A DNA stretch of 43,224 nucleotides from an uncultured Lysobacterales bacterium (GCA_947258865.1 CAMYKC010000027.1:1-43224), one strand, 5' to 3'; shown: positions 1 through 43,224, counted from the stretch's first letter. Notes: generated from the sequence alone by a model not told the origin. Program-made: numbers and translations.

Positions 1-879
1 TCGCGAATCGGCTGGCATTCAGGCAGCTTCGACGACGGCGTTTATGACCTGTTGCAACAGCGCGAACAATGGCGGCGCCCCAACCTGAATGTCGATTCCG
101 TAGAAATCTACATGGATGGTGTGATCGAATCCGGTACCGCTGCCCTGCTTGAACCGTACAATGATGAAAGATTCGGCCTGGGTCCCCGTTTCTACAGCCA
201 GGACAAGGTCAACAATTGCTTAACCCGATTCGACGCGATGGGGCTGCAGGTGCATGTCCACGCCATTGGTGATGGCGGAATCCGCATGGCGCTGGACGGT
301 TTCGAAGCCATGCGCGAAGCCAATGGCCACAGCAATAACCGGCATCATATCGTGCATCTGCAACTCGTGGGCCTGGCCGATATACCACGTTTTGCCGAAC
401 TGGATGTCAGCGCCACCTTCCAGTCGCTTTGGGCCTATCCCGATCCCTCGGTTACCGAACTGGACGTCCCGATCCTCGGTAAAGAGCGGGTCTGGCGTAT
501 GTACCCGATCAGAAGCATCAGGGAAACGGGCGGGCGGATTGTCGGCGGCAGCGATTATTTCGTCACCGACCTGAATCCCCTGCACGCCATCGAGGTGGCG
601 GTCACCCGCCGGGATCCCTACAGCAATGCGGTACCCGAGCTGAACGAAAATGAACGGATGGACCTGGCCACTATGATAGAGGCTTACACGATCAATGGCG
701 CTTACCTGATGAGCCTGGAAGATTATCAGGGTTCGATCGAAACCGGGAAGCGGGCCGACCTGATCGTACTTGATCGCAACTTGTTCGAGATTCCAGTCCA
801 CGAGATAATCGAAGCCCGCGTGGCGATGACGCTGTTTGGCGGTAAAGTAGTGTACCAGCAAATTCTTGATTCAGAGTGA
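1..879 (+). CDS. Amidohydrolase family 3 (YtcJ-like), 5' end outside window
   Basis: The reading frame is open from base 1 to a TGA at 877-879, so only the C-terminal 292 residues are seen. Family marks are VHVHAIGDGG (metal-site HxH of the TIM barrel), an HHIVHLQLV strand, a GGSDYFVTDLNPL segment with a conserved Asp, and the closing GSIETGKRADLIVLDRNLFEIP that completes the composite beta-sandwich domain. This matches YtcJ-like metal-dependent hydrolases, usually of about 550 residues and acting on C-N bonds of amides or ureas. The real substrate cannot be read from sequence. The signal peptide, if present, lies outside the window. No co-directional partner follows closely; 136 bases separate it from the next start. 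Confidence 0.85.
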   Translation, partial: SRIGWHSGSFDDGVYDLLQQREQWRRPNLNVDSVEIYMDGVIESGTAALLEPYNDERFGLGPRFYSQDKVNNCLTRFDAMGLQVHVHAIGDGGIRMALDGFEAMREANGHSNNRHHIVHLQLVGLADIPRFAELDVSATFQSLWAYPDPSVTELDVPILGKERVWRMYPIRSIRETGGRIVGGSDYFVTDLNPLHAIEVAVTRRDPYSNAVPELNENERMDLATMIEAYTINGAYLMSLEDYQGSIETGKRADLIVLDRNLFEIPVHEIIEARVAMTLFGGKVVYQQILDSE

Positions 880-1015
880 AACCCAACTTCACAATAGTTA
901 TTGACTCCACTGTGGAAAATGTGGGTGCCGGGACCTGACCGGAAGCGCTCCAAAACACCCGATGCTGTATACTGCGACAAAGCCAAGGACAGACATTAAA
1001 ATATCAGGGACATAT

Positions 1016-4000
1016 ATGGCGCTGTATTTCTCTGTTTCACTTTTTCGGAAACGCATGTATTACCTGTGCGGCTTGGTCTTTCTTTTTCTTTGCACCTCAT
1101 CCCAGGCCCAGCTCGTATGCACCAACGATGTTAACGGGCCGAACGACCCCGCGGGTGACGGCCAGTCTGATATCACTCAACTGTGTATCGATGAGTCCGG
1201 CCTCCCGGCCTCATTTGAGGTTAAATTCTCCTGGGACGATAATTCCTTTTCCGGCGCCAACACGGGTGATGCGTGTGTCCTCTTCGATCTAGATGGAGAC
1301 GCCGCGGGCGATATCGATTACGCGCTGTGCGCCAGCGTGGGCGGCAACCCGGGAAGCCTGGTCGCCGGCCCAACCTTCTATTCCTGCTCGGGTCAGCCTG
1401 ATCGGTGCGGAAATTCGGCGCTGATCGGCGGCGGGGCCAGCTCATGTTCCGGAACGACGGAAAATACCGATCCATTCAGCGGCGGCGACGATTTCCCCGA
1501 GGACACCGTTGTGAATTGCACGGTGGATACCGGCGACATCCCGGCGGGCTGGGTGCGGACCAACTTCTGTTCCTTTCCTTCGTCTCAGCCCAATTCCGAT
1601 CCGAAAGACTGCATTGGCTACCTCGGTGGTGGCTTCATAGAGATCACGAAGAGGGCATTTCCGGATGATGCCGTTTCGGCAGCGACCTCCTTCAGTTTTT
1701 CGGTCTCGGGTACCGGCACCGAACAGGGATCTCCCGTCACGATCAACGAGACAGTGATCGTCAACGGCAACAGCAGCAATGCGATCAGCGTGCCCCAAGG
1801 CGGACCCTACACCGTTGCCGAGGCGGCTCAGGCCGGATGGACCACCACGGAAGCAATGTGCGACGGTGGGACCGTGTCGGGGTCCACCGTTACCGGAATT
1901 ACGGTTGCCGCGAGCAGCACGACTCACTGCGAGTTCAGCAACCTGCGGTCAGGCTCGATTACAATCGTGAAGTCAGCGAGTCCGGCCGACGGCACCGATT
2001 TTTCGTTCAGCGGTGACCTGGGTAGTTTTACGCTCGATGTCGATACATCGCCAACCCTCAGCGACAACATCAGTTTTGACTCTCCGGCCCCCGGAATCTA
2101 CACCGTGGCCGAAGCGGCCACGCCGCCGTTCGTTCTCGACAGCATTGTCTGCGAGGGAGACGACGACAGTGGTTCCGTCGTCGATCTCGGCCAGCGCCAG
2201 GTCGCGATCGATTACGATGCCGCAGAAGGCATCCTGTGTACGTTTACCAACCTCACCGGCGCCGACGTCGCGCTGACCAAAGCGCTGGACACGGCGGGGC
2301 CATACACGGTCGGCCAGACCGTCCAGTACACCCTGGTGGTGAGCAATGGCGGGCCGAGTACGGCGACCGCGGTGACGGTCAGCGACACGCCGACGAACCT
2401 GACGATCGATACCGTCAGCAGCACACCGCTGGGCACCTGCACGGCACTGCCCTGCACGCTGGCCAGCCTGGCCGACGGTGCCAGCGAGACGATTACAGTG
2501 CTGGCGACGATCGATGCGGCGGGCGCCTTCGACAATGTGGCGGCGGCGAACGCGGCCGAGGCGGACCCCGACCCGGGCAACAACACGGACGACAGCGGCA
2601 ACGGTGGGACGGCGGCAGCAGCAGCCGATCCGGTCCTCGGTATCGCCAAACAGGCGGGACCCGTGGTCGACAATTTCGACGGGACCTTCACCACGACGGT
2701 CACGATCACGCTGGAGAACCTCGGCAACGTGGTGTTGCAAGAGGTGCAGGTCAGCGACGATTTGAGTGTCGTATATCCGCTACCGGCCATGTTCAGCGTG
2801 GCCAACGTGACCAGTCCGCTGCTGAGCGCGAACCCCTCGTTCGACGGCGTCAGTGACACGGACTTACTGCTGGGGACCGACGTGCTGGCCGTCGGGCAGC
2901 GGACCACTGTGGCCTTTGATCTGACCTTCGATCCCGATGTGCTCAGCGGGCCCTTCGCGAACTCGGCGAGCGGTCAGGCGGTCGGTCCGGGCGGCGCCCC
3001 GACGAGTGATGTCTCGGACGAGGGCAACACGCCGGATGCCAGCGGAGACGGCGATCCGGGTGGAATCGGAGAAGACGATCCAACTCAGATCGGTTTTGTA
3101 GCGCAACCTCAAATCGGCGTGGCCAAGGCCGCTTCCCCGACGACCGACAATGGCGATGGCACGTTCACCACGACGATCACCTTGCGGGTCGAAAACCTCG
3201 GCAATGTCATTCTGCAAGACCTGCAGATCAGTGATGATCTCAGCGCGGCTTTCCCGGCGCCGGCGACGGTCGTGGTGACCAGCCCGACCAGCCCGACACT
3301 CGACTTAGACGCCGTTTTCGATGGTCTGAGCAATCCGGATCTGCTGCTCGGCACGGACAGCCTCGGCGTGGGGCAGAGCGCGACGGTGAGCTTCAACCTG
3401 ACCTTCGACCCGGCCGGTCTGACCGGACCGTTCAGCAACACGGCGGTCGCCAGCGCCATGTCGCCGGCTGGCGCTCCCACCACCGATCAGTCGGACAGTG
3501 GCAGTGACCCGGATCCCAACGCTGACGGTGATCCCGGTGGTCCCGGGGAAGACGATCCGACGCCCATCACCTTCATCGAGAACCCGGTGCTCGGCGTTGC
3601 CAAGGCGGCCAGTCCGACGACCGACAACGGCGATGGCAGCTTTACGACCACGATCACGCTGACGCTGGAAAACCTGGGCAACGTCACCCTGAATGACGTG
3701 CAGGTCAGCGACGATCTCGGTGCGGCTTTCCCGGCGCCAGCGGCTGTGAGTGTGGCCAATCTGACCAGCCCGTTCCTGAGTCTGAATCCCGCCTACGACG
3801 GTGTCAGCGAGATCGACTTGCTGCTGGGCAGCGACAGCCTGCCGGTCGCGAGCACGGCGACCGTGACCTTTGATATCACATTCAATCCCAACGGCCTTGC
3901 CGGACCGTTCAGCAACACGGCGCTCGGCGATGCCACCGGCCCGGCAGGCACACCGACCAGCGACCGTTCCGATAGCGGTACCGAGACGGACGGCAGCGGT

Positions 4001-7000
4001 GACGGGGATCCGGGCGGTCCGGGAGAGGACGACCCGACCGCAATCATTTTTGTCGAAAATCCGGTAGTCGACATCGCCAAGTCTTCGAGTCCAACGATCG
4101 ACAACCTCGATGGCACTTTTACCACCACCATCACCTTGCTGGTCGAAAACCTGGGTAATGTCGTGCTCAACGATCTGGCCATCACCGACGATCTGACGGC
4201 GACCTTCCCGGCATCGGTGACGTTCGGTGTGACCAACCTGAACAGTGTCGCCCTGACCACCAACCCGGGCTTCGACGGCACTTCTGACACCGATTTGCTG
4301 GCCGGCACCGATGTTCTGCCGGTGGGCGGGTCAGCGACGCTGGCGTTCGACATCACCTTTAATCCCGGGGCCTTGCCCGGGCCGTTCCTCAACACCGCCA
4401 TCGCCAGCGCGGTGGGCCCGGGCGGTGCCAGCACCAGCGACCGCTCGAACTCCGGCAATGACCCGGACCCCAATGACGACGGCGACCCGAGCGTTCCGGA
4501 CGAAGACATCCCAACGCCGATCAGCTATGTGGAACAGCCGGTCCTGGGCGTGGCCAAGGCCGCTTCCCCGACGACCGACAATGGCGACGGCACGTTCACC
4601 ACGACGATCACGGTGACGCTGGCCAATCTGGGCAACGTGCTGCTGAGCGATGTCCAGGTGATCGACGACCTCAGCCTGGCGTTTCCCGCACCATCGACCT
4701 ACACCGTCAGCAACCTGACCAGCGCGACCCTGGCCGCCAACGCTGCGTTCGACGGGGCCGCGATCCCGGCCCTGCTGGCCGGCAGCGACACCCTTGCGGT
4801 CGGGCAGTCGGGCAGCGTGACCTTCGATCTGACGTTCGATCCCAACGGGTTGCCGGGGCCGTTCCTCAACTCGGCGCAGGCCAGCGGCGCCGGGCCCGGG
4901 GGAACCGTGAGCAGCGACCTGTCCGATGCCGGCAGTCAGCCGGATGCCAACGGCAACGGTGATCCGGGCGATCCGGAGGAGAATGATCCGACGGTCATTG
5001 ACTTCGCGGAAAATCCAGTCCTGGGTGTGGCCAAGGCCGTCGGTGCCACGCTCGACAACGGCAACGGCACCTTCACCACGACGGTGACCATCGCGGTACA
5101 GAACCTCGGCAACGTGGTGCTGCAGAATCTGCAGGCAGTCGATGATCTGAGCGCGACGTTCCCGGCTCCGGCGACGTTCACGGTCGACAATGTCTTGAGC
5201 GCTGCACTGACCGTCAATCCCCTGTTCGACGGCGCGGGCGAAACCAATCTCCTCGCGGGCACCGACAACCTGGCGGTTGGCGTGAACGCGCAGGTCAGCT
5301 TCGACATCACCTTCGATCCGCAAACGCTGCCCGGGCCGTTCCTCAACTCGGCCACGGCCGCGGCGCAGAGCCCTGGTGGTGAGACGACGAGCGACCTGTC
5401 TGACAACGGCACGGAAGCGGATGCCAATGGCAACGGCGATCCGGGCGATCCGGAGGAGAATGATCCCAGCCCGATCACCTTTGCCGAGAACCCGGTGATC
5501 GGTGCGGCCAAGACGGCTGAGCCCGCCATCGATCTGGGTGGGGGCAGCTTCCAGACGACCGTCACGCTGACGGTGGAAAATCTGGGCAATGTCGTGCTCA
5601 GTGGCGTGGCCATCAGCGACGATCTCGACGCGGTTATCCCCGCGCCCGCCACCTTCAGCGTGTCGGCGATCGGCAGCACGACACTGACCGTCAATCCGGC
5701 CTTTGACGGCAGTACCGACATCGAGCTGCTGAGCGGCGCCGACAATCTGGCCGTTGGCGAAACCGCGGCGGTGAGCTTTGTACTCACCTTCCAGCCCAAT
5801 GGCGTGGCCGGCCCATTCGACAACGCGGCGATCGCGCAGGCCAGCGGTCCGGGCGGCGGCACCAGTGCCGACCGTTCGGACAACGGCACGACCACCGACA
5901 GCAATGGTGACGGCAATCCCGGCGGGCTCGGCGAAGACGACCCCACGCCGATCAGCTTTGACGCGCAGCCGGTCATCGGCGCTGCCAAGGATGCAACCGC
6001 CTCCATCGACAATGGTGACGGCACCTTTACGACGACCGTGACGGTGGTGATCGAGAACCTGGGCAACGTGGTGTTGAGCAATGTCCAGATCAGCGACGAT
6101 CTGCTCACGACCTTCCCGCCACCGGCGACGTTCGTAACCGGCCCGCCGGCCTCATCCAGCCTGAGCGTCAACCCGGGCTTTGACGGGGCCGGCTCGATCA
6201 ACCTGCTGAGCGGGACTGATACGCTGGCGATCGGTGAGACTGCGAGTGTGAGCTTTGAATTGACATTCGCGCCCAACGGCTCTATTGGACCGTTCAGCAA
6301 TACCGCCATCGCCAGCGCAACCGATGCCGGGGGCCAACCGACCTCGGATCGATCGGCCGCCGGCAATGACCCCGACCCCAATGGCGATGGCAATCCCAAT
6401 TTGCCGGGTGTTGAAGACACGCCCACACAAATCGGCTTCACCGAGCGAACCGTCCTCGGTATCGCCAAGGAAGCAGGGCCGGTTACTGACAACTTCGACG
6501 AAACTTTCACTATACCGCTCACCATGTACCTTGAGAATCTGGGCAACGTGGTATTGACGAATGTCCAGGTCAGCGACGATCTGCGCGCGGTCTTTTCTGT
6601 GCCGGCGATCATTATCATCTCTGATTTGGCGAGTCCGGATTTGAGCGTCAATCCGGGCTTCGACGGCGACACCGACATTGATCTTTTGCTGGGAATCGAC
6701 TCTCTCAGCCCCGGCATGACCGCCCAGGTTTCTTTCAGTCTGACGGTAGAGCCAATCGATCAACATGCCCCTTTCATTAACCTTGCCACCGCCAACGCGA
6801 TTACCGCCGCCGGAACGCCGGTTACGGACAGCTCGACCGATGGTAACGATCCCGATCCGGATGGCAATGGCGATCCCAGTGAGATGGATCCTATGTTACT
6901 CCTGATACCGGAGCCTGAGGTTGAAATTCCGACCCTGAACCGGCTGGGTCTATTGTTACTCATCTTGCTGATGAGCGGTATCGGCATGTGGCGCTTGCGT

Positions 7001-7006
7001 TTCTGA
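1016..7006 (+). CDS. Giant secreted repeat protein with IPTL-CTERM sorting signal
   Basis: Predicted 1996-residue cell-surface or exported protein. ATG 1016 is preferred because AGGGA at 1006-1010 sits just upstream; 962 (no ribosome site) and 1055 are alternatives. Order of parts: signal peptide ending SSQAQ; a Cys-containing N-terminal region of about 190 residues; two prealbumin-like (SpaA/collagen-binding-B type) segments marked by TVAEAA and CEFSNL/CTFTNL; one DUF11-like domain from about residue 416 (VGQTVQYTLVVSNGGPSTA); nine 159-residue repeats from residue 539; then IPTLNRLGLLLLILLMSG followed by WRLRF. The tail has the IPTL motif, a hydrophobic helix and basic residues, as in IPTL-CTERM proteins, which are sorted by an exosortase. 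Each repeat ends in an Asp-rich stretch (DPDPNxDGDP) that resembles calcium-binding loops. Cysteines occur only before the repeats. A role in adhesion or matrix is inference. Confidence 0.88.
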   Translation: MALYFSVSLFRKRMYYLCGLVFLFLCTSSQAQLVCTNDVNGPNDPAGDGQSDITQLCIDESGLPASFEVKFSWDDNSFSGANTGDACVLFDLDGDAAGDIDYALCASVGGNPGSLVAGPTFYSCSGQPDRCGNSALIGGGASSCSGTTENTDPFSGGDDFPEDTVVNCTVDTGDIPAGWVRTNFCSFPSSQPNSDPKDCIGYLGGGFIEITKRAFPDDAVSAATSFSFSVSGTGTEQGSPVTINETVIVNGNSSNAISVPQGGPYTVAEAAQAGWTTTEAMCDGGTVSGSTVTGITVAASSTTHCEFSNLRSGSITIVKSASPADGTDFSFSGDLGSFTLDVDTSPTLSDNISFDSPAPGIYTVAEAATPPFVLDSIVCEGDDDSGSVVDLGQRQVAIDYDAAEGILCTFTNLTGADVALTKALDTAGPYTVGQTVQYTLVVSNGGPSTATAVTVSDTPTNLTIDTVSSTPLGTCTALPCTLASLADGASETITVLATIDAAGAFDNVAAANAAEADPDPGNNTDDSGNGGTAAAAADPVLGIAKQAGPVVDNFDGTFTTTVTITLENLGNVVLQEVQVSDDLSVVYPLPAMFSVANVTSPLLSANPSFDGVSDTDLLLGTDVLAVGQRTTVAFDLTFDPDVLSGPFANSASGQAVGPGGAPTSDVSDEGNTPDASGDGDPGGIGEDDPTQIGFVAQPQIGVAKAASPTTDNGDGTFTTTITLRVENLGNVILQDLQISDDLSAAFPAPATVVVTSPTSPTLDLDAVFDGLSNPDLLLGTDSLGVGQSATVSFNLTFDPAGLTGPFSNTAVASAMSPAGAPTTDQSDSGSDPDPNADGDPGGPGEDDPTPITFIENPVLGVAKAASPTTDNGDGSFTTTITLTLENLGNVTLNDVQVSDDLGAAFPAPAAVSVANLTSPFLSLNPAYDGVSEIDLLLGSDSLPVASTATVTFDITFNPNGLAGPFSNTALGDATGPAGTPTSDRSDSGTETDGSGDGDPGGPGEDDPTAIIFVENPVVDIAKSSSPTIDNLDGTFTTTITLLVENLGNVVLNDLAITDDLTATFPASVTFGVTNLNSVALTTNPGFDGTSDTDLLAGTDVLPVGGSATLAFDITFNPGALPGPFLNTAIASAVGPGGASTSDRSNSGNDPDPNDDGDPSVPDEDIPTPISYVEQPVLGVAKAASPTTDNGDGTFTTTITVTLANLGNVLLSDVQVIDDLSLAFPAPSTYTVSNLTSATLAANAAFDGAAIPALLAGSDTLAVGQSGSVTFDLTFDPNGLPGPFLNSAQASGAGPGGTVSSDLSDAGSQPDANGNGDPGDPEENDPTVIDFAENPVLGVAKAVGATLDNGNGTFTTTVTIAVQNLGNVVLQNLQAVDDLSATFPAPATFTVDNVLSAALTVNPLFDGAGETNLLAGTDNLAVGVNAQVSFDITFDPQTLPGPFLNSATAAAQSPGGETTSDLSDNGTEADANGNGDPGDPEENDPSPITFAENPVIGAAKTAEPAIDLGGGSFQTTVTLTVENLGNVVLSGVAISDDLDAVIPAPATFSVSAIGSTTLTVNPAFDGSTDIELLSGADNLAVGETAAVSFVLTFQPNGVAGPFDNAAIAQASGPGGGTSADRSDNGTTTDSNGDGNPGGLGEDDPTPISFDAQPVIGAAKDATASIDNGDGTFTTTVTVVIENLGNVVLSNVQISDDLLTTFPPPATFVTGPPASSSLSVNPGFDGAGSINLLSGTDTLAIGETASVSFELTFAPNGSIGPFSNTAIASATDAGGQPTSDRSAAGNDPDPNGDGNPNLPGVEDTPTQIGFTERTVLGIAKEAGPVTDNFDETFTIPLTMYLENLGNVVLTNVQVSDDLRAVFSVPAIIIISDLASPDLSVNPGFDGDTDIDLLLGIDSLSPGMTAQVSFSLTVEPIDQHAPFINLATANAITAAGTPVTDSSTDGNDPDPDGNGDPSEMDPMLLLIPEPEVEIPTLNRLGLLLLILLMSGIGMWRLRF
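2630..6925 (+). repeat. Nine tandem 159-residue coding repeats
   Basis: Repeats begin at the codon for P/T in the motif PVLGVAK-like: 2630, 3107, 3584, 4061, 4538, 5015, 5492, 5969 and 6449. Seven successive spacings are exactly 477 bases and the last is 480. Each unit reads xVLGxAK, then DNxDGTFTTTxTxxxxNLGNVxL, xxxDDL, FDGxxxxxLLxGxDxLxVG, GPFxNxAxA, and an Asp/Gly-rich linker ending in E(D/N)DPTxI. The ninth unit ends exactly at the IPTL motif. Confidence 0.93.
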
Positions 7007-7130
7007 GGCGCAGCCGAAAAAAGTGCTGCTCGAACGCCGTCCATACGTAGGCGGGAGCAGGCAGGCGAGACTCCTTAACCAGTCCTTATTCCACATGCTC
7101 CCTCCCCGCGAGCGGTATACGCTTTATGCC

Positions 7131-7571
7131 ATGAACCGTTCCTTCCGACCCGCATTAATCGGTGTAATCGCTGCGATCGCAATCACGACCAGCATGGACG
7201 CCAGCGGTTATACCACCTTCAGCGCCCTGCCCCTGCTTCCGCTAACCGCCATTTTCTGGTACCTGCAGAAATTTTCCCGCCAGGAGATGGGGCTGACCTG
7301 GGGCAATCAGCAAAGCTATGTAGTCGCCGTGGCCTATCCCGTCATCGTTCTGGGGTTGATTGCAGGTTTTGCTCTCGCAGCTGGAGCTACCGACACCAGC
7401 GGAGCTGACTGGAATAAAACTTTCCTCAACATAGCGCTGATGAGTTCAACTGGTGTGCTAATGGGCATTCTCACCGAGGAAGGATTTTTCCGGGGCTGGC
7501 TATGGGCGGCGCTACGGCGGGCGGCTCGAACGTCTGACCCCAGAGATGTTCCACCATCACGTATGAAGTGA
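7131..7571 (+). pseudogene. CPBP-family intramembrane protease, 3' truncated
   Basis: Residues 1 to about 133 from ATG 7131 look like a normal CPBP (Abi/CAAX-protease-like) membrane protein: several hydrophobic helices and the first catalytic motif, EEGFFRGWLWAAL. Family members continue for another 80 to 100 residues with the FxxxH and HxxxN motifs. Here the frame passes at about 7525-7535 into sequence that is the antisense of a CoA-transferase and stops at 7571 after a foreign tail (TSDPRDVPPSRMK). The missing motifs supply metal or catalytic residues, so the product is probably inactive. An earlier in-frame ATG at 7095 or 7023 is possible but lacks a clear ribosome site. Alternative: an assembly chimera at the junction. 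Confidence 0.75.
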
Positions 7572-8181
7572 GGGACTCGAACATCGGCACCTCGATCTCC
7601 TGACCCTGACCGCTGCGCTCCTTGTGGAACAGTGCCGCGAGCACAGCTTGTACCACAAACAGGCCGGTCGTCTTGTCCGCCACGACCGTCGGCAGGTAAC
7701 GGGGTTCACCCAGCACCATCTCGTTCAAAGCGGCGATGCCGCTGGCGGCCTGGATGGAATCGTCCAGCGCGCCCTTGTTACCGTAAGGACCCTTTTAGCT
7801 GTAACCATATGTTGCACAGTAGATGATCTCGGGATTTACATCCCTGACCGCCTCATAGTCCAGCCCCAGTCTTTGCATGGCGCCTGGCCTGAAGTTATGC
7901 ACAAGGACATCGGCTTCCTCGATAATTTTCAGCGCGGCCGCCTTACCGCGCTTCGACTTCAGGTCCAGCACCAGGCTGCGTTTGTTGCGGTTGCAGCCAA
8001 CGAAAAGCGAAGCCATGTCGGGGTGGTTTCGATAGGGTCCCAGGTTACGATTCGTATCGCCGGAAGGCGGCTCGATCTTAATAATGTCCGCGCCCGGGTC
8101 ACCCAGCATCTGGCAGGCATAAGGACCCAGGACCACGCTGGTCATCTCGACAATTTTTACGCCATCCAGGGGTGCGGTCAC
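7471..8181 (-). pseudogene. CaiB/BaiF family III CoA-transferase, interrupted and truncated
   Basis: Starts with GTG at 8181. Residues 1-128 are a good class III CoA-transferase N-terminus: LDGVKIVEMTSVVLGPYACQ, LGDPGADIIKIEPP, the NRNKRSLVLDLKS segment with the usual catalytic Asp, and EADVLVHNFRPGAMQRLGLDY. An in-frame TAA (7795-7797) follows IIYCATYGYS. The same frame then continues as KGPYGNKGALDDSIQAASG and VADKTTGLFVVQAVLAALFH, up to EHLWGQTFEPP. After about 7525 the sequence becomes the antisense of the CPBP gene. Family members have about 400 residues, so roughly the last 40 percent is missing. It starts 6 bases after the upstream amidohydrolase stop, which suggests a former operon. 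Confidence 0.85.
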
Positions 8182-8187
8182 GGCCCT

Positions 8188-9054
8188 CTACTCCTGGTCG
8201 AGGCCATATAGCCTGATCGCGTTGTCGCGCATGAATTTGCGGCGCGCTTCTGGCTTCAGGCCGAAGGCGTCGATTTCGTCCACGGTTCGCTTGAACTGCA
8301 GCACAGGGAAATCCGACCCGAAAATGGCCTTGTTCTGCCCGTAGGAATTGATGTACTTCACCACCGATTCTGGCCAGTATTTCGGGCTGTGCGCATCGGT
8401 ACAGAGATAGACATTTTCGTGCTTCCAGGCCATGGCGATCATCTCGTCGGCCCAGGGAATTCCCACGTGCGTGCCAATCAACTTCAATTCCGGCAGATCG
8501 CAGGCGATGTCATCCAGGTAAATGGGCCGGCCAACGGAGCGGCAGCGCTGCTCTCTCGAATAAATCAGTGATTGGCCCACCTGCATCTGCACCGGGATAT
8601 CCAGCTCGATGCACTTGGTGTAAAAGGGATACCATTTCGCCGCATTGGGCGCCAATTCATACCAGTGCGGATACATGTGGGCGCCGATGAAGCCCATGTT
8701 GGTCACTGCCTCTTCCAGCGCCCGGACTCCGTCCATGCCCTGGTATGGATCCAGCCCTATCAGGCCGGAGAAGCGGTCTGGATAAGCGGCAACTGCGTCT
8801 GCCACGACTTCCGGTGGCATGTGGTAACTGCCGGGCAAACCCGGACGGCCGGTCTTCGCAGCCACCAGAAAGGCGCGCCCGATTCCGGCAGAGTCCATCT
8901 GGGCGATCATTGCTTCCAGGCTGATGCCGCGGCTGTCATGCGAGCCCTTGACCTTGCCAATGAAGAATTCATCCGTCCAGTCGGGCCGGTGGGAAATCGC
9001 TTCGGGTGTCCAGATATTGACTACGGCGTCTATCGCCAGGTATTCAGCACTCAC
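8188..9054 (-). CDS. Amidohydrolase 2 (ACMSD-like) family protein
   Basis: Predicted 288-residue cytoplasmic TIM-barrel hydrolase or decarboxylase-like protein, GTG start at 9054 with TAGGT shortly upstream. Family marks are FIGAHMYPHWYEL, LKLIGTHVGIPWADEMI, KHENVYLCTDAHSPKYWP and KAIFGSDFPVL, which carry the usual His and Asp metal ligands of the later strands. The N-terminus reads AIDAVVNIWTPE where most members have an HxH pair, so one metal-ligand pair seems absent. It lies 8 bases after the transporter stop and 6 bases before the CoA-transferase remnant, so all three were probably one transcript. Pairing of such amidohydrolases with CoA-transferases suggests an aromatic or organic-acid catabolic route, but the substrate is unknown. 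Confidence 0.82.
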   Translation of the reverse strand: MSAEYLAIDAVVNIWTPEAISHRPDWTDEFFIGKVKGSHDSRGISLEAMIAQMDSAGIGRAFLVAAKTGRPGLPGSYHMPPEVVADAVAAYPDRFSGLIGLDPYQGMDGVRALEEAVTNMGFIGAHMYPHWYELAPNAAKWYPFYTKCIELDIPVQMQVGQSLIYSREQRCRSVGRPIYLDDIACDLPELKLIGTHVGIPWADEMIAMAWKHENVYLCTDAHSPKYWPESVVKYINSYGQNKAIFGSDFPVLQFKRTVDEIDAFGLKPEARRKFMRDNAIRLYGLDQE

Positions 9055-9062
9055 GTTTTTAC

Positions 9063-9776
9063 CTATATTCCGAGAAATACAACGCCAAGACCACAGGCCA
9101 GGATGGCGCTGCCGGCAATTGCATGACCATAACGCTCAAATGATTTGAGCTTGAAGTTTTTAAGACCAAGGACAGACAGGGAAACGGCCAGGATCATGGT
9201 CGCAACGGTCACCAGGCCAAAAATTGTCGAGACCATTATGACGCCGACTACGCTCTCGCGCGCCGCCGGGTACATCAACAACGGAATCAATGGCTCACAG
9301 GGACCCAGTACAAAAATGATGAAAATCAGCCAGGGCGTAAATGACCTCGCTCGTCCTTCGTTCCGATGGACATGGGCATGATCCTGATGATGGGTATGTG
9401 TATGGTCGTGCGTAACATCACCATGACTGTGCCAGTGCGAGTGAGGTCGATTGCGATAAGCCTGGCGCAGGCCCCATGCAGTGTAGGCCAGACCAAAACC
9501 GGCCAACAACCAGGCTGCCAGGTTACCCCGAATGCCTTCCAGCCACGCCAGCGATGAAAGTTGTAGCCCAAGAAAAATGCCCAGCAGGCCAAGCAAGACC
9601 GAGCCCGCCAGATGCCCCGACCCGCACATCAGCGTGACACGCAATGTCTTCGCGGTGTTCCAGCCGCGTGCTTTCGCCATCGCGACAAACGGCAAATAGT
9701 GGTCAGGACCGAGAAGGGTGTGCACGAACGCAATAGCGGCTGCCGACAGGGAGAGCACTATGATTTCGGGTGTCAT
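9063..9776 (-). CDS. NicO/UreH-like membrane transporter with His-rich loop
   Basis: Predicted 237-residue inner-membrane protein with about six hydrophobic helices. The N-terminal HTLLGPDHYLPFVAMAKARGW carries the HxxxxDH signature of the nickel/cobalt (NicO, RcnA, UreH) group. A second half begins FIIFVLGPCEPLIPLLMYPA. Between the halves is a loop dense in histidine (HSHWHSHGDVTHDHTHTHH), as expected for metal handling. Whether it exports or delivers nickel or cobalt, or another ion, is not shown. There are no urease or hydrogenase genes in the window. It is the first gene of a leftward run with the amidohydrolase and the CoA-transferase remnant. Confidence 0.83.
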   Translation of the reverse strand: MTPEIIVLSLSAAAIAFVHTLLGPDHYLPFVAMAKARGWNTAKTLRVTLMCGSGHLAGSVLLGLLGIFLGLQLSSLAWLEGIRGNLAAWLLAGFGLAYTAWGLRQAYRNRPHSHWHSHGDVTHDHTHTHHQDHAHVHRNEGRARSFTPWLIFIIFVLGPCEPLIPLLMYPAARESVVGVIMVSTIFGLVTVATMILAVSLSVLGLKNFKLKSFERYGHAIAGSAILACGLGVVFLGI

Positions 9777-9848
9777 GAATTAGCAGCTCGTCAGTTCAAT
9801 CTAGCCATTTCAGCAACCGTGGCCCGGATGTTCAACGACCTTGGTCAA

Positions 9849-9871
9849 ATAACATCAAATACTAATGTTAT
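9849..9871. promoter_or_regulatory. Perfect dyad upstream of leuC-like gene
   Basis: ATAACAT and its exact reverse complement ATGTTAT are separated by 9 bases. The dyad lies in the 142-base spacer between the divergent transporter and LeuC-like genes. AT-rich sequence with TATAAA at 9875-9880 follows. This is the layout of a regulator-binding site overlapping a promoter, but no regulator gene is nearby and the site is a guess from symmetry. Confidence 0.35.
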
Positions 9872-9918
9872 ATGTATAAAACATTTATAGTTGCATCCGT
9901 TCACCTAGAATCGCTCCG

Positions 9919-11358
9919 ATGGGGAAGACCTTATTTGACAAATTGTGGGATCTGCACACCGTGGCCGACCTTGGCGATGGTGAGGCCTTGCTGTACATCG
10001 ACCGGATATTTCTGCACGAACGAACCGGCAGCATTGCGCTGCAAAGCATCACCGGAAAGAATCGCCACATTCGCATGCCTTCCCATGTGTTCGTGACGAT
10101 GGATCACATCGTGGACACTTTTCCAGGCCGGGGCGACGACACATTGATGCCCAGTGGCCGTGAATTCATCGAGACCACGCGTGCCGAGGCAAAAGCCGCC
10201 GGCATCCAGCTATTCGACATTGGGGACAAGCGCCAGGGCATCGTGCATGTGATCTCGCCCGAGTTGGGGATCGCACTGCCCGGCTTGACCCTGGTCTGCC
10301 CCGACAGTCATACCTGCTCGCTGGGCGGTCTCGGTGCACTTGCCTGGGGTATCGGCTCCACCGATGCCGAACATGCTCTCACCACCGGGATCCTGCGGAT
10401 TCGTAAACCCCGCAACATGCGCGTGACGTTCACCAGTGAATTGAAGCCGGGCGTGACCGCCAAGGACATGATCTTGCATCTGATCGGGCGTTTCACCGCG
10501 GCCGGCGGCAATGGCCACGCCGTCGAATTTGCCGGCCCGGCCATTGATTCTCTGTCGGTGGAAGCGCGCCTGACCTTATGCAACATGGCCGTGGAGTTTT
10601 CCGCTTTTACCGGCCTGGTCGCACCGGACGAAAAGACCATCGAGTTCACACGCGGACGAACTTATGCACCAAGAGGAGCCGCCTGGAAAAATGCTGCTGC
10701 GCACTGGCAAAGCCTGATCTCCGACGCAGATGCGCATTTTGACGCCGAGTTGATGATCGATTGCGCAGAGATCAAGCCTTCGGTAACCTGGGGAACCAGT
10801 CCTCAACACACTGTCTCGATAGACGGCTGTGTCCCCGAGCCGGATGAAGAGCGGGATCCCGTCAGGAGAAGAGCCATGATTCGTGCACTCGACTACATGG
10901 GCCTGAAACCGGGGGAACCAATGAAGAACATTCCCGTGGACGCGGCGTTCATAGGGTCCTGCACCAACGCCCGGCTTTCCGACCTGCGCCCGGCGGCTGA
11001 ATACCTGCGGGGCAGGCACGTGGCCGAGGCCGTAAGGGCCGTCGTCGTTCCGGGCTCAACGACGGTAAAAGCGGCTGCCGAAGCAGAGGGCCTGGACCGG
11101 ATCTTCACTGAAGCTGGCTTCGAGTGGCGCGAGTCCGGATGTTCGATGTGCTTCTATGCCGGCGGTGAGACGTTTGGGCTGGGCAAACGAGTCATCTCCA
11201 CTACCAATCGAAATTTCGAGGGCCGCCAGGGCCCGGGCACCCGCACCCATCTGGCCAGCCCGCTGACCGTTGCCGCCTCTGCCTGCACCGGCAAGATCAC
11301 CGAAGCCGGGGATGTCGAACTGGCGGAATCCACCCGCCCGCAGGGCAGCGCGGCATGA
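9919..11358 (+). CDS. leuC: LeuC-like 3-isopropylmalate dehydratase large subunit
   Basis: Predicted 479-residue aconitase-superfamily large subunit, near the usual LeuC length. It would isomerise a 2-alkylmalate through dehydration with a [4Fe-4S] cluster. The three cluster cysteines are visible: C348 in GSCTNAR, and C408 and C411 in SGCSMC. Other marks are KTLFDKLWDLH at the start, PDSHTCSLGGLGALAWGIG, and NRNFEGRQGPGTRTHLASP. The section after CSMC (FYAGGETFGLGKRVIS) differs from the common LeuC form. It overlaps its partner by the ATGA at 11355-11358, so the two are translationally coupled. No leuA or leuB is near, so a role on a related substrate such as dimethylmalate or methylmalate is possible. 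No strong ribosome site is seen. Confidence 0.85.
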   Translation: MGKTLFDKLWDLHTVADLGDGEALLYIDRIFLHERTGSIALQSITGKNRHIRMPSHVFVTMDHIVDTFPGRGDDTLMPSGREFIETTRAEAKAAGIQLFDIGDKRQGIVHVISPELGIALPGLTLVCPDSHTCSLGGLGALAWGIGSTDAEHALTTGILRIRKPRNMRVTFTSELKPGVTAKDMILHLIGRFTAAGGNGHAVEFAGPAIDSLSVEARLTLCNMAVEFSAFTGLVAPDEKTIEFTRGRTYAPRGAAWKNAAAHWQSLISDADAHFDAELMIDCAEIKPSVTWGTSPQHTVSIDGCVPEPDEERDPVRRRAMIRALDYMGLKPGEPMKNIPVDAAFIGSCTNARLSDLRPAAEYLRGRHVAEAVRAVVVPGSTTVKAAAEAEGLDRIFTEAGFEWRESGCSMCFYAGGETFGLGKRVISTTNRNFEGRQGPGTRTHLASPLTVAASACTGKITEAGDVELAESTRPQGSAA

Positions 11359-11975
11359 GGAAATTCACCACACATGCCGGTGTTGCTGCTCCTCTGGTAA
11401 GGAACAATATCGATACCGATGCGATTATCCCCTCGGTGGAGATGAAGCGGGTTTCCAGGCACGGCCTGTCAGATGGCATGTTTGCCGCCTGGCGCTACCT
11501 GGACCGGGAAAATCGGGTTCCGAATCCGGATTTCGTGTTGAACCGGGAGCGCTACCAGGGCGCGAGCATCCTGCTTTCCGGAATAAATTTCGGCTGTGGT
11601 TCTTCCCGTGAACACGCCGTCTGGGCATTGGCTGAGTACGGAATCAGGGTGATCATAGCGGTTTCATTCGGCGTCATTTTTCGCAGCAACTGTCTCGCCA
11701 ACGGGATTCTTCCCATCAGCCTGCCTTCGGAGCTGATCGAGCAGATTCTTTGCTACATCGACGAGGATCCGCAGAAACACAAGCTGCACATCGATCTGGC
11801 GAAGCGAACCATAACGGCCACGGACGATTTCATCGTCCATTTCGATATCGGCGACTCGGATGCCGATATGCTGCTGAACGGCCTCGACCCGGTTGACCTG
11901 ACCCTGAGACAGGATGACCAGATCCGGGCCTTCCAACAAAAAGATCGCCTTAATCGCCCCTGGGTATACCTGTAG
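11355..11975 (+). CDS. leuD: LeuD-like 3-isopropylmalate dehydratase small subunit
   Basis: Predicted 206-residue swivel-domain partner of the LeuC-like protein, near the family length of about 200. Marks are VRNNIDTDAIIPSVEMKRV near the start and GINFGCGSSREHAVWALAEYG, followed by VSFGVIFRSNCLANGILPI. These are the substrate-contact loops that close over the cluster in the large subunit. The start overlaps the stop of the large-subunit gene by four bases. Isopropylmalate isomerase in leucine synthesis is the default reading, but the pair stands alone and a related hydratase is possible. Confidence 0.86.
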   Translation: MRKFTTHAGVAAPLVRNNIDTDAIIPSVEMKRVSRHGLSDGMFAAWRYLDRENRVPNPDFVLNRERYQGASILLSGINFGCGSSREHAVWALAEYGIRVIIAVSFGVIFRSNCLANGILPISLPSELIEQILCYIDEDPQKHKLHIDLAKRTITATDDFIVHFDIGDSDADMLLNGLDPVDLTLRQDDQIRAFQQKDRLNRPWVYL

Positions 11976-11989
11976 AAAGCCGCAGTCTT

Positions 11990-12014
11990 TGCAGGAGCGG
12001 GCCTTGCCCGCGAT
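11990..12014 (+). repeat. REP-type palindrome, left copy
   Basis: 25-base unit containing GGAGCGGGCCTTGCCCGCGA, a short palindromic GCGGGC/GCCCGC repeat of the Pseudomonas-like REP type. It pairs in inverted orientation with 12168-12192 (24 of 25 positions agree) and so forms a REPIN-like unit between two convergent genes. No RAYT transposase gene is in the window. Confidence 0.75.
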
Positions 12015-12033
12015 TAACAGTATGACTGGGTGA

Positions 12034-12133
12034 GGCATCGGGTACCTGGATGCTGGACCTCCATCTGTCGGGAACAGATGAAGAGCGAACAGGGATGTCT
12101 CGGAGCGTGTCCAGCACACAGGTACCCGATACC
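12034..12133 (-). repeat. Dispersed 100-bp palindromic element, copy A
   Basis: Terminal arms 12034-12056 and 12111-12133 are inverted repeats of 23 bases with three mismatches, centred on GGTACC. The interior 12066-12112, read on the minus strand, matches 28065-28110 at 41 of 47 aligned columns. The element sits inside the REP pair, in the spacer between the leuD-like gene and the alkylsulfatase gene. There is no coding potential. It looks like a small non-autonomous mobile or structural repeat. Confidence 0.75.
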
Positions 12134-12167
12134 TCGGCCGCTTGTTTCATCCCGCCCTGAATTCGGG

Positions 12168-12192
12168 ATCGCGGGCAAAGCCCGCTCCTGCA
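12168..12192 (-). repeat. REP-type palindrome, right copy (inverted)
   Basis: Inverted partner of 11990-12014, containing TCGCGGGCAAAGCCCGCTCC. Together the two REPs flank the 100-bp palindrome, so 11990-12192 could fold into one long stem-loop between the two convergent genes. Confidence 0.75.
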
Positions 12193-12198
12193 CTATTT

Positions 12199-14181
12199 TC
12201 AGGGCGTCACGATACTGAACCGTCCCTCCGGCTTGTCAAACAGTGAGAAAAACCTGACAAGGTCCAGCTTGCTGCCTGCCAGTTCGAGATCGTCGGACAG
12301 CAGCAACTCTGCCATGCCCGCCTTGCCCGTGATCATCTGCAGGAACAGGTCATGCGTAAGTTTTAGCGTGGCGCTTGCTTCCGTTTCCGGGTCAGAGGGC
12401 CAATGATGCAGTACCGCATTGCTGATCTCCAGCAGGTGGCTTTGTCCCAGGTCGGTGAACACGAAATTGACCCGCAGCTCTACACCCTCTGCGTCCGGGC
12501 CGTTCAGCCGCGCGGCCATTGAGTCGAAAAAGCGGTCAACAGGCGTGCGACGCAGGATGTCCTCCATGGCAGATATGTTCAGTCCTTTTTCGGGCGCACC
12601 GTGCCGCAATTCGTAGGCGGCGGTCAGGTAGACATCGCGCCAGGGTCCGGATTCGGCCTGGTAGCCAAGCTGGTCATAGGTAGCGGCCAGCAGGACTTTT
12701 GCATCCCTGTTGCCGGTATCGGCAAACACCAGGTGGTTCAGAAGCTCCGCCACCCAGCGGTAGTCGGCTGCCTCGTAAGCCGCCCGGGCTTTCTCCAGCA
12801 CCGCAGCGGCACCGCCCATGGATTCGACATAGCGCTTGCCCGCCTCTTCCGGCGGTAGCGGATCGAGATTGGCCGGATTGCCGTCATACCAGCCGAGATA
12901 ACCCTGGTAAACGGCGCGCGCGTTATGTTTCACGGTTCCGTAATAACCTCTGTTGTAAAACGACTGGCGCAGAGATGAGGGGAGCTCTATCGTCTCCGCT
13001 ATTTCACCAGGCGTCATGCCGGTGTTGAACAGACGCACGGTCTGATCGTGGAGATACTTGTAGGTATCCCGTTGCTGTTCGAGAAAATGAATGATGCGTT
13101 CGTTACCCCAGATGGGCCAGTGGTGGCTGGCGAGATAAATCTCTGCTTCACCGAACAGCTCAATCGATTCGTCGATGTAATTACTCCAGCGCAGGGCGTC
13201 ACGCACCCTGGCGCCGCGCAGTGTGTAGACGTTGTGCATTTGGTGCGATGTGACTTCGGCGCCGTTGAAAGCCTTTACATGAGGTAAATAAAACGTCAAC
13301 TCCGCGGGAGCTTCCGATCCGGGCGCGTTTTGAAAAACAAACTCTATTCCATCGATCATCACGGTTTGCGGCGTCCGATCGATGATTTCCGTAGGTTCGA
13401 GCAGGCCAAAGGTGCCGAATGCCGGCGATTTGCCCAGGCCCGAATCCACGTGTCCGCGCTCGGAACGCGACAGAGGCTTGCCGTACATGTACATCGCGCG
13501 CCGGCCCATCGCTGTGCCGGCAATGATGTTTTCGCTGGTCGCTGCCTCCATGAAACCTTCAGGCGCGATGATACGGATATTCTCCGCAAAGATTCCTTCG
13601 GCGGTCAGAATGCCCAGCACGCCGCCAAAATGGTCAAGGTGACTATGCGTGAAGATCATCGCAACGATCGGACGCGCATGCAGGTGTTGACGCGCAAATG
13701 CAATAGCGGCGGCGGCTGTTTCCCGCGCGGTCAGCGGATCGACGATGATCCAGCCGGTCTCACCCTCGATGATCGTCATATTGGACAGGTCATAACCACG
13801 TAGTTGGTAGATGCCCTTGGTGACCTGGAATAGACCGTGAATGTTATTCAGACTGGCCTGCCGCCACAGGCTGGGATTGACGCTGCCGGGCGACTCACCG
13901 TCGATGAAGCCGTATGCGGGCTGATTCCAAATGACTGTACCGTCTTCCGCGGCAATTTTCAGTGCCGGATCGGAGGCAATCAGCCCCCTGGTCGCCTCTT
14001 CGAAGTCCTGCCGGTCGGAAAAATCAAGTTCATTCAACACGGCAGCGTTTGCCGCGACAGTGGCTGCCGTCGGTGCCGTATGACCGTCACTATCCGCATC
14101 GGGCTCGTAAGAAATCCTGCTGTCGCAGGCGGCGAGCAACAGGAACTGCAGCAACACTGAATGCAATAAGGCGTGTTTCAT
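12199..14181 (-). CDS. Lipoprotein alkyl sulfatase (SdsA1/BDS1-like metallo-beta-lactamase fold)
   Basis: Predicted 660-residue enzyme that hydrolyses alkyl sulfate esters, similar in length to SdsA1. ATG 14181 is chosen because GGGAG lies upstream at good spacing and a lipoprotein signal follows (LLQFLLLAAC, Cys 19); an earlier ATG at 14226 would spoil it. The metal motif THSHLDHFGG gives H179, H181, D183 and H184. SENIIAGTAMGRR, PGSEAPAE and the HQMHNVY His cluster are further family marks. The middle part (SLRQSFYNRGYYGTVKHNARAVYQ) is the dimerisation region, and the last 120 residues are the SCP2-like sterol-carrier domain. It is convergent with the leuCD-like pair and divergent from the next gene. 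Attachment to a membrane, rather than secretion, is inferred from the lipobox. Confidence 0.9.
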   Translation of the reverse strand: MKHALLHSVLLQFLLLAACDSRISYEPDADSDGHTAPTAATVAANAAVLNELDFSDRQDFEEATRGLIASDPALKIAAEDGTVIWNQPAYGFIDGESPGSVNPSLWRQASLNNIHGLFQVTKGIYQLRGYDLSNMTIIEGETGWIIVDPLTARETAAAAIAFARQHLHARPIVAMIFTHSHLDHFGGVLGILTAEGIFAENIRIIAPEGFMEAATSENIIAGTAMGRRAMYMYGKPLSRSERGHVDSGLGKSPAFGTFGLLEPTEIIDRTPQTVMIDGIEFVFQNAPGSEAPAELTFYLPHVKAFNGAEVTSHQMHNVYTLRGARVRDALRWSNYIDESIELFGEAEIYLASHHWPIWGNERIIHFLEQQRDTYKYLHDQTVRLFNTGMTPGEIAETIELPSSLRQSFYNRGYYGTVKHNARAVYQGYLGWYDGNPANLDPLPPEEAGKRYVESMGGAAAVLEKARAAYEAADYRWVAELLNHLVFADTGNRDAKVLLAATYDQLGYQAESGPWRDVYLTAAYELRHGAPEKGLNISAMEDILRRTPVDRFFDSMAARLNGPDAEGVELRVNFVFTDLGQSHLLEISNAVLHHWPSDPETEASATLKLTHDLFLQMITGKAGMAELLLSDDLELAGSKLDLVRFFSLFDKPEGRFSIVTP

Positions 14182-14355
14182 CTTTACTCCCTGCTCTTCG
14201 AACCCGCCCCAAAGGGGGTCGAACATTCTTTTAAATGTAGCAGATGGCCGGAAATTTTGGACAAGCGGGTAAAAACCGGCTTTATTGGCTATAATTGCGA
14301 CTATAGGGGATCGAGACGCAAGGATGTGTCCGATCGCAGTTCAAGGAGTAACGCA

Positions 14356-15576
14356 ATGAGAAATTATCCTTTCGTGGTTCGTAATCTCTTTACTTTTTTC
14401 TTGCTCATCTGGGCAATCGCTGCAACGGCGCCGGTATCGGCTGCCGACCTGGTGGTGACACGCTATTTTTCCGGACTGTGGGATCAGCCCAAGCAGGAAA
14501 GCCAGGGCATTATCCTGCAGATCATAGACCAGGTAGAGGATGGCAATAAGAAAGCCGTCGCCTACTGGTTTACTTATGGTGACGATACGGACACCGCCTG
14601 GTACATGGGCATAGGCCATGTCGAGGGCGACCAGGTCGTCATGACGCTTTACTCCGCTTACGGGGTCAGCTTCATGGAGGACGACCTGCCGGGCAACGCT
14701 TCGGTTTTCGAGGTCGGCACACTCGTCCTGTCCTTCAAGAATTGCAATCACGGGACAGCAGCCTACGACACCGGTGAAGACATCGGCAGTGGCGAATTCG
14801 ACATAAAGAAGCTCGCCGGACTCTACAACTCGCGCTGCAGCGGTGGTATCTCTGATGACACACCCAACAACGCCAAGCCGGTCAAGCTCGATGTTGACCT
14901 GGAACCGGCTCGCGAAGACATCACCGGGAAGGGGAAAGCGATGTTCTGGGAGCGCGTGGATCGCTCCGACTTCCACGTTTCCGCTGAAGACATTCCCGAC
15001 GGTGATTACGACATCCGGGTGTGTGAAGCATCGGTGGGTGTCCTGGCCGTAACTGACGGTGAAGGCGCCACCCAGTTCCGCAGCCCGGAAGCTGAAGGCA
15101 AGGAACTCCTGACTTTTGATCCCCGTGATTGCCCGATCAAATTACACGACGCAGCAGGCGCAGCGCTGACATCCGGTGAAAATGTCCTGGCCGCGAAGGA
15201 AAAGGGCAACAGCGGCAACGGTAACGGCAACGGAAAGATGGAAGTTGAAGTCGACCTTGAAAATACCGGCGTCGTTGCTGAAGCTGAGGGTGAAGCCAGC
15301 TACATTGAGAAAAACAACAGCACCGAGTTCGAGGTGGAGATCAAGGGCGTTCCCGTCGGCTTGTATCCCTTCTTTGTCGAAGGATATACAGAAGCGAAAG
15401 GTCAGATCGAGGTCGCCGCCGACGATGACGGGGACGACGACAACCTCAAGGGCAAGCTGAGATTCAGCGATCCGCAAAAAGAGGAACGCGAACTGCTGGA
15501 CTTCGATCCCCGCGGTCTGTGGCTGGAAGTCACAAACGGTTCAGACGTGATCCTGGAGGTCCTGTTCCCCGAGTAA
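14356..15576 (+). CDS. Secreted protein with duplicated C-terminal domain, function unknown
   Basis: Predicted 406 residues. ATG 14356 has AAGGAG at 14343-14348 and is followed by a clear signal peptide ending PVSAADL. The first domain contains FSGLWDQPKQESQGIILQII and AYWFTYGDDTDTAWYMGIG, a pattern I know from uncharacterised secreted proteins of gammaproteobacteria. Two copies of a beta-rich domain follow: one opens KPVKLDVDLEP and closes LLTFDPRDCPIKLHDAAG; the other opens KMEVEVDLENTG and closes LLDFDPRGLWLEVTNGSD. They are joined by an NSGNGNGNGK linker. The protein is very acidic near its end (DDDGDDD). It is divergent from the sulfatase gene. A TATAAT at 14290-14295 may be its -10 box, but no fitting -35 box is seen. 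A terminator follows at 15599. Confidence 0.8.
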   Translation: MRNYPFVVRNLFTFFLLIWAIAATAPVSAADLVVTRYFSGLWDQPKQESQGIILQIIDQVEDGNKKAVAYWFTYGDDTDTAWYMGIGHVEGDQVVMTLYSAYGVSFMEDDLPGNASVFEVGTLVLSFKNCNHGTAAYDTGEDIGSGEFDIKKLAGLYNSRCSGGISDDTPNNAKPVKLDVDLEPAREDITGKGKAMFWERVDRSDFHVSAEDIPDGDYDIRVCEASVGVLAVTDGEGATQFRSPEAEGKELLTFDPRDCPIKLHDAAGAALTSGENVLAAKEKGNSGNGNGNGKMEVEVDLENTGVVAEAEGEASYIEKNNSTEFEVEIKGVPVGLYPFFVEGYTEAKGQIEVAADDDGDDDNLKGKLRFSDPQKEERELLDFDPRGLWLEVTNGSDVILEVLFPE

Positions 15577-15598
15577 TTCATAACCTAAAATCTGTTTT

Positions 15599-15622
15599 AA
15601 GGCCGGCCTGTCAGCCGGCCTT
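15599..15622 (+). terminator. Rho-independent terminator
   Basis: Perfect 9-base stem (15599-15607 with 15614-15622, AAGGCCGGC) around a six-base loop, then a T-rich run on the plus strand (TTTTCTTT including the stem end). It ends the 14356 gene and overlaps the last codons of the convergent YbaN gene. Confidence 0.85.
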
Positions 15623-15979
15623 TTCTTTGCAGGTATTTATCGTCAGCACGAAGATGAGGCCAACGGCCACCAGGATTGACCCGAAAATCTTCAACCCGAG
15701 GGATTCGACCGCAAAAACTATGGAATAACCGCCCACCAGGATCATGGAAACAATACCGATCAGCTTCACCCGGCAGGAAATACAGCGATTATTCTCCCAG
15801 TTCCGGATCATCGGGCCGAATGTGTCGTTGGCCAGCATCCATCGATGCCACTTTTCAGAAGAGCGGGCGAAGCAGGCAGCGGCCAGCAGCACGAATGGCG
15901 TAGCCGGCAAGAGCGGTAAAAAGATTCCCAGAACGCCTATCGCGAGGAACAGAAATCCGCAGGCCTGAAAAATGTTCAA
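15611..15979 (-). CDS. YbaN family (DUF454) inner-membrane protein
   Basis: Predicted 122 residues. The start is TTG at 15979; no ATG lies in frame before the preceding gene. The N-terminus has a hydrophobic hairpin with the family motif LGIFLPLLPATPFVLLAAACFARSS, then WHRWMLANDTFGPMIRNW, and finally two more hydrophobic helices. This is the standard YbaN/DUF454 layout. The function of the family is unknown. The stop codon lies inside the terminator hairpin of the convergent gene. It follows the DUF4124 gene by 71 bases in the same direction. Confidence 0.85.
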   Translation of the reverse strand: MNIFQACGFLFLAIGVLGIFLPLLPATPFVLLAAACFARSSEKWHRWMLANDTFGPMIRNWENNRCISCRVKLIGIVSMILVGGYSIVFAVESLGLKIFGSILVAVGLIFVLTINTCKEKAG

Positions 15980-16050
15980 TTCGTTGCCCGGGGCGCGCTC
16001 AAAAAACTGATTCTGATCGGTATCCCGAAAGAAACGGCCAATACCCGATT

Positions 16051-16515
16051 CTACTTGCAGTTTCTTGCAATCTGGCCTTTCAACTCGGCGACCCGGTTGG
16101 TGCGTTCGACGTCGTCCATGCGCTCTGTCTCGCCCTGATCATTGGTGAAAAACACCCGGCGGTTCGGTTCGAGGCGGTCAACCTCTGCTTGCCAGGCTGA
16201 ACACTGGGCATCCGTCACAACCCGGTTTACATGTGCTTCCTGTTTCTTCCGTGCAATCTCCTGGCGCCTTTGCTCGGCTACCGACGGCTCACCCGGGGTG
16301 GGCTGCTGATACGGACTGGCTGCAGCAGCGGGCGCAGGCTCCTGTGGCATGTCCTGCACTTGGGCTTCCTGTCCTTGGGGTTCGGTATCGCTAAAATGCA
16401 CGACGCCGTTTTCATCGGTCCAGCTGTACATTTTCTTACCCTGCGCAGCGGTGTTTCCCGCCAGGGCGATGCACAAAGAGATCAATATAGCCAAACAAAC
16501 TGCTGTCTTGTTCAT
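16051..16515 (-). CDS. DUF4124 domain periplasmic protein
   Basis: Predicted 154 residues. The signal peptide is followed by KKMYSWTDENGVVHFSDTEP, the DUF4124 signature found at the N-terminus of many gammaproteobacterial envelope proteins. The middle is rich in Pro, Ala and Gln. The C-terminal half is charged and helical (RRQEIARKKQEAHVN) and contains two Cys, which may pair in the periplasm. The domain has no assigned activity. It is divergent from the peptidase-like gene, leaving 97 bases for both promoters. Confidence 0.85.
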   Translation of the reverse strand: MNKTAVCLAILISLCIALAGNTAAQGKKMYSWTDENGVVHFSDTEPQGQEAQVQDMPQEPAPAAAASPYQQPTPGEPSVAEQRRQEIARKKQEAHVNRVVTDAQCSAWQAEVDRLEPNRRVFFTNDQGETERMDDVERTNRVAELKGQIARNCK

Positions 16516-16612
16516 GGTCCTGCCTTTCCTGGATAAGGGCCTCAGCTGATTAGGATAATATCACCGCTCGAATTCTGTCAGCTTTTTTTATGAATACTGG
16601 TCTTTGATAACA

Positions 16613-18031
16613 ATGTCCAGACTGCTTCTTTTTCTATTCCTTTTTCCGCTCACTGCCAGCGGCGAAGATCAATATCGCGTTGAATTTTCGGAGGACCTGG
16701 GTTCAGTCACTGTCGAAGCCTGTTTCGATGGTGATCCGCCGCGGCAACTGTACCGCAACGCCAAAGCAGAACGATTTACGGAATGGGTCCGTTCCGATGG
16801 CCGGGAACTCGATCACCGGTCCGGAGTCGGGCGCCTGAGTCTGCGGGGACTGAATGCCGGTGATTGTGTCGAGTGGCGAGTCGATTTAAGGGCGGCGGCC
16901 GAACTAAAGGACCACCGGCTGGCGCTGCGTATCGATGACGATTTGCTTACCAGCGGAGACCTCTGGTTCTGGCGGGATGATGACCGGAGGCGGATCAGGA
17001 TCAAAGCCGATTTGCCAGAAGGAATCTCGCTCTCGGCGCCGTGGAAGGAACGCATCGCTGAATCCGGCCGGCGCAGCTACTTTCCGGATCGGACGCCGGC
17101 TTCCTGGTCCTCCAAAATAGCGGTTGGAGGATTTCCGATACGGCGGTTGCCGGTGGCTGGAACTGAACTTCGCGTGGCCGTGCTTGGTCAGCTCGGGTCA
17201 AGTCAGCAGGAGGATTTGGCGCATTGGATCAAGGAATCAGCGGACAGCGTGGTCTCTGTTCACGGCCGATTTCCGCAGACTGCACCGCAGATTCTGGTCA
17301 CCGCCATAGGGGCGCAACGTGAAGCCGTGCCCTGGGCGCACGTCACTCGCGGTGGTGGACCGGCAGCAATTTTCTATGTTGATGAAAATCGTCCCATCAG
17401 CGAGTTTCGATCCGACTGGACCGCCACCCATGAACTCAGCCACTTTTTATTGCCTTCCGTCTCCAGCCAGGATCGCTGGCTGTCGGAGGGACTTGCCTCT
17501 TATTATCAGAATGTTCTGAGGGCCCGGGACGGCCGCTTGACCGAGCAGCAAGCCTGGCAAAAACTCAATGCAGGTTTCGAGCGGGGAAAACGCGCCACGA
17601 AGGGCGGCAGCCTGGCCCACGCCACGCGCTCCGGCTGGGGCGCCACGATGCGGGTTTACTGGAGCGGCGCTGCGATGATGCTGAAAGCCGATGCCCGCCT
17701 GCGCGCGCTTTCCGGGGGGCGTCAATCTCTCGACTCGGCCCTGGACGGCTTGCAGGGATGCTGTTTCGAGGAAGGCAGGAACTGGCGCGCGAAGGATTTG
17801 TTTACCGAACTCGATCAATTGACCGGATTCAGTGTATTCAGTGAACTCTATGCAGATCACGTGACGGATAATGACTTCCCGGAAATGGACAACACTTATG
17901 AACTGCTGGGTATCGAACCCCGGCCAGGGTCAATAAGACTGAATCCGAATGCGCCCTGGGGACGCATCCGTATTGCCATCATGAACGACTCCAACCCGGA
18001 CAGGTCGGCAACTGCTTCGGGCAGTCACTAA
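16613..18031 (+). CDS. Secreted gluzincin-like (M61/M1-type) metallopeptidase
   Basis: Predicted 472 residues from ATG 16613; a TTG at 16604 is in frame but unlikely. The N-terminus is a signal peptide (LLLFLFLFPLTASGEDQ). A beta-rich region fills the first 200 residues. The zinc motif is THELSHFLLP (H273, E274, H277), followed by WLSEGLASYYQN with the probable third ligand E292. This is the HExxH-plus-downstream-Glu plan of gluzincins related to glycyl aminopeptidase M61. A helical C-terminal domain follows. I do not recognise a named subfamily. The function is probably cleavage of peptides in the periplasm or outside the cell. It is convergent with the broken carbonic anhydrase gene. Confidence 0.75.
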   Translation: MSRLLLFLFLFPLTASGEDQYRVEFSEDLGSVTVEACFDGDPPRQLYRNAKAERFTEWVRSDGRELDHRSGVGRLSLRGLNAGDCVEWRVDLRAAAELKDHRLALRIDDDLLTSGDLWFWRDDDRRRIRIKADLPEGISLSAPWKERIAESGRRSYFPDRTPASWSSKIAVGGFPIRRLPVAGTELRVAVLGQLGSSQQEDLAHWIKESADSVVSVHGRFPQTAPQILVTAIGAQREAVPWAHVTRGGGPAAIFYVDENRPISEFRSDWTATHELSHFLLPSVSSQDRWLSEGLASYYQNVLRARDGRLTEQQAWQKLNAGFERGKRATKGGSLAHATRSGWGATMRVYWSGAAMMLKADARLRALSGGRQSLDSALDGLQGCCFEEGRNWRAKDLFTELDQLTGFSVFSELYADHVTDNDFPEMDNTYELLGIEPRPGSIRLNPNAPWGRIRIAIMNDSNPDRSATASGSH

Positions 18032-18046
18032 AAACCGGGATCAGGC

Positions 18047-18548
18047 TCAGGGCAATCCGTCGAAGAAATTCACAGCCCCGGTCTCCATAGCGTATTCCGC
18101 TCCTACGATGACCAAATCTGACTCTGACTCCTGAGCATAATTATTAATGTATCTCGCAATTCCGGGCATGTCTTTTGTTTGGGGTTTCCGATGGCCTTTC
18201 CAGTTCCTCGAGCGAAGCGATAACCGCACCGCATCCGGAATGTCCCAATACCACGACAAGACGAACGCCGTAACGGTCGGCGGCAAATTCGATGCTGCCG
18301 ATCTGGGACGGGGCCACGATATTGCCGGCCACCCGGATGACGAACAGGTCTCCCAGACCCTGGTCGAACACGATCTCGGCCGGAACCCGGGAATCCGAAC
18401 AGCCCAAAATGATGGCGAAAGGCTCCTGGTCGTCCAGCAATTCAATTCGCCTTGAATGTTCCGCCGCCGCCACGCGCATGGCTGTCCCGGCAACGAATCG
18501 CCGGTTGCCTTCCTTGAGTCTGGTCAGTGCTTCTAATGCGGAAACCAT
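18047..18548 (-). pseudogene. Beta-carbonic anhydrase, frameshifted with internal loss
   Basis: The first frame (18548 leftward) gives a normal beta-carbonic anhydrase N-terminus with every zinc-site element: ILGCSDSRVPAE, GDLFVIRVAGN and VLGHSGCGAV. It ends abnormally after ELERPSE. The expected C-terminus, DLVIVGAEYAMETGAVNFFD, is found in another frame and ends at 18047. The two parts join near 18170-18190. The distance from GHSGCG to VGAEY is about 45 codons here and about 95 in typical members, so an internal deletion came with the frameshift. The product would lack helices needed for the dimer and is probably non-functional. A sequencing error alone would not explain the missing part. 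Confidence 0.85.
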
Positions 18549-18609
18549 TGGGTCAGGCCACGTAGAAATTTGTTGGGAGCCATGATTCGGTGGATGATAC
18601 CCCGTTCAT

Positions 18610-18984
18610 TTACAACGACTCCTCAAGAAAATTCACTTCCAGGCCCGTACCTGCCGGATCGCGAAAGAACAGCTGTGTCAAGTCGAGTTCGGGCACGTGA
18701 TTGGAGCGGTATTCGACCTGCTGCGACTCGAGCCGCTCAATCTGTGCTTGTAGCCCGCTGGCCCGGAAGGCGACGTGATCGAGGCAGCCCTGCCCCTCAC
18801 TGGCGATGTGCACATCACTCTCGGACAGGTGAATGATGGGCTTGTCTCCGGAATACAACCAGAAACCATTTTGCCGGAAAATCGGCCTGAACCCGTCTTC
18901 AAGCCCGAATACGGCACAGTAAAAGTCCCTGACTTTTTCAAGAAGCTGCATCGGCGCGCTGATATTAATATGGTCTATTTGCAT
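18610..18984 (-). CDS. VOC (glyoxalase/bleomycin resistance) superfamily protein
   Basis: Predicted 124 residues from ATG 18984, preceded by GGGGTG; a longer start would overlap the lipocalin gene. One VOC module with the two beta-alpha-beta-beta-beta halves: IDHINISAPMQLLEKVRDFY, FGLEDGFRP, LDHVAFRASGLQAQIERLE, and LFFRDPAGTGLEVNFLEE. The His in IDH, the His in LDH and the last Glu fit the usual metal ligands. The substrate cannot be inferred. It is 16 bases downstream of the lipocalin gene and is probably co-transcribed with it and the second atpC. Confidence 0.85.
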   Translation of the reverse strand: MQIDHINISAPMQLLEKVRDFYCAVFGLEDGFRPIFRQNGFWLYSGDKPIIHLSESDVHIASEGQGCLDHVAFRASGLQAQIERLESQQVEYRSNHVPELDLTQLFFRDPAGTGLEVNFLEESL

Positions 18985-19000
18985 AGCACACCCCACCGGC

Positions 19001-19531
19001 TCATCCCTGTTGGACAAGGATCAAATCTTTGACCTCGAACCCGAGGTCCCGCGCCCGTTGCCTGAACAATTGCAGGATGTCATCGCTGATTTGCGGGGTG
19101 CGGGAAAGCAGCCACAAATAGGACGTATCCGGGCCTGAAACAAAAGCATACTCGTAATTTTCCTTGTCCAGTTCAAAAACAACGTACGAGCCGTAAAACG
19201 GTCCGAAAAAGGACACTTTCAAATACCCCTTGTCTTCACTTTCGACGATATAGGCCTTACCTTCCGCCTCGTTCCATTCTCCGTCTTTGGCAGAATACCC
19301 CCGGTTGATGACGCGCACGCCGCCATCATCGCGCAGACTGTATTCCGCGGTCACCTGTTCCAGCCCCCGCTCGAAGGAGTGATCGAGCCGTGCAATTTCA
19401 TACCATTTTCCCAGGTAACGATCGAGTTCGAATTCATCTACCGGCTCCACGCCCTGGGGCATACCCATGCAGCCTGCCATGGCAAGCGCGAAAGACAGTA
19501 ATATCGCGTTGCAGTACTTTCTCATCTTCAT
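19001..19531 (-). CDS. blc: Outer-membrane lipocalin (Blc-like lipoprotein)
   Basis: Predicted 176 residues. The lipoprotein signal ends LAMAGC (Cys 21). The lipocalin motif is YLGKWYEIARLDHSFERGLEQ, followed by VTAEYSLRDDGGVRVINRG, KGYLKVSFFGPFYGSYVVFEL and YLWLLSRTP. This closely follows bacterial lipocalin Blc, which binds lipids such as lysophospholipids at the outer membrane. Length and motif order are standard. It begins 17 bases after the second atpC stop codon, which is an unusual partner. Confidence 0.9.
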   Translation of the reverse strand: MKMRKYCNAILLSFALAMAGCMGMPQGVEPVDEFELDRYLGKWYEIARLDHSFERGLEQVTAEYSLRDDGGVRVINRGYSAKDGEWNEAEGKAYIVESEDKGYLKVSFFGPFYGSYVVFELDKENYEYAFVSGPDTSYLWLLSRTPQISDDILQLFRQRARDLGFEVKDLILVQQG

Positions 19532-19548
19532 TTTTCCTTATCCCTTAA

Positions 19549-19980
19549 TTACTTGTGTTCGACCCGTTTTCGCAGGCGCTCCAGCGCCCGAAGCTGCTCC
19601 AGCGCCTCGACAAGCTTGGCCTGCGCCTCCGCGATTTCCATTTCACCGGTACGATCTCTCAGTTCCCGCTTCGCCTCCTCTATCGATCGCTTCGCAGCGG
19701 CTTCGTCCAGGTCATCGGCACGAATGGCAGTATCGGCGAGCACGGTGATGATGTGCGGCATCACTTCCAGGATGCCGCCGCCAACGAAGAACATAGTTTC
19801 CTCGCCGTCTTGCAGCACGAGCCGCACCGGGCCCGGTTTGAGCGTCGTGATCAACGGTGCGTGACGGGGTGTGATGCCGAGCTCGCCTGCGGTTCCCGAG
19901 GCGATCACCATCGAAACACTGCCGGAAAATATTTTTTTCCGTGCGGAAACGATGTCACATTGAATGGTGCTGTCCGTCAT
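19549..19980 (-). CDS. atpC: Second ATP synthase epsilon subunit (paralogue)
   Basis: Predicted 143 residues and intact from end to end. It shares GELGI(S/T)PRHAPLIT, LKPGPVR, FFVGGGILEVMPHI, TVLADTA and RADDLDEAAA with the operon copy at 20766. By hand count about 70 percent of residues agree. It has both the N-terminal beta-sandwich and the C-terminal helical hairpin (EALEQLRALERLRKR), so it could bind the gamma subunit. Differences lie mainly in residues 10-30 and 50-56 and at the tail. It is separated from the atp operon by a secreted-protein gene and two terminators, so it is probably expressed apart from the others and together with blc and the VOC gene. Tandem duplication or acquisition are both possible. 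Confidence 0.9.
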   Translation of the reverse strand: MTDSTIQCDIVSARKKIFSGSVSMVIASGTAGELGITPRHAPLITTLKPGPVRLVLQDGEETMFFVGGGILEVMPHIITVLADTAIRADDLDEAAAKRSIEEAKRELRDRTGEMEIAEAQAKLVEALEQLRALERLRKRVEHK

Positions 19981-20060
19981 CTATCTGCCCCAATCGATCA
20001 CTCTTTCCTTCAGGGTCCAATCACAATCGCGGTGAATTCAGTGGGTGAGCATACAATGAA

Positions 20061-20092
20061 AAACGCCGGCCCGGGTAACCGGGCCGGCGTTT
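20061..20092 (-). terminator. Rho-independent terminator T2
   Basis: Perfect 14-base stem (AAACGCCGGCCCGG with its complement) around GTAA. On the minus strand it is followed by a run of five T (including the stem end). It lies after the small secreted-protein gene and before the second atpC. The outer 10 bases are identical to terminator T1 at 20694. Confidence 0.85.
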
Positions 20093-20164
20093 CCAGACAA
20101 TTTGCGCGCGATACGCTTTGTTATGACTTAACCTGGCGTCCAGCGTGCGCTTAAATCACCGGTT

Positions 20165-20566
20165 CTAGTTTCCTTTGGGAAGTTTTTGGATTGGACACTT
20201 GAAGTCAGCATCCATCATTCGGGTAATACTGATGTCGCCGTCCATATACGCGTCCAGAACTTCATCCTCTGAAGTCAGCAGATAAGGTTCTACGCCGACC
20301 GTCCACATGGCGACATATACAGCCCATTGACCGCCATGATAATCCCGGTCACCCGGACCCACCGCCGCGACTGGGCGCTGTCCATCCACGCCACCCATGA
20401 TTGGGTAGATGTTATCCCGACCCATCATCGGTGCAGCGGCGGGCGGAACCACGGTCCGAACGACGTCTCCATCGTAGTACAGCTCTCCAAAACCTACTTT
20501 TGCCAATGCCAGGCCGCTGGTGGTCAAGCTGACAACCAAAAAAGCAATTATGGTAATGAATTTCAT
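20165..20566 (-). CDS. Small secreted protein, conserved-looking, function unknown
   Basis: Predicted 133 residues. A near-perfect ribosome site (AAAGGAGGT) precedes ATG 20566. The signal peptide ends LALAK. The mature part contains YYDGDVVRTVVPPAAAPMMG, DNIYPIMGGVDGQRPVAAV, GPGDRDYHGGQWAVYVAMW and a single Cys near the end. I do not recognise the family. The strong ribosome site and its own terminator (20061-20092) suggest high, independent expression. It lies between the two atpC genes, but a link with ATP synthase is not implied because the protein is exported. Confidence 0.75.
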   Translation of the reverse strand: MKFITIIAFLVVSLTTSGLALAKVGFGELYYDGDVVRTVVPPAAAPMMGRDNIYPIMGGVDGQRPVAAVGPGDRDYHGGQWAVYVAMWTVGVEPYLLTSEDEVLDAYMDGDISITRMMDADFKCPIQKLPKGN

Positions 20567-20693
20567 GCATACCTCCTTTGATATTGATCTATGGAAATTT
20601 TTCGGCTCAAACCATGCAGTAATGGCCGATGAGAAGAACTTACAGACACAATTTCACGAAAGTATCACGGTGATTTGGTTGGTCGATGACGGA

Positions 20694-20724
20694 AAACGCC
20701 GGCGCGGTTGCCCGAGCCGGCGTT
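20694..20724 (-). terminator. Rho-independent terminator T1 (end of atp operon)
   Basis: Outer 10-base stem AAACGCCGGC with its complement, then a mismatch and three more pairs. Four T (including the stem end) follow on the minus strand. It lies 42 bases after the atpC stop and closes the atp operon. Confidence 0.8.
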
Positions 20725-20735
20725 TCCTATTTTCT

Positions 20736-20760
20736 TTCGCGGGCATAGCCCGCTCCCACC
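20736..20760 (-). repeat. REP-type palindrome, single copy
   Basis: Read on the minus strand it contains GGAGCGGGCTATGCCCGCGA, the same unit as in the REP pair at 11990-12192 apart from the loop. It lies between atpC and its terminator. Confidence 0.7.
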
Positions 20761-20765
20761 AGTGC

Positions 20766-21191
20766 TTAACGGCTCATCTTCTTGCGGAGTTGCTCCAGGG
20801 CACGCAGCTGCGCGGCCGCTTCGAGCAGCCTGGCCTGCGCCTCGGCCACCTCGATTTCGCCTGTCTGGTCCTGTAGTTCGCGTTCAGCCTCTTCCTTCGC
20901 CCGCAAGGCTGCGGCTTCGTCGAGGTCGTCCGCGCGAACCGCGGTATCAGCCAGCACGGTAACGATATGCGGCATCACTTCCAGGATGCCGCCCCCGACG
21001 AAAAAGAATGCTTCTTCGCCGTCAGGCTGCTGCACGCGCACTGGCCCGGGTTTGAGCTGGGTGATCAGCGGTGCATGACGCGGGCTGATTCCGAGTTCAC
21101 CGACCGCGCCGGTGGCAAATATCATGGAAGCCTCACCGGAGTATATTTCCTCCTGCGCGGAAACGATGTCACATCGAATGGTATGTTTCAT
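20766..21191 (-). CDS. atpC: ATP synthase epsilon subunit (operon copy)
   Basis: Predicted 141 residues, the usual length. This is the central-stalk subunit of F1, which binds gamma and the c-ring and can inhibit ATP hydrolysis through its C-terminal helices. Marks are IRCDIVSAQEEIYSGEA, GELGISPRHAPLIT, FFVGGGILEVMPHIVTVLAD and the charged helical tail ending LRALEQLRKKMSR. It is the last gene of the atp operon, 17 bases after atpD, and is followed by a REP unit and terminator T1. Confidence 0.96.
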   Translation of the reverse strand: MKHTIRCDIVSAQEEIYSGEASMIFATGAVGELGISPRHAPLITQLKPGPVRVQQPDGEEAFFFVGGGILEVMPHIVTVLADTAVRADDLDEAAALRAKEEAERELQDQTGEIEVAEAQARLLEAAAQLRALEQLRKKMSR

Positions 21192-21208
21192 GCCTCTTCC
21201 GAAGTTCT

Positions 21209-22609
<1,401 letters not shown>

Positions 22610-22639
22610 CTAAGCTTAAAATCCTGTTGATTGCCGGCT

Positions 22640-23503
22640 TTATACCGCGGCCGCACCACCAACGATTTCTGAAATTTCCTGCGTGATCGCCGCCTGGCGG
22701 GCCTTGTTGAAGACCAGTTTCAGCTCGTCAATCAGTTCGCCCGCATTGTCCGTCGCATTCTTCATGGCGATCATGCGCGCAGCGTGTTCTGATGCGAGGT
22801 TCTCCAGAACTGCCTGGTAAACGTCAGCCTCGATGTAGCGCACAAGCACCGTGTCCAGCAGCGCCTCTGCATCCGGTTCGTAGATGTAGTCCCAGATGTC
22901 CCTGATTTCTTCGTCATCCGTATCCGGAAGAGGTAACAGCTGCTCGAGGACCGGGTGTTGTGTCATCGTGTTGACGAAATCGTTGTACACGACATACACC
23001 AGGTCGATATTTTTTTCCCTGTAGGCATCCAGCATGACTTTGATCGATCCGATCAGGTCTTCAATCTGTGGTTTTTCGCCCAGGTTGCTGGCGTGTGCTG
23101 CTATTTCGATTTTGATATTCTTGAAAAACGCCGATGCTTTCTTACCCAGCGTGACCAGGCTGACTTCCGCACCCTTGCCCTGCCATTCCTGGATGCTTCC
23201 CAGTACCAGCTTGAACAGGTTGGTGTTCAGGCCACCGCAAAGCCCCCGGTCTGTTGACACGATAATATAGCCCACCTTTTTGGTTTCTTCGCGCCGCACC
23301 GTGAACGGATGACGGTACTCGGGATTTGCCTTGCTGAGGTGGCCCATTACGCGGCGAATCATGCGCGCATACGGACGGGTCGCGTTCATCAGGTCTTGCG
23401 ACTTGCGAATCTTGCTGGCTGAAACCATTTCCAGCGCCGAGGTCACCTTTCTGGTGTTCTCGATGCTTCGGATTTTGGTGGTAATTTCCTTTCCGCCTGC
23501 CAT
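22640..23503 (-). CDS. atpG: ATP synthase F1 gamma subunit
   Basis: Predicted 287 residues, the usual length for the rotating central shaft. The N-terminal helix is [27 protein letters not shown] and the C-terminal helix holds [19 protein letters not shown] and [17 protein letters not shown], the two halves of the coiled coil inside the alpha-beta ring. [11 protein letters not shown] is the standard mid-protein motif. The gene lies between atpA (59 bases upstream) and atpD. Confidence 0.98.
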
Positions 23504-23562
23504 ACTCGGCTTGCTCCCAATTCGTTTCTAGATGCCGGCCACAACCGCCCTCGACCCGGACC

Positions 23563-25107
23563 CTACCAGGACCCGGTAGCTTTGAAGTCTTCCAGGGCTG
23601 CGGTGAGTTGCGACTCCAGCTCGTCGTCCCAGCCACCGTCATTCAGGGCGCTCAGAAGCTCCGCGCTGGAGGACCGTATGTTGTCTACCAGAGCCGCTTC
23701 GAATGCACCGATCTTGCTCAGATCCACGTCATCCAGGTAGCCGCGATCGGCTGCGAATAATGAGACCGCCATTTCGCCGACGGACATCGGGCTATATTGC
23801 TTTTGCTTCATCAACTCGGTGACGCGCTGGCCGCGATCGAGCTGTTTACGCGTCGCTTCATCCAGGTCGGAAGCAAACTGGGCAAAAGCAGCCAGCTCAC
23901 GGTACTGGGAAAGCGCCAGTCGAACACCGCCACCCAGTTTCTTGATGACCTTGGTCTGGGCCGCACCACCCACGCGGGATACGGACAAGCCGGCGTGAAC
24001 CGCCGGGCGGACACCTGCATTGAACATATCCGTTTCCAGGAAAATCTGGCCGTCCGTGATGGAAATCACGTTGGTCGGTACGAAAGCCGAAACGTCACCC
24101 GCCTGGGTTTCGATGATCGGTAATGCAGTCAGTGAACCGGTCTTGCCGGTGACTTTTCCATCCGTGAACTTCTCGACGTAGTCCACATTGACCCGCGCCG
24201 CCCGTTCCAGCAGGCGAGAGTGGAGATAAAACACGTCTCCCGGGTAAGCTTCACGGCCCGGAGGACGGCGCAACAACAGCGATACCTGGCGATAGGCCCA
24301 GGCCTGCTTCGTCAGATCGTCATAGATGATCAGGGCATCCTCACCGCGATCACGGAAATATTCACCCATGGTGCAACCGGAGTAAGGGGCGATGTACTGC
24401 ATGGCGGCTGATTCGGAAGCAGATGCATTGACCACGATGGTGTGCTCCATGGCGCCGTGCTCTTCGAGCTTGGCCACCACGTTGGCGACTGTGGACTGTT
24501 TCTGTCCAATCGCCACGTAGACGCATTTAATCCCCGTGCCCACCTGGTTGATGATGGTGTCGATCGCGATGGCCGATTTACCAATCTGGCGGTCGCCAAT
24601 GATCAGTTCACGCTGGCCTCTGCCGATCGGTACCATGGAGTCAATCGACTTCAGCCCGGTCTGGACCGGCTGCGACACCGATTGCCGCCAGATCACTCCA
24701 GGCGCAACTTTTTCGATCGGTGCAAATCCATCGTTGTCGACCGGACCCTGCCCGTCAATCGGGTTACCCAGCGCATCGACCACGCGGCCGAGCAGGCCGT
24801 GGCCATGGGGAACTTCGAGGATGCGGCCAGTGCACTTCACGGTGTCGCCCTCGGTGATGTGCTCGTAATCACCCATGATCACCGTGCCAACCGAATCGCG
24901 CTCCAGGTTGAGCGCCAGTCCGAAGGTGTTGCCTGGAAACTCGATCATTTCGCCCTGCATGGCGTCTTCGAGGCCGTGAATGCGAGAAATACCGTCAGAG
25001 ACACTGACTACCGTGCCTTCGTTGCGCGTGTCCGCTGATATGTTCAGTTCTTCAACGCGTTTTTTGATCAACTCACTGATTTCAGATGGATTCAATGTCG
25101 TCTGCAT
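23563..25107 (-). CDS. atpA: ATP synthase F1 alpha subunit
   Basis: Predicted 514-residue regulatory nucleotide-binding subunit of F1, the usual length. The P-loop at residues 171-178 reads GDRQIGKS, where the common form is GDRQTGKT; it still fits the Walker A rule. Other marks are the N-terminal [14 protein letters not shown] that contacts delta, the [21 protein letters not shown] Walker B region, and the [22 protein letters not shown] stretch. It lies 18 bases after atpH. Confidence 0.98.
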
Positions 25108-25125
25108 TGTCTATGTTCCTTAAAA

Positions 25126-25674
25126 TTAATTCGCAAGGCTGTTGGACAGCTTTTGGAGCCTGCCGCGCAGTGAGCCGTCGATCACCTGGTCGCCGGCGTA
25201 AACCACAGCGCCACCGATGACCCCGGCGTCGATTTCATTTTCCAGCTCGATTTCACGTTCAAAGCGGCGAGCCAGCGCGTCGCGCATCCGCGCGGACTGG
25301 TCTTCATCCAGTGGAATCGCTGAAACCACCTTCACCCTCAGGCGCTGTTCAGCTTCTTCCCTCAACCGGCGGTAGATGCTGGTGATATACGGCAGCAGAG
25401 GTAGTCTTCCATTATCAGCCAGCACGGTAAGAAAATCCCTGAACCGGGCAGTGAATGCCTCACCCTCGGTATCCACGGCAGTATCAGTGATGATTTTCAC
25501 CGCCTGGGCATTACTCACATGCGGGCTGTCCAGCAGGCTTGCCATGGATGTCTCCATAACGATGTCACCCGCCAGGCTCAGCATGTCATCCCACTGGGCC
25601 AGTGACTGTTCGCCCTGGGCCAACTCGAATGCAGCTTTTGCGTATGGCCGTGCCAGTGTGGCCAGGCTACTCAT
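25126..25674 (-). CDS. atpH: ATP synthase F1 delta subunit
   Basis: Predicted 182 residues, the usual length. It links the top of F1 to the peripheral stalk. The N-terminal helical domain opens LATLARPYAKAAFELA. The C-terminal part has RVKVVSAIPLDEDQSARMRDAL and DAGVIGGAVVYAGDQVIDGS, a strongly conserved ending motif. It lies 30 bases after atpF and 18 before atpA. Confidence 0.96.
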   Translation of the reverse strand: MSSLATLARPYAKAAFELAQGEQSLAQWDDMLSLAGDIVMETSMASLLDSPHVSNAQAVKIITDTAVDTEGEAFTARFRDFLTVLADNGRLPLLPYITSIYRRLREEAEQRLRVKVVSAIPLDEDQSARMRDALARRFEREIELENEIDAGVIGGAVVYAGDQVIDGSLRGRLQKLSNSLAN

Positions 25675-25704
25675 GCCAATTTTTCCGTAATGAACTGCTC
25701 ATCG

Positions 25705-26175
25705 TCAGATCTCGGCAATCAGCTTATCGAGCAGCTCACGATGCGTGTCCGCGTCGACTTCCTTTTCGAGAATCCGGGAGGCGCCCAACACTGCCAGGTT
25801 CGCTACCGATGAGCGCAGCTCTTCCCGCGCCTGGTTGGCTGCCTGGGAAATGTCGGCCTCCGCAGCCGATACCTGCCGGTTGCGCTCAACGATGGCGTCG
25901 TCTTTTGCCTGATCTACGATCTGTGAATGACGCTGACTGGCCTGGTCAACGATCTCACCCGCCTTGTCACGGGCCTCACGGATCTGCTGATCGACTGTGG
26001 CTTTCGCCGCTTCCAGCTCTTTTTCTGCACGGTCGGAAGCAGCCAGGCCCTCGGCGATGCGCTCGCGGCGCTCATCCATGGCTTTCAGCAAAGGCGGCCA
26101 AAGGAACTTCATGCAGAACCACACGAAGATCATCATCGCGATCGATTGCAATATTAAAGTGGCATTGATGTTCAT
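25705..26175 (-). CDS. atpF: ATP synthase F0 subunit b
   Basis: Predicted 156 residues, the same length as the E. coli protein. One N-terminal membrane helix ([20 protein letters not shown]) is followed by a long charged helix ([20 protein letters not shown]) that forms the peripheral stalk dimer. There is only one copy of subunit b, as in enteric-type operons. The gene follows atpE after an 82-base spacer that carries a stem-loop. Confidence 0.96.
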
Positions 26176-26201
26176 GCCTTACCTCGTTACCAACTTCGTT
26201 A

Positions 26202-26542
<341 letters not shown>

Positions 26543-26595
26543 TCAGAGATTGTTTGCCTAAAAAATGAAACCCAAAAAAATAAACTCGTCGCCGA

Positions 26596-27869
<1,274 letters not shown>

Positions 27870-27953
27870 TTTACCTTCCAGTAGTCCTTCTTTCTTTGAC
27901 TTCGATCAGCCGTCAGGACATGCACCAGTCAGAGTCGCGGCCAAAGACCGCTC

Positions 27954-27983
27954 ATTTTAGCATTTACTAATTAAGCGCGGCAA
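27954..27983 (-). promoter_or_regulatory. Candidate sigma-70 promoter of the atp operon
   Basis: On the minus strand TTGCCG (27978-27983) and TAAAAT (27954-27959) are 18 bases apart. Transcription would start near 27947 and give a leader of nearly 80 bases before the atpI TTG. The position at the head of the operon supports it. Confidence 0.5.
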
Positions 27984-28039
27984 TGGGATTTAATGGTTTG
28001 GCACGAGCCAGCCATGCCTGTGAGCAGAGGCATGAGTAT

Positions 28040-28149
28040 GAAGAAGGGATCCGGTACCCTTACAGGACACGCTCAAGACATCCCTGTGCGCTAATCATCT
28101 GTTCCAGACAGCATGATTGTCCTGTCTGCGGGTACCCGAACCCTTCTCC
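28040..28149 (+). repeat. Dispersed 110-bp palindromic element, copy B
   Basis: Arms 28040-28059 and 28130-28149 are inverted repeats (17 of 20 agree), again centred on GGTACC. The interior 28065-28110 matches 12066-12112 of copy A read in reverse (41 of 47 columns). It lies between the parB stop and the atp promoter candidate and could act as a transcription boundary. Confidence 0.75.
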
Positions 28150-28194
28150 GGTCGTTCTGCAATGAGCGGCATGGCCGGCTCCGGCAAAGGATGG

Positions 28195-29067
28195 TTATCG
28201 TTCAGAAAGGTCGAGCCGGTCGAGAATGCCCTCGAATTCGTCGGAATTGTTGTAGCTGATGACGAGTTTTCCCTTACCGGAGGCCTGGTGCTGAATCCTG
28301 ACCCGCGCACCGAGCGCCTCGCCCAGCCGGTTCTGGAGGCGCAGGAGGTCAGGGTCCAGGCGCCGGCTGCCTTTTTTCCTGTCGGATTGCTGAAGGCGGC
28401 GCACCAGGTTTTCTGTTTCCCGCACGGACAGACGCTTATTGACCACTTCTCGTGCGGCCTGTACCTGGAGGTGATCGTCCAGCGATAGCAAGGCCCTCGC
28501 ATGGCCCATCTCAATCAGGCGCATGTCGATCATGTCCTTGACCTCCTGCATCAATTCGAGCAGGCGCAACAGGTTGGACACCGCGGCCCGTGAGCGCCCC
28601 ACCGCGTCGGCGGCTTCCTGGTGGGTCATGCTGAAGTCGTCTATGAGGCGGCGCAGGGCGGTTGCCTCTTCGAGCGGATTCAGGTCTTCGCGCTGGATAT
28701 TCTCGATAAGTGCCATCGCCACCGAGACTTCATCCGGAACGTCCCTGAGCACAGCAGGTATGTGATCTATTCCGGCAATCTGTGCTGCTCGCCAGCGGCG
28801 TTCACCGGCGATCAGTTCGAATTCACCGTCGCCGATGGGGCGCACGACCACCGGCTGAACCACACCTTGGGACCGGATTGAATCCGCCAGTTCAGCCATC
28901 TTGTCCTCATCGAAGACCGAGCGCGGCTGGAAACGTCCTGGCCGAATGACATCCAGCGGCAGGTTGCGAAGTTCATCGCCGGCTTCTTCCTGAACGTGTT
29001 TGAGGGTGGTCTGGCTGAGCATCGAGCTCAGGTTCCGTCCGAGTACGGGCTTTTTTCTGCTAGTCAT
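28195..29067 (-). CDS. parB: Chromosome partitioning protein ParB (Spo0J)
   Basis: Predicted 290 residues, the usual length. It is a CTP-dependent clamp that loads at parS sites and spreads on DNA. Marks are the N-terminal peptide RKKPVLGRNLSSML that stimulates ParA, FQPRSVFDEDKMAELADSI, the CTP-binding GERRWRAA box and ENIQREDLNPLEEA, the helix-turn-helix THQEAADAVGRSRAAVSNLLR, and a C-terminal dimerisation part ending LDRLDLSER. It starts 3 bases after parA. No parS site was found in the window. Confidence 0.96.
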   Translation of the reverse strand: MTSRKKPVLGRNLSSMLSQTTLKHVQEEAGDELRNLPLDVIRPGRFQPRSVFDEDKMAELADSIRSQGVVQPVVVRPIGDGEFELIAGERRWRAAQIAGIDHIPAVLRDVPDEVSVAMALIENIQREDLNPLEEATALRRLIDDFSMTHQEAADAVGRSRAAVSNLLRLLELMQEVKDMIDMRLIEMGHARALLSLDDHLQVQAAREVVNKRLSVRETENLVRRLQQSDRKKGSRRLDPDLLRLQNRLGEALGARVRIQHQASGKGKLVISYNNSDEFEGILDRLDLSER

Positions 29068-29070
29068 GGT

Positions 29071-29865
29071 TTATGCCAGTTTCTGGGCGATGTGTCTCTT
29101 CTCGTAACGGCGCAGGATCTCTCCAGCCAGCGCCAGGTGGGCCAGGGCGCCTTTTGACTGCGGGTCATAGAGCAGCACGGGCAAACCATAACTGGGTGCT
29201 TCAGCCACGCGAATATTCCGCGGCACCAGGGTCCTGTAGACCAGGTCACCAAAATTATCCGTGAGCTGATCGGAAACCGCGGTTGCCAGGTTGTTGCGCC
29301 CATCGTACATGGTTCGCAGCAGACCCTCGATCTCGAGGGTGGTGTTGATGCTGGCACGTATCTGCTCAACCGTGTTCAAGAGCCCGGTCAGTCCTTCGAG
29401 TGCATAGTATTCACACTGTACCGGAATCAATACGCTATCCGCGGCGCCGAGTGCATTGAGCGTCAGCATGTTGAGTGACGGCGGACAATCGATGAATATC
29501 CATGCATACCTGGCCAGCAGCACCTCGATGGCTCTTTTGAGCGCGAATTCCCGTTCATCCTGTTGCAACAGAACGACCTCCGCGGCTGTGAGGTCACCGC
29601 TGGACGGCAAGAGGTCGAAGTCAAGGCCTTCCGGCCGGAGCAAGGTTTCATCCACGGAACGCTCGCCAAGAAGAACCTCGCAAGTGGACATGTGCAGACG
29701 TCGCGGGTCGATGCCGCATCCCGTGGTGGCGTTTCCCTGCGGATCCATGTCAATGAGCAATACAGGATAGTTCATGCTGGCGAATGCCGCCGCAAGGTTT
29801 ACGCAGGTGGTGGTCTTGCCGACACCGCCCTTCTGGTTCGCTACAGCGATGGTACGGGCTGCCAT
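29071..29865 (-). CDS. parA: Chromosome partitioning ATPase ParA (Soj)
   Basis: Predicted 264 residues. It is a deviant Walker ATPase that moves the ParB-parS complex. The P-loop is ANQKGGVGKTTT with the signature first Lys, followed by LLIDMDPQGNATTG, IFIDCPPSLNMLTLNAL and PVQCEYYALEGL. There is no N-terminal DNA-binding domain, so this is the chromosomal (type Ib-like, Soj) form. It lies between rsmG (27 bases) and parB (3 bases). Confidence 0.97.
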   Translation of the reverse strand: MAARTIAVANQKGGVGKTTTCVNLAAAFASMNYPVLLIDMDPQGNATTGCGIDPRRLHMSTCEVLLGERSVDETLLRPEGLDFDLLPSSGDLTAAEVVLLQQDEREFALKRAIEVLLARYAWIFIDCPPSLNMLTLNALGAADSVLIPVQCEYYALEGLTGLLNTVEQIRASINTTLEIEGLLRTMYDGRNNLATAVSDQLTDNFGDLVYRTLVPRNIRVAEAPSYGLPVLLYDPQSKGALAHLALAGEILRRYEKRHIAQKLA

Positions 29866-29892
29866 GGAGGGATATCTATCTGATTCTCAGGT

Positions 29893-30531
29893 TCATGCAA
29901 TGACGGACATAATGACGAGGTGGCGGTCCTCTTGCAATCCCGGAACGGAAAGTTTTTCAACCGAATCGATCTGTAACCACTTCGGAAGAGCGCTTAGTTC
30001 CTTTTCCGGGAACTTGCCTTTCATCGCCAAAAGCCGCAGCTGCGCATGGGCCAGATGACGAGCCGCACGTCCAAAAGTGCGGAGGTCGGCGAATGCCCTG
30101 CTGATGATTTCCCGGTAAGCAAGTTCCGTTTGAAAAGACTCCAGCCGCGCCTGAACCGTGGTGACATTGTCCAGGTTCAATTCGCGCTGGACGTGATTCA
30201 GGAAACGAATCTTCTTGCCGGTGCCGTCCAGAAGGGTGACCTGGAGGTCAGGGCGCATGATTGCCAGGGGGATGCCCGGCAAGCCCGCTCCGGTGCCGGC
30301 ATCCAGCAGAGGTCCCGATTCGATCCAGGGCAGGACGGAGAGAGAATCCAGCAGGTGGCGCGTCACTATTTCCATTGGATCAGTGATTGCCGTCAGGTTG
30401 TAGGTCCGGTTCCAGCGCTGAAGCAGGGACACGTAGTCCAGCAATCTCTCAATGTGTCCTGCGTCCGGATCCTGGCCAGTCAGTTGGTTCAGACCGGCCG
30501 AGAGCGCTTCAGCCTGACTCACTGCGGACAT
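29893..30531 (-). CDS. rsmG: 16S rRNA (guanine-N7)-methyltransferase RsmG
   Basis: Predicted 212 residues, the usual length. It methylates G527 of 16S rRNA. Marks are YNLTAITDPMEIVTRHLLDSL, the SAM-binding LLDAGTGAGLPGIPLAI, VTLLDGTGKKIRFLNHVQREL and REIISRAFADL. The gene lies just before parA as in many gammaproteobacteria, but its usual upstream neighbour mnmG is replaced by a lipoprotein gene 15 bases away. Confidence 0.96.
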   Translation of the reverse strand: MSAVSQAEALSAGLNQLTGQDPDAGHIERLLDYVSLLQRWNRTYNLTAITDPMEIVTRHLLDSLSVLPWIESGPLLDAGTGAGLPGIPLAIMRPDLQVTLLDGTGKKIRFLNHVQRELNLDNVTTVQARLESFQTELAYREIISRAFADLRTFGRAARHLAHAQLRLLAMKGKFPEKELSALPKWLQIDSVEKLSVPGLQEDRHLVIMSVIA

Positions 30532-30546
30532 GGAAGCGCCGTTTGG

Positions 30547-31206
30547 CTATTTCAGGCCGGAAGAACGCATTTCCGAGGCAATCTTGTTTGCAATGTCGCG
30601 GGCAGCATCCGTGTGCTCGAGGTCCTTGGTAAAAGTAACGATACGCCAATAAGGCTCTTCGGTTTCCATGTCGTAATAACTGGATTCGACATAGGCAGTG
30701 GATCTGACATCGGCCCAGCCCGGACCCTGCCGGACAGTGTATACACTGGTCATTCCGGTGAAATATGGCCTGCCCCAGCTATAGCTCATGCCGGTTCCGA
30801 GGTATTCCAGCCAGTAATCGGAACGCACGTAGCCCTCCGACTCACCGCCGCCCGAATAGAACATCACGACGATTCCATCCACCTTCGCTTGTCTGAGCAA
30901 GCCGGTGGCTACTTCGACGTCAATTTCTCCGCGGATGCCGCCACTCATTCCGGGAATGTTGCTGCTCGGGACGGCGGGCGTACCTTTGTCCGCCAGAATT
31001 TTCGCGACATCGATTTCAACTGCCTTGCGCATCAATGCTTCAGGTAAAACGGCAACTACCGCGACTTTATCCGGCTTGTTGCCCACGGGTTTTTCGGTAC
31101 GCCAACTGTCGACCACGCTGGTCTGCGCGCAGGCCGATAAGAACAGGGCTGTCGCCAGGGCGAACAGCGCGGAACGGGCTAATCGGTACAATTTATGATG
31201 AGACAT
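30547..31206 (-). CDS. DUF4136-like lipoprotein
   Basis: Predicted 219 residues from ATG 31206; a TTG at 31227 is less likely. The lipoprotein signal is ALATALFLSAC. The mature part starts TSVVDSWR, then VAVVAVLPEALMRKAVEIDVAKILADKG and KVDGIVVMFYSGGGE, and ends with SYYDMETEEPYWRIVTFTKD and DAARDIANKIASEM. This strand-helix pattern (a short-stress motif, a possible ligand-sensing sheet, and a final helix) fits DUF4136-type envelope lipoproteins, whose role is unknown. It lies 30 bases after the transporter ATPase gene and 15 before rsmG. Confidence 0.7.
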   Translation of the reverse strand: MSHHKLYRLARSALFALATALFLSACAQTSVVDSWRTEKPVGNKPDKVAVVAVLPEALMRKAVEIDVAKILADKGTPAVPSSNIPGMSGGIRGEIDVEVATGLLRQAKVDGIVVMFYSGGGESEGYVRSDYWLEYLGTGMSYSWGRPYFTGMTSVYTVRQGPGWADVRSTAYVESSYYDMETEEPYWRIVTFTKDLEHTDAARDIANKIASEMRSSGLK

Positions 31207-31236
31207 GAGCCAATCCGAAGAAATCAAAACGGCATC

Positions 31237-32265
31237 TTAACCCAAGGACCCGGTCGAGGCACCCTGGATCGACAGGTCGAGATCTTCGGCGCGATGGCAA
31301 GCGACCCAGTCGCCGCTTTCCATTCGCCGCAACGCGGGAACATCGGCTTCGCAGCGTTTCACGCGATAGGGGCAACGGTCGTGAAAAATGCATCCCTTTG
31401 GACGCATGTAGGGTGAAGGCATGTCACCGGTCAACCAGCTGTCCTGGCGCGCCTGCCGTGCCAGTTTCGGATCGGGAATGGCCACTGATTTCATCAGGGC
31501 ATTTGTGTATGGATGCAGTGGACGAAGGTACAGGTCGGTTTTCTGGGAAACTTCCATGGCCTGACCCATGTACATGACCATCACGCGGTCACTGATATGC
31601 CTGACTACCGAAAGGTCGTGGGCAATGAAAATCAAGGCAATACCAAGCTTTTTCTGCAGGTCTTTCAGCAGGTTGATGATTTGTGCCTGGATCGACACAT
31701 CCAGAGCGCTGACCGGCTCATCGCAGATGACCAGGCGGGGATTGAGTACGAGGGAACGCGCGATCCCGATGCGCTGGCACTGGCCACCCGAGAACTCGTG
31801 CGGGTAGCGATTGATCTGGTTGGGCAGGAGACCGACCATTTTCATCATGCCACGGGTTCGTTCTTCAACCTGCAGCCGCGCCATGTTGGGATAGAACGTC
31901 CAGAGCGGCTCGGCAATGATATCGCCTGCCGTCATGCGCGGATTAAGTGATGCTACCGGGTCCTGGAACACGATTTGCAGCTCTTTTCGCCGTTGGCGCA
32001 TGGCTTCTTCGTCCAGGGTGGTCAGGTCCTCACCAAGCCACATGACCCGTCCACGGCTGGGCTTCAGCAGACCAAGTATCGCCCTCGCCAGCGTTGATTT
32101 ACCCGAACCCGACTCGCCAACGATCCCCAGCGTTTCGCCTGAATGCAACTCAAAACTGATGCCGTCGACAGCTCGAATCCAGCGCTCCTTTCGCTGCAGC
32201 AAACCGCCGGAAAAACTTTTGAATCTGACCGCAAGGTCCTGGACCCTCAGAACCGGCTTGGTCAT
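31237..32265 (-). CDS. Peptide ABC transporter ATPase (OppF/DppF type)
   Basis: Predicted 342 residues. The Walker A is GESGSGKST, the signature SGGQCQRIGIARSL, and Walker B LVICDEPVSALD. The C-terminal oligopeptide-transporter extension carries MRPKGCIFHDRCPYRVKRC with its usual cysteines. It works as the second ATPase of an oligopeptide or dipeptide importer. Its ATG overlaps the stop of the OppD-like gene (ATGA at 32262-32265). It is the last transporter gene of the operon. Confidence 0.93.
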   Translation of the reverse strand: MTKPVLRVQDLAVRFKSFSGGLLQRKERWIRAVDGISFELHSGETLGIVGESGSGKSTLARAILGLLKPSRGRVMWLGEDLTTLDEEAMRQRRKELQIVFQDPVASLNPRMTAGDIIAEPLWTFYPNMARLQVEERTRGMMKMVGLLPNQINRYPHEFSGGQCQRIGIARSLVLNPRLVICDEPVSALDVSIQAQIINLLKDLQKKLGIALIFIAHDLSVVRHISDRVMVMYMGQAMEVSQKTDLYLRPLHPYTNALMKSVAIPDPKLARQARQDSWLTGDMPSPYMRPKGCIFHDRCPYRVKRCEADVPALRRMESGDWVACHRAEDLDLSIQGASTGSLG

Positions 32266-33320
32266 ACCGCACCTTCCCCGTCAGCTGGACTCGCCGGATT
32301 CGCTTCATCCAGGTGATTGGACGGCTCTTTTTGGCTGCCGGGCTCCGGTGCCACTTTCCCGCCTTCCATCGGCAGAAAACAGCGACTCATCCGCCCTCCA
32401 TCAGAAACCCAGACCGGGGGCTTCTTGACGCACTTGTCCATGACCTCGCTGCAACGGTCGCGGAACCGGCAACCCGAAGGCAACTCGAGCAGGTTTGGCG
32501 GATTGCCCGGGATGGCGTGCAGGTCGTCATCCAGAACACGGTCGAGCCGGGGGACCGAAGCAAGCAAACCCCGAGTATAGGGATGTTGGGGACGGTAAAA
32601 AATATCCTCCGCACTACCGCACTCGACCGCCACGCCCGCATACATGACGATAACCCGGTCGCAGATCTCGGCGACGGCCGCGAGATCGTGCGTGATGAGG
32701 ATAATCGACATGTTCGTTTTTTCCCTGAGTTCACCGACCAACTGTGTGATCTGCGACTGGATGGTCACGTCCAGAGCCGTACTGGGTTCGTCCGCAATCA
32801 GCAGGTCTGGCTGGCACAGCAACCCCATGGCGATCATCACTCTTTGGCGCATGCCGCCGGAGTATTCGTGCGGGTACTGCCTGATCCGTTCCTCCGGATC
32901 CGGAATCCGCACCGCCCGCAACATTTCCACCGCGTGCCCGCGTGCCTCTTCTCTGCGCAGGCCCTGATGATGCATCACCACTTCGGTCATTTGCTTTTCA
33001 ATGGTCAAGTAGGGATTCAGTGACGTCATCGGGTCCTGAAAAATCATCGCGATGTTGCGGCCGCGCACGCTATTGAGCTCTTTCGGCGTCATTTGCATCA
33101 GGTCCCTGCCCCGGAATTCCGCCTTGCCGCTGGCTCCGCCATTCTCGGCCAGCAGCCCCATGATGGCCATGACCAACTGGCTCTTACCGGCCCCGGATTC
33201 ACCGACAATCGCCAGCGTCTCCCCTTCCTGCACCGCGAAATCGATGCCGTTTACTGCTTTGACCACACCCTCTGGCGTATCAAAATGTACTTCCAGGCCC
33301 GAGACTTCCAACAGCGTCAT
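32262..33320 (-). CDS. Peptide ABC transporter ATPase (OppD/DppD type)
   Basis: Predicted 352 residues. Walker A GESGAGKSQ, signature YSGGMRQRVMIAMGL, Walker B LLIADEPSTALD, and the C-terminal family extension PSGCRFRDRCSEVMDKC. It pairs with the OppF-like ATPase. Its ATG overlaps the permease stop by one base (TGATG at 33318-33322). The last 40 residues are an extra hydrophilic tail rich in Pro and Glu. Confidence 0.93.
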   Translation of the reverse strand: MTLLEVSGLEVHFDTPEGVVKAVNGIDFAVQEGETLAIVGESGAGKSQLVMAIMGLLAENGGASGKAEFRGRDLMQMTPKELNSVRGRNIAMIFQDPMTSLNPYLTIEKQMTEVVMHHQGLRREEARGHAVEMLRAVRIPDPEERIRQYPHEYSGGMRQRVMIAMGLLCQPDLLIADEPSTALDVTIQSQITQLVGELREKTNMSIILITHDLAAVAEICDRVIVMYAGVAVECGSAEDIFYRPQHPYTRGLLASVPRLDRVLDDDLHAIPGNPPNLLELPSGCRFRDRCSEVMDKCVKKPPVWVSDGGRMSRCFLPMEGGKVAPEPGSQKEPSNHLDEANPASPADGEGAV

Positions 33321-35005
33321 CAGACCCTGTCCTTGGGATCTAGCGCATCACGCATCCCGTCGCCGATGTAGTTGAAGCAATAGAGGGTAACGGTCAGGAA
33401 CATCGCGGGAAACACCAGCGTCCAGGGGGCGGACTCCATGTCCTGCGCGCCGTCGTTGACCAGCGCGCCCCATGAACTCATCGGCTCCTGTATTCCCAGA
33501 CCCAGAAAACTCAGGAAGGACTCGACCAGGATCACCTGCGGAATGGTCAGCGTGACGTACACCATTACCACCCCCAACAGGTTGGGAATGATGTGGCGGC
33601 GGATAATGGAGTGGTGATCGACGCCACAGGCCCGGGCCGCTTCGACAAACTCCGTATTCTTCAGACTCAGCGTCTGGCCGCGTACGATTCTGGCCATGTC
33701 CAACCAGTTCACTGCTCCAATCGCGACAAATATCAGCACGATGTGCCGCCCAAAAACCACCATCAGCAGAATGACGAAGAACATGAATGGAAGCGCGTAG
33801 ATGATATCCACCATGCGCATCATTACGCGATCGGTCATGCCACCGTAATATCCCGCGACAGCGCCGTAAGTAACACCGATGGCAAGGCTGACCAAGGTCG
33901 CCACCAGACCCACCAGCAAGGAAATCCGCCCACCCTCCAGCGTGCGGACCAGAATGTCCCGCCCCACAGCATCTGTACCGAACCAGTGGCCGGTTTCAAG
34001 GCTGGGCGGGGACGACGTGTTGTCCCAATCAGTGAAATCCCCTTCCCAGCTCAACAACATTGGCCCGAACAATACCAGCAGAACCATCACGATCATGATG
34101 ACACCGCTGACAACAGCCGCGAAGTTCAATACGATGATGATGATGCCGTAGAAAACGACGACGCCCATCACCAGTGTGTAATCCCGGTTCAACGCACCCT
34201 GCACGAAATAGCTGCCAAGACCGGGGATCGTGTAAATACGCTCGATCACGACGGACCCGGTGATCAGCGCTGCCGTAGCCGGCCCCATGTAGGAAATCAC
34301 GGGCAGAATGGCGGGTTTCAATGCGTGCCGCAGGATAACGAGCCGCTCCGGCAGCCCTTTCGCGCGAGCGGTACGGATGTAATTACTGTGCAAGACCTCG
34401 ATCATGCTGCCCCGGGTCAGCCGCGCTATGTAAGCCACGACCGGCAGGGCCAGCGTGATGACTGGCAGGACCATGCGTTGCCAGGACCAGTCCCAGCCTC
34501 CGGCAGGTAACCAACCGGCGTAAACGGCTGTACCCAGGATGAGTAATGGTGCGATTACGAAATTGGGTATCGAAATTCCCAGCATGGCCACACCCATCAC
34601 GGAATAATCCACCGCGGTATTCTGACGGATCGCCGCGACAATCCCGATGAGCGTACCGACGAAAAAGGCGAGCAGCATTGCAAGCCCGCCGACGGTAGCC
34701 GAAACCGGAAAACCGCGTGCGATCAGTTCGTTGACCGTCCAGTCCTTGTATTGGAAGGATGGACCGAAATCTCCCGAGATGATCTGGCCCAGGTAGCGAA
34801 AATACTGTTGCAGAAGGGGTTCATCCAGGTGGTACTTGGCGTCCAGGTTGGCGCGGATTTCGGGCGGAAGGACTTTTTCGCTGTCGAATGGTCCGCCTGG
34901 CGCCACGCGTATGAGAAAGAAAGCAATCGTGATCAGCACCAGCAGTGTGGGAATCAGACCCAGAAGGCGCGTGGCGGCATGACGCAGAATCCCCTCCTGC
35001 TTCAC
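33320..35005 (-). CDS. Fused peptide ABC permease (OppB-OppC in one chain)
   Basis: Predicted 561 residues, GTG start at 35005 overlapping the previous stop. Residues 1-296 are a near-complete OppB-like permease: RLLGLIPTLLVLITIAFFLIR, FGPSFQYKDWTVNELI and the EAA loop RTARAKGLPERLVILRHALK. From about residue 297 the chain is an OppC-like permease: AAVVSGVIMIVMVLLVLFGP, HWFGTDAVGRDILVR, and a second EAA loop, EAARACGVDHHSIIRRHIIP. Separate OppB and OppC proteins would total about 600-620 residues; the cytoplasmic end of OppB and start of OppC are missing, so the last helix of B meets the first helix of C with almost no linker. Both coupling loops for the two ATPases are intact, so the fusion may work. 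A deletion artefact is the alternative. Confidence 0.9.
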   Translation of the reverse strand: MKQEGILRHAATRLLGLIPTLLVLITIAFFLIRVAPGGPFDSEKVLPPEIRANLDAKYHLDEPLLQQYFRYLGQIISGDFGPSFQYKDWTVNELIARGFPVSATVGGLAMLLAFFVGTLIGIVAAIRQNTAVDYSVMGVAMLGISIPNFVIAPLLILGTAVYAGWLPAGGWDWSWQRMVLPVITLALPVVAYIARLTRGSMIEVLHSNYIRTARAKGLPERLVILRHALKPAILPVISYMGPATAALITGSVVIERIYTIPGLGSYFVQGALNRDYTLVMGVVVFYGIIIIVLNFAAVVSGVIMIVMVLLVLFGPMLLSWEGDFTDWDNTSSPPSLETGHWFGTDAVGRDILVRTLEGGRISLLVGLVATLVSLAIGVTYGAVAGYYGGMTDRVMMRMVDIIYALPFMFFVILLMVVFGRHIVLIFVAIGAVNWLDMARIVRGQTLSLKNTEFVEAARACGVDHHSIIRRHIIPNLLGVVMVYVTLTIPQVILVESFLSFLGLGIQEPMSSWGALVNDGAQDMESAPWTLVFPAMFLTVTLYCFNYIGDGMRDALDPKDRV

Positions 35006-36840
35006 GGCCCATCTCCTTCCCGGGCCGGCTCGCCTTGCGCGTCTGGCTCCAGTGTTTCACCGCCGACCTCCCCCATGGGCTCATCAGCCTCCGTTTCGGC
35101 GGGGACTGCCTTTGCGGAGTCTTCCCCGGCAGGCTGCTCAATTGATTCGGGCACCCGGGATTTGAGCTTATACATGAATCGGGTCGGGTGATGGTCCATG
35201 ACGTTGTTTTGCCAGCCTCTCAGATGCGGGTCCACCAGCCGCTTCGTGACGTAGGTGTAAATCGGGATAATGACATGATCGGACATCAACACCCGTTCCG
35301 CTTCGAACATCAGGCGCTCCCTGCGTGCCCTGACCCGCTCAGTTCCGACTTCCTCCAACAGAGCGTCAAAGGTACTGTTGCTGTATCCATAATCATTTCG
35401 GCCATGCCCGCTACGGAACATTTCGAGAAAACTGTAAGGATCATTGTAATCACTGATCCAGCCAGCCCTGAAAACCTGGGTAATGACTTTCTGTTCCCGG
35501 TTTTGAAGAAACACCCTGAACTCTTCATTTACCAGCGTGGCGTTCACACCCAGTGCCTGTTTCCACATGGAGGCTATTGCCAGGGCAATTTTCTTGTGAT
35601 TGTCACTGGTGTTGTAGCGGATTTCGATCCGCAGCGGCCGCTCCTCCGAATACCCGGCCTGCTCGAATAGCCTGCGCGCTTCGTGGTCCCGTTCACCCTG
35701 TGTCCAGTCAGCAAATTCCGGCGAAAATGGCACATAACCATCGATTCCGGGTGGCACCAGGGCGAACGACGGTTTCTCTCCGAACTGCGTCACCTTTTCA
35801 GTCAGAATCTGGCGGTCTATGGCCAGAATAAGCGCCATTCTTAACGATGGATTGTCGATGAACGGCTCCTGGGTCAGATTAAACCCGAAAAAATAGGATC
35901 CCGACCAGGGGCTGATGACGAGTTCATCAGGATAATTTTGCTGCAGCCATCTGAACTGGTTATTCGGAACTACATTGGTCCAGTCGAGCTCTCCGGCCCG
36001 GAACTGCTTGACTTCGGCCGACTGGTCTTCCGTCGGTACATAGAACACACGCTCGACAATGGTCGCATCCGCTTCCCTGAAGTATGGATTTTTCTCCAGT
36101 TCAATGCTGACTCTGGGCTTCCATTCCCGGAGCGTGTAAGCACCGTTGGACACCAGGTTGCCTGGCTTTGAAAACTCGTCTCCGAATGTTTCGATATTTT
36201 TACGGTTGACCGGGTAGGCAACGGGAGTCGCCAATAACCCCAGGAAATAGGGCGTTGGACCAGTAAGCGTGATCTGCATCGTGAACTCGTCCAGCAGGCT
36301 TATCCCGAGTTCCTCGACAGGAAGTTCATTACCAAGTACTTCACGGGCATTTTGAATCGGCAACAGCATGTTGGCCCCGCTCGCGGCCGTTTCCGGATTG
36401 GCCGCGCGGCGAAGACTGTAGACAAAATCCTCGGCATCCAGCGGTTCGCCGTTTGACCAGAACAGATCCCGCCGCAGATAGAAGGTATAGGTCCTGGCGT
36501 CGCGGGAAATATTCCAGCGTAAGGCAACGCCCGGGATCACATCCCCTTTTGGAGACTCGGCCGTCAGGCCTTCGAATAGGTCCGTCAGTATATGGAAAGA
36601 CGGCACACCGACGGCACGGTGCGGATCGAGTGTTTCCGGATCCTCGCCATTGCCGCGATAGACGATTTGCTCGTCATCGAGGATGGCCGGGTCTGGACGG
36701 CCATTTTCCATCAACACCAGGTCAACAGGTTGCGGCCGCCGCTTCATCGGCCCCCCAAAATCCCCTTCACGATCGCTGCAGGAAGCCAGCAAGGCCATGT
36801 TGCAGACCACAAAAATCCTGATGATCAATGACAGGGTCAC
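35002..36840 (-). CDS. Peptide-type solute-binding lipoprotein (SBP family 5), first
   Basis: Predicted 612 residues, GTG start at 36840 inside a GTGA overlap. The lipoprotein signal is NMALLASC. The body is an OppA-like family 5 binding protein: RGNGEDPETLDPHRAVGVPS, FYLRRDLFWSNGEPLDAEDF, and ALVPPGIDGYVPFSP. The last 45 residues are an acidic low-complexity tail (rich in Glu, Ala and Pro) beyond the normal fold. The ligand is unknown, presumably a peptide. It is directly upstream of the permease and directly downstream of a second binding protein. Confidence 0.9.
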   Translation of the reverse strand: MTLSLIIRIFVVCNMALLASCSDREGDFGGPMKRRPQPVDLVLMENGRPDPAILDDEQIVYRGNGEDPETLDPHRAVGVPSFHILTDLFEGLTAESPKGDVIPGVALRWNISRDARTYTFYLRRDLFWSNGEPLDAEDFVYSLRRAANPETAASGANMLLPIQNAREVLGNELPVEELGISLLDEFTMQITLTGPTPYFLGLLATPVAYPVNRKNIETFGDEFSKPGNLVSNGAYTLREWKPRVSIELEKNPYFREADATIVERVFYVPTEDQSAEVKQFRAGELDWTNVVPNNQFRWLQQNYPDELVISPWSGSYFFGFNLTQEPFIDNPSLRMALILAIDRQILTEKVTQFGEKPSFALVPPGIDGYVPFSPEFADWTQGERDHEARRLFEQAGYSEERPLRIEIRYNTSDNHKKIALAIASMWKQALGVNATLVNEEFRVFLQNREQKVITQVFRAGWISDYNDPYSFLEMFRSGHGRNDYGYSNSTFDALLEEVGTERVRARRERLMFEAERVLMSDHVIIPIYTYVTKRLVDPHLRGWQNNVMDHHPTRFMYKLKSRVPESIEQPAGEDSAKAVPAETEADEPMGEVGGETLEPDAQGEPAREGDGP

Positions 36841-38414
36841 GGGGTCTCCGTCTCCAGTTCCAGGTACCTCGAAAGGTGAATATCCCTGATGTTATCGACA
36901 AAACCAGTAAGCCGGGGCTTTACCAGGTGGCGCGATACGTAATAGTAAAGTGGTATCGCCGGCATGTCCTGCATTAACTGAGCTTCCGCACGGTGTAATA
37001 GTTCCATCCGGATCCCGCCAGAGGCGATAGCAGCCGACTTCATCAGGCTGTCGAATTCGCGATTCGCATAAAACGTGTTGTTGAGGCTGTTACCATCGAG
37101 GAACAGGTCCAGGAAACTCGCTGGATCTGCGTAGTCGGCAATCCAACCACCACGAAAGACCTCGGTAATCATGCCCATCTTCCGGTTATTTACAAAGACT
37201 TTCCACTCTTCATTGACCAGCTGCGTGTTGACGCCCAGCACCTGTTTCCACATCGCTGCGACGGCGACTGCCACGCGCCGGTGAACACCGGAGGTGTTGT
37301 AGCGGAGTTCCAGCAGTAAGGGTTCGTGGCGGCCGAAACCGGACTGTCTGAACAGACGCCTGGCCTCGGCCTCCCTGTCCTGCTGGCTGGCTCCGGCCTG
37401 CGCCATACCGGCGGGCTCGTAAGCGGGAATGCCCGGCGGCACAATGCTCCAGGCTGGCAGTTCACCGGCGCCGAGCACGGTCTCGGCAAGAATCTTCCTG
37501 TTGATGGCCAGTGACAAAGCCTGCCGCAGGTCCCCGGATTGGCCCAGTTTCGAATGATTGAAGTTCAGGCCCAGCCAGAATGTTCCCAGGTAGGGATGCA
37601 CCCTCAGGTCGTCTGGCATTTTCTGCCGGAGCCACTCGAAACGTCCCGCCGGAATAGTCTCGGTAATTTCGAGTTCACCCGCGCGGTACCTGGACAGCTC
37701 CGCAGCGGGCTCTTCGATCGGAAAATACTCGATGGTCGCCGTGGCCACAGATTCCGCCGCATGAAACCCGGGATTACGATCCAGGCGAATGCTGGCCCGC
37801 GGGATCCACTCAATTATCTTGTATGATCCATTTACCGGGGCATTCCTCGGGTCATTCATCCCCAATGCGTGGAGCGGATAACTCACCGGATGGGCAAGGA
37901 TTTCGAGGATCCAAGGAGCCGGTTCAGCCAGAACCACGTCAATTACATTGATATCTACCGCGTATATGCCGAGGGACTCCACCGGCGCACTGCCCTTGAG
38001 TATTTCATTTGCGTTGAGCACGTCCTTGAGCAGACCCGCGGTTGCAGCCGCAGTTTCGGGTGTAAACGCCCTTCGCCATGCGCGCAGGAAGTCCTCAGCG
38101 ATTACGGCTTCGCCATTGGACCAGCGGGCTTCAGGACGCAGCGTGAATCGATAGCGCTTGCCCCCATCCAGCACCTGCCACGACGACGCCTGTCCCGGTG
38201 CCGGTTCGCCATTGACATCGAAGGTCACCAGACCTTCACGAATATCTCTCAGCAGATTGATCGCGGCCAGGCCCTGGGCCTGGTGGATGTGAAGTGAATC
38301 GGGCTCTGGCCCCAGTCCGCGCCGGATTGCGGAGGCGAATGAACTTTCCGAGACGAGGCAGGCTACCAGGAACAACAGCGTGTATATTTTATTGGGTAAG
38401 ATGCGAGGGCGCAT
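36837..38414 (-). CDS. Peptide-type solute-binding protein (SBP family 5), second
   Basis: Predicted 525 residues from ATG 38414; an upstream start at 38603 would add an unlikely leader and run into the divergent gshA start. The signal peptide (NKIYTLLFLVACLVSESSFASA) has both a possible lipobox (LVAC) and a signal-peptidase I site (FASA). The body follows the OppA plan: RRGLGPEPDSLHIHQAQGL, FTLRPEARWSNGEAVIAEDF, and WSIVPPGIPAYEP. It is clearly a paralogue of the next gene, with matching segments throughout. It is first in the operon and overlaps the next gene by four bases. Confidence 0.9.
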   Translation of the reverse strand: MRPRILPNKIYTLLFLVACLVSESSFASAIRRGLGPEPDSLHIHQAQGLAAINLLRDIREGLVTFDVNGEPAPGQASSWQVLDGGKRYRFTLRPEARWSNGEAVIAEDFLRAWRRAFTPETAAATAGLLKDVLNANEILKGSAPVESLGIYAVDINVIDVVLAEPAPWILEILAHPVSYPLHALGMNDPRNAPVNGSYKIIEWIPRASIRLDRNPGFHAAESVATATIEYFPIEEPAAELSRYRAGELEITETIPAGRFEWLRQKMPDDLRVHPYLGTFWLGLNFNHSKLGQSGDLRQALSLAINRKILAETVLGAGELPAWSIVPPGIPAYEPAGMAQAGASQQDREAEARRLFRQSGFGRHEPLLLELRYNTSGVHRRVAVAVAAMWKQVLGVNTQLVNEEWKVFVNNRKMGMITEVFRGGWIADYADPASFLDLFLDGNSLNNTFYANREFDSLMKSAAIASGGIRMELLHRAEAQLMQDMPAIPLYYYVSRHLVKPRLTGFVDNIRDIHLSRYLELETETP

Positions 38415-38587
38415 TTGGCGATCCAGCCTGTTTCGTCCGTGTTCCTGCGTGTATCCTAGGCAATCGGCCCGATCTTTCCAATCCATAATTGAAAAGCCGG
38501 GTGAAATTGCAGCCCAGCCAGTTCGGTCAACAATGGTGAATACACGGCGGGGCATGGAATATTCATTTTGAAAAATTCGGCAAAACC

Positions 38588-39931
38588 ATGAAGTTCGAAA
38601 CAAAAGAACAACTCGTCGAATACCTGGAAAGCGGATGCAAACCGGAATCGCAGTGGAAGCTTGGAACGGAACACGAGAAGTTTGGATATACGCTGGACGA
38701 CCTGCGTCCTCTGCCCTACCAGGGTGAGCGCAGCATTCATGCCATTCTCAACGGCCTGGCCGAAAACTTCGACTGGCGGCCGGTGCTGGAAGAAGGACGG
38801 CCCATCGCTCTGATCGATGACACGGGCGCTTCCATCACGCTTGAGCCCGGCGGTCAGCTGGAGTTATCCGGCGCCATCCTGGACAACATCCACCAGACCT
38901 GCACGGAAGTGAATACGCACCTCAAACAGGTTCGTTACGTATCGGAGCCCCTGGGTATCGCATTTCTCGGTATGGGCTTCCAGCCAAAATGGCGACGCGA
39001 AGACATGGAATGGATGCCGAAAGCCCGATATCGCATCATGCGGGATTACATGCAAAAAGTAGGCACCATGGGTCATGACATGATGACCCGGACCTGCACG
39101 GTTCAGGTCAACATGGATTTCCGGTCGGAGTCCGACATGGTGCACAAATTCCGCACTTCACTGGCGCTTCAGCCTGTTGCGACCGCGCTGTTTGCCAATT
39201 CCCCATTCACGGACGGCAAACCAAACGGCTACGTAAGTTACCGGTCTCATGTTTGGGAAGATACCGACCCCGACCGGACCGGAATGTTGCCATTCGTATT
39301 CGACGCGGACATGGGGTTTGAAAAATACACGGACTACATGCTGGATGTGCCGATGTACTTCGTTTACCGCGATGGTCAGTATCTGGACGCGTCCGGACAG
39401 TCCTTCCGCGATTTTCTCCTGGGCAAGCTGCCGGCCCTGCCCGATGAACAACCGACGCTGAAGGACTGGGAGGATCATCTGACGACGGCGTTTCCGGAGG
39501 TCAGGCTAAAGCGATTTCTTGAAATGAGGGGTGCTGATGGCGGCCCGTGGGCCCGGCTGTGCGCTTTGCCGGCGCTCTGGGCGGGCCTGCTCTATCACCG
39601 GCCCTCGCTGGATGCCGCCTGGGATATCGCGAAGGACTGGAGTATGAATGAGCGCCTGAAATTGCGGGAAGAAGTTCCCCGGCTGGGCCTCAAAGCCAAA
39701 ATCCGCGGTCGAACCGTCAAGGATATTGCGCTTGAAGTAATCGGCCTCGCCAAAGAAGGCCTTGCTGCCAGGAACCGCCTGAATGCCGCAGGCGACAATG
39801 AAACGGGATTTCTATCTCCGCTGCAGGAAGTCGCCGACAGCGGTGTCACGCCAGCTGAGCGGAAGCTGAAGCTCTATCACGGGGAGTGGAATGCTTCGGT
39901 TGATCCAATATTCACTGAATGCTCTTATTGA
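38588..39931 (+). CDS. gshA: Glutamate-cysteine ligase (plant/alphaproteobacterial-type GCS2)
   Basis: Predicted 447 residues, the usual length for this class. It makes gamma-glutamylcysteine, the first step to glutathione. Marks are [72 protein letters not shown] and [16 protein letters not shown]. This is the family related to plant GCL and EgtA rather than the E. coli GshA. No gshB is in the window. It is divergent from the transporter operon, with 173 bases between the starts. Confidence 0.93.
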
Positions 39932-39978
39932 CGAGCCCGGGTAGCTGGGTTTCAGAAAAGGATTATCCTTCCCGAAAC

Positions 39979-40404
39979 CTACTCGCAGGGGCCGATTCGT
40001 TGTCCTGACCAGTTCATGGTCATTTCCATGGTCTGGCCCTGGAACGAGACGGTAATCACACCATCGCCGGTGACCGTATCGCCCCCGGAGGTTGCTGTCC
40101 ACTCACCGTGAGAGGTACCGCCCTCAACCGGGCAATCTACTGTCCACTTCATGGTGTCGCCATCCAGCTGCTCCATGACGAAACTGCAATCTGGATCCAT
40201 GTCTTCGGTTCTCACTTCGTCCATTGAAATCTCGGACTTCTCCATGCACTCCGTGACCGTTGTTACACGTGGCTGGGGCAGCATCGGCATATTCATCGTC
40301 GATGTCATTTCCCACATGCCGGGTTCAACCGGAATTCCATCCGCAAAAGCGGCCGGTACTGCAGCCAGCAGAACGCCTGCCAGTAATATATTTCTGATTG
40401 TCAT
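39979..40404 (-). CDS. DUF3617 periplasmic protein
   Basis: Predicted 141 residues from ATG 40404, which has GAGGA upstream and a clean signal peptide (LLAGVLLAAVPAAFADG). The earlier in-frame start at 40536 would bury the signal peptide. The mature protein opens PVEPGMWEMTSTMNMPMLPQ, carries TECMEKSEI, then FVMEQLDGDTMKWTVDCPV, and a final C-terminal GPCE. The paired cysteines and GxWE opening are typical of DUF3617. No activity is known. It is convergent with gshA (47 bases apart) and downstream of algC. Confidence 0.85.
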   Translation of the reverse strand: MTIRNILLAGVLLAAVPAAFADGIPVEPGMWEMTSTMNMPMLPQPRVTTVTECMEKSEISMDEVRTEDMDPDCSFVMEQLDGDTMKWTVDCPVEGGTSHGEWTATSGGDTVTGDGVITVSFQGQTMEMTMNWSGQRIGPCE

Positions 40405-40539
40405 GTTACGGTCCTCGTATGCAACGTAAGGCCAGGCCGATTTACTGATCTTCAACCTTCCAAACGACATATTTCCATTCGTTCCGGTCAGGCGACTCGT
40501 GGTCAAAACCAAGCCGGTAGGTTTTGCCGGCCTCACTGG

Positions 40540-43005
40540 TCAGAACGGAAGTTCGAGATCCGGCTTGAGCTCGAGCATTTGTGACCGGAATGTCGTTTTA
40601 ATCCGGGTTAATGCCTCCTCGGTCTCCGCATCGAAACGGACGACTAAAATCGGTGTCGTGTTGGAAGCCCTGACCAGGCCCCATCCATCCTCGAAATCAG
40701 CCCTGAGCCCGTCTATCGTGCTGATCTGGGCTTCATCGAACTGCGCCGCGGCTTTGAACGATTCGACAAAAGCATGATTCTCCCCTTCCTGCATCTGGAC
40801 TTTCAGCTCGGGGGTGCTGTAGCTGGTCGGCAATGAATTCAGAATAGCTTCCGGTGGCGTTTCAATACCGCCCAGAATCTCAAGCAGCCGCGCTGCAGCG
40901 TAAATGCCATCGTCAACGCCGTACCAGCGTTCTCCAAAAAAGAAGTGTCCACTCATCTCGCCGGCGAAGGGAGAACCGACTTCTTTCATCTTCGCCTTCA
41001 TCAACGAATGACCCGTCTTATACATGATGGGATTTCCGCCCGCTTCCTTGATGACCTTGGGCAGGTGCCCGGTGCACTTCACATCGTAAAGGATGGTCGC
41101 ACCGGGTACACGGTCCAGGACATCCATGGCCAGCAGCATCATGACCCGGTCCGGGTAAATGATATTGCCTGCAAGTGTGACTACGCCCAGTCTGTCCGCG
41201 TCTCCATCCAAAGCGAAGCCGAGGTCTGCATCCATCAATCGCACGGACTCGATCAGGTCTTTGAGGTTTTCGGGTTCGCTGGGATCAGGATGATGATTGG
41301 GAAAAGTTCCATCGACCTCGTCGAAAAGCGGCAAGACCTCGGCCCCGATCGCCCTCAGCGTATCTGCTGCACAAACGCCGCCGATACCGTTGCCGCAATC
41401 TATGACGATTCGTAACGGTTTTTCGATCTGGATGTCGCGGGCTATACGCTCAATGTAGTCGGGAACGACATTTTTCCGTGTCACCTGGCCCTGACCGGAT
41501 TTCACTTCGCCTGCTACTATGCGATGGTACAGGCCTGAGATCTGGTCACCGTACAATGTGTCCCCGGCGATCATGATCTTGAACCCATTGTAGTCGGGGG
41601 GATTATGGCTGCCAGTGATCATCACTCCTGAACCCGCGGCGATTTCGTGGGCGGCAAAATACAACACACCGGTGGGAACGCCCCCGATGTCCAGAACGTC
41701 GCAGCCCGTTGACAGAATGCCTTCTATCATGCCCTTCATCAGATAGGGGCCGGACAATCGGCCATCCCGCGCCACGACCACCGGGCCTGCGGCCGCTTCC
41801 AGGGCCAATGTACCGATTGCCTGACCAACGTTTTTCGCAACACCGGAGTCCAGCGTCTTGTCGATTACGCCCCGGATGTCGTAGGCGCGGAAAATTTCCG
41901 GGGTGAGTTCCACCGGGCTGTGCGCCGCCTCTCTCAACCTGCGCCGTTCGGCGATGTCAAAATGCAGATTCATCAGCGGCGGTGCTGCCTGCTCTGCGAA
42001 TTCGGCATCGCCTTCTTCCGGGCTTGCAGTCTTCTCCCTCGCCTTTTGGCTATCGACGAGGGCCGTCTTGTCATCAGAAGGGGAGGCAGCAAGCTGTTCA
42101 TCGCGTTTCAGCGCAACAGTTGCGGCTGCACGTTCTTTCCTGGCCTCTTCTATTTTGTGGGCAAGAGACCATTTTTGATTGCTGCGGTTGAGAACGAGCG
42201 CGGCAAACAGACAGAAGATGCCAGCCAGCATCATCAACACAAGGCTGCCTGCACCGATCAACCCAATGCTCTGATTGCTTGGGAATTCGATCCTGAACAA
42301 ACTACCCGGCACCACGATTCGTTCCGGAACCTCACCAAGCAGGGAAGCATCACCGAACTGCTTGAGATTGCTTGAAGGTTGCCGGCCATTGAACTGCGAG
42401 ACCCTGATGAAACCGAGTTCATCGAATCCCGGGTTGAAACCGTCCAGGACGAACTCCGGATCCATCGAAACCACCAGCACTCCCAGGAAGTCGTCACCGG
42501 ACCGGATGGGCACCGCATCGACCATCTGGGGTGGCTGAAGAACGTGATGGATTTGAAGCAGTGCCTTGTTCCCATCCTGGGCGGACAGGATCATGTCCAA
42601 CTTGGCAAAACCGGCCTGGCCCAGATCGGGCGGGCGCAATTCGGCGGTATCGGGGCCAAATACCTCGACGCCGGATATCTGGCTTATTCTCCCGTTAAGG
42701 TAAGAGAACAGGTCGTTTATGGTATCCGGGTCTTCAAGTGCCCGGCCAGCCAATGTCTGTGTCTGTTCATCAGCCAGAACGCTTTTGAACGTATTAATCG
42801 GCTGAAGCAACTGCTCAACAGCCTGCTGGCCTTCTGAGCGAGCGGCTTCCCACGCCCGGCCGGAGCGCCAGTCTGAGAAGAACAGCCAACCGGCGAGGAC
42901 GGGAATGAGGATACCAAACAGACCAAGCGCCAGTATCAACCGGCGGTCGACGCGCTTCTCACCCGTAATATGAAATTTGTTCTGCAGTTCTTTGATCAGC
43001 TCCAT
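40540..43005 (-). CDS. algC: Phosphomannomutase/phosphoglucomutase AlgC with N-terminal membrane domain
   Basis: Predicted 821 residues. The C-terminal part (from about residue 365) is a full mutase: phospho-Ser S466 in ITGSHNPPDYNG, metal loop DGDADR at about 600, sugar-binding GEMSGHFFF, and phosphate-binding RASNTTP. It supplies mannose-1-P and glucose-1-P for exopolysaccharide and LPS. The N-terminal part has two membrane helices (RLILALGLFGILIPVLAGWLF and IGLIGAGSLVLMMLAGIFCL) around a periplasmic sensor-like domain, then a charged linker. Long AlgC forms of this kind occur in Pseudomonas-like genomes. It starts 12 bases after dut, the known dut-algC arrangement. Confidence 0.93.
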   Translation of the reverse strand: MELIKELQNKFHITGEKRVDRRLILALGLFGILIPVLAGWLFFSDWRSGRAWEAARSEGQQAVEQLLQPINTFKSVLADEQTQTLAGRALEDPDTINDLFSYLNGRISQISGVEVFGPDTAELRPPDLGQAGFAKLDMILSAQDGNKALLQIHHVLQPPQMVDAVPIRSGDDFLGVLVVSMDPEFVLDGFNPGFDELGFIRVSQFNGRQPSSNLKQFGDASLLGEVPERIVVPGSLFRIEFPSNQSIGLIGAGSLVLMMLAGIFCLFAALVLNRSNQKWSLAHKIEEARKERAAATVALKRDEQLAASPSDDKTALVDSQKAREKTASPEEGDAEFAEQAAPPLMNLHFDIAERRRLREAAHSPVELTPEIFRAYDIRGVIDKTLDSGVAKNVGQAIGTLALEAAAGPVVVARDGRLSGPYLMKGMIEGILSTGCDVLDIGGVPTGVLYFAAHEIAAGSGVMITGSHNPPDYNGFKIMIAGDTLYGDQISGLYHRIVAGEVKSGQGQVTRKNVVPDYIERIARDIQIEKPLRIVIDCGNGIGGVCAADTLRAIGAEVLPLFDEVDGTFPNHHPDPSEPENLKDLIESVRLMDADLGFALDGDADRLGVVTLAGNIIYPDRVMMLLAMDVLDRVPGATILYDVKCTGHLPKVIKEAGGNPIMYKTGHSLMKAKMKEVGSPFAGEMSGHFFFGERWYGVDDGIYAAARLLEILGGIETPPEAILNSLPTSYSTPELKVQMQEGENHAFVESFKAAAQFDEAQISTIDGLRADFEDGWGLVRASNTTPILVVRFDAETEEALTRIKTTFRSQMLELKPDLELPF

Positions 43006-43017
43006 GATCTTGGTCCC

Positions 43018-43224
43018 TTAAGCATGTCCGGTATGCCCAAAGCCGCCACCGCCACGCTGCGAGATTTCGAATTCTTCGACACGCTGCCACTGTGCCTTGA
43101 CCACCGGCAAAAACACCAACTGCGCGATCCGCGCTCCGGGTTCGACCCTGAAGCTCGAACCGGAGCGGTTCCAGCAGGATACAAAAACCTGACCCTGATA
43201 GTCACTATCGATAAGGCCTACCAG
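43018..43224 (-). CDS. dut: Deoxyuridine triphosphatase, 3' end only
   Basis: The last 68 codons of a dUTPase, running off the right edge of the window. Marks are [20 protein letters not shown] (motifs III and IV), [16 protein letters not shown], and the C-terminal arm [12 protein letters not shown] (motif V), which closes over the active site. The enzyme removes dUTP to keep uracil out of DNA. It ends 12 bases before algC. The N-terminus with motifs I and II is outside the window. Confidence 0.93.

Follow-up and report, generated by a model that had tools for sequence, protein, structure and literature searches.

A putative isopeptide-locked, surface-anchored stalk of nine long CLIPPER-type domains encoded by an uncultured Lysobacterales bacterium

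The question raised by this locus is what kind of protein is built from nine tandem units of almost equal length and clearly different sequence, and what the even spacing of such units means. The window analyzed here, a stretch of 43,224 nucleotides from an uncultured Lysobacterales bacterium (GCA_947258865.1 CAMYKC010000027.1:1-43224), carries an uninterrupted reading frame on its plus strand (962-7006, 2014 codons), the translation of which was divided into the following parts.

962..7006, + strand: gene of the putative stalk protein; the frame opens at 962, and the likelier start is the ATG at 1016, with CAGGGA just before it
1016..1111, + strand: signal peptide, called by inspection, MALYFSVSLFRKRMYYLCGLVFLFLCTSSQAQ
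1112..1639, + strand: N-terminal Cys-rich domain, candidate tip/binding domain, without a Pfam match
1640..1951, + strand: first SpaA_4 (CnaB-like) domain, 33.6 bits (cut-off 27.3), candidate isopeptide residues K230, E287 and N327
1958..2251, + strand: second SpaA_4 (CnaB-like) domain, candidate isopeptide residues K337, E384 and N430
2255..2596, + strand: ordinary DUF11 (CLIPPER) domain, single copy before the array, candidate triad K440, D475 and N525
2627..3103, + strand: long unit 1, K563, D599 and N667
3104..3580, + strand: long unit 2, K722, D758 and N826
3581..4057, + strand: long unit 3, K881, D917 and N985
4058..4534, + strand: long unit 4, K1040, D1076 and N1144
4535..5011, + strand: long unit 5, K1199, D1235 and N1303
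5012..5488, + strand: long unit 6, K1358, D1394 and N1462
5489..5965, + strand: long unit 7, K1517, D1553 and N1621
5966..6445, + strand: long unit 8, 160 residues (480 bases), the Asp loop being longer by one residue, K1676, D1712 and N1780
6446..6922, + strand: long unit 9, its tail continuing into the anchor, K1836, D1872 and N1940
6926..7000, + strand: IPTL-CTERM sorting tail (IPTL, hydrophobic stretch, basic end), assigned from NCBIfam model scores

With a probability of roughly 0.8, we read this protein as a secreted, surface-anchored stalk like that of a fibrillar adhesin, in which nine isopeptide-locked long CLIPPER-type domains are joined by Asp-loop linkers and followed by an exosortase H tail. 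The nine domains, of the DUF11/DUF7507 type with a CnaA-like Ig fold, would form a rod, and the array would hold the Cys-rich domain, the two SpaA domains and the single ordinary DUF11 domain at a distance from the cell. Of the features of fibrillar adhesins, the protein has a signal peptide, a candidate tip domain, the tandem stalk and a probable anchor; surface display and adhesion are inferred. Because domain searches recognized no ligand-binding domain in the protein, the label ‘adhesin’ refers to its architecture only. The Cys-rich N-terminal domain is rare, having a single other match in 300 genomes of the order (a 308-residue ORF in genome G045).

The anchor motif LGNV occurs nine times in the array (units spanning 2627-6922), at a spacing of 159 residues seven times and 160 residues once, which matches the seven 477-base spacings and one 480-base spacing reported in the first-pass annotation. 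Its coordinates and its description of near-equal units that differ clearly in sequence were also confirmed: pairwise protein identity of the window units is 44-67%, and the spacings are exact. Third-codon-position identity is 33-53%, and four-fold-site identity is 0.49 relative to the 0.38 expected for random codons, i.e., synonymous sites are near saturation. Given the four-fold value together with the low third-position identity, the units are not fresh duplicates; they are old copies, greatly diverged. Tandem Repeats Finder did not detect the array, as expected from the high divergence of its units.

These values bear on the possibility that the even spacing is a by-product of youth: copied one unit at a time, the array would have had too little time to gather indels. 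The window units do form one clade in the tree (support 99/99), so the array expanded within this lineage. However, beyond the near-random identity at four-fold sites, the first eight units (the last was left out) show only one distinct indel in ~500 inferred substitutions, whereas the rate pooled from four less regular arrays built of this unit predicts 8.4 (p = 0.003); relative to the array of Limnofasciculus alone, the deficit has p = 0.014. Already weakened by these results, the young-array explanation is improbable, and the proposal that strict length has been kept despite sequence drift is upheld by the deficit. An indel deficit is also significant in the 177-residue array of a Bacteroidota genome (p = 2e-6), while in a Saprospiraceae array the deficit by count was not significant. 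In the preferred reading of an anchored stalk, a founder unit would have been duplicated within the lineage, and the copies would then have diverged under selection that kept their length.

The core of the long unit belongs to a described family. In profile searches, unit 2 matched the whole Pfam model of DUF7507 (PF24346; CLIPPER_2) at 33.2 bits against a cut-off of 27, its residues 1-128 covering model positions 1-104 of 105, and eight of the nine units matched at E <= 1e-3; most single units score near or below the cut-off, e.g., units 1 (23.9 bits) and 7 (26.1 bits). The DUF11 cut-off of 24.6 bits was not reached by unit 2 (18.3) or unit 7 (19.3), and hhalign of the unit against an ordinary DUF11 profile gave 94.2% (E 1.2e-7); in this alignment D44 and N112 pair with the Asp and Asn of DUF11. 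With DUF7507 the long unit shares a Lys near position 8, the K-D-N triad and tandem use in surface proteins, but it has ~24 additional residues between the Asp and the Asn and, beyond the model, an Asp-rich tail of ~31 residues. With DUF11 (PF01345; CLIPPER, structure 9IFR) it shares the CnaA-like sandwich and membership of the same superfamily; DUF11 domains are ~114 residues long and have no Asp tail, whereas the long unit has 159 residues, an Asp tail and no Cys. The distance from K to N is 104 in the long unit, relative to 80 in DUF7507 and 91 in DUF11. No Pfam or NCBIfam model spans the long form including the Asp tail. Thus, where DUF11-type repeats had been named as known and the 159-residue form as new, the second point holds in that the long form lacks a model, but the core is that of DUF7507, the sister family of DUF11, and the period varies among relatives (see below). 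The array is an under-described long variant of CLIPPER (DUF11/DUF7507) and not a new kind of filament. Sequence searches with the whole protein, the DUF11 domain, the unit profiles and the Asp loop gave no credible match in the PDB, the weak matches to filamin and gelation factor being limited to a DNGDGT turn, and a plasmid search returned just one weak match, a ‘SdrD B-like’ protein of Spirosoma.

AlphaFold2 modeled one unit as a single beta-sandwich (pLDDT 97.2, pTM 0.90) and two neighboring units with a pLDDT of 96.2 and a pTM of 0.86, the latter of which suggests that neighbors are held in a defined relative orientation. The two-unit model supports the earlier idea of a tandem-repeat filament in the form of a beta-sandwich stalk. 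In a Foldseek search of the PDB with one unit, 9IFR ranked sixth (E 9e-4, probability 1.00, target-normalized TM 0.54). The two-unit matches, to integrins and adaptins, had low TM-scores and reflect generic likeness of Ig sandwiches. Within the predicted unit, the first strand (4-10) contains K8, the third strand (37-44) closes with D44, and the region of the penultimate strand (110-119) contains N112; a Lys in the first strand and an Asn in the penultimate strand is the CnaA-like arrangement as described by Costa et al., 2025 (PMC12617251).

In that survey, DUF11 was renamed CLIPPER and DUF7507 was renamed CLIPPER_2, and both were predicted to form Lys-Asn isopeptide bonds within the domain, catalyzed by an Asp (Costa et al., 2025; PMC12617251). 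The crystal structure 9IFR, of one DUF11 domain, shows the bond (K715, D748 and N806), and the domain unfolds at ~80 degrees C compared to ~45 for the K715A mutant; the published triad of DUF7507 is K72-D112-N152 (PMC12617251). The residues of the triad, K8, D/E44 and N112, stand at CnaA-like positions in all nine window units. Among 123 related units from Pseudomonadota, Cyanobacteriota and Bacteroidota, collected as matches to a profile made from the window units and including some from overlapping loci of one gene, K8 is kept in 116/116 aligned cases, an acid (D or E) at position 44 in 122/122 and N112 in 118/118. A wider set includes 24 single-copy matches, in which the Lys is kept in 13/14, the acid in 22/24 and the Asn in 19/21; K8, N31, N112, D128, S130 and D137 are invariant across 60 units. 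This Lys-acid-Asn triad is, as judged from sequence, the signature of a CnaA-like intramolecular isopeptide bond, and each unit is very probably locked by one. In the mechanism that we propose, Lys8 of the first strand would be covalently cross-linked to Asn112 of the penultimate strand of the same domain, with Asp44 as catalyst, and the cross-links would make the rod resistant to heat, proteases and pulling.

The composition of the rod bears on a simpler explanation, that of a plain beta-sandwich spacer without isopeptide bonds, in which folding alone would account for the conserved triad. Some DUF11 domains are known to have no such bond (PMC12617251), which gives this explanation some footing. 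However, K8 is the sole Lys of every window unit, so that the 1432-residue rod has nine Lys, all at unit position 8; it further contains 8 Arg and 192 Asp+Glu and lacks Cys. That a rod almost devoid of Lys keeps this one residue in every unit, together with an invariant acid and Asn at CnaA-like positions, makes the plain spacer very unlikely. The pattern of one Lys per unit recurs in the 177-residue array of Bacteroidota (22/22) and in the arrays of Symploca (5/5), Oscillatoria (3/3) and genome G039 (3/3), and was not found in the Limnofasciculus units or in most Saprospiraceae units. The other genes of the window have a Lys content of 3.4%.

The C-terminal tail of the protein scored 22.3 bits against the IPTL-CTERM cut-off of 20.5 in one scoring and 15.8 bits in a whole-protein hmmscan. 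It resembles the IPTL-CTERM/exosortase H system (TIGR04174/TIGR04177) in combining a C-terminal tail with a matching exosortase in the same genome, and differs in that it reads IPTLNRLG, without the Trp of IPTLxxWG. Exosortase H, which from its NCBIfam family title we take to be the exosortase specific for IPTLxxWG-CTERM, is encoded in the genome (188.9 bits, cut-off 86), as are four other IPTL-CTERM proteins above the cut-off. The stalk protein is thus probably sorted by exosortase H, which would process the tail. Neither this tail nor the triad is mentioned in the first-pass annotation.

The presence of an Asp-rich loop at the end of each unit, pointed out in the first-pass annotation, was borne out across the 123 units: D and E make up 33% of columns 125-152 compared to 10.5% of columns 1-124, with D128, S130, G133 and D137 nearly invariant, D/N alternating in 135-143, and E at 149. 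The loop is kept in single-copy relatives (D128 in 17/18, D137 in 15/17) and in the last units, adjoining the anchor; it therefore belongs to the domain itself and is not simply an inter-unit joint. AlphaFold2 models it with high confidence despite its having no regular structure, and confident irregular loops of this sort are often seen where metal is bound, an indirect sign. Calcium binding at the loop is plausible. In our mechanism, the short linkers with their conserved Asp-rich loop would fix the orientation of neighboring domains, probably with a divalent metal such as calcium.

Such a loop could also mean that the rod is an extender of the RTX-adhesin or SiiE kind, stiffened by calcium, its mechanics set by metal at the Asp loops and not by a covalent bond. 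The extenders of RTX adhesins (MpIBP RII, MhLap and AhLap) and the BIg domains of SiiE are likewise tandem beta-sandwiches that project a tip and have Asp-rich sites at or near their linkers. We know of no K-D-N triad in these proteins. They belong to other sequence families and use type I secretion, so that the resemblance is one of design only, and unit profiles compared with PDB sequences found no credible homology to solved RTX or SiiE extenders. The near-invariance of D128, S130 and D137 in the end loop, the strongly acidic rod and the calcium bound in the linkers of RTX extenders (PMC7493085) speak for a metal rod. However, the most conserved feature of the units is the Lys-acid-Asn triad, which a metal rod does not need, the Asp loop also occurs in single-copy units, and the tail is IPTL-CTERM and not a type I secretion signal. 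A rod governed by calcium alone is thus an unlikely reading, and the isopeptide bond and the metal, as two devices, could coexist in the anchored stalk.

Profile searches found related units in Cyanobacteriota, Bacteroidota, Rickettsiales and other families of the same order, and ~10 arrays were compared, with unit anchors placed by profile alignment. The period is 158 four times in Symploca, 158 or 159 in the Saprospiraceae array (15 units), 177 in a Bacteroidota MAG (22 units, one of 178), 160-167 in Limnofasciculus, 159-199 in Rickettsiales, 165 and 179 in G039, and 153 and 164 in Oscillatoria. The special standing given earlier to 159 residues is not supported, as 158 or 177 is held equally strictly elsewhere and other arrays range over 153-199; the fold and the stalk therefore need no 159, and a universal ruler of that length is ruled out. 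Some arrays do conserve their unit length, but 159 residues is not characteristic of the family, nor is strictness. The units of Symploca, G039 and Oscillatoria, as in the window, each form a clade of their own in the tree, so that each array expands from a founder inside its own lineage and has its own length. In several genomes of the order (G039, G040, G044, G051, G162 and G291; loci L091-L097), no other domain stands between the long unit and a hydrophobic, sorting-like C-terminal tail, and this membrane-proximal position may be the ancestral place that was amplified in the window array.

Two of these relatives encode very large frames. The Bacteroidetes genome HKST-UBA127 (L032 2880-15536, and L034) has a 4219-residue open frame that holds at least 22 units; their length is 177 residues, with a single one of 178, and the array is stricter than that of the window. 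Rickettsiales MAG-126 (L035; genome G305), whose genome is just 1.6 Mb, has a 6280-residue open frame in which the length of the ~24 long units drifts.

A broader and more tentative reading, to which we give somewhat less than even odds, is that the long units are a distinct CLIPPER subfamily of Pseudomonadota, Cyanobacteriota and Bacteroidota, doubly locked by an isopeptide bond from the conserved, often only, lysine of each domain and by metal at the Asp loop, some of whose arrays would be molecular rulers under strong selection for length at an array-specific value. Before the 2025 survey, only one isopeptide-locked domain outside Gram-positive bacteria had been structurally characterized (PMC12617251). 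Here, a Gram-negative array presents nine clean single-lysine units with an exosortase-type anchor, and a subfamily over three phyla carries the extra Asp loop. Two questions thereby become testable: does a single domain combine a covalent with a metal lock, and what keeps unit length free of drift in some arrays but not in close relatives?

Downstream of the stalk gene, a 182-residue ORF (7023-7571, + strand) is weakly like CPBP/Rce1 proteases (E 0.011) and ends shortly after an EExxxR-like motif (EEGFFRG). On the minus strand, 7513-8187 holds a remnant of a CoA-transferase of family III (CaiB/BaiF-like), two adjoining stretches of which correspond to model positions 1-122 and 126-208 of 366, with an in-frame stop between them and the rest missing; it is apparently a pseudogene or an assembly fault. 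The 182-residue ORF looks cut short and lies tail to tail with this remnant, as at a deletion junction.
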